Positions 1 to 64,000 of a DNA stretch of 64,000 nucleotides are shown piece after piece. Made by a program: the position numbers and the translations under genes. A model generated the notes under the pieces. It made no database searches, was not told where the DNA came from, and saw nothing but the letters and a program-made list of their open reading frames with translations. The stretch's first letter is position 1. The number at the start of each line of letters is the position of its first letter. This stretch comes from Lampris incognitus (lineage: Eukaryota; Chordata; Actinopteri; Lampriformes; Lampridae). Location of the stretch: positions 55,021,457 to 55,085,456 of the forward strand of contig NC_079215.1 in the NCBI RefSeq assembly GCF_029633865.1. The letters run 5' to 3'.

Positions 1-374
1 TAGATAACAGCTATTACTCAAAGCGGCTTCACACAGCTTGTCCCACCACTGGGTATCTCCAGCGAGACTAAATGTGCAGGAGTGACGGCGGAGAGTGGAG
101 GGGGGAGAGAAAGTACTTGTTCAGGAGAATGCCCTGTAGCTTTAAGAGAGGAGTAAGCACATGTCTTATTTCTGGTTCGTTTAGGAAGTTTGACCTTTGT
201 CTCTCTCTCTCTCCCCCTGTCCTCTCTCACACAAACACACCGTCCCTTTGATTACCTCTGTCTTCGCTGACCTCTGGTCACTGTTAGTCGCCACTCTGAA
301 TTCTTCTCTGACTTACCCTCTCTTCCTGGTGTCTTACGCTCGTCCTCTCCCTGTCTGTGGCTCGTCCCCTGCAG
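1..374 (+). other. PECAM1 intron, no exon seen
   Basis: Pyrimidine-rich intron sequence leading into the acceptor CCCTGCAG at 374. No Ig-domain exon and no recognisable repeat is visible here. Confidence 0.5.
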
Positions 375-3300
375 TGAGCATGGCCATGTGGAAGAAAGGG
401 CTGATCGTGGCGTCCTGTCTGCTGGTCGTGGCCGTGCTGGTGCTGCTGTTGGTCCTCCATTTCAGAGCCAAGAGAGGTAGAGAGACCTACAGTCCGCCGG
501 CAACACAGGCCTCTCATATTTAACTATGTATGAAAAACCAACACTTCCCCACCCTCCTCTCCCCCCTCCCACCCCCTTCTGTTCTCACCACCTCTCTCTG
601 ATCGTAGGTAAAAGAGAGCCGGCTGCAGAGCTGTCAGTGTGAGTTGACTACATGCCTCCTCAGATTACCACCATAACATAGACCAGTTTAAGCCAGTACT
701 GTAGCTCCGTTAAACTACCAGAAATTTGATGGGCTTTGAGCAGTTTTGATAGATCATGTCAACATTTTCAAATTTACGGGGCGTCCGGGTAACATAGCGG
801 TCTATTCCGTTGGCCTACCAACACGGGGATCGCTGGTTCGAGTCCCCGTGTTACCTCCGGCTTGGTCGGGCGTCCCTACAGACACAATTGGCCGTGTCTG
901 CGGGTGGGAAGCCGGGTGTGGGTATGTGTCCTGGTTGCTGCACTAGCGCCTCCTCTGGTCAGTCGGGGGCGCCTGTTCAGGGGGGAGGGGGAACTGGGGG
1001 GTAGCAGCGTGATCCTCCAACGCACTACGTCCCCCCGGCGAAACTCCTCACTGTCAGGTGTACAGAAGCGGCTGGCGGCTCCACGTGTACCGGAGGAGGC
1101 GTGTGGTAGTCCGCAGCCCTCCCCGGATCGGCAGAGGGGGCGGAGCCGCGACCGGGGCGACTCGGAAGAGCGGGGTAATTGGCCAAGTACAATTGGGGAG
1201 TAAAAGGGGGGGGGGGGGAAACATCCAACAACAAAAAAAAAGAACATTTTCAGTTTACATATTTGGCTTTCAGATTTCATAAGTTGCTGGATTTAGTGCA
1301 GAATAGAGGAAGCGATGACTTTTGTTTGAGAGCTGTCATCCCTGTGTAGAAGTATTCTGCCCCACTTTCCCACTGCCTGCGATGACTTTATTTTTACCGT
1401 TTCTCAGAAAGCCTTCGAGCCCTAAATCAGATGACTCTTTAACCGTGAGTCTAACCCACGACACAGAGGTTTATAACGCGGCCACAGGTAGCCTGGTTTT
1501 ACTACTCTCTTGTGCACCGCTACGTGTTGCCACACGTCACACATCATCTGTATGTTAACGACCATCAGTTGACGGCGTCAACACTTGGCCTGTCTCCAAA
1601 GCCATAGCATGTAGCTGCAAGCATGTCGACTTCAGCAGCCATTTGTCATACCCATACTCACTTTTACTACACATGTTCTAATATGCATGTACGGATCACA
1701 TTTTAGCATCCTCAGCTTCCTTCGTTCTTATCTCTTTTTTTTTTTCTTTTGTGGATGTCCTGTCATGTGTGTGAGTGAGAGACGTCTATCTGCTTGAGTC
1801 TTAACTCTGTGTCTGTTGCCAACATGTCTGTATGTACTTTAGAAAATATGCATTGCAGAGACCTGAGAAACAAGGCAGTGCTTGTAGTCCTTGCAGCTAA
1901 AGTGAATAATTTCAGGTACAGAGGTAGCGTGTTTATGTACGCAGCATCCATTTTGTTTCGTTGTCCACGGCAACGAATGTTTTAGTCTTTTTCTTTTTCT
2001 TTTTTCTTTTTTTTTGTCAACGGCTGTTCAGAGCGCCCGTTATTGTCTCCTTTCAGACGCAACGCCGCGCTATGATGGCACGGAGGGGAGAGCGACCAAT
2101 AGGATGCGAGATAGCGTGACGTCACTTCCTGCTGACGTCAGCAACAGGAGCAGCTACAGTGCCCCCGCAACAGTGTAGCGAAGCACTGCGATGAGAGGGA
2201 CCTCAAAAGACAAAAAAAACTATTTAAGGGGGGGGAGTATTACGGGGGAGGGGGTTTCAAAGCAGAAATCGAATCAAACGAAAACCGAAGAACAATTTCA
2301 AAAATGGACTGGAACCACCCGCCGATACAGACTCTTGAGGGATCTGAACACATGGCGCCTGACGACACGAACGGTCGGGTTCTGGCCTTTCCACTGAGGG
2401 CGCAAAACGGAGGTGACGGGGGGCTCGTGACGAGATGTGAACTTGGACCTGTTGCTCCCTCTCCCCTCCCGCTGCAGTCTGGATAGCGCTTTGGTTTCAA
2501 TAATTGCCACCATTACAGTCTTTATCTTGTGTTCCTTATTCTATCTCGTGTCCCCCTGTTCTGTATGTCTATCTCATTGCATGTCGTTGTTGTTGAAAAT
2601 GACTTAATTTGCTTGTTGAAAATGCCCCCCACTGACCGACTGCATTGTATATACACTCCCACCAGTATCAGCAGAAATGTGTGTATATATTTTTGGTTGA
2701 TCCCCTTTCCTGTTTGGCGGAAGCACTTGTAGAATAAAGAAGTCGGTGTTATTTAGCTGTGTGTCGGTACCATTCATTTTCCTCAGGCTACAATAGGTGG
2801 ATACACAAGCATGATATAAATAGACGTTGTTTTCCTATAACCAAAATTTTATTCAATGTGGTCAACTTTTAACTGTGGCGTAAAACAAGTGTCACGTGTG
2901 CGTACCACAACCCCAGGGCTAATTTAGGGTTTTGTATGGTTTTTACAGCACGCAGAGGGCCATTTTTTACTAACGTGAGCACACTCGAAAGAATTACTGA
3001 CGCGCCGCAAAATCCAGACTCGTTTCCTAAAAAGGGAAGGCCCAACAGCAGCTGCCTTTAAAATATGAAACAATGGAGTTTGCAAGAAACTTCCGATGCT
3101 GCCACAAAGCGTGTCGGTGAAAGATGGAGCTGGATGTTGACTGAAGGGGTTGGTTTTTTTTGGGGGGTGGGGGGAGCTGTTTATTTCAGGCTTCGCGAGT
3201 GTGAATGCCTGAAGCAGGTAAAGGAAATTCATCACTCGGGCCGTGGTAGTGCTCCGTCAGAAATCCCATTAAGGAGTGGGAAGTTGCGGTGGGAAGTCGT

Positions 3301-6300
3301 TTTCGCCAGTGTTTTATTGTGTAGCTGCTGTTGACTAAAAAGCGGCCTATTGTGCGTAGGGCGGCGGAAGACTTGTGGCACAGGCCAAGACAATGGGCGA
3401 AACCTGCTCCCTCGTAGCGGTTTTCTCCGTCTGGGGACGACGGAGCCTGCAGGGTGGACCTCCAGGATGGGCTGCAGCTCCACTTTCACACCGGGCAGAA
3501 ACCACAACTTGTTACAAGGGAGGCTAGTAACACAACTATTAATAGGAACTCGGCCTCTTGGATGTGTTCTGAACACACAAATCATGCCGCTAAGACTGTT
3601 GAGGACTATTGTGGTAACTCGTCCCGTTATAAGAACCAGATCCTACAGCTCATCTTACCCACCACGTTCTGATGGGTAAGGTGAAGTTTGGGCCTTTATT
3701 CCCACTAAAGCTCCAGTGCAGAATAAGAGCCTGTGCTGCTGGTTTACTGCTGTACCGTTGCGGCTTTGCTTCTCCTTACCAGCCATGACTTAATTCGTAC
3801 CTGTGTCTCTGTCTCGTAGTGAGGTTTGAGAGAACGGCAGTCAGTGTGTGGACTGAGCGACCGTCCAAACCAGGTGAGGGGACGTGAGGTGGAACATCTC
3901 ATCTCCACCGAGAGTTTTTGTTCCTTTGTTTCAAATCATCATGCAGTAACACAGATGTGGAGACACCGAGCAGTCAGCTGGGATCATGGGTGGGCGTCAA
4001 ACCTGTATATGTGGTGTAAAGTCGAGGCTACCGTGCACACTAAGCCATGACCATAGAGGACTCTTTGTTTTCTGTCGTGGACTACCTGTTCGTAAGGCAT
4101 TCACAGTATCGCTGGTACATCTCAAACCGCCTCAGAAGGAGCAGCTCCAGGTAAACCCTGGAATCAGCTGGGGGGGAAAAAACCAACAAAAAAGGGCGTC
4201 CGGGTGGCTTGACGGTCTATTCCGTTGCCTACCAACATGGGAATCGCCGGTTTGAATCCCCGTGTTACCTCCAGCTTGGTCAGGTGTCCCTACAGACACA
4301 ACTGGCTGTGTGTGCGGGTGGGAAGCCGGATGTGGGAATGTGTCCTGTTCGCTGCACTAGTGCCTCCTCTGGTCAGTCGGGGCGCCTGTTCGGGGGGAGG
4401 GGGGGGATAGCATGACCCTCCCATGCGCTACGTCCCCCTGGTGAAACTCCTCACTGTCAGGAGAAAAGAAGCGGCTGGCGACTCCACATGTATCGGAGGA
4501 GGTATGTGGTAGTCTGCAGCCCTCCCCGGATCGGCGGAGGCGGTGGAGCAGCGACCGGGATGCCTCGGAGGAGTGGGGTAATTGGCCAAGTACAATTGGG
4601 GAGAAAAAGGGGGGGAAATTACAAAATCACAAAACAAAACAATGTCCTGGTGACAGCGTGTTTTCGTTAAGACACCGTGTTTGGGTTTATGAAGCCTTTT
4701 ATTCCTGTACTCAACACAGCCAGCGATGAAGAGAGCAGCCTGGCATCCCATGAGCCTGATGTGGAGTACACTGAGGTGGTGCATCCCCAACCAGCAGATC
4801 CAGCCAGAGGTGAATATATGCACACACAGACGACCATGTAAAGCGAACACACACACACACATATGCGCACACACGCCATGTTGGATGACGCCTTTGAAAT
4901 ACTTCATTCTTCTCTGCAATAGTCATACTCCCAAGTCTCCTTACTTTCTGTCTGTTGCTATTCTTATTCGCTCACCCTATCTCTGTTGCTTACACTGCCT
5001 TTTGTCAACCTCCCACTTTTCTGTTACTATCCTGCCCGGTTTTCCATTCCATATCTCATCACCAACATCATTTAGCTTTGCTTTGCTTTGCTGACATTCC
5101 TTTATTGTTGATAAGACAGAGCAAGTCTTCCTGGGAGGGGCCTAATTATCCCTGATTGGGACTTCTCCAGGTTGCTGTAGCTGGGGTGATAGTTTGAAGA
5201 AATACAGCCGAGCTTATAAACAGGAAGGGCTTGGGCTAATTACTTGGCTGGCTTCTGTTACCAGGGGCCTCTTCATCATGCCTCCTGTGCTCTCAGGTCC
5301 CCGTGGGCCGGCGTTGGCGGTTAGGCTGCCATCTTTGTTTGTTGAGGTTTGATTAATGTGTTGCTTTCTGTCGCACAGTTCCACTGAGAAAAGGCACAGA
5401 CACAGTGTACAGCGAGCTCCAAAACGCTCCACATGGTGAGTTTCATGTCTTTCTGTACTGGCCCTGCCCAGGGTCGTATATCTCTGATCTTTAGGGCTTG
5501 GTCAGGCGTCCCTACAGACACAATTGGCCGGGCCTGTGGGTGGGAAGCCGGATGTGGGTATGTGTCCTGGTCGCTGCACTAGCACCTCCTCTGGTCGGTC
5601 AGGGTGCCTGTTCGGGGAGGAGGGGGAACTTGTGGGGAATAGCGTGATCCTCCATGCGCTACGTGCCCCTGGCGAAACTCCTCACTGTCGGCTGAAAAGA
5701 AGCAGCTGGTGACTCCACATGTATCGGAGGAGGCATGTGGTAGTCTGCAGCCCTCCCCGAACCAGCAGAGGGGGTGGAACAGCAACCGGGGTGGCTCAGA
5801 AGAGTGGGGTAATGGGCCAGATACAACTGGGGAGAAAAGGGGGGGGGGGACATCCAAAAAACAAACATCTCTGATTTTTAGGGCCCTGTATGAGTCACAG
5901 GCGGACACCCTCCGGTTGTTCTATGGTATTGGTAAAAAACCAAAATGTGGTCGCGGGACCTCTCAGTGTGGACACCCGAGCTCTGGAACCAACCACCTCA
6001 AGAATAGCTGGTTAGCTTCCTCGGTGTGCTCTTTTAAATCTCTTTTAAACACATATTTCAACAAACATGCTTTTACCTTACTGTTTTCCTCCTCTGGCTC
6101 TTGCCGTCTGTTTGGTTCTTGGTTTTTTTGGTTTTTGTCATTATGCTTTTACTTCTTTCTGACATCTTACACGGTGTGACATTTTACCAAGGCTGGATTA
6201 GTACCCCCTGGGGCCCCTGGGCACTGAAGCTCATACCCCCCCCCACCCACCCACAAACACGCACACACCACGCCCACCCCACGCCCCAGCCATTAAACCC

Positions 6301-9300
6301 CACCTTAATTATTTTGAGCTTCCAGTCAAGCTGGCATGTCAAATCCACCAAACCATAATCGCACACCTATTGGCCAAAGGCTGAATAACCAGACCAGCTG
6401 AGCAGGTATGCCTATACCAATATACAATAGACCAAGTACCGCCGTTTCACTCACAAATCACAAGACAGGGAAACAATGGATTAAATCGTCCCGAGGCAGT
6501 GCATGACTCTAGAGACTATGGCAATATGGAAAATCACCCAAGCAGACAGCACACCAGTTATAATGTGACTGACAGGATTATATATCAGTAGGCTTACAGT
6601 GCCATCCTAAGGTAACCACACAGCACAGCCGAAGGCAGCTTTCAAAATAAGGCTCCCCTAAGTGAGCTAGGCAACGTCACACAGACCTGCAACAACGATG
6701 AACTTGGCAAACGGACTCCAACACAATATAGCAGCGTCACACCACAGTGACGCAATACACGTTATACCCCCCCCCCTTCACGCGAGAACTTAATGACGGC
6801 AACTAGCAGGCATTTCCTGTGCTCGCCACTCGTCTCGTGTTCCGTTATTCTCTCGCGCTGTTTCCGGTCAGTAAACCCCCCCCCCCCCGCAACAAATGCG
6901 TTGCAGCGTGTCGATAAAACTTCGCAAGCAACGCAATAAGTTGCTCCGATGGACGGTGGATCCATTCCCGTGGTACAGCGTCACCATCGTGCAGGTGTCT
7001 GGTCAGTGCCATCTTCATACCATGGTTGCAGCGCTGAAAAGCGGTTCGTCGCAAATTGGTAGCGACGGTTCACACGACCACAATGAAACCGGAAGTTGCC
7101 CCTCAACGGACGGAAGTAGTACGTCACAAAATGGACGCCTAGGCAGCGAGCGTTTGCAAGGGCCTGTACAAATGATGGGACCTGCCACTGCAAATGAGCT
7201 TGAAGTAACGTTACTTCCCGCTGTTTGGTCGTCCCCGTCTTTATCCCTTTCTCCTCCCGTGTTTTCGTCGTCGTCCCCATCTTGTTGTACCCCGGGAGAC
7301 CTCCAGGCTAACGCTGTCGTTGCTAGCTAGCTGAGGCGGCGCGTCGCCGCAGCCGACGGTAGACGCTTCCGGGCTATCGTTACTACTTTGCTAGCTCAAC
7401 GTCCTCCGTCGGGACGCCCTCGTCGTCACTTTGTTTAGCTTTTTTGAAAAAAAAAGCCCCGCTGGGCTTTTGGTTAACGCCGTCCATTTTCTGCTGCTTG
7501 GCCGTTTTCCCCGCACGCTTCTCGCTGATACAACCTAACTGGTTGTGGATCAGGTAAAAATTCATTCCACTGTTGTTAACCTTGACTTGGCCTTGGGAAA
7601 ACTGATCCTGAATCTGCGCAGCGTAGGCCACCTGCTCTCTGTGCCCACCCACCTTGACCGCTAGCCAATCTATACAGCGTGTTGCCTGGTCACCACTTGC
7701 CCAGCCACCTCACCAATTTAATAATCGATCAGGGGAGTTAATTTTCTTGGAAACAACTTTTATTTCATTCTGACTGGGTAATTATCAAGAGAGTGGGTCA
7801 AGCTTTGTGTCATATATCTGTGGAGCCCGACACTTTTTTTTCGCCCATTGCGGAGGGCCCTTTTACGCTTAGGGGCCTCCTGGGCACATGCCCCGGTTGC
7901 CCATATGGTAGATCCGGCATGGCGTTATACTATCGCCCTGTTTTGCTACCCCTCCTTGTTTTGTACAATTTTGATATCTTCCACAATCTCCTCTTTTAAC
8001 TGTCGCGTTATCTTTCCGTTGTACGTCCGATTCATGTTGCTGAATTTGTTTGCGTAAGGCATTTTGTAACGTTTTCTGAAAGGTAATCTACCAATAAAGT
8101 AGCCACTTCTGCATCTCTAAAACATACGTTCAAACCCTTCCACTGTCTTTGCTACAGGTTGTGACCCGTATTTACGTACACTCATGGTCAGAGCTTACCC
8201 CTTCACTAAAAAAATCCTCTTGCAACTCACATAACCGATGCTAGAAAAGTTTCTTGCAGCCAAAACAGATGGGCCAGCTCCAGAAGATGACCATATCCTG
8301 TTACTGCTAGCAGGAACTTCCTGTTATTGGAGTCCGAGCCAGATGCTACATGTGTCTATCAAGCAACCCATCGCAGACATGCAGTTCTCTAGTCAAAATG
8401 AATCAAGGATTTTTGCTTATTGGGAGATTTGCAGCGCAGTCTTCTTGCCTGAGTAGGAGTACTTTAGTATTTGTTCAGAGGGCAGGGACCGTAGTTGGGG
8501 GCACCTCGGGCTTTAATGGAGGCAAACAATGGCCTTTTCAGCAGAGGAACAAGTGAGTCAGCAAGGTCAGCCACATCATACTAGTCAACTGACTAATGGA
8601 TGAGTCATGGTTGTGCCAGCTCACTATCGGATGCCCTTAGAAACACACACGCACACACACTCCCAACTGTTTTTCAGTGACGTGTGAATGACTTGTCACT
8701 ATCTTAGTGTCTCTTCTGCAGCGTAATGCAAATACACATGCATCCATACTCCACCCAACACACACACACACACACACACACTAAACTAATGTTGTTTTCT
8801 TTACAGGTGTTGCTAACTGCTGTGACTATGTGAGTTTTTCAATCTTAACTATTTTCCCAAATATGTGAATACAAAGATGATTTTTTTTTTTGTGAGAAAA
8901 TTAGCCCAAAATCTTGCTTTATATCAATGCAGTTTACTTATGTTATGTGAAATACAATTTTTAACTGAATGAACCTGATCAGTGGTCTACAGCATGGTGG
9001 CCCAGTTGTTAGCACTGTTGCCTTACAGCAAGAAGGTCCTGGGTTCGAACCCCAGGCCCTCCCGGGTCCTTTCTGTGTGGAGTTTGCATGTTCTCCCCGT
9101 GTCTGCGTGGGTTTCCTCCCGGTGCTCCGTTTTCCCCCCCACCATCAAAACAACATGCATGTTAGGCTTAATACTCCTGCCTGTGCCCCTGAGCAAGGCA
9201 ATGGAAAGAAGAACTGGAGTTGGTCCCCGGGTGCTGCAGCTGCCCACTGCTGCTATACAATAGGATGGGTTAAATGCAGAGAACACATTTATTGTAGCTC

Positions 9301-11371
9301 TACAATGACAAAATAAAGTGGCTTTCTTTTCTTCTTCTTTAAGAAGTTGCAGAATAACTGTTTTTAGGTTTACAGAAATAAAGTCAAGTCGGTTTTTAAT
9401 GGCCAAGTATGATCACATACAAAGACATTGGCTTGGCGCTTTACTGCGGTTTCACACAGCATAGGCTACCCAACTGTACACAGCAAGATAAACCAAGTAT
9501 AAGGTTAGATATCAACTGAATATAATGAATATAAAAAGTAAAATTAACATCAGTATAAAGTAGAAAATAGAAGTTTAAAGAGTGCCGTAGTAAATTATGT
9601 GTTGCACAAATATATTGTTTCAAACGTCCCTCCATTCCTCCATCGCCCCGTCCTCTCTGTAGGCTGATGGTCTAAAAGACAGGAAATGGCGGTCAGAGTT
9701 TCCAGACAAGAACAAAGGTAATTGGGCTGGTGCTTCCTTCCCTATCGGCCAGTCAAATTGCCTCCTGGCCCACCGCCTCTCTGTTCTGTGCCGCGGTGCA
9801 TTCACACTGCTGTCTGGCCAACATGGAGCTGTGAGCAGCCGGGGCCATCTGCAAAATGACAATGATAATGATAAAAGTAATGATGATGATAATAATAATT
9901 ATACTAATGATGACGATATAATTCAAATGCTAATGATAATAATTGAAATGATAATAATCAAAATGATGATAATAATAATGATATAATAATAGTGATGATG
10001 ATAATGATAATAATAATAATTAAAATGATAATAACGAGGATAGTGATAATTAAAATGATAATAATTAAAATGATGATGATAATGATAATCAAAATGATAA
10101 TAATAATAATGATATAATAATAGTGATGATGATAATAATGATAATAATTAAAATGATAATAACGATGATAATTAAAATGATAATAATTAAAATGATGATG
10201 ATAATGATAATTAAAATGATAATAATGATATAATAATAGTGATAATAATGTGATAATAATAATGATAATAACGATGATGCTAATAATAGTGATAATAATG
10301 ATGATAATAATAATAGTGATAATGATTATAATTATAAGAGTGATAATAATGATAATAATAAGAGTGATAATAATGATAATAATAATCATGATAACAATGA
10401 TAATAATGATGTTTCCAGAACTTACATCAGGGTAAGAATCAACACAGTTGATTGTTTTTATCCTGTGTCACTCCTGACATGACCCTGGCATATCAGTAAT
10501 AAGCAAAGCAAAGTGAGCAGCGTCGCAGTTTGCGCTTCAAGGAACTGTTGAAGAGGTTTTACTATAGCAGGTCTCTGAAATGGAGATTTGACCAGAAATG
10601 TAAAGCGCTTTGAGTGGCTGTTGCAGCTCGAAAAGCGCTGTATAAAATGCAACTTGATTGATTGGTTGGTCCTGTTGCTGTTCAGTTTAAAAAAAATAAA
10701 AACCCAGCAATTAGGTTTTAAAAATGATTTAATATGAGAGTGTACACCATCCTTCTTAAACAACAGTGCCCTATTATAACATGTGATCAAAGTCCAACCG
10801 TGCGGGTCTTCATTCCCACCAAACACCTGCTGGTTTCACTACCCAGCTCCTCCTTTGGATGAAGATGGGGTAAACAGTGAAGTCAGGCGCTATTAAGTTA
10901 ATTTTCACTCGAGTCCTGTAGCAGGGTGGAGTCGTTGCGGGTGGTTGATGTGACGGTGCAGCACACATGTTATGCAATTGGACATGCACCGCCTGACTCC
11001 CACCATCAGGGTGCCTCAAGACGTCCCTTTTGTAGATGTTTCATTTCATTATTGTTATCTCAAACTACTCGGCGATAGTGACGCTTTGTGACAAGCTCTC
11101 ATGTCATATTTAGTTGTATAGCTTGTATAAGCTTTGTGTTGGCGTGGACATCTTTGCTTTATGTGTTGACGTGTAAACTCGCTCAAAAAAGATGCTTTGT
11201 GCCCATGGGCAGAGTTTATTAGATTTGCTCCACTGCTTTCTTCTGAAGCATCTTCTCCTGTCTCAGCAGGGCTCAGAGGAGTACGCGGAGCTCAACGGGG
11301 AGCAACCTGAGATCAACCACACCCATCTGGATGGCTACAACCATCATGATCTGCCCGTGCCCGTGGACTGA
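375..11371 (+). CDS. pecam1: PECAM1 (CD31), 3' part: transmembrane and cytoplasmic exons
   Basis: Platelet/endothelial cell adhesion molecule, a homophilic Ig-superfamily receptor of endothelial junctions that signals by binding SHP phosphatases through tyrosine motifs. The Ig-domain exons are upstream of the window. Exons seen, with compatible phases and GT-AG ends: 375-476 (WKKGLI followed by a hydrophobic membrane segment and basic stop-transfer residues), 608-638, 1408-1487, probably 3820-3873 and 4136-4150, then 4720-4809 (VEYTEVV), 5379-5435 (DTVYSELQ), 8807-8829 and 11270-11371 (ends PVPVD, stop TGA). WKKGLI and the order of the two ITIM-type motifs match mammalian PECAM1 (SDVQYTEV, DTETVYSEV). 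The 23-nt exon matches the size I recall for mammalian exon 15, used in alternative tails. The C-terminal exon is unlike the mammalian one and carries an extra EEYAEL. The introns are rich in SINEs. Identity is confident; the two small middle exons are less sure. Confidence 0.87.
761..1258 (+). repeat. tRNA-derived SINE, full-length copy (family 1)
   Basis: Starts GGGGCGTCCGGG near 777 with an A-box region and B box (GGTTCGAGTCC near 835), followed by a ~350-bp body ending in a G-rich tract. Flanking copies of AACATTTTCAAATTTAC (761-776 and, slightly altered, 1243-1258) look like a target-site duplication, a mark of retrotransposition. It is in a PECAM1 intron. Short open frames in it are not genes. 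Confidence 0.8.
2080..2145. promoter_or_regulatory. Promoter-like CCAAT/CRE/ETS cluster inside a PECAM1 intron
   Basis: Within about 65 bases there are a CCAAT box, two perfect TGACGTCA CREs (2117-2124 and 2133-2140) and an ACTTCCT ETS-type core between them. The same CRE-plus-ACTTCC pairing occurs in the ANAPC11/ALYREF promoter at 60376-60388. A TATTTAA box lies at about 2221. The PECAM1 promoter itself is outside the window, so this may drive an internal or noncoding transcript. Confidence 0.45.
2478..2755 (+). other. Possible terminal exon with poly(A) signal inside a PECAM1 intron
   Basis: A very strong polypyrimidine tract and GCTGCAG acceptor end at 2477, and AATAAA sits at 2733-2738. 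Spliced from the exon ending at 1487 it would add VWIALWFQ and stop, giving a PECAM1 tail without ITIMs. In another phase (2) it encodes a hydrophobic ~40-residue segment (ALVSIIATITVFILCSLFYL). No known gene is recognised. Confidence 0.3.
3820..3873 (+). CDS. pecam1: Candidate 54-nt PECAM1 cytoplasmic exon
   Basis: A pyrimidine-rich stretch ending in TAG precedes, and GTGAGG follows. In phase 1 it is open and encodes VRFERTAVSVWTERPSKP. It has phase 1 at both ends, so it can be included or skipped without a frame change between the exons ending at 1487 and starting at 4720. Its place corresponds to the variable mid-tail exons of mammalian PECAM1. Inferred from splice signals and frame only. 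Confidence 0.5.
4136..4150 (+). CDS. pecam1: Candidate 15-nt PECAM1 microexon
   Basis: A 15-nt segment between CCTCAG and GTAAAC. It keeps phase 1 at both ends and would add about five residues (EGAAP) before the first ITIM exon. The polypyrimidine tract is weak, so this may be chance. Confidence 0.25.
4194..4617 (+). repeat. tRNA-derived SINE (family 1)
   Basis: Full-length copy of the family seen at 777, with the same GGGCGTCCGGGT head, B box and GGGGAGAAAAAGGG tail, about 45 bases after the candidate PECAM1 microexon. Confidence 0.8.
5481..5885 (+). repeat. tRNA-derived SINE (family 1), 5'-truncated
   Basis: Lacks the tRNA head; begins at the GGTCAGGCGTCCC segment. It is flanked by near-identical TCTCTGATCTTTAGGGC-like duplications (5481-5497 and 5869-5885), so it inserted already truncated. 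Confidence 0.75.
6180..6890. other. PECAM1 intron, nothing recognised
   Basis: Contains a CCCACCCAC / ACGCACACACC simple-sequence stretch near 6240-6290 and otherwise plain intron sequence. No exon, RNA gene or repeat is recognised. Confidence 0.4.
6895..7440. other. CpG-rich intronic segment
   Basis: GC- and CpG-rich sequence in a PECAM1 intron with CGGAAG-type ETS cores near 7090 and 7110 and TACGTCA at about 7121. It is open for 144 codons on the plus strand (6896-7330, low-complexity Ser-rich C-terminus) and abuts the minus-strand frame at 7383-7709. It could be an old promoter or transposon piece; no family is recognised. Confidence 0.3.
7383..7709 (-). other. Unrecognised open frame, about 108 codons
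   Basis: Open from just after a stop at 7710-7712 down to a stop at 7383-7385, with no good ATG start. The product has an ordinary composition in its first half (GHREQVAYAAQIQDQF, MNFYLIHNQLGCI) and a Lys-rich, nuclear-looking second half. It may be a 3' exon or a transposon remnant. I do not recognise it. Confidence 0.25.
8758..8781. repeat. (CA)n microsatellite
   Basis: Perfect CA dinucleotide run 25 bases before the 23-nt PECAM1 exon; intronic CA runs near acceptors can affect splicing (hnRNP L binding is known for CA repeats). Confidence 0.85.
8982..9317 (+). repeat. V-SINE-like element with tRNA head
   Basis: Head with A-box-like and B-box (GGTTCGAACCCC, ~9042) parts, then the strongly conserved core GTGTGGAGTTTGCATGTTCT...CTCCCGGTGCTCC that recurs at 43.1, 46.7, 49.1 and 53.1 kb. 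The core resembles the vertebrate V-SINE/Mermaid type. Located in a PECAM1 intron. Confidence 0.7.
9855..10412. repeat. Long GAT/AAT trinucleotide tract
   Basis: About 560 bases made almost only of GAT, AAT and AAA triplets with higher-order blocks (for example TAATTAAAATGATAATAA repeated). The 143-codon poly-Ile open frame on the minus strand is an artefact of the triplets. Confidence 0.9.
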
Positions 11372-11516
11372 CCATCCGCACACGTTTCTGTGGCTTTCCC
11401 GCCCCACCCCACCCCACCCCACCCCCCCGACACATTTATCTACACTTATCACATGCTTTTATTTTCTCACTTCTGTGACTCAAATATGTGGTGACTCTGC
11501 TCACTGTCATAGCTTA

Positions 11517-11522
11517 AATAAA
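11517..11522 (+). terminator. PECAM1 poly(A) signal
   Basis: AATAAA about 145 bases after the PECAM1 stop codon; the simplest end of the transcript. Confidence 0.6.
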
Positions 11523-11654
11523 GACCATGCCCCAGAAGCCACACCATGACATCATAGTATTTCCTCTGCACACTGGAATCTGCTCTTTATCTCGTGTGGC
11601 GCGCTGCAATGAGCACATAGACACGTCCGGACCACTTCAGCTGTTGGGTTACAT

Positions 11655-11892
11655 CAGTGGTTCTCAATCAGTTTAAAGCTTAAAAAGCTTTAAAAAAGTT
11701 TTAAGCTTAATTCAACTGGGAAGATTTTCATACACACACACACACACAATCATATATGTACATACATATACATATGCAATCATCAGCTGTCACTAGAGCC
11801 AAACGGCCAAGAATTAAGTTATATATCATTCCATTATCCAAACCGCTTATCTTGCTCTCAGGGTCGCGAGGATGCTGGAGCCTATCCCAACA

Positions 11893-11933
<41 letters not shown>

Positions 11934-12033
11934 TCACTGACAGACGGCTGGAAACGGGAACATAATGAGCTACCTGGTAGAATAGAAAACCAGAAGTACT
12001 GGTGGTACCTGAAGGCCTGATTGAAAACCACTG
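11655..12033. mobile_element. hAT-like MITE with internal insertions
   Basis: Ends CAGTGGTTCTCAATCAG and, inverted, CTGATTGAAAACCACTG, the TIR style of Charlie-type hAT elements. Its middle holds a V-SINE-like 3' tail fragment (11828-11892, antisense) and a (TA)n run (11893-11929), so other DNA inserted or expanded inside it. Confidence 0.6.
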
Positions 12034-13497
12034 ACCTAGATCAAACCTCCATCACTGAATACAACTGGTCCATCGCCAATCTTTAAATGATCAGAACGAG
12101 TTACAATCGGTTGATATAAGAGGCTGGAATTCCACACACACACACACACACACACTTTAACCTCAGTTTCCGTGGCATTGCTGGCGACCGATACACTGTA
12201 GCCCACACCTAAACCAACACACATTCTCTGAGACCATCTCTGAATCATACTGACCCATGACGTCACATCCTGTCCAAAAATGTGTGTGTGTGTGTGTGGG
12301 GAGGGGGGGGGTTAGGAGGATTATTACTCATTTTACTACTAGTTGAATGGTTTGCAAATGAGAAAATAGTGTAATGATGAAATATGCATATTCACCCGGT
12401 AGTAAAATATGCAGTCTGTGTCTAACTGGAAGATATTTTATATCGTTTGCAAACCAGGAAGGTCTTGGCCAGCAGCTGCAGCAACTATTTTGTAATTATA
12501 AATAAATCATGACAATAGACAAATATCAACGCCCCCCCCCCAAAAAAATTGGCCCGTTAGCGATCACGTGTTTTTGAATCGTTGAACGTCGCCCCCCCCC
12601 CCCCGGCCGTTTGCGCGCGTGTTGTGCATGACGAGGCAGTAAATGGTGCGGTCTCTCCCGCGTGACTTTTTTGAGCTGGAGTCCAAAACTTGTAACTTTT
12701 TAAAACAACTTTAGCCTCCAGTTTAGACCGAAGAGGTCACTTAGATGAGGGATGAAACCGCTCTCTCGGTGCACGTTGCAGCCTGATGAACCGATTCCAC
12801 TTTTCTTTCATTTTCTTACTGAGCATGCGCAAAGACGTGGAAAGCGGCTTAATTCTTGTTTAGGGTATTTATTTTTGATTAAATACAGTTAAAATACACG
12901 GCTGAGTCTATTTCCGGGCGGCTGGCTGCCGTTCAAATCTGTGAAACGCAAGAGCAGCGGTGCGTCGCCTCGCCTCCGTACCGCCAGCGTGTGTGCATGG
13001 TGCCATCTAGTGGCCGAACACTTGCACTTCACCTTTTTTTTACGTTGACACAGATAGGTGGCTTTTGAAATCCTGATTTACGTTGGAAAATGCAACGTCA
13101 CTAAACGGGAGCTTTAATGTGTGTGCTACTAAAGAGAAAAACTGCATTAACTTGCAAAAAAATAAGGAACAGCAAGGAAACATTTAAACGTTAAGTTGCA
13201 GAAAAAGTTGCAGTGATTGCCATGTAAGTTTGAACCTAGCAGGATTCATCGGGACATGGCACGGCAGTCTTCAAGATGAAGATGATATATGAGAATAAGG
13301 AGCATGACAGCAGCAAAGTATCCGCACATCTCAGAATATTATGTGGGCGGGGCGGGGGGCGGGGGGTGATTCAGGCAATAAAGGTTTTTTTTACAGAGAA
13401 CAGAAGATTTAAAAACTATAACAATAGAACATTTGCATAACCATACAATAGACTCTGTTGTAAGGTGCATGGATAAGTAGACACGCTGGCTGCTGGC
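12034..13497. other. Intergenic, no gene seen
   Basis: Contains (CA)n at 12133-12155, (GT)n near 12281, poly-C runs near 12530 and 12590, and at 12728-12810 a fragment related to the hairpin repeat of 57481-57656 (GAAGAGGTCACTTAGATGA). Nothing else is recognised. Confidence 0.45.
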
Positions 13498-14128
13498 TGG
13501 CGGGTCTGACCCTTTAGTCGAGCGGTTAGCGATGCCTCTTGCGGTGCGGGCGATACGGGTTCGCTTCCCGGCCGCGGCAGTTCCTGTGGTTACGTTGTCC
13601 CCCGAATTCGCTGCACTATTGTGCGTGAGAGGAGGTAGTTGGTCTCTACTGTGGCTAGTCTCCATTGTTGTAGAGAGAACTCACACGGATGGCGACGCGA
13701 ATTCACCTTTGCTGCGGCCTCACCCAGTACCGTCCATGCGGTGTCGTTGTCCACGTCCGCATTTAAGTTTTGTCTTCGTTTGATGATCTGCCGCCTCCTG
13801 TGGGCCCAGGGACCACGGCCCTGCCTGGAGCTGCACCCGAGGAGGAAACACCGAGGGCGGTCTGACAGGACGCGGAAGCGGGGCAGGCTAAGCTAACTGC
13901 TAGCCTATGCAGACCGGCAGGTCCGACCGTCAGCCTGGCTGGTGTTCGTTCCCTTGGACGGTGATTTTTCTTTTCTTTTTAAGTTTGGCTATAGGTGTTA
14001 GTTTAGATATATGTGTTCTTGAAGTTCTTGTAGTTTTGCACTGCTGGGGGGGAACGAATTTCGTTTCATTTCATGTACTTCCGTACTGCATGAAGTGAAA
14101 TGACAAATATAGTGTTCCCGATTCCTGA
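13498..14128 (+). repeat. tRNA-headed long repeat
   Basis: Begins with a tRNA-like head (CTTTAGTCGAGCGGTTAGC, then GGGTTCGCTTCCC), continues with a CG-rich body containing GCGGCCTCACCCAGTACCG, and ends in a tail containing TTTCGTTTCATTTCATG. Parts of the body recur at 16036-16505, and the head is related to the LTR-like units at 21.0-28.7 kb. Confidence 0.55.
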
Positions 14129-14129
14129 T

Positions 14130-14840
14130 AAACACACAGAGAACGAGAATAGATGCCGTCCACGCATCTAACTGCTTGGCTGAAGAGCAGCTGCAGGTTC
14201 GGTCTGGGTACAGGTAGGGGAGTAAGTTACTGTCCTCTGGTGTCCATTAGCCTCGGTGTTGGAGTGAGAAGATACGAGCAGGTGTCTGTCTGTCGGTGTG
14301 GTGCAGCTCAGTTGTTAATGAGTCGCTAATAACTTGTATGTCATGAAAAAAAAACAAGTTTAAGGATGAAAGTTAATATTAGATGTAGATTAGATGCTGG
14401 GGTTCGAATAGAATTAGCATCTCACAGGGGTTAGTTTTAGAGTTAAGTGCGTTATGAAGACCATGTCTTGCACTATAGAAGTAAGGGGGTGTCACTTTGC
14501 CTTTTGAGTAGAATGATTAGTTCAAAAACATGTTTTTTTTCCGTGATTGGATATCCCTTTACCATAGAGGACATCTGAAAATCAGAAATCATTGATTTTG
14601 AACATGGAAATATTTTCTCATGGCGACACTGGAGTCAGTTAGACAAAACCTTGAATAACTAAACCTTTTTTTATTACATGAACGTCGCCAGAGACCTAGA
14701 TACAGGTGTCCAAAATAAAAGCCTCAGAATCAAAATAGAGCCAATAAGATGATTTCTGATGAGCAGGCCCTGTAGAGAAAGCTGCTAAAGAGGACAGAAC
14801 AAACAAATATTGCATCTATCAAATTATTCTCTCTCTCTCA
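14130..14840. other. Intergenic, no gene seen
   Basis: Plain AT-rich sequence. A short segment near 14560-14620 (GAAAATCAGAAATCATTGAT) recurs near 18297 on the other side of the Tc1-like element, hinting at an old shared repeat. Confidence 0.4.
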
Positions 14841-14935
14841 TACAGTGCCTTGCAAAAGTATTCAACCCCCTTGACAGTCATCACTAATTTCTGGATTATA
14901 AAAGATAATCATACATCATCTGTTCCTCAACAAAA

Positions 14936-16057
14936 TTATATTCGTGAACCCATAAGCTCTAACAGCATGTTCCCAAAGCCAAAATAAGTTGTTTCGCTGA
15001 CTTTTTGAAAGAAATCAAAAACTAAAATATAGTGCTTGCATAAGTATTCAACCCCTACTATAAATACTTTGTCGAGTGCTCTTTTGCTGCAATAACAGCA
15101 ATGATTCTCTTGGGGTAAGTATGTACAAGCTTTGCTCATTCTTCTGGAGTAGTTTTTTGCGCATTCTCCTTGGCAGAATTTGTACAGGTCTTGCAGGCTG
15201 GTGGGATGGCGCCTCTGGACTGTGATTTTCAGTCTGTGCCACAGATTCTCAATGGGGTTGAGGTCCGGACTTTGACTTGGCCACTCCATACGTTCACTTT
15301 TTTTTTGTTGCTGAGCCATGCAGTTGTTGCCTTAGGTGCTTAGGATCATTGTCTTGCTGGAAGGTGAACCTTCTCCCAAGCTTCAGTTTTATGGCACACT
15401 GCAACAGGTTTTCTTCCAATATTTCCCTGTATTTAGCTCCAGCCATTCTTCCCTCAATTTGAACAAGGTTCCCAGTGCCTGCAGATGAAGAGCAACCCCA
15501 TAGCATTATGCTGCCGCTGCCATGCTTCACTGTAGGAAAGGTGGGGGTTTTTTGTGTTTTTTAGGGCATGAGCAGTGTTAAGTTTGCGCCACACAACGCT
15601 TTGCGTTTTAGCCAAAAAGCTCAACTTTTGTCTCATCTGACCACAAAACCTTTACCCACATCCTAACTGGGTGTCTCTCATGCTTGGCAGCAAACTGCAA
15701 GCATGCATTTATATGCATAATTTTGAGCAATGGCTACTTTCTTGCCACCCTCCCATACAGGCCAGTTTTAAGGAGAGCCTGTGATATGGTTGACTCCTGC
15801 ACATTTACTCCAGTTTCAGCCACTGACCTCAAGATCTCCTTCAAAGTGATTGCAGGATCATCTGTGGCTTTCCTCACCAGCCCACGTCTTGCTTGGACAC
15901 TTAGCTTTGAGGGACGGCCTGTCCTACAAAGCGTCTGGGTGGTGTGATGCAGCTTCCACCGTCTGACAATGGATCCAACAGAGTTCCGTGGGGCATCCAA
16001 ACACTCGGATATTGTTTTGTATCCCTTTCCGCTTCTGATGTGGGAAGGTGGCTGCAC
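14936..16057 (-). pseudogene. Degenerate Tc1-like transposase
   Basis: Transposase fragments in three frames, read from high to low coordinates: a paired-like helix-turn-helix part (15734-16057), a middle part (15294-15636) with MLWGCSS and QQDNDPKH, and a C-terminal part (14936-15319) with [15 protein letters not shown]. Frame changes and loss of the N-terminus mean it is inactive. Enzymes of this family cut and paste at TA. Confidence 0.85.
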
Positions 16058-16512
16058 GAATTAGCGTTTGCAGCAGCCTCACCCAGTGCCGGTGTCGGAA
16101 GATGGGGACGTGAATTCGCATTTGCGGCGGCCTCACCCAGTACCGTCCATGCAGCGTCTTTGTCCACGTCTGCGTCTAAGTTTTGTCTTCATTTGATGGC
16201 TGGGAGAGCTGGCACTGAATCGGTTGGGAGAGTGGAGCAGGCTAAGCTAACTGCTAGCCCATGCAGACCAGCAGTTCCGATAACACCAAGGGCGGTCCGG
16301 CGATGGCCTCACCTGGCGTTGACTGTGATGTTTTGAAGTCGTCGTGAGGAGTGTGGGGAGGTGTGTCGAGGGTTTTTGGCTGGGAGAGCTGGCGCTGGAT
16401 CAGCTGGGAGACCTTGGTCTGCTTCATCCGGTGGGCCCGGGGGGACCACGGCCCCTGCCTGGAGCTGCACCCGAGGAGGAAACGCCGGGGGGAGTTCCGA
16501 CAGGACGTCACT
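16036..16512 (+). repeat. CG-rich repeat inserted in the Tc1-like element
   Basis: Related to the body of the repeat at 13680-13900: the segment GCGGCCTCACCCAGTACCGT occurs at about 16121, with a partial copy just before it (~16073), and GAGCTGCACCCGAGGAGGAA recurs near 16461. Part of the DNA that disrupted the transposase. Confidence 0.55.
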
Positions 16513-17229
16513 AGCCTACCTGAAATACCTGGAAACTAAAATGTGAATTGGTTAAATAGTTTAAGTTTTAAAGGTATAAATATACCAGGTGTTGAGAGTT
16601 GACAGTAATTAGGCTGGCAGTTGAGTTTCAAATTGATTTGTGATGTCACAATCGGACTGAACATTCTAACAGGCAAAGTGTATGGCAGAATTGCTAAACA
16701 ACTATAAAATATTTTTTAAATCTGAATAGGATTCTGTAAGAGCTGAATGTCCTGAACTGTTTAAGCTTTAAATTGGGTTTCTAGCTCAAAAAATGAAGGA
16801 GGAGATACCGTTCAAAGGTGATGAGGGTTTCAACCTTTCCCCATAGACTTCCATTGTTTTGAAAAAGTAGAAAAAGCTTAATATGTCTAAAGGTATAAAA
16901 GATTTTTTTTTAAAACCGAAATGTGAGCCTTAATGGGCTTAAAGAGATGAACATTCTGATACCTGAATGGTTTCAGTGGCTAAAAGTATGAAGGAGTAAA
17001 AGAGGTGGAAAGGTTGCAAAAGTACCCCATTGACTCCCATTCAAAAAATGGCTGAAAAAAGTTGAATATTTCAAAAAGTTCAAAAGGTATGAAAAATCTG
17101 AAAGGGGGGGCAATAATGCCCTTAATGAGTTGAACATTTTGACAGTCGAATGGTTTCAGTAGCTAAAAGTATGAAGGAGCTACAAAGTGTCAAAAAATGG
17201 GCGGAAGAAAAATAAATAAATAAATAAAG
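16513..17229 (+). repeat. Arm 1 of a long inverted repeat pair
   Basis: Reads AGCCTACCTGAAATACCTGG at one end and CAAAAAATGGGCGGAAGAAA plus (AAAT)n at the other. It matches the complement of 18811-19457 over most of its length with moderate divergence. Family unknown to me; it is nested inside the Tc1-like element. Confidence 0.75.
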
Positions 17230-18441
17230 ACACTAATAAAGTGTTCCTGATTCCTGATTCCCGCCTTCTGCATTTTAATGACTTTGTTCTTGCTTCAGTA
17301 TTGTAAAGATCACGGATGACTAGGCTCGGTAGCCCTTTAATCGACTGTTTAACGTAGTTGTTTACGGTGTGGGAGCCACGGGTTCGCGTCCCGGGTGCGG
17401 CGCTCCCCGAACTCCCCACAGTATTCTGCTCCTTCGTCTTCATTTTCTGATGGAGCTCGCGCCCGGCTAATGAACTTTACAGAGAGTGCTTTTTATACCC
17501 ATAAACGAGACCGTTACTTTAATGTCTTACAGGTGCACACTAATTATGCCCAGTTGTGTTTACCTGAGTAGGGATAATTTGTCATTTGTGTAAACTTGGA
17601 GCTTTCAGAGCACGAGGGGCTGAATACTTCAGCACTATATCTTAGTTTTTCATTTATTAATAAAAAGTCACTGAAACATCGCTTACTTAGACATTGGGAA
17701 CACGCTGTTAGAGCTTATGGGTTCACAAAAATAATATTGTTCAACAGCAGATGTGTGAGTATCTTTTATAATCCAGAAAGGGGTGATGACTGTCAAGGGG
17801 GATGAATACTTTTGCAAGGAGCTGTATCTTGCTCTCATCCACGAACCCCTGTGTCTGTTCTCCAAGCTGGGGGAAAGACAAACAAACTGCTTTACACCTA
17901 CATGAAAGGAGGAAAACATCTTGCCATTTCACGGGAAATGTCAACATTTTTGCTATTTGCAGGATATGTTTCGAGGACCAGATGATGATGTGGGTGGCAT
18001 TGGATTAGCATGATGTCGTCATAGGCACCAACTCCAAAGCGGATGAGAATACAGTCTTATGATACATGTTTAAGGATAGAAACTGTGAAACTCTCCATCC
18101 ACAGCAATTACTGAGGTGGGCCTAACAATGTTAATGGCAGTATGTCATATTTTGCACTCTTCTGATAGAGATTTTCACTTTCATTTATAACAAATAAATG
18201 GAGGGCTGTAAGTCTGGTTTTTGAATGCCAAAAAGCATAGAACAGAACAGAAATCACGGATTTTAGATACTCCCTTACTGATCATAGAGGTCACCTGAAA
18301 ATCAGAAATCATTGATTTTGACCATAAAAATATTGACCAAATTATACTCTGAAAAGTCTTTTGGACCACTATTGCTTTTCAAAGGCACCATAAGTTATGA
18401 ATATATTTTGTGAAAAAGTAGTACTGTTATTGTGTTGTTTC

Positions 18442-18781
18442 CCCCCCCCCCCGATTGGGAGAGTGCTGCAGACTACCACATGTCTCCTCCGATAGATGTG
18501 GAGTCGCTAGCCGCTTCTTTTCCCCTGACAGCGAGGAGTTTCGCCAGGGGGGGGCGTGGCGCGTGGGAGGATCACGCTATTCCCCCCCAGCTCCCCGAAC
18601 AGGCGCCCCGACCGACCAGAGGAGGCGCTAGTGCAGCGACCAGGACACACCCACATTCGGCTCCCCACCCGCAGATATGTCTGTAGGGAGGCCCGACCAA
18701 GCAGGAGACAACACGGGGAGTCAAACCGGCGACCCCCGTGTTGGTAGGCAACGGAATAGACCGCTACGCCACCCGGACGCC
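18442..18781 (-). repeat. tRNA-derived SINE (family 1), antisense
   Basis: Reverse-complement copy: ends on the plus strand with the complement of the GGCGTCCGGGT head (CCACCCGGACGCC) and contains the complement of the B box. Confidence 0.75.
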
Positions 18782-18810
18782 TCCATGTTATTGTGTAATT
18801 GCTTTGCAGT

Positions 18811-19457
18811 TCTTTATTGATTTATTTTTCTTCCGCCCATTTTTTGACACTTTGTAGCTCCTTCATACTTTTAGCCACTGAAACCATTCAGGTATCAAAA
18901 TGTTCATCTCTTTAAGCCCATTAGGGCTCACATTTCGGTTTTTTGAAATCTTTTATACTTTTAGACATATTAAGCTTTTTCTACTTTTTCAAAACAATGG
19001 AAGTCTATGGGGAAAGGTTGAAACCCTCATCACCTTTGAACTGTATCTCCTCCTTCATTTTTTGAGCTAGAACCCCCATTTAAAGCTTAAACAGTTCGGG
19101 ACATTCAGCTCTTTCAGAATCCTATTCGGATTTTAAAAATATTTTATAGTTTTTGAACAATTCGGCTCTAAAATTTAGCAATTCTGCCATACACTTTGCC
19201 TGTTAGAATGCTCAGTCCTATTGTGACGTCACATATCAATTTGAAACTCAACTGCCAGCCTAATTAGTGTGAATGCAGTTCTTTATTAGTGGCACCACTT
19301 CCACTTTCTCATACCTTAAACTACAGAAACCAGCCAACAATCAAACTATTTATGTATTTAGCACATTATGGCACATTTTTCAGTTTTTTATACTTTAAAA
19401 ACGTTTAAAATATTCAAGCCATTTCACATTTCAGTTTCCAGGTATTTCAGGTAGGCT
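18811..19457 (-). repeat. Arm 2 of a long inverted repeat pair
   Basis: Inverse copy of 16513-17229, lying outside the Tc1-like element. The two arms are ~1.6 kb apart and could pair in a single transcript. Confidence 0.75.
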
Positions 19458-20790
19458 GGCGACTTTCTGACTTGTCCTTATTTATCCATTTTCAGCGATG
19501 CTTTCGCGGTTTCCCTCAGCAGCTCGGCACTCACACGCTTTTTCTGTGGAAAAGCGCTTTTCTAGTTGACACGTGTCTTTGCAAAGTATACGCCTCGCGA
19601 TATTAAGCACGTCCTGTTTCATAAGAGTGTAACTTGATTATGGATGGGGGGGAAAACAATACTTAGGTTCTGACATCAGCCGCTATATTCCCGGAAATAA
19701 ACATGACAAATTCCCGTCAGGATAACCGGAAGCTGCGTCGGTGGCGGTTGCGTGGTAACCAGGCATGGCGACCGCCGCTTCAATTTGCTATAATAAGAGG
19801 CGGAAGCGCATCCCCCCCCCTCTCCTAATGCACCCTTATTGAATTCAAATGAAGGAGTAATGGGCTGACGTCACCAGATCGCTCGTATCTCAGCTGAGCA
19901 GCTGCGCGCGCCCGTCTGCACGAATTCATCTGACTTGTTCGCGCACATCCTGACATTGTTTGCAACGAGCTCGGATTCGGACGTGTGAAGTGATCGACAC
20001 GGGGCGAGGGTCACCTAGGCTGCGTGACGTGGTCGTCGACGACCGCGGGTCGCTCCGTTTGACGTCGTTTTGGGGGTTCCTCAGCCATCAGCAGTTAACT
20101 GAAAGGAAGACTTGTGGCCGAGCTCTCGAGTCTCTCCTACCTCCGCGCTCTGGGGCTCGCGGGGTTCGGAGGTGGCGCGAGACTCGTCCCCACCTCCTGC
20201 CCCCTCCGTGCGCCCTGCAGCAGTGATTAGCTCTTAACTGGCCCGTCCTGTTACATAAATGTTGAATAAATAATAAAGGCGGATCTGGCCTGCTGCCGGC
20301 ACCTATTTACATTCGCGCAGCTGACCTTGACAAGGCAAACACACAATCTCCCTTTTGCCAGCCGCCTCATTGTTTCACACCGTTTAGGAGCTGTGTGTGT
20401 GTTCGCGTCAAGGCTGCGCAGAAGGGTGTGGAGAGGGAACATCTGGTGTTAGAGCTCAGAGAGTAGAGTTCAAATGTCAAGCAATTTTAAAAACAAAACA
20501 AAAAAACAACAACATTCAACATCCTATAGAGAAAATGGAAATAAAAAAAATCAATTTAAAGCTGTACTCCTGAAGACTCGCCTGCAAAGAAATGCATAAC
20601 TCTTTATTGTTGGCTTTTTAACCCACACATACCCAAATAATAATAATAATAATAACTTTATTTATATAGCACTTTTCTAAAACAATGTTACAAAGTGTTT
20701 TACAAAGAAATAAAACCAGACAAGGCACAAAAAAGAGGATAAGACCATGTAAGTGTGAGTAAAAATAAAAACAGTATAAATAAATGAAAA
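19458..20790. other. Intergenic, partly CpG-rich, no gene recognised
   Basis: 19840-20230 is CpG-rich and contains an 88-codon open frame (19960-20226) without recognisable domains. 20635-20720 is a fish-type tail (TTTATTTATATAGCACTTTT) found near many LINE/SINE ends. No gene is supported. Confidence 0.35.
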
Positions 20791-20794
20791 CAAA

Positions 20795-20845
20795 TATCCA
20801 TCCGTCCAGCAGGTGGGGAGACACCCTGGACAGGCCGCCAGGCCA

Positions 20846-20883
<38 letters not shown>

Positions 20884-20980
20884 GGGGAGAACATGTGAAC
20901 TCCACACAGAGGACGACCCGGGACGACCCTCAAGGTCGGACTACCCCGGGGCTCGAACCCAGGACCTTCTGGCTGTGAGG
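20795..20980 (-). repeat. V-SINE-like element, antisense, with (CA)n
   Basis: Complement of the CCTGGGTTCGAGCCCCGGGG head (near 20950) and of the tail segment near 20815, with a (CA)n run at 20847-20882 in the middle. Confidence 0.65.
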
Positions 20981-21010
20981 TTTAGCCAACAGTTTAGCAT
21001 AACATGCTTG

Positions 21011-21145
21011 TGTAACCGGTTATTTTCTTGCCCGGTGCGGGATTCGATACGGGGTGTACTGCACCACAAGGCGACATCGCTAACCGCTCGGCTAAAGGGT
21101 CAGACCCGTTAGCTGGGGGCTAACGTGTCTTATTAGTAGTTTACA
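21011..21145 (-). mobile_element. LTR-like unit with tRNA-like boxes, solo copy A
   Basis: A 135-bp unit, read on the minus strand from TGTAAACTACTAATAAGACA to AACCGGTTACA. It contains an A-box-like TAGCCGAGCGGTTAGC and a B-box-like GTATCGAATCCC. It is flanked on both sides by CTTG (21007-21010 and 21146-21149), a possible 4-bp duplication. Not a functional tRNA gene: no cloverleaf is evident. Confidence 0.65.
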
Positions 21146-21258
21146 CTTGTAAAGTTTTGAAACTGAAACTCAAATATCACGAAGCTGCGTTTTGGACTCT
21201 TTAGTGAAACTTTTGCATAACGACAACGCTTCATGATCCGCTATCCACGGCCGCTAAC

Positions 21259-21462
21259 GGCGTGATTTTTTTCCGTACCCGTTTTCCGCGAGAACGCGCC
21301 TATGTCACGCCTGGATTCCGAGAAGACCCGCCCCCTTCTCTATCTCTGATTGGCTAACCCTATCCCTAACCCTAACCTTAACCAACCTAACCAACGGAGG
21401 CAACGAGTACTAGCCAATCAGAGGCAGAGTTCTCGGAAAACGGGTACGAAAAAAATCACGCC
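21259..21462. mobile_element. Foldback MITE with telomere-like core
   Basis: Ends GGCGTGATTTTTTTCCGTAC and its near-perfect complement. Inside, a second inverted pair (CTCTGATTGGCTA / TAGCCAATCAGAG) flanks CCCTAACCCTAACC. The core is shared with 25250-25360 and 26995-27150. Confidence 0.7.
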
Positions 21463-21659
21463 TACTCCTACTAACGCGCCTCTCTCGCTCCGCTACTTCC
21501 GGGCTTAACGTGATCCAAGGACGTCTCACATATACGACGCTAACCTAGAGCGCCCCCTTGTGAGCAGAATAAACATTAAAAATAGGTTATCAAGACGTAG
21601 GGTAAATGTAACATAACAAAATTAATAAGACAATAAAAGTAATTAAACAGAGGTAGGCA

Positions 21660-23880
21660 TAAAATTCAAGTTTCTTCAAAAAGAAATTGTAGCATACTAA
21701 CCGTATGACCACATTTCTTATTATTTATAAGTTGGATAGACTCAACATGTTTTCTGAATTCAGTCCTGAAAGGCTCAAACGATGGGCCAGACCCCGAGAC
21801 CTTTGCTTTATGGGTATGGTGTTTCCCCCGTAGGATTAATAAGCTGACAGTCTGCTGAACTTTCTGGTTTTTGTTTTCATAATATAATACTACATCCTTG
21901 GCTTCCAGCTTAATTGAATGATTGGTTTGAGCAACAAAATAATCCTCAGTTTCCCCCCCCCCCAGAATCCTGCTGTGTACTGATATGCATAAAATAGATG
22001 TTTGATATCCAAAGGAGTTGAATCTACCAAGTCCACTTGCACTTGATTCAACTCCTTTGGATAACCATGACCGGGATGAATGAGAACATTCACAGACATA
22101 GATGTTTGATAGTTTCTTCTTCATTTTTATAGAATTCACAATTGATGTCGATATTCACAAATCTTGAGATTGTTTTGTTGATGGGATCAAAATGGTGTGC
22201 AATTTTGCAGTGCACTTCTTTCAGTTTGTTGGGGATAACAAATGTTACATGGGAGAAGCCGTACCATTTCCCAACGAATATTAGAAAAATGGGAGTTCCA
22301 CACAAATTTCCCTCGTGGAGTAGTTTTCCTTTTGCTGTAGAAATGGTTCCTAATATGTTTATTAGTACATTTGTGGCTTTTGATATCTATTCCACCAACA
22401 CCAACAAAGATCCAATTCCCATGGCTCTTGCCTCTCAGCATGGCATTTCATCAGCTGAAGGGCTCCACTAGGAATATCATTTATGACCGTTTGATTTTCT
22501 TTATAAGTGACAGGAAAGGATTTAGATCTGAGAAATTCCTCATATCCGAGAAGTTGAGTGTCGTCATTTTGTAAGCCTGCAAGAAAATTTATAATCCTAT
22601 CAACTCAGTGTTGCAGATATGGCGATTTATTCTTTCTGATTATGTATTCATTGTTCCAGATAATAGTTTTGTGAGGAGAGAAGTTGTGGTTAAAACATAA
22701 TTTTGCTGCCGGACAACTTTTGTGGTAACTTGGTTTCATTATAATTACATTGTAATATAAATTGCAGGCCTCCCATTTTTCCAAAAACATTCTGCGGTAT
22801 GGAGTACCATAAGGATTCTGGAACTTTCAAATAATCCGTTTTAATTTGAAGTTATAGTTCACATCCATTAAGTCCAATATCTCCATGCCACCTTCACCTC
22901 TCAGGCCTGCTAAAATTTCATTTTTTAAGTGATGGCACTTATTTTTCCAAATAAAATTAATTAAAGTGTTATTTATTTTTTTACAGGGGGATTGTTGGAT
23001 AACTAGAGAGAGGGTAGGGTAAACACATCTAGAAATACCACCGGCTTTACTCAATAGAACTCTGCCTAACAAGGACACATCTCTTTGAAGACATACTGAA
23101 TAAGGTTTTTGTTTTTTTGTATTATTGGTTTAAAGTTATTGTCTTGTCGTTCATTAAGCTTTTTAGAAATATGGATTCAAAAGTATTTAATACTTTTTTT
23201 AGCTGGTATATCACACATTAAAGTTTCCTCGGTGCTATACAAACTTGAGATTTCACATTTTGATACGCTGAGTTTTAAGCATGATGCCAGAGAGAATGAA
23301 TGTATCTCATTGATTGCTTTCCCAATTTGATGTTTGTTTGTTTGTTTGTTTGTTTGTTTGTTTGTTTTAAGGGCCGTGTCATCAGCTAGCTGAGTTACTC
23401 TGATCTCTCTCAAAAATCCTTAAACCTTGATAATTATGACAGTGTAGAATATGTATTGAGAGCAATTCCACCACTATAAGAAATAAAGAAGGACAACTGG
23501 GGCAACCTTGGCGGACAGATTTGTGAACCGAAAATCTTTTCGGAAATAGCATCACAATGTTGTAGCGAATTCGGAGAGACTATCGCCACAGCCGGGACGC
23601 GAACCCGTGTCTCTCGCTCCGTAAGCGACAACGTTAACCACTCGACTAAAGGGTCAGACCCATTGGTCAAGGGCTAACGTATCTACTTTTTCGTGTATGT
23701 TACAATATCTTTTATAGAGTATTCTAACAGTGGAGAATTTTTTTTTTTTTTTTTACCAAATCCAAAAGTTTGAAGTCCTCTAAATAGGAATTGATACGTC
23801 ACTGTGCCTAATGCCTTGTATAGCCGGTTATTTTCTTGCCCGGTGCGGGATTCGATACGGGGTGTACTGCACCACAAGGC
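21660..23880 (-). pseudogene. L1-like LINE, decayed pol 3' half
   Basis: Read from high to low coordinates: GTVTYQFLFRGLQTFGFG (RT), then QLADDTAL (RT catalytic ADD, near 23390), a thumb-like part SLLGRVLLSKAGGIS...INNTLINFIWKNKCHH (about 22830-23075), then a C-terminal part at 22100-22440. Frames are broken and repeats are inserted (a (TTTG)n run at 23331-23366, a tRNA-like unit at 23575-23690 and copy B at 23819-23954). Motif wording fits fish L1/Tx1-clade elements. Confidence 0.75.
23575..23690 (-). repeat. Variant tRNA-like unit inserted in the LINE
   Basis: Shares the start of the LTR-like unit (ACGTTAG...GGGTCTGACCCTTTAGTCGAG) but has a different B-box half (GGGTTCGCGTCCC) and an end reading GAATTCGCTACAACATTG on the minus strand, which resembles an LTR end followed by a primer-site start. 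Confidence 0.5.
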
Positions 23881-23954
23881 GATATCGCTAACCGCTCGGC
23901 TACAGGGTCCGACCCGTTAGCTAGGGGGCTAACGTGTGTTTTTACTAGTTTACA
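23819..23954 (-). mobile_element. LTR-like unit with tRNA-like boxes, solo copy B
   Basis: A ~136-bp copy of the unit at 21011, flanked by CTTG on both sides (23815-23818, 23955-23958). It interrupts the RT region of the L1-like LINE, so it is younger than that LINE. Confidence 0.65.
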
Positions 23955-24067
23955 CTTGTAAAAGTCCAGACATCGAAGTAAAGCTTCTGATTCTGCGCAT
24001 CAGAGTAATCCGCTCCTTCTCGGTCATGTTTGCGCCGTTGCTTCCGGTGCAGAAGTCACTGACGATG

Positions 24068-24578
24068 TAAGTTGTGACGTTACCGTTGTAAGGTTCATGT
24101 AGCACAGTAACTCGAGTCTATCTGTAGTTTATGACTTGCGTTGTTTAGTCAATGTTAAGTGTATTCGTTGTGCCGCTGTAATGTCAGAAAAAAAACTCGT
24201 TTCAGCAATTAGCCTGGTCCGAAACTAGCCGCGCTAAGTGCTAAGCTAATCGGCTAGCTTAGTTAGCGCGCCCAGTTAACGTGATTTCGGTGTGTTATTG
24301 TGACAACGGTGGTTATTGCTAGTGTAACCTATTTTTCTGGCCTTAGCCTGTTAGTGATTTTAAGTTCCTGTTATAAGCTGTCGCCACAGTATATGCCTTG
24401 AGCTCTTATTTTGAAGGCTGAAGAGAGAGCGGAAGTGCTGTACGCGGTGTTGTTGCTGGGGCGTTCTGTTGGGGGAAGAATCCAAATAAAGTGGTCCTCG
24501 TGTGAAAGTGGAACCTCCGTATTTGTTATTTTATAGTGTCATACAGTATAGGCGACATCTGCAAACCCTCGGTTACAT
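24068..24578 (+). mobile_element. LTR of a Ty3/gypsy-like retrotransposon
   Basis: Ends CTCGGTTACA at 24578, directly followed by TTGGTGGCAGCGGTGGGA, the form of a primer-binding site. AATAAA at 24486-24491 would be the LTR poly(A) signal. The 5' edge (TGTAAG) is only a guess from the TGTAA...TTACA symmetry. No 3' LTR was found, so this is a remnant. Confidence 0.6.
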
Positions 24579-24783
24579 TGGTGGCAGCGGTGGGATGCTT
24601 GTGCCAACGTCCCGCAAAAGAAACGTTTAAATGACCGAAAGGAAAGGCTCGGAGAGTCAGTTAGCTTCTCGGTTAGCCTCAGCTAGCAACGCCGGAGCTT
24701 CGTCGTGTCGGAAACCCGGCGCGGTGTGTGCACGAAGACTTCACTCACTTTGCTGCTGTCTTCTGAGATAATTGAGGAGCAAC

Positions 24784-25256
24784 ATGTGGAAATACGAGGA
24801 TCCGCTGGGCTATAATGACAGAGAGCGACGTGGAGAAAAGCCGTTCGCCAGCAACGTGAGGATTGATCTCCCGCCGCCATTTTCCGGGGAGGGAAAACAA
24901 AGTTTCCCCTGCTGGGCCAGACAATACGAAGTGGCGGTGAAGGCGCTGGTTGGAGGCACTGGCGATGACTTTGACTATGAACTGGTGAGGATTTTACCAA
25001 CGCGTCTAACAAAGGCTGCTTTTCTGCTATGGGATAGCTTGCCAGCTGCCGTTCAGGCGGATTACGCTAAGGTAAAGGAGAAATTGCAGGAGGCTTTCGG
25101 ACAAAGACATTTTCTTGACTGTTTCAGAGCAAACCTCTCTGCCCGCCTCCGTGCTCCCGGAGAGAGTCTGGAAGTCTATGCAGAGAACGGTCAACTGAGC
25201 ATGCGCGAAATGCCTCTACCATGCCTCCGCACGCCCCGCGTAGCATCCAGGCGCTA
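24784..25256 (+). pseudogene. gag fragment of the gypsy-like element
   Basis: Encodes MWKYEDPLGYNDRERR... with a Gag/Arc-type capsid stretch (FPCWARQYEVAVKALVGG, LPTRLTKAAFLLWDSLP, KVKEKLQEAFGQ). The open frame is cut after about 130 residues by the foldback MITE at 25179-25394, and no protease or polymerase follows, so the element is dead. Position just after the LTR and primer site supports the call. Confidence 0.7.
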
Positions 25257-25394
25257 GGATTCTAGGAAGACCCACCCCTACTCTGCGTCTGATTAGCTAA
25301 CTTTAACCCTAACCCCGCCCTAACCCTAACCTTAACCTACCCAAACAACGGAGGCAACGAGAACTTGCGCATGCTCAGTTGACCGTTCTCTGCA
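25179..25394. mobile_element. Foldback MITE interrupting gag
   Basis: Perfect ends TGCAGAGAACGGTCAACTGA... and the complement at 25394. The core carries CCCTAACCCTAACC and an ACGGAGGCAACGAG segment shared with the MITEs at 21259 and 26996. Confidence 0.75.
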
Positions 25395-26925
25395 TCGATG
25401 GGAACTAGCCTCTACCCCATCCTGATGCTCAAGAGCACCACGTGAGGTGTCCCCGCACCCTCGGGTATCTTGAAGACTACATCCCCTTGCCTATAATCCT
25501 CAGCGACCTGCCCTTTACTCCCGCCCTACGGAGAGAGCGGCTAGAGGCGCAGAGAGGAGCAGCGGTCGCAGTAGACGGTAGCCAAGCGGATGCTGCCTCC
25601 CATCTGGACAGACGCGTAACCTTGCTCAGCCCCGGCTCAGGTGACCTGCTTTGTTTTGCACTCACACTTCATCCCGTCTGTCATTTCTCTGTCCTCGTCT
25701 TCCTCTCCCACTAAGTTCCATTCGTCAAAGTCCATGTCCTCGTCTGCCTGAGTCGCCATCCTGATCCATTCACATACCCGTTTATGCCAACTGCCAAGTC
25801 CAAAAATCCATCGTCAAAAGCCAAAAATATCAAACGTTGGGTTTTTTTCTTTTGTTTTGTTTTGGGGTTTTTTTTTTTCAAAAATTTGAACTTCCCACTT
25901 CTACCCAAAAAATAATTTACAGACCAGCACTGCCGCCGCTTTTTGATGACACGTGTCCAAACCTTTAATGTTCTTGAAGTATAGTGGGAAAAGATATAAG
26001 AGCTCAGAACTTATACAGGTTCTGAAAAGTTTCAGATGTGGAAAATTACCTTTTGCTGTCAATTAGGGCCTTTTGGTGTCCGTTTTGCTGGAGCAATGAC
26101 TTATTTTTTAATTGCAAAAATCCACAACATCCATGGAAAAATTTTGTACCATGAAGCTCAGTAGCAGTAATCGTCCAATCCAAGACCTTTGCTGGAGAAT
26201 TGAGAATCTTTTAGAGGGTAAATTAATGATCATTGTAACTTATTTTTATTATCATTTATCACAAAGTTTACAAAGTTTTTCAGCATTTAAAGAAAAGCAA
26301 ACATAAATGAATACAATACTAAAGTAATGGTAAAAGTAACACAATAAGGCAGCACAACATAAAAAGGATAATGCTATAAACAAGCATTTGGGTGGTGTAT
26401 TTAGCAGCCCAGCCCTGATTTTGATGGATAACAGAGGCCTGGCATGGCCTCCCGCCACTTGGCTTGGACTTCACAGGGTTCAGTACGGGCAGAGTTCCTG
26501 CATGGGGAGCTGTTTTGTTTGGTTGTTTTTTTTTTGTTATCAAAATGCCTTTATTTGAATTCCCATGTGTTACAAAGCCTTAAAATTACGAGTACGGATC
26601 CCTGAGAAAACATTCAAACAATTCAAATTCAAACATTCAGAGATGTGGACATCACTGCATCAAACCTATTTACATCTGTTAACTGTGCTTCGATATTGCA
26701 TTTCTTTTTTCTTTTTTTTATAAAACAATACTGAAATAGATCTCCAACACATCGAACTCTATAGCATTGAAAGGATAGGAATGAAAAATTAAAACACAGA
26801 AGACAGAAACTAGTGAGAGAACCTGTAGGCTTTGGCATGGTTTTCAGCCCACAGGCTCCCCACCAAATCAAGGGAATCAAACAAAAAGTACACAAATATC
26901 ATCCCCAATACATCTTAACCCACAC
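25395..26925. other. Intergenic, no gene recognised
   Basis: 25440-25714 is an open GC-rich frame of 90 codons (LEDYIPLPIILSDLPFTPALRRE) that may be further retrotransposon debris. The rest is AT-rich with T runs. Nothing else is recognised. Confidence 0.35.
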
Positions 26926-26995
26926 TAGTCTCGCAATACCAGACAATCGGAGATCCCCGCCTAGGAATCGTCTGGGGATTTCTAGATGGCCTTGT

Positions 26996-27155
26996 TTTTT
27001 CCCCGACCCGCATTCCAGGAACTCTGCCTCTGATTGGCTAGTACTCGTTGCCTCCGTTGATTAGATTGGTTAAGGTTAGGGTGGGGTTATAGGGTTAGCC
27101 AATCAGAGATAGAGTAGGGGCGGGTTTTCCCGGAATCCAGGTGGGAAAAATAATA
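26996..27155. mobile_element. Third copy of the telomere-like-core MITE
   Basis: Same core as at 21259 (CTCTGATTGGCTAGTACTCG, TTAGGGTGGGG, GCCAATCAGAGATAGAG) in the opposite order, with weaker outer ends. Confidence 0.55.
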
Positions 27156-27400
27156 ACGCTTCTAAATGCAAGATAGTTGCTAGAACGGCGGCGAGAACGG
27201 CCGCTAACAAGCCCACGCCTGCTGCCACGCCCCTTACATTTTGTCAAGGCCGCGCCTTACCGGAAGCTATGCTCTCTCCCCATCCTCCTCCGTAGTGAAA
27301 CAAACTGGAGATATAGCGAATCACCTTGTAACGCGGAGAGAGCTTTTTAAAACATTGAAAATGGATGTGCCGAGTAACGTTAGATCATTTGATTCAGTTT

Positions 27401-27535
27401 TGTAAACTACTAATAAGACACGTTAGTCCCTAGCTTACGGGTCTGACCCTTTAGCCGAGCGGTAAGTGATGTCGCCTTGTGGTGCAGTACACTCCGTATC
27501 GAATCCCGCACCGGGCAAGAAAATAACCGGTTACA
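27401..27535 (+). mobile_element. LTR-like unit with tRNA-like boxes, solo copy C
   Basis: Exactly 135 bp from TGTAAACTAC to GGTTACA, on the plus strand, flanked by GTTT on both sides (27397-27400 and 27536-27539), a clean 4-bp duplication. A box TAGCCGAGCGG, B box GTATCGAATCC. Confidence 0.7.
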
Positions 27536-27872
27536 GTTTTATCGAACGTGTGCTCAGTCCACAAGATTGGAGCAATTAAGGATTTACAGCGGCTTTGTTT
27601 AAAACGTTTAACCCAGGACAAGAAAGTTGTGTTTGCTTGTTTACCAACTGGTTATGGGAAAAGCTTGGTCTAGCAAGCCTGGCCAACTGTCTAAGACTTG
27701 TTGTCCGCACAGGGACAGAAATCTATGGTGCTGGTCATACGCCCCCTGCTGTCGATAATGGAGGAGCAGGGGCAGTTTTTGAAAGCTAAAGACATTCCTG
27801 CCGCATACACGGGACAACGCGAGGACGTCGATGACCAGGTTGCCGCTGGTGATTTCGCCCTTGTGTTTGGCA

Positions 27873-28949
27873 CCGTTACGTTTCACGAATGAAGACCAGA
27901 GGCCAGTGTAGCGAAACCCAAAAGGACAGACAGACAACAGAGCACCGGGATAACCCGAAGGGCGATTTAATGCAGGGAAGAAAAACAAACAAAACTGCCA
28001 CAGGGGATAATGACAGGCGAGTCTCAGATGGGCGTTGTTGAGACGATGTGCGCCTGGCTACCAAAGTCCGAATCCGTGGAGCAAGGGGTTGTCCGAGGAA
28101 GTCCGGGTCCGAGATCCAGGAAGTCAAGTCCGAATAGGAGGGGTCCAGGTAGAGAGACACGGAGGGAGATCGCTGGAGAGGTCCGGGGGGGGGGCGTGAA
28201 AGTCGCTGGGGGCGAGGAGCGAGGGAGACGCGGGGAGCCGTGGAAGTCGCGGAGGGAGAGTCCTGGGAGGGAAAAAGAGAGACACAAATATAGACACAGG
28301 TGTAACCGGTTATTTTCTTGCCCGGTGCGGGATTCGATACGGAGTGTACTGCACCACAAGGCGACATCACTAACCGCTCGGCTAAAGGGTCAGACCCGTT
28401 AGCTAGGGACTAACGTGTCTTATTAGTAGTTTACAGTCGTCACCCTCCCCGGAAGCGCGCCCTCGCGCTTGTTCTTCCCGCGCTCCGAAGAGACTTCTGA
28501 GGATCTGCACACTTCCGGATCCCACCAGTGCCACCGGTTATTTTCTTGCCCGGTGCGGGATTCGATACGGGGTGTACTGCACCGCAAGGCGACATCACTA
28601 ACCGCTCGGCTAAAGGGTCAGACCCGTTAGCTAGGGACTAACGTGTCTTATTAGTAGTTTACACTGGGAATAAACGGAATAGCAAGAGGGCAAGGAACGC
28701 TGCAGGGCTTGTCAGAGCTTTACCACAGGGTTCAGTACGTCGAAGCACAGAAAGGTTCTGTGAGGCTTCTTGTAGAGGGCTGCCTGATTGCCGCAGGTGC
28801 GCCTGATAGATGATGGCAAACACCTGGTGCAGCGCAGCGCTCGTCTCCTCAGAGCGCGAGCCGAGCGCTCGGATGTTTCCGGCACGTCCGAGCTGGGGGA
28901 GTGGCTTGAACGTGCCGGGGAGGCAGCTCGGGGCGGTGTAACCACAACA
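27873..28949. mobile_element. 1.08-kb insertion splitting the helicase relic
   Basis: Joining the sequence on either side restores the reading ...VFGTPETF..., and GGCA is present on both sides, so this segment came in later. It contains no recognisable protein, apart from the nested LTR-like pair at 28301-28663. Family unknown. Confidence 0.5.
28301..28663 (-). mobile_element. Putative TRIM-type miniature LTR retrotransposon
   Basis: Two direct copies of the tRNA-like unit (28301-28435 and 28533-28663) flank 97 bp. On the minus strand the internal part starts with GGTGGCACTGGTGGGAT, like the primer site at 24579 (GGTGGCAGCGGTGGGAT), and ends in the purine tract GGGGAGGGTGAC just before TGTAAAC of the second unit. 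Flanks CAGG and CTGG could be a mutated 4-bp duplication. The first unit lacks its last bases, explained by a deletion between two GGT repeats. No coding capacity. Confidence 0.6.
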
Positions 28950-29659
28950 GGCACACCAGAAACTTTTGTTGGCCAAGCAAAGTGGAGACGGCTTCTAAAA
29001 ACACCGTTATTTCCGGAGCGGCTGGTTGGAGTGGCTGTTGACAAAGTACACACTGTAGTGCAATGGTGAGTTTGAAACCATAATTAATGTTAGCTCGCTG
29101 ACTGTGTATTGTTTGTCTAGTTTTCTTCGGTGACTGCGTCTGAGCCATCCTATAACGCAAGTGTTGCTGGTAGACAGTGTTTACAAGCACACGACTTCTG
29201 CGTGTCGCCGCCCCAATGTGACGGACCCGCCCTAAAGATTTTGGATTGGTTCTGCAATTAACTTCTTTTTTTTTTTTAACTCTAACTGTTTCCACCCAGT
29301 TTTAGCAACGAAAGCTGGGAGAATGTCCTGTCTCTAGAGGGGCGAAGCGTTTAGAGACTGACTTGTGAGTCTAAACCTACACTACTACACTACTGAACCA
29401 GTCTAAACCTACACTACTACACTACTGAACCAAACTCTAACATCACCCTCCCTTCTTCCCCAATCACAATAAGTGCTCCTCTCCACAAAACCCCCAATAA
29501 ACTCTTCTTCCCTGACATAACTATACAACAAGTGACTCTCTGAATGCATGACCCATCACACCTTGAAGTGAAAGGGCTACAGCAGCAGTACAGGAAAATG
29601 AGCTACCGCATGCATGGGATCACCAAAACTGGACAATTGAAAATTGGAATAAATGTCTC

Positions 29660-30282
29660 CTGGAGTTGTTGCCTTACGTGAAGGAGTTCAAGTATCTTGG
29701 GGTCTTGTTCACGAGTGAGGGTAGGATGGAGCGGGAGATTGACAGGCGGATTGATGCAGCATCAGCGGTAATGCGGACATTGTACCGGACCATTGTCGTG
29801 AAGAGGGAGCTGAGCTGGAAGGCAAAGCTCTCAATTTACCAGTCAATCTTTGTTCCAACCCTCACCTATGGTCATGAGCTTTGGGTAGTGACTGAAAGGG
29901 TGAGATCACGGATACAAGCAGCTGAAATTAGTTTCCTCCGTAGGGTGTCTGGGCTCATCCTTAGAGATAGGGTGAGGAGCTCAGAGTAGAGCTGCTGCTC
30001 TTTTGAGTCAAAAGGAGCCAGTTGAGGTGTTTTGGGCATTTGATTAGGATGCCTCCTGGGCGCCTTCCTTTGGAGGTTTATCAGGCACGGCCAACTGGGA
30101 GGAGACCCCGGGGTAGACCTAGAACTCGCTGGAGGGACTACATGTCCAGTCTGGCCTGGGAACGCCTTGGGATCCCCCAGCAGGAGCTGGAGGCCGTTGC
30201 TGGGGAGAGGGACATCTGGAGTGCCCTACTTAGCTTGCTGTCACCACGACCCGACCCCGGAGAAGCGGCTGATGATGAATGA
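29660..30282 (+). pseudogene. LINE pol 3' end (L2/Rex-like)
   Basis: Encodes the C-terminal part of a non-LTR reverse transcriptase: [20 protein letters not shown], then SIYQSIFVPTLTYGHELWV, and [20 protein letters not shown]. 5'-truncated with a frame break near 29990. A second, longer copy is at 49,860-50,840. The clade is a guess from memory. Confidence 0.7.
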
Positions 30283-30739
30283 ATGAATGAACGAATGTCT
30301 CCTGGTTTATATGGATCTTGATTTCTTCTGTGACATGCAGATGGCAGGGTTGGAATTCATCCTAAACAGCATGAATTCATGAATCCATCCTGCCTTGTGT
30401 CAACTCATACAGGCTGGTTGTGGCGGTAGTGTGGGGAAGGTTTTCTTGGCACACATTGCGCCCCATAACACCTTCTTCTTATTCGTTCAGCGTGTTCCCT
30501 GTTTTTCAGGGGTTGCCACAGCAGATTTTATTGTTTCCGTCAGTACTCTGTGTGGACACAGCACCAATGGCTGCCTCAACCGATCCAGTGTGGTCTTGTT
30601 AATCCACATATTAATTTGGAAAAGTTTTACATCAGATGCCATTCCTGACACAACCACTAACCCTATGGATGGGGGCACAGGTAAAACGCTGGATGCCATC
30701 CCAGTATTCATGGACTCACACCCATGTCTGTCACCATAT

Positions 30740-31190
30740 TACGTCCCTTAATACCAACTGAGCATATATTTAGTGCCTCAGCGTACCTAAAGGTCGTTGC
30801 TAATATGTACATCTCTTTATGGCCACAGTCTCCTCTTTTTCCAGTAACCACTTCCAGTAGGATAACGTGCCGTGTCACATCATCTCCAGCTGGTTCCACC
30901 AACATCGCTTCAGTGGACTCTAATGAGCTGCACACTCCCTGTATCTAAATCCAATAGAGAACATTTGGGATCAGGTGAAACGGGAGGTTTGCATCATGAA
31001 CTTCAAGTTAACAAATTTGCAGCCACTGCATGATGCTTTTGAGTCAGAATCAAAATTCCAAAGCATTGTTTTGATCACCCTGTTGAATCTACGCTGCAAA
31101 GAGTTCAGGCTGTTTTGGAGGTAAAAGTGGGCTCTCCCTGGTACTGGATAAGTGTACCTAATGAGGTGGCCAGTGAGTGTAGGAGACAGC
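30740..31190 (+). pseudogene. Tc1/mariner-like transposase 3' remnant
   Basis: Diverged transposase C-terminus: DNVPCH, then a LNPIENIWDQVKREVCIM-type stretch near 30948-31000, and an end GTGTACCTAATGAGGTGGCC typical of this transposon group's TIR. No intact frame. Confidence 0.55.
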
Positions 31191-31199
31191 TCACTGACT

Positions 31200-32030
31200 G
31201 TGGCAGAGAGAGAGTCTTGAACAGAATCATTTAGGGAGATAGACATCAACTTGTCAGATGATGAGGATACACAGACTGCATTTGAGACAGGATGAGAGCG
31301 CAGAAGAGGATGAGGCATTGGCTGAAGAACAGCAGACCATTCAAGAAGAAAGGACCTGTCGTCCACCATGTAGGCTTTTATTCAACTTTACAAAGCCCTA
31401 CAAGGACTTCCAACTTATGAAATGTCACCTATTGTCCAAATATATTACTTTTTCAAAACATAATGTTTGACTTGTTTTTGAGGGTGGTAGAGGCATGGAG
31501 GGCTGATGATTAATTCAAAATCTGTTATGATACTTTAAGAGGACAAAGTCCTGATGTCCTCTTCAGAGGACACACAATACAAAATAGCTTAGATAATAAT
31601 GTAAAATAAAAGAAATTTGAAACCTTTTCATTACTGGGTCTCACAACTTTAAGACACTTGCCTGCACCATACTTTGCATTAGCTTGAAAAGGGGTCTCTC
31701 TTAACTGTCACCCAAATTTGTGCAATAAATTTCCCCCTAACCTAGCCCCATAAAGCACCATAACCCCAGCCAAAATAAAATCTTTGTTACATTTTTAAGA
31801 TGCAGTGATTTTGTTGTCTTACTTTCTGCATGGTTTGGGAGAAAACAAAGGTATGGCCTATTTTAACTACTGAGCCGGAAGCAACATCAGGCATCATTTG
31901 GACTTTACCCCATACTATACACATCATTATTATGGGACTTTATGACGTACAGTGGGAATGGCAGAAACTACGACACTGAGGGATTTTAGCATGCTCTTTT
32001 AGCATGGGTAGTGGTATACGTATAAACACA
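31200..32030. other. Intergenic, no gene recognised
   Basis: AT-rich sequence with short, unsupported open frames. Confidence 0.4.
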
Positions 32031-32945
32031 CTTTCAATCCTCATCGATACTTTATCTGGAATAATAAGGATGTTCTATACAAAAATAAATCCCTGTTTTA
32101 TCGCTCATGGTTTGACAACAGAATGTTACTAGTTGGTCAATAGAATAGAAATGGTGAGTTACTGTCACGTTCAGAATTTATTCAAAAAAATGTAGGCTAC
32201 CAATCACACCCAAAGAATACGCTGTTATTTTTTTATGTAATTCCCATGGGTTCTCTTCAGCTTTTAAAGGGTTGTAACCTTACAGAGATGAACATTATTA
32301 GCTTTAGGCAAGTCTTTATTGGCGATATTAATATTCGCAATAAAACATGTAGGAACAGACACACCAGAAACGCTCTGGACTGTGTTACACCTCCTGCAAC
32401 AAGATTCTTTTGGTCTTCTATCATGAGGGATTTACAGTTGTTGTATTCTAAACAATTATTGTATCAATAACAAAGTGAAAGAAGTATCTTTCAAGAGCCT
32501 ACAAAGAACTTACCCTGCTAAAGAAGTCCTGGAAAGATCTGAGCTAAATATGGAATATACCTGTGTGGAGTTTTTTTTTTGTAATTCAGATAGAGAAACT
32601 ATATTTCATTTGTTTTTTCACTGTGCCCATTCAAAGTTATTTTGGACTGATATGCAAGACTTTATAAATTGAAAAATGGGAACTAATGTACAGATTAATG
32701 CATTTGATGTGACGCTACATTTTGTGTTTTATGGGACGGACACCAATATTAACTATAAAGGTAACTCGGCTTTTGATAAGAGTCTTGGTAAATTCCACAT
32801 CCACAAATCTAAATGGTCCGACTCCAAACCCTGTTTTCATCGATTTGTTGTTGAACTCCCGCAGTATGGCACCTTCATTGAAAAGGTGAAGAACAAAGAA
32901 ACGATAAAGACCTTTGATATCTTAAAGAAAGTACATTTTATCTGA
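32030..32945 (+). pseudogene. L1-like LINE, pol C-terminal end
   Basis: Fragments SLFYRSWFDNRMLLVGQ, then EVLERSELNMEYTCVEFFF, CNSDRETIFHLFFHCAHSK (Cys/His knuckle) and a C-terminal FDILKKVHFI. The same protein family as the antisense LINE at 21.7-23.9 kb, a different insertion. Confidence 0.65.
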
Positions 32946-33004
32946 ACTCTGAGAGGACTTAAAACGAGTGGACTTTGAACTCCCTTGGTCAGTACAAAGT
33001 TGTT

Positions 33005-33116
33005 TTCTCTCTCTCTGTCTCTCTCTGTCCCTCTCTGTCTCCCTCTCTGTCTCCCTCTCTGTCTCTCTCTGTCTCTCTGTCTCCCTCTCTGTCTCTCTCT
33101 GTCTCTCTCTCTCTGC
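33005..33116. repeat. CTCTGTCTCC tandem tract
   Basis: About 110 bases of CTCTCTGTCTCC-type units, a pyrimidine-only microsatellite directly after the LINE end. Confidence 0.85.
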
Positions 33117-33449
33117 TCTGTTGTAAAAAAGTTTTTTGGGGGGAAACATTGATTTTAATTCTTTTAGAGCGTTTTAGAGATTTTAGAGCAATGGCACGAC
33201 TTCACCTTCATAATATCAGTCAGTTCTGTCAGCACAGATGTCACGTTTTTTGAACCGGTAGTACATTTTGCTTTTGAAATTGCATAATTGGGGACACTGA
33301 CTGAAATTGGGGTTAGAGCTTGCGCACTTTCAGCCATATTGCTTCGGGCTGCCGGATAGACTTTAAACCTACTGAAGATTAGATGCTTCAAAGTAAGACG
33401 CTTTCAATACATATTGCACAATTAAGCTTTTCAAAACGGCCCCAAAGCA

Positions 33450-33813
33450 CGACCCTGGGAACTTCCGTATTTCCCGGGCGCCACTCTTGCGCGAAAGTTT
33501 CTGAATGAACCCGGGCCGAGGTTGCGTGTGCGTAGTCGCCTGTGTATTCACTTCCGGGTGCGCCGAGCCGCGCGGTCCAGTCACATTTCAACACGAACTG
33601 CTTTCCCCACCTCTTAAATGCGCCTGCGCACAACGGCCAGCCCTTCTGGTTGCTGCGCGCAATGCCACGTTAGTAGCGGTAGACACAAAACACAAGACGC
33701 CTTCCTTTCGCTGCCGAAAATAAGGGGGACGCCGAGCAGAGAGGCCAGGTTTCCAGCGAGAGCAACGACCGCGCTTATCAATTCTTCGTTCGGGACTCCT
33801 TCTAACGGAGACC
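33450..33813 (+). promoter_or_regulatory. P4HB promoter region
   Basis: CpG-rich, TATA-less. An NRF1-type palindrome TGCGCCTGCGCA is at 33619-33630 and an ETS-type CACTTCCGGGTG near 33550. The start ATG is at 33814. No clear CCAAT-N9-CCACG ER-stress element was seen. Confidence 0.6.
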
Positions 33814-36800
33814 ATGCTGAAGTTTTTCGTCGTCTGCACGCTGGCCGTGGCCAGCAGGGCTGAGATCGCGGAGGAGGAAGACGTCCTGGTGCTGAAGAAA
33901 AGTAACTTCGACGAGGCGCTGGCAGCCCACCCCAGTATCCTGGTCGAGTTCTGTGAGTGTCTGGCTTTATGTCGCCTATTCCGCCCCGGCGGCGAGCTTG
34001 GTCGGCTCGTCAGCTCGAACGGCTCTTGTTCACATTTTAAAGACCTCTTTAAAGTCGCTGCTGGGCGGGTTTGCGTCGGAGCGATCGCTCCCCCCTTCAG
34101 CAGCAGCGCCTCTACGGCGGAAGAGTTTGCTCGCCTCGGCGTCTTGTGTGTAACCTCCCGGGCGACACGCGTCCCCTAGTCGAGCTTGTTCGAGAAAACG
34201 TGCCCTGGCCACGAAGCAGGCTGCCTAGCGTGGGGTTCGCCACGGCCCTGTCTGCGGCTTAGACACGATCGACTCGCCTTTTGTGCATCACGGTGCATAA
34301 TCGGTGCTGAATGGGCCACTACGCTATGCGGTCCTGCCTTCAGCTGCGTCCTGTTGATTTGGCGTTGGCCACGCTTCTTCTTCTGCTGCATTACTTGGCC
34401 CCCCACCACCCCCCCCCCGCAACTGCGGGCCAGTATGTCGAGGCCACGCTTGGTTTGCACACTGGAGGTGTTGTGTGCATTCGGGCTCCCACGATCACGC
34501 CAAGACGTCCTAATTTGCGTCTAGACTCCAGTCGCCGGTGCGGAAAGTACCTTCCCCCCCCAAATAAGGTGTGATGAAACGTGCCCTCGGCGCGTGTGCA
34601 CGGCGCGTGCCTCGCTTGACCGGTGTGGTTTCCTTATCCGTCTTAGGGGGGGGGGGTTCGTTTTTTGCTTACTTTTATTTCCCTTCAAATTTACAGCTCA
34701 CGCCGGGGGATGTGTAATCTACAGCGTTTATTACGCTCTAATCTAAATCTGGTCCAAATATTATCCTCCTCTCTTGGAGCTTTTTCTTTTGTGATTTCAT
34801 TTGATGGGGGGGGGGGGGCAGTTTTTGTTGGTAGCCTACAGGCCTCCGGCCCCCCCCCCCCGACAACTCTTGTCAAACTGTTGACCCAGTCACAGGTTGA
34901 ATGACAAGCCCGCGGACCAGTTAGACTCGTCTTTGAGTAGCCTTCTCCAGTGACCGCAATAGGGGCGGGTCAAAGTCTTTGTTTCTCAGCGGGCGGGGCG
35001 GGACGTGGCTGGGGGTTGGTTGGATGAGGCGCTAGGTCGACGTGTACTTGACCAAAAGTTTGTGATGTCGGAGGAACAGGGAAGCGTTGGCCCCAAGCAA
35101 TTAACGTGTTGTGCCCAACTCCACCATAGATTTGATGGCAGTAAATCATTTGAATTATTTCTGCTTACTTGGCTCATATTTGTGTAGCTTTCCATCATTG
35201 CTTGCATCCGATAACTGCCCCCAACCTACCACCCTAATTATCAAAAACATGCCTATGCTCTTTAAACATGTTGGTGTGTCCATAGCCCTTGCAGGTTCTC
35301 TGTGCATCTTAATCCTTGCGAGGTCATTATGAAATGGCTTGTTCTGTGAAAGTTACACGAACCATGGAGCTCGCCATTTATTACTTGGCTTCATTTAAAC
35401 ACACCCATGTCTTCATTGAATATTCACCCTCGTGTGCTTTCGGGATTTACACCACTAACAAACCAGCTCTGGTCAAGTCAGACTTATTTGTATAGCCCTA
35501 AATCACAACCGGGTCCCCGAGGGCTTTACAATCTCATTATATTCTCATTCTTTGTTTGAATGGAATACATTTACAATGAGCGTCTGACTTTCTCGCTTAC
35601 CCAGGCAACGTCAAACCCAACTTCTATTCTCTGATGTTAAAATTTTTGTGTGTTGTCTTCTCTCTTTCTCTTTAGATGCCCCGTGGTGTGGTCACTGTAA
35701 GGCACTGGCCCCTGAGTATGCCAAGGCTGCTGGCATGCTGAAGGCAGAGGGGTCTGAGATCCGCCTGGCTAAGGTTGATGCCACCGAGGAGACAGAACTA
35801 GCCCAGGAGTACGGCGTCCGGGGATACCCCACCATCAAGTTCTTTAAAGGGGGAGAAAAGGAATCCCCTAAAGAGTACTCTGGTGAGATGTGTCTTATCC
35901 CCCCCCCCCTTTTTAATCAGAATAGATGTTGGTCTGGATTGAAGGGTGGGGAGGAGGGGGCTGAATGTGAGAAATTAATTCAAACCCAAAACCAAAGGAT
36001 GTTGGTGGCTATAAGTGGTGCCTATGTCTTGTCTCTACTGGTTTGTAGGGTGTTTGCCGCCACACTTGTTTTTGATTTACTTCTACTTACATCAGTAGGG
36101 TAAATAAATATTAAAAGTTTTAAGCTCTTCAAGATGAATATTCAAGAGTCTGTCAAATCAGTACATAAAGTATCAAATTTGACATTTTTTGAATCCAATT
36201 TTTAGCGCTGGAAAGACCCTTAGTGGTTTATTTATTTAATCAGGTAAAACCTTTTGTCATTTTTTTCCTGTTAGACTACCTTGCCCAAACCCTTTTGGCT
36301 TACTTTTTCCTGGTAAAGTGATTCGCATAGGCGCAGTAGTTGCTCCGCCAGTGAGATTGTCAATTCAGACCCATGTGACTATGATGAAATGTGGGCGGGG
36401 CCTCTACACATTCTTACTATGCCCTCTGCCCAGCCTGGCTGTTGGATGTGCTGTTACTCACGTTCCCTCTTCTCCCCGGAGACTGAACTTAAGTCTGAGC
36501 GGAGAGAGGGTGGAGAGAGAAAAAAAAAAAGAGGGAGCCTTTTTTGGAAGGTTTACGTGACGAGGATTGCCTGGTTTCCAGTGCTTTCTACTCTCCTACT
36601 CCTGCTTAGGGCTAAAAGTATTGCATTTAACAACAGGACCACAGGTGGACATCACTTGGCCGGCTGTCTGGTTTTAAGTGGTCCGCAGTGGAGTTGCTGC
36701 CGTCTTGCATCATTGGCTCTGTTTTCTAACATGCCGGTGGCGCTGAAATGACTTAAGTTAGTCGACAGACTTTTAATTAATTATGATTTCATTATGGATT

Positions 36801-37480
36801 GCTTTTTAATTATTCATCAAGTGAACAAAAAAAGCTCAAGGAAGAGCTACGTGCTTGAAACGTCACTACCGCAATGGCCCCCTTTTACCAGGGGGCTTGC
36901 TTGTATGCAGCTCTTCTGTTGTGCTTTACCTGGCATGTTTTTTGGCCCAGAACCTGTTTATCTTTCATGGATTTGCATATTTTTTTTTTTTGATTGACCT
37001 GCATAACCAGCCTTACCTGTTCTAACAGTTATCCTTGTGACTTGAAACTGACCACGCTAAGGGTAGTGTACATTTACCGAACTCACCTGTCTGTTCTCAT
37101 AAGTCATCGTTTGAGCTGTGGTTAGCCCTAGCTGCATTGGCCAACTGTGAGTCAGCACTACGTGACATTTGCCCCGTTCAAACACTTAAATCTGTAACAT
37201 CTAACCAAGAACTACTTTTAAATGCCATTTATATTTATTTATATATATATACACACACACACACACCCACGCGCACAACTGGCATTTGTTAATTCAGGAG
37301 TGAGGGACACGGAAAGCTCAAACACGGTTTTACACATGCACCCATAAAGACAGTACAGACAGGGTCACCTAAGTTATGGTGCCCCCCAAGCAGCTGTTAA
37401 CAGGGTTCAGCGCCCTGCTAAATGGCACAGTCTACCGTCATAGTGGGCCCTTAGATGTACATGCTACCACTAAAGATGAG

Positions 37481-37519
<39 letters not shown>

Positions 37520-40500
37520 ACCTCAGGTTTTATTTTGCATTGGGGTTTGTCATTGCTATCTGCAGTGATTCCAAATCTAAACATCGGTTTTAACTACTGT
37601 GTTATGTTTGATCACTTAACAGCTAGTCTTGAGCCGGTGGTCTATAGCAGCAAAGTTACTCAACATGTGTCTCTGGTAACTTGCAGCTGGCAGGCAGGCA
37701 GATGACTTCATTAACTGGCTGAAAAAGCGCACAGGCCCAGCTGTTGCCACCCTAGCAGACGTCAGCCAGGCAGAAACGTTGATTGCTGACAATGAAGTTA
37801 CGATTATTGGCTTCTTCAAGGTGAGATATTGTCCTTCCACAGGTGTACTACAACTCTTAAGTTGGGTAGGTAACAGGGATGCGCGGATCAGGTTTTTTTT
37901 TTTTAAAACCCACACCCGCCTGACCCGCAAACCTCCAAATTTAGCCTGGGCTCCAGCAAAGTGAGCAGTGTTGCACTGTTTTGTTTCTGGGCTCTTTGTC
38001 CAGCAGAATACGTTGATTGCAAGGCATTGTGTCATCGCCTAATTGTGTCCACCTAATTGATATTGTATCATAGCCTAATGGTGTCTGGGTCTAGGCTACT
38101 AAATAAACAGAAGAATTTTTCTACACGTTCTTTATTGTTGAATAGCAGCAAAACAAGTAAATTACAGACATGAACTGTCTCTCTTTCTTTCTCTCTCTTG
38201 CACACGTGCATGCACAAGCCTCTTCTTTCTGACCAGAGAGAGATTTGGCAGTGTAAACAAAAGCTACAGATACCCACTTAGGGGAAGAAAATCATAGGTG
38301 AAGCCTCAACACTCTAAAAACACTCATGCACACACACAGAGAGAGAGACTAGTAACGCTCAGCCTGTTGCACGCAATATTTCTAGAGCACTGCTTTGTCA
38401 CTTTGACCCGCCCGCCTGAACCTGGGATATTTTCTAGTAAGCTTACCCGCCCAACCTGCAGGTCGACCTGTGCATCACGAGTAGCTGTTTTTTTTTTTTC
38501 ATTTGTATTTATTAATTAATTTGTTTATTACCTGATTTAAAAGTTTCCTTCTACCCATTTTACAAAAAAATTAATGGCTGGAACTGTTAAGTTTGAAGAT
38601 TTGATTAGATACGGTGATTACATAGTTGGTCTTAAAAGCCTCTCAAAGCTATTCTGCACTTTACGCTTAATAAACCCTTACTAATGGCATGCATTTTGTT
38701 AAAAATGTTTGTTCCAGGATGCCGGGTCTGATGGTGCCAAGGCTTTCCAGAAAGCTGCTGAAGCTATAGATGACATTCCCTTTGGCATGACTTCGGAGGA
38801 TGCTGTATACTCAAAGTTTGAGATGGCCCAGGATGGCGTTGTACTTTTCAAGAAGGTAACTTTAACTTCTGCGGGTTCACTTGAGTTCCTCAGTTGAAAT
38901 GGGGGTGGGAAGAACCAACAGCGGGGATTTAAACCGTGAAACAAGGGTCTCATCAGTGCATACAGTAAATGACAACTTCAAACCTACTTTAGAATGTTAT
39001 GATTGACTGGTGACAGTGAAAGAATTGGCTTTCTGAACGAGCATGTGCACTCTTCTAGCCACTGTTGGCATATGTTGTCATTTTGAGTGAAAATGTATTC
39101 TGAATCATTCGGAGCCCTGCCGACTTTCAGTTACTTTGCAAGCAACCCATACAGCCTGACGTGAATGTGGGCACGTAGAGGAGGCCACTTGTGTAGAGTG
39201 AAGACAAACCAGTGCTTTATGACTTGTAGACCCTCGTGTCTCAGGTAATTCGATCTTGCTGACCTCATATCTAATGGCGTATCCGATCTCTGATGCTAAT
39301 TTTGGCCCTTTGAACTTCTGTAAGCAACAAGGTCTTTTGATTTCTTCTAGACTTATTGCATTTTTGCCAATTACTAGACTTGACCAGAAGATTAACTCAA
39401 AATGTAAAGCAAATGCCTGCAAGGCGAACAGCTGTGTCAGGCAATGGTAGTTCCTCTAACCAGCCTTGTTAGCTATGGGCAGTAGATGGACAAGTGAATT
39501 TTAATGTTATCCTTTTGCAAGAAACTACGTCTTTTCACTCTTCAGCTCTTGTCATTCTTTTGATCTACTATTACTCTCAGCTGCTGCCGTTAGGGGTTGC
39601 CACAGTAGATCATCAGTTTCCATCTCTTCCTGTCTTCTGCGTCTTCCTCTGTCACACCAGCCACCTGCATGTCCTCTCTCACCACATCCATAAACCTCCT
39701 CTTTTCCTCTTCCCTGGCAGCTCAGTATTCAGCATCCTTCTCCCAATATACCCAGCATCTCTCCTCCACACATGTCGAAGCCATCTCAATCTTGCCTCTC
39801 TTACTTTGTCTCCAACCGTCCAAACTTAGCTGTCCCTCTAATATACTCGTTCCTAATCCTGCCCTTCTTCATCACTCCAAATGAATATCTTAGCATCTTC
39901 AACTCTGCCACCTCCACCTCCTGTCTTTTTTGTCAGTGCCACCGTCTCCAAACCATGTAACATAGCTGGTAGTCACAACTATCTTGTAAACCTTCCCTTT
40001 AACTCTTGCTGGTACCCTTCTGTCGCAAATCAGTCCTGACACTCTTCTCCACCCTGCCTGCACTCTCTTTTGCACTCCCCGTTACTTTAAACAGTTGACC
40101 CCAAGTATGTATGTAAACTCCTCCACCTTCGCCACCTCTACTCCTTGCATCCTTACCATTCCACTGTCCTCCCTCTTGTTCACACATATATTTTCTGTCT
40201 TGCTCCTACTGACTTTCATTCCTCCTCAACCTGCTCCCTACTCTCACTCCAGATCACAATGTCATCCGCGAACATCATAGTCCACGGAGACTCTTGCCTG
40301 ATCTCGTCCGTCAACCTGTTTTGGTCAACGTTTAAGTCTGGCAGGCTGTACACAAAGCCCCCCACCTATTCCCTCTCTCCTTATGTGTGCCAAAAAGAGC
40401 TGCCTGGCAAGGCTGCCCTGCTATTCTTAACACCTAATAAACTCTGTTTAGTCTGCTGGTTCTTTCAATGGGGAGTTACCAGGGGCTTTTACCTGTTTTG

Positions 40501-43500
40501 TTTTCTAAATCTAAGTTAAGTTTGGAGTTCACAGGCAGAATAGACAGGCTGGATGCTTATTAGCGGATGAACTTGGCTCGCCCTCCAACCCCACCTAAAC
40601 TAAGCTAATCCACTGGTTTCCATGTTTGTTCTCTGCAGTTTGATGAGGGCCGCAATACCTTTGATGGAGAGCTGACCAAAGCAAACCTCCTGGATTTCAT
40701 CAAGGCCAACCAACTGCCGTTGGTCATTGAGTTTACCGAGCAGGTAATACTGATCAGGGCTGTGCAGGTCAATTGTACCATATATCTTTAGTGATGTGCT
40801 TTTCCTGTCACTCTCACCCACAACGTTTGCATCACCACAAAATAACAGTTCATGAATTCCAGCTGTGCCTCTCAACTTTCTTTTGGGATTCTAAAAGAAT
40901 AAAAGTAGTGTTTTGTTTGCTAGTCACTGATTCCACTGGGCATGTGGAGAGGAAAATCTCAAGTATTACCAACTCTTCTTAACAACAAAAACATTCAAGT
41001 ATTGTGTTTCTGTTTCTGCAGACCGCCCCTAAAATCTTCGGTGGAGAAATCAAGTCCCACATCCTTATGTTTGTACCCAAGACTGCTTCAGACTTCCAGG
41101 ACAAAATGGACCAGTTCAAGAAGGCCGCAGAAGGCTTCAAGGGCCAGGTGGGTGGAGAGCTCAAAAACACTAGGCGGGTTTCCATTGCAGTTTTGCACAA
41201 AATAGGAAGGGGTTTTTTTTGTTTTGTTTTTTATGTTGATGTAACAGTTGTGAATGGTCTGTGTTTCCACTGAGTGATGTTATGCAAACAAAGCCGGGTT
41301 TTCACCTTTTGCAATATGGCGGTGGGTGGATCTCAAAGACCTGATAAGTGTTGGTACGGTGATTTTGACTGCATGCGCTGCAATAGCCGTGGTAGTGTTT
41401 AATCGAAGGCATGTAATGTACGCAATGGCAGAAAGGCAAACCAAGCCCCTCATACCTGGCAGCGGCCACGTATCGGGGATTTATGGGAGGTCATTGTCCG
41501 CAATGATTTTACAGAGGTCCTGTTGAGTCAAAACTTCAGAACGCAATAGGACCCCTTGTGGCGCCTGCCATAGCGGTTCCAACCGAGAAGCACATAGCCG
41601 TCGCTCTTTATAAACTGGCCACTGTGACTGAAAGTTAAAAAATGTTGCCATTTCAATTTTGCGAAATATTGCTTTGTTGAATCATCTGGAAAAACACCTC
41701 ATGCGAGCGTGTAAACTTTATTGCAATATTTGAGTTTTTTCTGAAATTCACATCTTTCCATTTGTAATTTTTTAGTTCGCAATTTCAGATCAGTCATAAC
41801 ACATGACACCTTTGGGTGTGCATTACACACACAATTCCCAGTCATTTTAAACAAAGATTTATAGGGACTTTTAAGTTACAGTTCCTTAAAAATGAATATG
41901 GACAGCGATATTAACCGCTTTCTTCTTCGTCATCTACGCGGCCCAGATCCTCTTCATCTTCATTGATAGCGACGTTGACGACAATCAGCGTATCCTGGAA
42001 TTTTTCGGCCTGAAAAAGGAGGAGTGTCCCGCCATCCGTCTCATCACTCTGGAGGATGAGATGACCAAGTACAAGCCCGAAAAGGACATGATCTCCGCTG
42101 AGAGCATCACTCAGTTCTGCACGCTCTTCGTTGAGGGCAAACTCAAGGTGAGAGTTGAACGTTTATTTGCTTTTCACGCGACAAGCTGCTGATGTCTAAT
42201 GTTGATGTTCTGTTTCAGCAGTAGCAAGACACCAGCAGATGTAGCAGTGATTTTAGCTTTCCTCATAGGCTGTCCAGTCGAGCTTTGTACCAACCTACGA
42301 CATTGGTTGCAACAGTGTTTCTTCTATTTACCCATTTATTTATTTTGTATTCTTGCTGTGGTGGAACAAGGCTTGGACTCATTTCTACATTTAGATTTAA
42401 GATCAAAATCCAAAACAATCAAGTTAGAAATGACTGTTATGAAATGTCACCCAGACTCGGATTACGTCTAAGATATGGATAATTTTATGCACAAAAACAT
42501 TTGCCGCAGTTGTCAATTTTGCAGTTCTAGCCAAAAGGAACACCTCCTTCTTCGCCTCCTTTTCTTCTCCACCACTCTGCCCTACCACTGGACTACTATT
42601 ACTGTCACGATTGATGATGATATTTTAGCTATATTACAGAAGGTGTGCTTATTTGTTGTTAAATTGGACACAATATTAAATATTTAGCCAGTAACGCAAC
42701 AATCATGGGCGGAGTCTGACGTGACGCTATACTTACTTGGATATCTTCAAACTTGGAGTTCAACTTTTACCTGACTATTCATTTGCTGCCGTTTTCTGTC
42801 AGCACTGCAGTGACGATGCACTGCGCATGCTCATGATTTTCTGTTCATGTGAACTCTTAAGTAGAGGTGGATGTTGACTGGGGCAAAGCACTCACTACAT
42901 GGAGCGGAGAAGGAATTCGACACCTTAATTCTGTGAACAGTTGTTCTAAAAGCCTTGATTGCAAAAGTCTTTTTTGAAGAGTATCAAAATGTTCTTATTG
43001 TGATGGCCCACCACAGTATTTTGAGGAGAAACGCTGATCAGCAACATGAAAAATGTCTCTATTTGTGACAAAGTGTTAAGAGATGAATAGAGGGGCGGCA
43101 CGTTCGCACAGTGGTTAGCGCGGTCGCCTCACAGCAAGAAGGTCCTGGGTTTGAACCGCGGGGTCCAACCTTGGGGGTCGTCCCGGGTCGTCCTCTGCGT
43201 GGAGTTTACAAGTTCTCCCCGTGTCTGTGTGGGTTTCCTCTGGGGGCTCTGGTTTCCTCCCACAGTCCAAAGACATGTAGGTCAGGTGAATCGGCTGTAC
43301 TAAATTGTCCCTAGGTGTGAATGTGTGTGTCAGCGCTGTGATTGTCTGGCGGCCTGTCCAGGGTGTCTCCTCACCTGCCACCCAATGACTGCTGGGATAG
43401 GCTCCAGCATCCCCGTGACCCTGAGAGCAGGATAAACGGTTTGGATAATGGATGGATGGGTATCATTTGGATGTTGTTGCATTTAGCCAGAGGGCCTCAC

Positions 43501-46500
43501 AGCACTGTGAGTGCATGTGTTTTTAGTGTTCGAGGGAATTATAGGGAATAATAACTTTTTTATCTTTGGTATCAATGCAAAGTTGTGCCATGTTGTAGAC
43601 CTAAATAAATGTGTACCATGAGTTCATCACATAGCTACATGGTCTTAACAGTGAAGATGTGACATCACTGTGTAAAATACTTCTGTATATTAACAAGCTC
43701 TTCTCCCAACAGCCCCACCTCATGAGCCAGGACATCCCTGATGACTGGGACAAAAACCCTGTCAAGGTTCTCGTTGGCAAGAACTTCGAGGAGGTCGTCT
43801 TCGATCCCGCCAAGAATGTCTTTGTAGAATTCTGTAAGAAGCCTTCTCCTGTCTCTTCAAAATGTCTTCATGTACATGTTTGTCTGAATGACCAGAGAGC
43901 CATTACAGATCTTCCCATTAGAAAATCGTGATTGTTTAAATCCTGGTGTTGCTAGGGTAAATTGTCTGACCTTTCAATGGGCCGATAATTTTCTGGCCCC
44001 TAGCTGGATCGCACCTCATCGGTAAAAGCTTTGGCAGTGGCCATCTCGAGGGTCTGAAACTTCAGTCTCGGCCTTTCTTTCTTTACCCCTCCACAGCCCT
44101 CTGCAGATACCCAAGAGGTGGTATACAAGGGGCAGGTTCATGCCGTTTTGGCCAATCCCCATTAATTAAATTAATCTGCCACTTTTAAACGTGCCAAAAA
44201 CATCAGGTTAAGTCTAGTTGTTGGACTATTTTATTTAAAGCAATCCACATCTGATTTTACAACCATCAAGAATTTTTCCATTGCTGAGCTTAATGCTACC
44301 CAGGTTCTGTCGTGCAATGAGTGAGTCCTACACATTGGTGGGGCACCTGTACAGCTGCAGGTGGATCTGGGGCAAATGGTGTGAGCCTCAACATGCATCT
44401 TGTTCCCCTGGAGAAACTTGCAGGTGAAAAGCAGCAGTCAGTGACTCCATGTGTATCGGAGGATGCACGTGGAAGTCTATAAACTCCCCAACCAGCAATG
44501 GTGGAGAACGGGGGATTGCCAATGCCGAACATTGGCAATTTACCCCTCCCAAAAGAAAACAAAATATACAATGAGCCCCGCCTTCTAGCCATTTAAGAAG
44601 CTTTATCATTTCTACATATATGTAGAGATGATGTATTTTGTTTCTATATCAAACAATGTGATGGCTGATGTCTAAGCTTCTTAGATTTGGTGTATCTAAC
44701 AGTCTACATTTCTTGAAGTTATCAGCCCAAGGCTATTACTTATTAAGAAAAAAAGTAATTATAAAATGGCTTCTAAACTTTAAATTGTTTTAAACTGAGC
44801 TGCAGAACACCAAATTGTTCCTATCCTATCTTGAAGAACCAATAGATTGCTATCAGAAAAGGCCGGATGATGAGAGATAATGAATCTTACACTGCATGTG
44901 TTTTTTTTATTATTATTTTTTTAATTTCATATCTAAAAATCCATATGCATGCATTTATTTTGTTAACTTTATTTCCACCCACTCTTAGCCTTTTTATATT
45001 TTCTTGCCCCATTGTAGATGCACCCTGGTGTGGACATTGCAAGCAGCTGGCCCCCATCTGGGACAAGCTGGGGGAGAAATACAAAGACAGCGCTGACGTT
45101 GTAGTGGCTAAGATGGACTCAACAGCCAATGAGATTGAGGCAGTAAAAGTCCACAGCTTCCCCACACTCAAGTTCTTCCCTGCAGGAGAGGAGCACAAGG
45201 TGAGTGTTCTGCCGTGGCGTTATCGACCCATGACTCTGAAAACAGCCTCTGTAGGACTTAACCACTCCTGCAGGAAAGAGTGGAATATTTTCCACATTGA
45301 GTCCACTACTCCCAACTTGGTAACTTCAAACTTGGGCAGACATCTGAGCAGGCCTTCCCTTTAGAAGAGAAGCCCTCACTAGAGTCGAGGTCAAAGTCTT
45401 GACACATGGTATGACCTCATATAGGATCTTTTGATTTTCCTTTCTTTTAATCTATGACTGCTCATCTTCCCTGTTGACCCACAGTCTTTCTTCTTCCTGT
45501 TCAATATTTGCTTCTCTGATTTCATTACATGCTGTTGAAGGTGCACATTAAGATGATAGTGGGTATTTTGATCTACGTAAGTAATTGCCATACGATCCCC
45601 CCTATCATTAGGACCTCTTGATTTAGCATTGCCAACCTCGTTTCAAAAACTGAGCCTGCCTGCTAAGTTACTCCACCATTGTGTTAATGTTTTGATCACC
45701 ATCTAGATCTTTACTGATGCCTATTTGGAGTCCTGGAATGCCCCCCTTCTCACCCCCACAGCATTCCTCTTTGTTGCCCTGGTGTTCCTGTGCCAACTCT
45801 TGTTTTTTTGGGAGTCGTGGGAGGTCTCTGCATAGGACCCAAAATGCACACCTAATTGGGGGGCTATGTGTTGGGGCTACTTCCATCATAAGGCTGAGGT
45901 TCAGCTCATTACCCTTTTTAAACCAAGCATGCAGAACACTAGGGAGCCAAGGCGGCCGGCAGCTGCATGAGTGGTCACAAGATGTTGGTTGTCAGATCAT
46001 TAGGCCGTGTCAAATTAAATAATTTTGGTTTGGAGGCGGAACGCTATGACTGTCCTCAGTACAGTCTCAAAGGCTACCCTGTTTTAACGTCTGGACATTT
46101 AACAATCATACCTTTTCAGACTTCTCACGTTCTCGCTGTTTTTAGATCACCAAATAACTGGTGCTAACGCTTTGGTTGTCAAGCCTTAAAGGTTATTGGC
46201 AATTTTTTTTAGGAGGGGGGGGGTAAATGCATAAATCACCTTTTTCGCCCCATTATGAATCTTGTTATTGATCAGTGAAAGGGGGCAGGTAATGCAGGGG
46301 GTGAATTTTGTAACAAGTGGATCTCTATTACTATATATCTATTTCTATATATAAATCTAAACTGTATATTTGTGTGGGGGTTTGGTTCTGCATAAAGCTG
46401 ATTTATGTGCCATTAACTAGACATAACATCTTATCAACAGGTTATCGACTACAATGGTGAGAGAACACTGGAAGGCTTCACCAAGTTCCTGGAGAGTGGT

Positions 46501-49500
46501 GGCAAGGAGGGTGGTGCACCAGCAGGAGAGGAGACGGATGACCTTGATGTAGGTTAAATCTTGATTTAGTAAGCCCTCTGTCGAGGACACATTACAATTT
46601 TTTCGAAGAGAAAAAAGAAACGTTTACATTCCAACAGGCTGATGGTTCAGACAGCGCAATAAATCTCCGGCCTACAAATCCAGTCAGGCGGCACAGTGGC
46701 CCAGTGGTTAGTACTGTTGCCTTGCAGCAAGAAGGGCCTGGGTTCGAACCCCAGGCCGTCCCAGGTCCTTTCTGTGTGGAGTTTGCTCGGGTTTCCTCCG
46801 GGTGCTCCGGTTTCCTCCCACCGTCAAAACGACATGCATGTTAGGGTTCATACTCCTGCCTGTGCCCCTGAGCAAGGCAGTGGAAAGAAGAACTGGAGTT
46901 GGTCCCCGGGTGCTGCAGTTGCCCACTGCTCTTATACAATAGGACGGGTTAAATGCAGAGAACACATTCTTTGTAAGAATACAATTCGTTGTGTTGTGTT
47001 TTCACAAAGTTATTAAACTTTATAAATCCAGAACGGCCATAATGACTGTCTTGGTCGTTCTAGTGAAGGATTGGATCTGAGTGAACTTTTTCACCATTTA
47101 GTTCCTTCATTTTCACATCTGTAAAGAGGGTTGGTGCTTTTAAAGTGGATATTTGGTGTCGTGGTGAAAGCTTCTCAAAATAGATGCACGCGACCAACCG
47201 GTGATGATTTTAGGCTGTAACCTTAGAATTAACCCACTTGCTGGGTTCCTCAAAGGCTGCTGAATGGATTCGTGTTTTTAATGGTCACTGAAAAGAGTTG
47301 AGTGCCATTTTGAGTTTGACCCTTGTTCAGTTTTTGTTTTTTTTATTCTCCAAAACGTATTTCAATAACTGTGTTTCTGTCGGCATTTAATCCCGTTATT
47401 TGCTCTGTGGACGATTTACCAGTTTGTCCTTCTACATGAATTAAACAAAAGCCATTAGTAGGTTAAATTCCCAGGCAGGAAGTTCCTCCCCTTTTTTGAA
47501 GCCTAAATTTTTTGGTGAACAGATTATACACGTGGAAAATTAGTTTTGTGATTTTGAAAAACATCGGAACCCAGGATTCAAGAAATGTTTTCTCGTGTTG
47601 TTTTAGCATCTCTTCATTTGAGAGACTCTATTTATATATTTATATTAGATGTATTTATATTATGATAGTTATATATAGAATATTACATATAACATATATT
47701 TATATTATATTTATTTTTTTATTTATATTTGAGAGACTCCAGCCAATCTGTACACTCATTCAAGAGAAACCATCTCAAGGTTCATGTTTTGCAGGCTCAT
47801 GCTGCCGTCAGCTAAGATCTTAATTTTCATTGTTTGTCGATATGTCCATTTAGCTTCAGCCAAATTACTACAGGTATGTGACCTGTGGTGGGCGTTTGTT
47901 CCTAAAGATGCAGGGTCATGTGGCCAATAGAAGCATTGTCACTAAACAGAAGAAAAAACCACCAATATTGAGGGCGGTGTGGTTTTTTTGGCATCTGGAC
48001 ACGAGTATCATAAGGGTGCCCTGAAGATGCCACAACTTGTTTATTTTGTAAATATGAAACTTTGCAGTGACTTTGGCTGCAAATGTTTTATGACAAAAAG
48101 TAAACTTCTAGATTCTGAGTCGGGCATATGGATTGGGGGATATTTGGGTGCAAATATAGAATGCAAAAAGAAATTACCCGTCCTCCTTTTAGGTATAGCT
48201 TAAGTACTCATTTGGTTTCAGAGGCAGTGTTGATGCTGGAGTTTGACAACCTCTGGCACTTTGTAAGGCACTAAGACCACAGCCTAAATCCAGTAACCAT
48301 TGGAGATATTGCTTCAGCTAGTCTGGACAGTCTCTATTCCACACTGCCACGCCCCTTTCTCAGAAGTCTAAATAAAGCGAAGGCCGACTGTTGTCTGCTA
48401 ATGCCAGCCACAGCTGCTGTTGCTGTTTACAGGGCCAATCCTTTAACACCCAGGTCTTTAATAGCTCCAACACGTGCAGTGTTGCTGTTTCTGAAGTAAA
48501 CAGTAGCAGTCATCCTCACTTGGCCCTTTTTTTCAGCCCACAGGTGATCGAAAACGATTAGCCTAGTGCACGTGAAAGAGCTTTTAGGTTCCCCCACCCC
48601 TCGGGTTCAGGGATGGTCGTTCTCTCTTAGGGAATGACCGTCCCTGAACTGAGGGGTGGGGAGGGCTAAGAGTACAACTGTCGCCATTTTACAATGCTGT
48701 GACTGCAACAATTCACAAATCCTCTGTGAATAGTACACATGGCCATTGAAACTCGTAATGCTCACGGCAATTTGCATATGAAACCGATCGTTTGTTTCGG
48801 TCGTTATGCCACTATGTTGTTTATAAGGGTGGGGATACCTGCGGTCAGTTAAGACTGAAGAGGTCACTTAGATGACTGTCCGGATGAACTGGTTCAACTT
48901 TCTGTGATGGAAGGCCAAACCTTTTCCTGGTACTTGCCACCATGAAAATATCACAATTTTTATTATTTTTTTTACTTCTTTCAATCTTTCTAGGTATCTG
49001 CACAGAATTTTCCTTGACAATAATGTCCGTGTGAATGGGTCTCTTGAGGTTTCGTGTTAAACAAAATGAAAATACATGATATCTGCATTAGGGATATGTA
49101 AAGCCGGTGGTGCAGTGGCTAGTGTGGCTGCCTCACAGCAAGAAGGTCCTGGGTTTGAGCCCCGGGGTTGTCCAACCTTGGGCGTCGTCCTCTGTGTGGA
49201 GTTTGCATGTTCTCCCCGTGTCTGCGTGGGTTTCCTCCAGGTGCTCCGGTTTCCTCCCACAGTCCAAAGACATGTAGTTCAGGGAATTGGCCGTACTAAA
49301 TTGTCCCTAGGAGTGAATGTGTGCATGATGGCCTGGCGGCCTGTCCAGGGTGTCTCCCCACCTGCCCGCCCAATGACTGCTGGGATAGGCTCCAGCATCC
49401 CGTGACCCTGAGAGCAGGATAAGCGGTTTGGATAATGGATAGATGGACGGATGGATATGCAAAGCCCACAGCTTCCCATTTTAGTGACTGAATAGTTTTC

Positions 49501-51107
49501 CTTAGCCCTTAGCCTTGGATCTGCTGTTTGGAGGTGATGGAATAACAAGAACAAAAGCCAACTACATGTTGTGCAAATACTGGCAACACATGAAAAATGG
49601 CAACACAATGGAATAATTTAATGCACTGGTTCTCAATCGGTTCCAAGTTTTGCTGGTTTTCTGTTCTACCAGCTAGTTCATTACCTTCACCTGTTTCTCC
49701 AGGTCTAAAATGTCCCTGATTGGAGACTGGAATAACTGGAACAACAGGTGAATGTAATTAACGTACAACAGGTACTGGTGGTACCTGAGGACCTGATGGA
49801 GAACCACTGATCTAATCCAACTTTTTTTTTTTCCATTGAAGGTCTGATGCAATTAAACTTCAGCGATTTGAGAAAGAACTTTTTGGGAAATGGCTGGGAC
49901 TGGTGTGAAAAGGGGGGGGGGGCTTATCAAAGATCCCAGGATTTTAAAACCCAGGAAAATGCTTCATGGACAGGATCTCAAGGCGTAGCCAAGGTGAGGA
50001 GTGTGTCCGTTTTGGGAACCTCAGAACTGCGTCTCTGCTCTTCGCAGATGATGTGGTTTTGCTGGCTTCATCAGAACGCGACCTCTGGTGCGCACTGGGG
50101 CGGTTTGCAGCTGAGTGTGAAATGGCCGGGATGTGAGTCAGCACCTCCAAGTCTGACGCCATGGTTCTCTACCGGAAAATGGTGAATTGCTCCCTTCGGG
50201 TTGGGCATGAGTTGCTGCCCCAAGTGAAGGAGTTCAAGTATCTCAGGGTCTTGTTCATGAGTGAGGGTAGGATGGAGCGGGAGACTGGCAAACGGATTGG
50301 TGCAGTATCAGCAGTAATGCGGACATTGTACCAGACCATTGTGGTGAAGAGGGAGTTGAGCCAGAAGGCAAAGCTCTCAATTTACCAGTCAATCCTCATT
50401 CCAACCCTCACCTGTGGTCACGAGCTTTGGGTAGTGACCGAAAGGGTGAGATCACAGATACAAGCGGCTGAAATGAATTTCCTCCGTAGGGTGTCTGGGC
50501 TCAGCCTTAGAGATAGGGTGAGGAGCTCGGACATCTGGAGGGAGCTTGGGAGTAGAGCCGCTGCTCCTTTGCATCGAAAGGAGCCAGTTGAGGTGTTTCG
50601 GGCATTTGATTAGGATGCCTCCTGGACGCCTTCCTTTGGAGGTGTACTGGGTATGGCCAACTGGGAGGAGACCCCGGGATAGACCCAGAACTTGCTGGAG
50701 GGACTACATGTCCAGTCTGGCCTGGGAATACCTTGGGATCTCCCAGGAGGAGCTGGAGGGCATTGCTGGGGAGAGGGACATCTGGAGTGGCCTACTTAGC
50801 TTGCTGCCACCGTGACCCGACCCCAGAAAAGCGGCTGAAGATGAGATGAGGAAAATGCTAGGCTTTTGGTTGTGAATGAGGCTCAATTAACTGCAAGTAC
50901 ATTTGGGATTATTTCAGTAAAATTTATGAATTACACGGCATTTGCGTCTGTTCTCTGCAAAGCTCAGAAGGCTCTTAGGTTGTAGCAGTTACACATCACG
51001 TTCTCTTGTATTAATGTTACCCTCTTTCTCTCCCCTAGGATATTGACGAAGTGGAAGAGCCGGATAGTGAGGACTCTGATGGGGAGGAAGGACATGACGA
51101 GTTGTAA
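33814..51107 (+). CDS. p4hb: P4HB, protein disulfide isomerase (PDIA1)
   Basis: ER-lumen thiol oxidoreductase and chaperone that forms and shuffles disulfides; also the beta subunit of collagen prolyl 4-hydroxylase. Exons: 33814-33952, 35676-35882, 37687-37820, 38718-38855, 40639-40743, 41022-41147, 41947-42147, 43713-43833, 45018-45199, 46441-46548, 51039-51107. Together 1530 nt, 509 residues (human 508), with no stop or frame break and GT-AG junctions throughout. Residues 1-16 are a signal peptide ([13 protein letters not shown]). The a domain has WCGHC with cysteines 51 and 54; b and b' follow; the a' domain has WCGHC with cysteines 395 and 398. An acidic tail ends in HDEL, an ER-retrieval signal (KDEL in mammals). 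Both active sites fall just after phase-1 introns that split the preceding Tyr codon. Introns carry SINE, LINE and Harbinger pieces. Confidence 0.97.
34600..35675 (+). other. P4HB intron 1, no further gene
   Basis: Contains G- and C-runs near 34650-34860 and, at 35470-35545, a fish repeat-end motif (TTATTTGTATAGCCC...GGGCTTTACAA). No exon is recognised between the first and second P4HB exons. Confidence 0.4.
37493..37517. repeat. (GT)n microsatellite
   Basis: Perfect GT run in P4HB intron 2, about 170 bases before exon 3. Confidence 0.85.
39540..40320 (-). pseudogene. RTE-like LINE fragment, antisense in P4HB intron 4
   Basis: On the minus strand it encodes [19 protein letters not shown] (RT catalytic FADD, near 40280) followed by decayed coding sequence with the wording of teleost RTE-type reverse transcriptases. 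The clade is inferred from memory. Confidence 0.6.
41190..41640 (+). pseudogene. Harbinger (HARBI1-like) transposase remnant
   Basis: In P4HB intron 6. [21 protein letters not shown] (about 41490-41550) and, after a frame change, [21 protein letters not shown] (about 41565-41630), the wording of PIF/Harbinger nucleases just before their first catalytic part. No intact frame. Confidence 0.5.
43093..43458 (+). repeat. V-SINE-like element
   Basis: Full copy: GGCGGCACGTTCGCACAGTG head, conserved GTGGAGTTTACAAGTTCTCC core, and a GGATAATGGATGGATGG tail. In P4HB intron 7. Confidence 0.75.
44335..44555 (+). repeat. Diverged family 1 SINE fragment
   Basis: Shares the segments CATGTGTATCGGAGGA-like (near 44450) and CCTGGAGAAACT with the family 1 SINE body but is strongly diverged. 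It lies in P4HB intron 8. Confidence 0.55.
46686..46990 (+). repeat. V-SINE-like element
   Basis: Head GGCGGCACAGTGGCCCAGTG with B box GGGTTCGAACCCC; shares the 3' part with the copy at 8982. In P4HB intron 10. Confidence 0.75.
49102..49457 (+). repeat. V-SINE-like element
   Basis: Head GCCGGTGGTGCAGTGGCTAG, core GTGTGGAGTTTGCATGTTCT, and a GGATAATGGATAGATGG tail. In P4HB intron 10. Confidence 0.75.
49624..49809. mobile_element. hAT-like MITE
   Basis: Ends CACTGGTTCTCAATC and GGAGAACCACTG, with flanks ATTTAATG / ATCTAATC that fit a diverged 8-bp duplication. Same family as 11655-12033. Confidence 0.6.
49855..50840 (+). pseudogene. LINE pol 3' end (L2/Rex-like), longer copy
   Basis: In P4HB intron 10. 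Starts before the RT catalytic motif ([10 protein letters not shown] at ~50045-50075) and runs through [20 protein letters not shown] to [20 protein letters not shown], with stops and frame breaks. Same family as 29660-30282. Confidence 0.7.
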
Positions 51108-52574
51108 TCGGTGTTAAGGAGGAAACGAGATGAGCCCTGCCCCCAACCCCTCCTACCAGTAACCATCACCAACTTCCCATGGACCTTCCCTGTCCTGTGA
51201 ACACTAATTCTTCCCCTTAACTGCTTCTCAGTCAGCCAGCCAGCCTGTCAGTTCATCAATGGTGTGACGGGGACCTTTGGCCAGCCACCTCTTCAAGGCC
51301 CTAACTTCTGGCCAGGATGGACATGTCATGCCCCGCCTGGGGGAACTCAGTGGAATCGTGCACCACCTCTATGGGAAACCTCAATGCCTTCACCAAGTTC
51401 AGCAGTTTGCCTTGTATATTTTGAACCAAATGTATGGCATTGAGATAACCCAATTTGCAAAAATGTTTTCTTCTGCAATTTTCTGGCCAATCTGACCCCC
51501 CCAACCCCTCCAAAACTGCTATTGTTTGGTATGGGCTACCTTATCGGTATAAAACCTGTATCTGTGGGTAAGGGGGGGGGCTGCCAATGTTTTTATCCCT
51601 ACCCTGTGGTGGTTGAGGACTAATCTCTCAGGTGACTTGGGGCCATTCTATATATAAATATTCTTATTTTGTAAAATCAAACCGAGTAAGTCCAGTTTAG
51701 CACAAAGTGCCCCCCCCCCGCGCTAACCTGCAAAACCTGTAGCTGAAACCAGTGTTTTTGGCTCTACTGTCAGTTCATTGCCTTCATTTCCGTTCCAACT
51801 TGTGTGTTTCTCACAGCTGCATTTCCTCTTATTTTCAGCACAGCTACTGACTTTTTTTTTTTTTAAGATAAGGTAAACTTTTTCAGAGGGCAAAAATCCT
51901 TATTTAATTTTCACAAGATTTTTTTTTTTTTTATCTGTAATTGTTTTTGGGGTCTTTTATTGTACCATGTGCCCGGCTGTAGCCCCGTTGGCACCGCTGG
52001 GCCAGGGATGGCCCTCGGGCACCGCTCTCAGACCGACCACGGGTGTTGCGGAGCCCGAGACGGTTCTCGAGTCGCGCCGCGTTCATGCCAGTCAAGAGAT
52101 TCAACGTGGTTACTGAGGTAGGCAGAAGTCGTTACTTTAAAGGGAAGTGGTTTCTTTTTGTTAATGGGGGGGGGGGGGGGGGGCAGGATGGTCTGAGAGA
52201 GGTGCCCGGTATGTCCGAAGAGGGGAGGGAAATGTCTGAACAGCCCAGTCCCCTTACCCTACTGCCCCTATCTGCTTTGCTCTACACAACATGCCCATCC
52301 CCACAAGTGTGTGTGTGTGTGAAAGAGAGAGAGTGTGAGAGAGACTTGAATGAAAGTCCCCCATGTGTGATTCTATATTTTTTTTCCCCCCAGTGCCGGG
52401 TAATGAATGTACTGCTGTTTTTGTGTGTGTGTGTGTGTGTGTGTGTGGTAGGGATGGTCAGGGTTGAGCAGAGCAGAGTAATGTGGTTTAACAACTTTAC
52501 AGGGGTGGGGGAGAATTTTATCAAAGCATTCCATCATGTTCAATTTGATGTAGGAAAAAAAAATGGCGGCCAAA

Positions 52575-52580
52575 AATAAA
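52575..52580 (+). terminator. P4HB poly(A) signal
   Basis: AATAAA about 1.47 kb after the stop, with a T/G-rich region after it. The long 3' UTR contains G, T and GT runs. Confidence 0.6.
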
Positions 52581-52632
52581 CAAAATCTGTTTTGACAAGT
52601 GTTTTCAGCTTTATTGGTTTGTACTGAACTCT

Positions 52633-52633
<1 letters not shown>

Positions 52634-52674
<41 letters not shown>
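52634..52674. repeat. (GT)n microsatellite
   Basis: About 41 bases of GT directly after the P4HB poly(A) signal; another shorter GT run lies at 52432-52448 in the 3' UTR. Confidence 0.85.
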
Positions 52675-52675
<1 letters not shown>

Positions 52676-53057
52676 CAATGTTAAAATGAATGAATGCCAA
52701 ACGCCAGAATGCCACTTTCCAGTTGTTCAAGGGAGAACTGTGATGCGATTTCCACATTTGATCACTTTTAGGGTATTCAGCAGCCTAGTCAGATTAAGAT
52801 GAATAACTCAAACAGCCTTAAACTGTGACGTCACAATGTATTACCCAGACAAATAATGAAAGAACAAATAAATGACTGATAATAACAAATGGATCAGTTT
52901 TGAACCAAGTAGCTTCCTGAAAATCCCTCCCTCTTATCGCACCAGTGTCACTTCGTGAAGCTCTTCGGAGGCGAGTTGTAAACGGGTGCCGAGTTCTGTG
53001 GGACAGGATCTCATTTTTGGATGAGAGACGATGACAAATTGACTCAAATATACAGAC

Positions 53058-53427
53058 CCAACGGTGGCGCAGTGGTTAGCGTGGTCGCCTCACAGCAAGA
53101 AGGTCCTGGGTTCAAGCCCCGGGGTAGTCCAACCTTGGTGGGTCGTCCCGGGTCGTCCTCTGTGTGGAGTTTGCATGTTCTCCCCATGTCTGCTTGGGTT
53201 TCCTCCGGGGGCTCCGGTTTCCTCCCACAGTCCAAAGACATGTAGGTCAGGTGAATCGGCTGTACTAAACTGTCCCTAGGTGTGAATATGTGTGTCGGCC
53301 CTGTCATGTCATGGCCTGGCGGCCTGTCCTGGGTGTTTCCCCGCCTGCTGCCCAATGACTTCTGGAATAGGCTCCAGCATCCCTGAGAGCAGGATAAGCG
53401 GTTAAGGTAATGGATGGATGGATGGAT
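53058..53427 (+). repeat. V-SINE-like element
   Basis: Full copy with head ACGGTGGCGCAGTGGTTAGC, core GTGTGGAGTTTGCATGTTCT and a (GGAT)n tail, between P4HB and PPP1R27. Confidence 0.75.
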
Positions 53428-53488
53428 ACAGACCACCCTTGCACTTAGATCTGCTACCCTGTCAGAGATGATGGAAAGAAAACTATTG

Positions 53489-53875
53489 CAGGGTTCCCAC
53501 GTTTCCTGGAAAATAGCCGACCAATTTTCCAGTCGAAAATAAAAGATAAGCTTAAAATGTCCTGGAAAATCATGTGTTGCCCTGGAAAAAACATTCTTCT
53601 AGTTTCCTTTAGCTCAGAATTAACTACTAGGCAATCTGTCGGAGATCCCCAAAATGAATATTTCCCATATTTCTCACCTGCATTTACTCTAGGATCAATT
53701 TGTCATGTCTAAGCATGTAAGAGATGATTTCATTGGTAAGTTATAGCCACAGACGGCACGTCTTTTCAATCAGACTTCCTCAGACGAGAACATATTAGGG
53801 ATCCCCTGTCATCCCGGCCAGATCATCCCTGGAAAAGTCCCGGAAAATGATCTCCAGAAAAGAGCGGGAACCCTG
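53489..53875. mobile_element. MITE with CAGGGTTCCC ends
   Basis: 387 bp from CAGGGTTCCC to GGGAACCCTG, flanked by TATTG on both sides (53484-53488 and 53876-53880). Inner CTGGAAAAT repeats occur near both ends. Nonautonomous DNA transposon. Confidence 0.7.
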
Positions 53876-54304
53876 TATTGTCATTTGGAAAGAGTCATTG
53901 CCTATCCTGTTAACCAAATATCTATACATAGCACATTACCCGGTAAACGGCTGCCTTCTGGTTTGTTCGATGTGGGCTGTTTTATTTTCAAAAGCTTCGT
54001 CATGGTGCTTTACCACCACCACCCTCACACTGTTGGCAGCAACGTCCCCGTACCACACAGCATTGCCATGCTTCCTTGTATTTAGCAGGAGGCTCCTGCC
54101 AGACCCTCTGGCTGGTCCCCTTCAAGACATACTGGGCCGCTAGCTGTAATGCATCTTGAATGTGTGATATTTGTGGATGGGAGGTGAAAACAGAAATTGA
54201 GGTTACTGCTGTCATGGCTGGAGATATGAGCCGATGACTGGAGATATGAGCTGTCTCTGGGACCGGTGACGGACGAGAAGGAGGGACACTCATCTTCATA
54301 TTCT

Positions 54305-54345
54305 AGCCAATGGGAGACGTGTGAGGTGTCGGGGCCTTTAAATAG
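54305..54345 (+). promoter_or_regulatory. PPP1R27 core promoter
   Basis: CCAAT at 54307-54311 and a TATA-like TTTAAATA at 54337-54344, giving an expected start near 54370 and a ~230-base 5' UTR. Confidence 0.5.
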
Positions 54346-54602
54346 CCGAGTAGAGTGTTATGTTGGAGTACAGACGGAGACCCGGGCTTTCAGAGGGCTA
54401 GCCCCACTGATGCCGCACTGAAGACACCGTAGAGCTGCTGAGAGAAAGGCTGAGCGACAGACTTTGCTGAAGAGGAGAGACTTCTCGAATAGATACTAAC
54501 AGGAAGAGAGCGAGGCAGAGCTTTGGGGAAACTGAACTTTACCTTTGGCCAACAGTTGCTGGAATTTGCCAGTTTTTCCTCACAGCTAAAGTCCGACCGT
54601 TG

Positions 54603-56574
54603 ATGAGAATGAAGTACTCCCAGTGCCCGGTGTCCAAGACCATGGGACTGAAGACCTTGGTTAACACAGCGACCTACAAGGACCACTCTTCTCTCAAACC
54701 AGTCCGGAATGTCCATTTCCCCAACGACGTGGTTTTCCAGGACTACGTGAGACAGGGGGAGCTGGAAAGGATTGGGCTTTTCATCCGAGCCAAGAGAGTC
54801 ACTCTGGACACCATCTACAACTCTGGTAAGACACCATGGAATCGGGGCTCTGAAAAGAACCTGGTCTTTGATGCAAACAGGGCTTTATAGATGCTATGTG
54901 TAATATCAGCGCTTACCAGAAGCATGTGGTGAGCAAATATTGATAGGGTACTTATTTAATGGTGCTACAGACAGGCCGGCTAAGCTGGTCTGTTTTCTGA
55001 CAACTTGCCCCCCCCCCCCAACACAACTGTCACTCACAGACCTCAACAAACAACGCACCAAACACGATTGATATGAAAGTGTTTGAAAAGGCCAGATATC
55101 TGTGAACATGTAGTGTATCCATCTTGTTGGTCCAATTGCTTATTTATTTCAGAATACAACATAGTTACATGTTGTACCTTGACGTTTCAACTCATAGTTT
55201 CCAAAAACATGCAGCGTTGTTGCTGAGCATTCATGACTGTGAACAAATGGCACCATAAGACTATAATTGTTCAACAGTGCTTAATGGCATTACTCACTGC
55301 CCTGCGTGTGAAGGTATGGCTGCTATCCATGAAGCGGTCCTGTCTGGGAACCTGGAGTGTGTGAAGCTGCTGGTGCAGTATGGAGCAGACATCCACCAGA
55401 GAGATGAGGAGGGGTGGACCCCTCTCCACATGGCCTGCAGCGACGGCTTCCCTCACATTGCCCGGTAAGCATCTACCCTGTCCAATGTATTTCGATACCA
55501 CATAAAAAAAACAAAACAAACAAACATACAAGGTCAGTGGGCCGGGAAAAGTTGGGCTTGGACTGCCACAACCAGCATTCTAGCTTATGATAGTACTTTT
55601 TGTGGTAGCGTTGACTACGCAGGTACAGTGTCCAGCAAGGGGAGAACAAGTCATAAGTCTGAGGCCTCAAGACTGGTGCCGCACGATTAATCTGATCCTA
55701 ATCGTGACGTCACCCTGTGCAATTACATAACTGCAAAGGGCTGCGGTTTAATTAAATAATAAAATGTGGGCATGTGAACATCTGTCTGCGTGCAGTCCGC
55801 ATATCTACGCCCATAATTAAGAAATGACCAATCAGTCTCAATTTAGGCGGTGAAGCGCGTGGCAGTCTACGGTCACACGACTATCCGGCGTGCCGCGTGC
55901 AGACGTTGTATCCCCGATGGACTGACTCGGACTTTCTGTGATTTTCTCACCCGGATTATTGACATGCATAAAGGGACTTTTTAAAAGCCTTTTATCTTCG
56001 GGCTTGGAGAAGGTATCGCGTGAAACGGCTCAAGTCCAAGTGAGGTCACTGGAAGTCAAACCCGAGTTGCAAGTCTTTCTTTCCCCCCGTTTTTGTCCAG
56101 TCTCAAGTCATCAAATTTGTGACTCGAGTCCACACCTGGTATCCCTGTAGACAATCTTGACTATGAAACTACAGACAGTAGGGGGGAGGCATGACGTTAC
56201 GCCACATGTTCACACTTTGGCAAGTACTTATATGGCAAACGCATCAGCACACGCCCCCAGCTTGGCTACTCTATCCTCCTACGTCATAGAGGTAAGAGAA
56301 GCTGGAGGATCTACCTTCATCTCTCACCCTGCTGACCTTTCTGACACCCAAGTATGGCAGGAACTCACTTTAAAATATCCCACGGGGGCAAACTGCACCA
56401 TTTGATACGCCCCTTGTGCTAAGCAATACGCAATTATATGTTTACTGCAGGTATCTCCTCTCTTTGGGCGCCGACCATGAGCTTGAGAACGAATGCGGGG
56501 AGAAGCCAGCTGACCTCATCGACCCAGAGGACAAGGAGCTAGTGGAGCTGTTTGGGTTGTCTGACAACGACTGA
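54603..56574 (+). CDS. ppp1r27: PPP1R27, protein phosphatase 1 regulatory subunit 27
   Basis: Small ankyrin-repeat inhibitor/regulator of protein phosphatase 1, also known as dysferlin-interacting protein 1. Exons 54603-54825, 55314-55464 and 56451-56574 join in frame to 165 residues (human 154). Residues 35-39 RNVHF form an RVxF-type PP1-docking motif, matching RSVRFPND in the human protein. Two ankyrin repeats follow: AAIHEAVLSGNLECVKLLVQ... and GWTPLHMACSDGFPHIARYLLS..., then DLIDPEDKELVELF at the C-terminus. The start ATG is the first in frame; a second lies two codons later. Exon 2 has a weak acceptor (GTGTGAAG). The order P4HB then PPP1R27 is the same as in mammals. Confidence 0.95.
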
Positions 56575-57238
56575 AACTGAGCTCTTCCCCCCCCCCCTCC
56601 CTTTACAACAAACCCGAAACCAACATGAAATCCATTTCCCCAGCCCTCCTGGCTGTCTGCAGCACTGGAAGGGAAGGAACAGATCGGGGGAATATCAATA
56701 CTTTGCAAGCCGTCCCCACTGTGGAGGTCATGTTCTCGTCAGTTCTCATCTGACGGAAGGAAGGCCGGCAGAACTGGTTGTTTTCCCGGCTGAGATGAGA
56801 GATTTTTAGCTGGCAGCAGCTCCTCCACCACTGGCATAAAGTTCATATATCTGCTGGTGATTCTTAGAGCTTTTATATTTCTTATACAACAGTGAACAGA
56901 GCAAACCAGTACGGTGGTTGTCAGTTCTTTGCATTAGTACTTGGCACATCTGTGGGGTGAGAAGTGCATGTGAATGTTCTGAAACTAAATTGTTTTTTCC
57001 CCACTCGCCTCGTCTGCACAGCGGTAAAAGCAGTGTGGTGTGAAAGGATTAGCAGGAACAGAACTAAAGGTTGGCGACAAACGTTCTGATTACAGCACAG
57101 CACAGTTCTGCTTTCAGTTGGGAGGAATCGCTGACATTTTTGTAATGATTTGGTTCTGACGACTCTTGCTCCTGCTAAGTTTTCCAGTTAAAATTTGTTT
57201 ACAGGGTTTTATATCAATCTTTTTTATACTTGTTTTTA

Positions 57239-57244
57239 AATAAA
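57239..57244 (+). terminator. PPP1R27 poly(A) signal
   Basis: AATAAA about 665 bases after the stop codon. Confidence 0.65.
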
Positions 57245-57480
57245 AGCTCTTAAAATACTGCTGAGCAAGTCGAGTTTCTTACCCTCCAATGTCACTCAAC
57301 TGTTAAAGAGGTGTCTTTAATCATACTCCCTTTTTTGGGGGGTAAAAGTACAAAACAAAGAGTCCAATTGATGCTAGTTACTCAAGAGTAGTAATACATT
57401 TTAACTGTGTTGAGTAGCTGTCAGTCAACGATTAAATTAAAGACAACAGTGAATTTGAAGGAAGTACCAAAAAGTCTTGA

Positions 57481-57656
57481 TGCACAATAATCCAGGTAAG
57501 GAAATACCAGAGTTGGCATCAGTTCATCTGGATACAGTGTTTATTGAGAAGACTGAAGACGTCACTTAGACGAGTGATGAAATGTTTCTCTCAATAAACA
57601 TTGTATCCAGATAAACTGCTCCAACTCTGGTATTTCCTTCCCTGGATTATTGAGCA
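57481..57656. repeat. 176-bp palindromic hairpin repeat
   Basis: The two halves pair almost end to end: TGCACAATAATCCAGG with CCTGGATTATTGAGCA, TACCAGAGTTGG with CCAACTCTGGTA, and CTGGATACAGTGTTTATTGA with its complement. The loop holds GAAGACGTCACTTAGACGAG, related to fragments at 12728 and 48855. Probably a foldback MITE. Confidence 0.75.
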
Positions 57657-58077
57657 CGCATAAAGACAATTGAAGGAAGTGTTAACATTGGTAGAGACTG
57701 ATATCAACATGATGGCAGCAACAGGTTATATTAAGGAAAAACAAAAAACAAAAAAAAAAACAATCCAGTAAAGCCCCAAACCTTTTTTAAATTACAACAT
57801 ATCTGAATACGTGGATTTTCTTATTAAAAGTTATTGTATTAGTACAGCTTTCCTGAGGTGTGAGTAGTAAATATCGGTAGGGGTTGCTGAATGGTACCAA
57901 TTGAAAAACAACTTGAGCCCTCTCCAGGGTTCAAGCAGAAATACACAAAGCACCCTGAATTGTCCCTTGAGTAAGATAGTAAAGTTCACGTAGGAAATTG
58001 CATTTTAAATGAAATTGTATGTAGCCTGAAAGATCAGATTCAGGTAACTTAATCTGGAAATACATATATAACACACA

Positions 58078-58293
58078 CGTCCTTGGACTGTGGGAGGAAA
58101 CAGTGGGAGGAAGACTTGTAGGTCAGGTGAATTGGCTGTACTAAATTGTCCCTAGGTGTGAATGTCGGCCCTATGATGGCCTGGCGGTCTTTCCAGGATG
58201 TCTCCCCGCCTGCCACCCAATGACTGCTGGGATAAGCTCCAGCATCCCTGCGACCCTGAGAGCAGGATAAGCAGTTTGGATAATGGATGGGTG
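58078..58293 (+). repeat. V-SINE-like element, 5' part inverted
   Basis: From about 58115 it reads as the sense 3' half (CTAAATTGTCCCTAGGTGTG ... GGATAATGGATGG), but 58078-58105 is the complement of the CCTCCCACAGTCCAAAGA segment, so the 5' end is inverted, as in twin-priming of LINE-driven inserts. Confidence 0.65.
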
Positions 58294-58472
58294 GACATAG
58301 GAACCCAGCCAAGCCCATCATTTTGGCCACAAATTCAATTATTTTTGAACAGCATCAAGTCATTCAATCCATGAACCGCCTTTGAAATATCAAAAGACAA
58401 TCAGTCAGATTGATGAGTCGCTAACAGTGAAGTGCAAAGCAAGAGTAATTTAGTACAAACAGGTATTTAGGA

Positions 58473-58478
58473 TTTATT
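58473..58478 (-). terminator. ANAPC11 poly(A) signal
   Basis: TTTATT on the plus strand (AATAAA on the minus strand), about 170 bases after the ANAPC11 stop. Confidence 0.5.
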
Positions 58479-58648
58479 TGCATCTGTCCACATAATACAA
58501 ATGTCTCCACACTGCTCCACAAATGTTACATCACATATAGTGGTACAAAAACATACGAAAATTGTTATTTACAACAGATTAAAAAAAAAAATCCAAGAAT
58601 AGGCTTCATTATTTGTGGCCATTGTTTAGATATCAAGCAGGGCTGCCA

Positions 58649-59630
58649 TCATTCCTTAAACTTCCATTCTTGTCGGCACATTGGGCACTGTTGTTGGACC
58701 TGCTGAGAGTTCAGCCATTTCAGGATACAATGCATATGAAAACAGTGGGAACACTGACCCCAGACCAGTGGACAATCATCCCCTGGAACCTTACCTGCAA
58801 CGCAAGATTAATATGCTAAGATAGGTCGTTTAAAAGTGTATGAGAGTGACTGTGAACTGCAATTGACTCTGTGCATAACTGTAGTCCACCGACTTCTGGC
58901 TTCTACTGCAGCGGTCATACCAGTTTCCTGTTTGTTGGTGTGCGCTATCGACAATGGCATATTTTTCGTGATGCCTGCAAGACTTACCGTGGATAGTTTA
59001 TGAGGATGAGTATCCTCTTCCTCATAATTGTGGACGTAGCTTGATAAGTAAATCTTGTAAATTTTCACCCATTTGCTAGTAGGTGCAGTTGAAAGTCTGC
59101 CGACAATTCTGTGCATGTCGTTGACATTTATCCATGATTAAATCTCGCAGGCATCGCGAAAAATACGTCGTTGTCAAATAGCACGCGCCAACAAACAGGA
59201 AACTGGTATGACCGCTGCAGCAGACACCGGAAGTCGGTGGACTACAGTTACGCACAGAGCCGGCTGCAGTGTGCCGTAGGGGAGAGTGTATGGGGTAAAT
59301 CAAGAGGGGCATTATCTGCCGAGTCCAGCTGGCACTCTTGGCGGCACAGAAACATACACTGACATATTGCGCGTAGTGAGACAGATACTGATGAATTAAA
59401 AGATAAAGCAATACACAATTTGCATTGCAAAGCACCTTCCCATTTACGCTACATAACCAAGCTGAGGCATGCAGAAACGCGGGAGTTACATGGCTATGGC
59501 GGGTGGGATTGAACTACTCACAGTCAGGGCAACAGCCATTGAAAGGCATTCTGCAGATCCCGCAGTTCTCGTCGTTGGCCACCCACAACCAGGAGGCCAC
59601 GCCGTTCCACTGCTTGATCTTTACCTTCAT
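58649..59630 (-). CDS. anapc11: ANAPC11, anaphase-promoting complex subunit 11
   Basis: Catalytic RING-H2 subunit of the APC/C ubiquitin ligase, which with the cullin-like APC2 recruits E2 enzymes to degrade cyclins and securin in mitosis. Two exons on the minus strand, 59522-59630 and 58649-58794, joined through a split Cys codon, give 84 residues, the same length as the human protein. The zinc ligands are visible: Cys 23 and 26 (NCGIC), Cys 51, His 53, 56 and 58 with Cys 59 (CSHCFHMHC), and Cys 73 and 76 (CPMC). It starts MKVKIKQWNG and ends RQEWKFKE. The single intron holds a ~390-bp foldback repeat. Head-to-head with ALYREF, as in human. Confidence 0.97.
58867..59260. mobile_element. Foldback MITE in the ANAPC11 intron
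   Basis: Two inverted arms of about 115 bases: 58867-58980 and 59148-59260, each with ACTGTAGTCCACCGACTT and CAGCGGTCATACCAGTTTCC (or complement) and ending in the GATGCCTGC / GCAGGCATC pair. About 165 bases lie between the arms. Confidence 0.75.
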
Positions 59631-60500
59631 TTCCCGCGCGCCTTGAGACAAGGAGACAGTGTTGCGGATGAGACGAGGAAAGAGAGACACACCGGACAGA
59701 CCCCCGAGCTGGCTACAACCCCCTAAAAGGGAGCTAATTTGTCGCGTTTGTGATCCTGTTCAGCAACCAGCGCCACTGTAACCGTGCGCACCGTCAACAC
59801 ACAAAAAGTAACACGAGCAGCATGTTGCCCCTCTTGAGTTTAGGTCACTTACAGATGTCTACCGCAAATTGAGCTCACTTATTTCTTTGCAGAGGTACAT
59901 CTCATTTTCTGGTCGGTTTAAGACGGACAGCCGCTTTCTGGCCGCCTACGCCAGCTAATCATGTTAAAAATAAATATTTTTTTAAAGAAAAATCTCCGCC
60001 GAAGTGCATGCTGGGCCGCCTGGAGGACGCACAGAACCAGGAACTAGTCTTCGATTGTACCGCCATCTGCTGGTTGCTTTTGACGCTGTCATTGCCGTAA
60101 CGATGGATTTTCTTAACGCTTCGTCTATCGGCCGTGGGTTTGAGCGTTCGCTGGCCCTCCCCCTGTCGAGGACAGCGCACTTAAGTTATGCGATAGCAGT
60201 TAAAAGTCACAGGAGGGCAAAATACAGGATTATGTGAATTATGTCAGGGAGAGGAGTCGACGCGCTTATCGTTAAGACGGGAGAATACATGACGGCGATC
60301 CGGAGGAGAACGCGGAAAAACAAGGAAACGCAGAAGAAGAAGAAGAAGAAGAAGAAGACGAAGAAGAAGAAACGATGACGTCACTTCCGAGTTGTCCCTT
60401 AACGAACCGCCGCTGAGTAGCGCCCATGAAAAGCCAAACAACCGGCTAGGAGAAAGCGCCGACGGTTCTCGATTGATAAGCTGCGAGCCAAGGCGGCGGC
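59631..60500. promoter_or_regulatory. Bidirectional ANAPC11/ALYREF promoter region
   Basis: The two start codons are 870 bases apart and point away from each other. On the ALYREF side there are a CRE TGACGTCA (60376-60383) next to ACTTCCG, a (GAA)n run at 60331-60373 and several CG-rich stretches. No TATA box is evident. Shared control of the two housekeeping genes is an inference. Confidence 0.6.
60331..60373. repeat. (GAA)n tract
   Basis: About 43 bases of GAA triplets, ending three bases before the CRE in the ALYREF promoter. Confidence 0.85.
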
Positions 60501-62515
60501 ATGGCCGACAAGATGAACATGTCTCTGGACGACATTATAAAGCTGAACAAGAGAAGTGGCACCGACCGCGGGAGTCGCGGAGGCCGGGGACAGAGGGCGC
60601 CCGGGCGCGGTGGGAACGCTGCCTCGTCCGGAGGCTCCTGGCCTTCGCGCAGCAGACCGGGCTCGGGCCGGGAGAGAAACGGCAGACCGGCGCCTTACAT
60701 CCGGGTACGGAGGAGAGCGAGTGTGGGGGAGAGTGTGGCGGTACTAAGCCGGTCAAATGTTCCGAAAGCAACGCTCGCAGAGCCGTGCGAAGTGAGAGTG
60801 GATTTGTAATGGCTGCATAGTCACTGGGCACAACAGACCTCGCTTTAAGTCTCTGTTCTGCTTCAGATGGCCAATGTCGTCTTAGGCTTCGTCTCGTCTG
60901 CACGCACCAACACGTCGACACGGAAACGTCTTCCGAGTTTCACCGCTGATCTTTGTCCACACGCTTTGTTATTGAAGACTTGAGTGTGAAACTTGCAATT
61001 TAACAAAATGGCGACTTTCAAAATGGGTGCAAGTGCAATTATTAGACCCGCTGAGTCTCTTTTTTTCTGAGGACTTGGATAATTTTGACTGCACAAACCA
61101 ACGATTTTTTAAAAAAATTTTTAAATTTTTTATTTTGATGGAAGGCATTTTCCCTATTTGGATGAACTTGAATATGAAGAGGCTGACTGAAGCTGCCCCC
61201 GGTGTGGAGCCCCAGTCAGCTTTTCAGAGGAGGAGTTGCTCAATAATGGCACCCTAATCCTTCAACATATTTATGTGCATGGAGGTGGTCATGTTTTTAT
61301 GTCCTGTGTCTTCTTGGAAATCCCATTTGATCTTCACCCCTTGCCCTTTCTTTTCAAGCTTATCATTTGGCTGATTTGTTAGAGCCAACGTTATATTCGA
61401 TCACGTTTCTACCTGTCTAAAGTCTTAAGCTAAGCGTCTAAAGTTGTCAAATAAGATTATCCTGACTGCCAAAACGCCAGCCTGTCTTGTGCTGATATTT
61501 AAATGGCAGGTAAAATGTCACCATCTGCAATGATTGCTGTTCCTCTTTGCAGCCTAGGGCGTTACCAGACAAATGGCAGCATGACCTGTACGACGGCGGC
61601 TTCGGTGAACGTGTTGTTGGCCACTTGGGAGAAGTAAAAGGTGTAGAAAGCGGTGGTAAACTGCTTGTTTCGAACCTTGACTTTGGCGTCTCCGATGCAG
61701 ATATCAAGGTACGCCATAAACACTGGCAAACTAATATATTGATTTCTGTTCCATGTTTCATATGTTGGGGCACTTTCCTGATATTTCCATGTTTTTATTT
61801 TGTTCCCCCAGGAGCTGTTTGCTGAGTTTGGGTCTTTGAAAAAAGCAGCTATCCACTATGACCGGTCTGGTCGCAGCCAGGGAACTGCTGATGTCCAATT
61901 TGAGAAGAAAGCGGATGCACTCAAAGCCTTGAAGCAATACAATGGTGTCCCACTTGATGGTGAGCATTTTCCACCCCTGAAAACCTATTGCCATCCCTTC
62001 TTCAGCACCTCCTGAGGCAAGCATTAATTTAAAAATCTTAAGACTTGATGGTTTCCCTTTTTCACAGGCCGTCCTATGAAGATCCAGCAAGTGAATGAAG
62101 AGGTCGACACACAGAGGAGACGAACGACACCGGGGTGAGTAACCTTTGTACAAACCCTTGTGTACACCCTTAATAAACTGTGTCCTGTTCCAAGCTGTGA
62201 CCGTGTTTTTATTATTTGTCATTAAGGGGGTTTGACAGGAGCAGGATTGGGCGACCCAAGTTTAGCGAAAGAGGAATGAGAAGAGGTGGCAACGGTGCAG
62301 GTTCAAGGGGCAGGGGAAGAGGTGGGAGCAGACCCCAGTTGTCTGCTGAAGAGTTGGATGCCCAGTTGGATGCGTACAATGCTGAGGTAAGGACACGGCG
62401 ACGCGTGTTATTTTCATGTAAAAAGTATTGCTTTGGCAATACATATACTAAAATTGGAACCTTATTTTCATGCAATTCTAACAATCGCTTTTGATTACAG
62501 ATGGACACCAGTTAA
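60501..62515 (+). CDS. alyref: ALYREF, THO complex subunit 4 / mRNA export adaptor
   Basis: Nuclear RNA-binding adaptor of the TREX complex that couples splicing to mRNA export by passing RNA to NXF1. Exons 60501-60704, 61553-61708, 61812-61959, 62068-62134, 62227-62386 and 62501-62515 join to 249 residues (human 257). The N-terminal UAP56-binding motif [16 protein letters not shown] is at 1-16, an Arg/Gly-rich part follows, and the RRM spans about 105-180 ([25 protein letters not shown]). A second RG-rich stretch ([11 protein letters not shown]) precedes the C-terminal UAP56-binding motif [20 protein letters not shown]. The last coding exon is only 15 nt (MDTS, stop). The N-terminal RG region is somewhat shorter and more Ser-rich than in human. 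Confidence 0.97.
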
Positions 62516-62950
62516 AAGCTCCTGTGGATGATGTTGATCTGGTTTCAGTCTTCAGTTCTTTTTTTAACCGGGTTGGATATGAAACAATTTTGTAGATTTG
62601 TCAAACCAATTTCTCTATAGTTCACTTTAGGTTTGAAGCCATTTTATCGGAAGTGAAATGATCCTTCAATACTTTTTGTACCTTGTGCTTTTTGTAATAC
62701 AGTTGTAAGTTTTAATTTTTTTTCTTTAAATTAAGATCTGTTCCTGTTCTCTTGACAATGTTACGTGTTTTAATACCATCACACTGTAATGACTTTGTCC
62801 GTTTTGTATCAGGGAATGGGTGACCATTTTCATTTTGTCACTTTTCAATTGTGAATTGTGCATAATTAAGCCAAACTCTTTATATTGACTCAAGGAGATG
62901 TTTCCATGCATCATTCCCAAAGGACTTTGTACAAAACTTGGAACAACTTT

Positions 62951-62956
62951 ATTAAA
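62951..62956 (+). terminator. ALYREF poly(A) signal (ATTAAA variant)
   Basis: ATTAAA about 435 bases after the stop, followed by a GT-rich stretch. No AATAAA is found closer. Confidence 0.45.
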
Positions 62957-64000
62957 TTTTTATTGTGTAACCTCCTTTCTGGTGTTCAGCATTCATTTTG
63001 TAGTTATTTTTACTCCATGATAAATGCCGTAATGTACCGGGCTTTGCATTCGTGTTTTTTTTTAAGTGCACTGCAAAACCTGTGGGCATGCTTTCATTTT
63101 AGTCTCTGTATCCGGCAGTAGTCTCTACCTCCGGTCGCTGCTTTATACCAAGTTCTGCAGTCTCTACATCCAATTGTAGTCACTCCGGCAGTAGTCTCCA
63201 CACCCGGTCATAGACCTAAGCCGAGTTCTGCATCTGAGAATTGCATACCCCTGTTTTTTCAGCCAGGAAGCCTATCACATGTCTGAAATTCAAACAGTTA
63301 TGTCAGAACAGCCAAATAATGCATCTAGCCTTTGACTTTCTTTCAGAAATTTTTGGATCAAACACTTACCAGCTCACATTTTGGGCTGTTTTGCTCGACA
63401 GTGTGAAATTCATATATTTAATAATGACCTAAAATGAAATAATAGGGGATGCATTACTCGACAGCAACAATCATTTCTGCTGAATAATGCATGCACCCCT
63501 TAACACTCAGTAATGACACTTCAAATCAAAGTTTGATAGGGATCAAATGGTTTCATCAGCGCATACTTTGTTTGATCGACTTGGACAGAGTGAATTTGAC
63601 ACCCCACATTCATTTTTCCGCATTTAAAAACCATTTTAGTACAACTATCTGAAATCCTATGCTTGAAAACACATTTAAAAGAGTTTGCCCTAAGAAATAT
63701 TTATATATAAACCTTGTAAATTTCAGACCAATCATATCAACCCTTACCAAAAAAGTAGGTTATTCAAGTGTACTATTAGTGTGCTTATTTTAAGGACAGG
63801 ATGTTGTGTTGCTGTAAAGCCCACTGAGGCAAATTTGTAATTTGTCATATTGGGCTATACAAATAAAATTGACTTGACTTAAACCAAAAATCAGTGAGTA
63901 TACTTTCAGTTGACCTTTTAAGTACTTATCAGAGATATACTAAACAAAATGATATACTTAAGTATACTTACAAGTATACTACTAGTACACGTACTTGGAA
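62957..64000. other. Downstream of ALYREF: no further gene seen
   Basis: Holds two copies of a ~48-base segment (63112-63159 and 63186-63233, CCGGCAGTAGTCTC...AGTTCTGCA) about 74 bases apart, and at 63815-63885 a fish repeat tail (TGGGCTATACAAATAAAATT). No exon is recognised. Confidence 0.45.

Follow-up and report, generated by a model that had tools for sequence, protein, structure and literature searches.

The closest described counterparts of the element analysed here are the Helenus TRIMs of fungi, animals and one plant, which include zebrafish LTR-11_DR (Kojima 2024, Biology 13:119, PMC10886601). Helenus elements are mostly shorter than 1000 bp and carry tRNA-like A and B boxes in the LTR, a primer site and a purine tract; animal members make 4-bp duplications, vertebrate members use tRNA-Leu, -His or -Lys as primers, tandem arrays occur, and LTR-11_DR is present as 5575 LTRs and 2618 interiors (PMC10886601). 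A Gypsy helper of animal Helenus was inferred there from primer-site similarity, and for Cassandra the same study states that nothing indicates which element is its autonomous partner (PMC10886601). Cassandra is likewise reported to combine a small-RNA promoter within a TRIM LTR with tandem arrays, the promoter being of 5S rRNA type and the hosts plants, whereas the present element is of tRNA type and from a fish. According to Sabot and Schulman (2007, PMC1950507), complex LTR elements arise by template switching, two parent elements being fused during reverse transcription and then inserted; those are large plant elements, unlike the fusions described below, in which a Gypsy LTR is joined at the primer site to a TRIM with tRNA boxes.

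By its structural features, the TRIM at 28301-28663 of the window (the whole 64-kb stretch of DNA that was analysed; Table 1) is a Helenus element: it is 363 bp long (below 1000 bp), non-coding, and has A and B boxes in the LTR, a primer site, a purine tract, 4-bp duplications and relatives in tandem arrays. Where Kojima (2024) relied on primer-site similarity, the hybrid insertions found here connect the TRIM with a Gypsy family of its own genome. This helper evidence is new; the TRIM itself is a new member of the Helenus kind. A preliminary description, made from the letters of the window, knew of no described fish family of this form; the zebrafish and other fish members of Helenus (PMC10886601) correct it on that point. 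Its account of the architecture was accurate, with exact outer coordinates: two direct repeats of about 135 bp surround 97 bp and are 98.5% identical over 131 nt on the minus strand, the TGTAA starts lie at 28663 and 28435 and the TTACA end of the 3' LTR at 28301, and the interior opens with a primer-site-like sequence and closes with a purine tract. The former is the family site shortened by 9 nt, GGTGGCACTGGTGGGAT being the usual junction AACCGGTTACATTGGTGGCAGCGGTGGGAT less those bases, and the latter, GGGGAGGG, is separated from the 3' LTR by seven bases (TGACGAC). The flanking CCAG and CCTG form a 4-bp duplication with a single difference, and no protein family was found in the open frame that overlaps the interior.

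Table 1. Features of the TRIM, its relatives and the candidate helper (window coordinates; CCAG and CCTG in element sense).
Feature	Position	Strand	Remarks
Whole TRIM, 363 bp	28301-28663	-	LTR with both boxes, remnant of the primer site, interior containing the purine tract, second LTR
5' target duplication, 4 bp	28664..28667	.	CCAG
5' LTR, 131 nt aligned	28533..28663	-	terminal bases gone with the 9-nt junction shortening
A box TAGCCGAGCGG, 5' LTR	28602..28612	-	0 mismatches to TRGYNNARNGG
B box GTATCGAATCC, 5' LTR	28558..28568	-	2 mismatches to GGTTCGANTCC
Shortened primer-binding site GGTGGCACTGGTGGGAT	28519..28535	-	usual family form TGGTGGCAGCGGTGGGAT
TRIM interior, 97 bp	28436..28532	-	overlapping open frame without protein family
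Purine tract GGGGAGGG plus TGACGAC	28436..28450	-	precedes 3' LTR
3' LTR, 135 bp	28301..28435	-	TGTAA...TTACA
A box TAGCCGAGCGG, 3' LTR	28374..28384	-	0 mismatches to TRGYNNARNGG
B box GTATCGAATCC, 3' LTR	28330..28340	-	2 mismatches to GGTTCGANTCC
3' target duplication, 4 bp	28297..28300	.	CCTG, one change
Solo LTR, same family	27401..27535	+	GTTT/GTTT duplication
Older solo LTR, same family	23819..23954	-	CAAG/CAAG if the end is CTATA, by eye
Solo LTR, same family	21011..21145	-	CAAG/CAAG duplication, read by eye
LTR, related tRNA-box TRIM family B	13459-13615	+	
LTR, related tRNA-box TRIM, E-type	about 17302-17409	+	
LTR, related tRNA-box TRIM, C-like	about 23560-23704	-	
Decayed Ty3/Gypsy copy	24323-25185	+	LTR, primer site, gag-like start
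Candidate helper LTR, 255 bp	24323..24577	+	TGTAACC...CGGTTACA; AATAAA and four T-runs
Helper primer-binding site	24579..24596	+	identical to the usual TRIM site
Gag-like start of the decayed copy	24784..25185	+	134 codons open

A genome-wide search for the repeat unit and for paired copies with short duplications, proposed in the preliminary description, was made in 1.48 Gb on 537 contigs, and the unit proved to belong to a genomic family. At least 42 matches to the window TRIM were found at 93-100% identity, 41 of them covering the full 363 bp (scores were taken for 40 of 2,027 first-look candidates), and a 38-nt junction word spanning the LTR end, primer site and interior start occurs 2,430 times at up to 2 mismatches, against 0 occurrences of its reversed control. 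LTR-spacer-LTR copies recur across the genome, their LTRs being 77-100% identical; of 46 LTR pairs, 24 show a spacing of 237 bp. Perfect 4-bp target duplications flank 35 of 53 TRIM ends and a further 11 differ at one base, where 1.8% perfect matches would be expected by chance (flanks paired between different loci); these ends, which include solo LTRs and arrays of three or four LTRs, were drawn from the first 68 loci with duplicates removed, 10 more groups with no recognisable end being left uncounted. A random sample held one TRIM LTR in 50 kb, of which 5,000 bases were N (5 of 60 drawn stretches), too few for a copy-number estimate, and the TRIM count in the flanks of sampled loci is biased and was left out of such reasoning. 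One locus (L013; G000:C18, around 34249889-34250465) consists of four LTRs and three interiors with CTAC on either side; in another (L032), upstream of the TRIM interior, a different sequence that carries a B-box-like motif, GTTCGAATCCC, has taken the place of the greater part of the 5' LTR and leads into the usual LTR end.

The paired copies, the 4-bp duplications, a primer site that recurs, the solo LTRs and the tandem arrays of LTR-interior-LTR units support the conclusion that window positions 28301-28663 are one gene-less, LTR-type TRIM and a member of this family, as the preliminary description had proposed. It had also named a chance double insertion of an ordinary SINE as the reading to exclude. 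The tRNA-like head is the one feature that such a pair would explain; against it stand the recurrent LTR-interior-LTR structure, the presence of a primer site, and a TTACA end followed by the duplication instead of a fixed tail. The paired-LTR copies genome-wide and their duplications rule it out, and we regard it as wholly improbable.

The tRNA-type boxes noted in the preliminary description are present in both LTRs, the A box matching exactly and the B box departing at two positions from what we take to be the respective consensus sequences, TRGYNNARNGG and GGTTCGANTCC. The possibility of a tRNA gene inside the LTR was dropped, since neither ARAGORN, run in bacterial mode on the window and five loci, nor Rfam (window 27000-29200) gave a tRNA match. 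Seven tRNA-box TRIM insertions lie in the 64-kb window, four of family A (that of the window TRIM) and one each of family B, a C-like type and family E. Copies of LTR-interior-LTR form occur in family B too (TGTAACGTGC...GAATTCGCTACA; 40 of 1,942 candidates scored), and their primer site is a different one (L033, L076, L080 and L083). When eight single sequences were aligned and compared by eye, with no statistic attached, the block at the A and B boxes was the most alike across families, and the boxes reappear in related families whose sequences differ at most other columns. The B boxes of family B, the window C-type copy and family E contain GGTTCG; that of family A is 2 off consensus, and the A box of family E is degraded. 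An inverted repeat, GGGTC-t-GACCC, lies directly upstream of the A box, at the expected transcription start (window 28615-28625 and equivalent positions); in the form GGGTC(t/g)GACCC it is common to families A, B and C and absent from D and E.

The exact junction AACCGGTTACA-T-TGGTGGCAGCGGTGGGAT is present at 26 of 51 distinct TRIM junctions, with variants at the others. The 18-nt site TGGTGGCAGCGGTGGGAT presumably pairs with the 3' end of tRNA-Leu, which we take it to match. The 9-nt shortening of the window copy recurs at 4 of the 51 junctions, a 9-nt gain is found at one and a different 9-nt loss at one; given these losses and the gain, the primer site appears to slip, as its internal repeats would allow.

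When 74 sequences (328 kb) were scanned, this primer site was found outside TRIM copies at one place, window 24579, within a decayed Ty3/Gypsy copy whose 27 nt at 24570-24596 (LTR end and primer site) are letter-identical to the TRIM family junction. The gag-like frame of this candidate helper had no match in Pfam and is multicopy: scoring of 150 among 318 candidates gave at least 131 matches, a figure that counts fragments as well. Reverse transcriptase was recognised in one Gypsy copy (L088; Pfam RVT_1, E 1.3e-19) and an integrase zinc domain in another (L084; Integrase_H2C2, E 7.2e-16); the latter seems to have lost its reverse transcriptase, because nothing within 2.5 kb matches the corresponding stretch of L088. 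A protease match directly before the reverse transcriptase is weak and below cut-off (E 0.08); together with reverse transcriptase motifs read by eye and 4-bp duplications it fits assignment of the helper family to Ty3/Gypsy. What connects TRIM and helper would be the primer site and the LTR tips that both possess, and not resemblance of the LTRs as a whole.

A junction word comprising the Gypsy LTR end, the primer site and then CCGG, of which only the last four letters are TRIM-specific, occurs 202 times at up to 2 mismatches (control, 0), and at least 81 exact Gypsy-LTR/TRIM junctions are among the 100 of the 202 matches that were listed. The TRIM interior continues beyond the junction at all four places read further (L020, L086, L087 and L093), and most of the 202 are probably hybrids. 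The three complete hybrids, L020, L086 and L087, are bounded by a Gypsy LTR on the left side and by a TRIM LTR on the right. In L020, selected for its likeness to the window TRIM interior, a Gypsy LTR with its primer site (94.7% over 283 nt) precedes a TRIM interior (100% over 87 nt) and then a TRIM LTR, with CGAT/CGAT flanks provided that the last LTR base has changed (TTACG instead of TTACA). L086 (TTAA/TTAA) and L087 (ATGC/ATGC) are two of three gag-less Gypsy LTR places chosen blind to the interior; in the third, L085 (G000:C2:118179405-118179604), the Gypsy LTR and primer site precede an interior unlike that of the TRIM or the window Gypsy, perhaps another element with the same Gypsy LTR. 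The locus C1:119003914 is a hybrid array, with a pure TRIM junction 238 nt beyond the hybrid one. The converse arrangement, a Gypsy helper LTR behind the TRIM purine tract, was discarded: the TRIM purine tract followed by the Gypsy LTR start gave 0 matches at up to 3 mismatches in a search run without a positive control, and the hybrids seen therefore have the Gypsy LTR at the left only. Compared with 58 pure TRIM pieces, the hybrid interiors depart from the majority at 10 (L086), 14 (L087) and 2 (L020) columns, and the single variant common to any of them, between L020 and L087, is also found in 2 pure copies. The lack of a common variant set favours, on small numbers, repeated origin of the hybrids, and simple self-copying is unlikely because their two LTRs are unlike. 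Among 40 scored places with a Gypsy LTR and primer site (from 530 candidates, three partial ones having been dropped), at least 18 have the junction with no listed gag, at least 9 gag only, at least 1 both, and 12 neither; the comparison covers 60 of the 131 gag matches (those with the gag start) and 100 of the 202 junctions, and the counts are lower bounds. Our search of titles and the beginnings of abstracts of openly licensed PMC papers found no description of Helenus-Gypsy hybrids.

During reverse transcription of LTR elements, plus-strand strong-stop DNA, once transferred at the primer site, serves as the template for the left LTR. We consider it probable that the present element is a Helenus-type TRIM with a tRNA-like LTR promoter that is packaged by the Ty3/Gypsy element, the hybrids arising through transfer at the primer site. 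Pol III would most likely initiate close to the 5' LTR's A box and read through the interior and 3' LTR; the RNA would then enter particles of the Ty3/Gypsy element whose primer site and LTR tips it shares, take the 3' end of a tRNA (probably tRNA-Leu) as primer and be converted to DNA, whose insertion would leave the 4-bp duplication observed at the copies. Within the particle, DNA made up of the Gypsy LTR and primer site would sometimes switch to TRIM cDNA by way of the primer site common to both, and the product would be inserted as a hybrid bounded by the Gypsy LTR on the left and the TRIM LTR on the right, the form seen, with its duplications, at three loci. Gypsy strong-stop DNA landing on TRIM cDNA would yield exactly this hybrid, and plus-strand transfer likewise predicts that no purine-tract/Gypsy-LTR junctions occur. 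The shared junction and the hybrids thus support the Gypsy family as putative mobiliser of the TRIM. An extended version, which we hold to be evenly balanced, is that Pol III TRIM and Pol II Gypsy RNAs are frequently co-packaged, with repeated intermolecular plus-strand transfer giving a Gypsy LTR to at most about 8% of TRIM-interior junctions (202 of 2,632 sampled) and leaving some Gypsy copies with a whole TRIM unit before gag and both promoter types.

Use of the boxes by Pol III is a prediction from their sequence, and they could instead be a relic in an element that Pol II transcribes, from a weak LTR promoter of its own or by read-through, and that owes its mobility to the same Gypsy. The missing tRNA-model matches and the two B-box mismatches would suit such a relic, which we nonetheless think unlikely, given that the boxes recur among divergent families, that the window TRIM lacks AATAAA, of which the window Gypsy LTR has one, and that its sense strand, interior and 3' LTR included, contains no T4 run, against four in that Gypsy LTR. 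Post-insertion recombination between neighbouring genomic copies, for which the tandem arrays and tight clusters of copies present in the genome would offer the opportunity, is disfavoured as a source of the hybrids and seems to us very improbable: the 4-bp flanks match at all three, the junction shares only 27 nt, and the polarity is one-sided, with 0 junctions on the reverse side.

A further reading, doubtful in our judgement though one to be taken seriously, derives most hybrids from Gypsy copies in which a TRIM unit is embedded, so that a primer site, the TRIM interior, a TRIM LTR and another primer site lie in this order between the Gypsy LTR and gag. Primed by a tRNA at the second of these sites, synthesis back to the Gypsy 5' end would copy the TRIM LTR and interior and so produce the hybrid with no intermolecular transfer. 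The distance from Gypsy LTR to gag is 701 at two places as against 462-464 at seven, an excess of 237, equal to one TRIM unit (at a tenth place it is 481, the gag match beginning at residue 7). In the 60 nt of L093, a shortened TRIM interior and the start of a TRIM LTR follow the Gypsy LTR end, 378 nt before gag, and gag lies 398-461 nt beyond the junction in at least 6 of the 100 junctions listed. In a few Gypsy copies, gag thus seems to be preceded by a whole TRIM unit. However, such embedded copies make up a small share of the listed junctions (a lower bound, 60 of 131 gag matches having been used), the three hybrids compared have no variant set in common, and an embedded copy itself presupposes an earlier TRIM-Gypsy exchange. 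Under the preferred reading, transfer between co-packaged templates, hybrid insertions would be the footprint of shared reverse transcription and would reveal a helper by sequence alone; the same search is applicable to every Helenus, Ajax and Cassandra family.

Elsewhere in the window, thioredoxin domains (Pfam PF00085), at two places, were the only domain matches among the eight longest open frames; the frames concerned, 35588-36100 and 44846-45361 on the plus strand, are probably host exons. A 32-bp unit is perfectly duplicated in tandem at 29368-29431.
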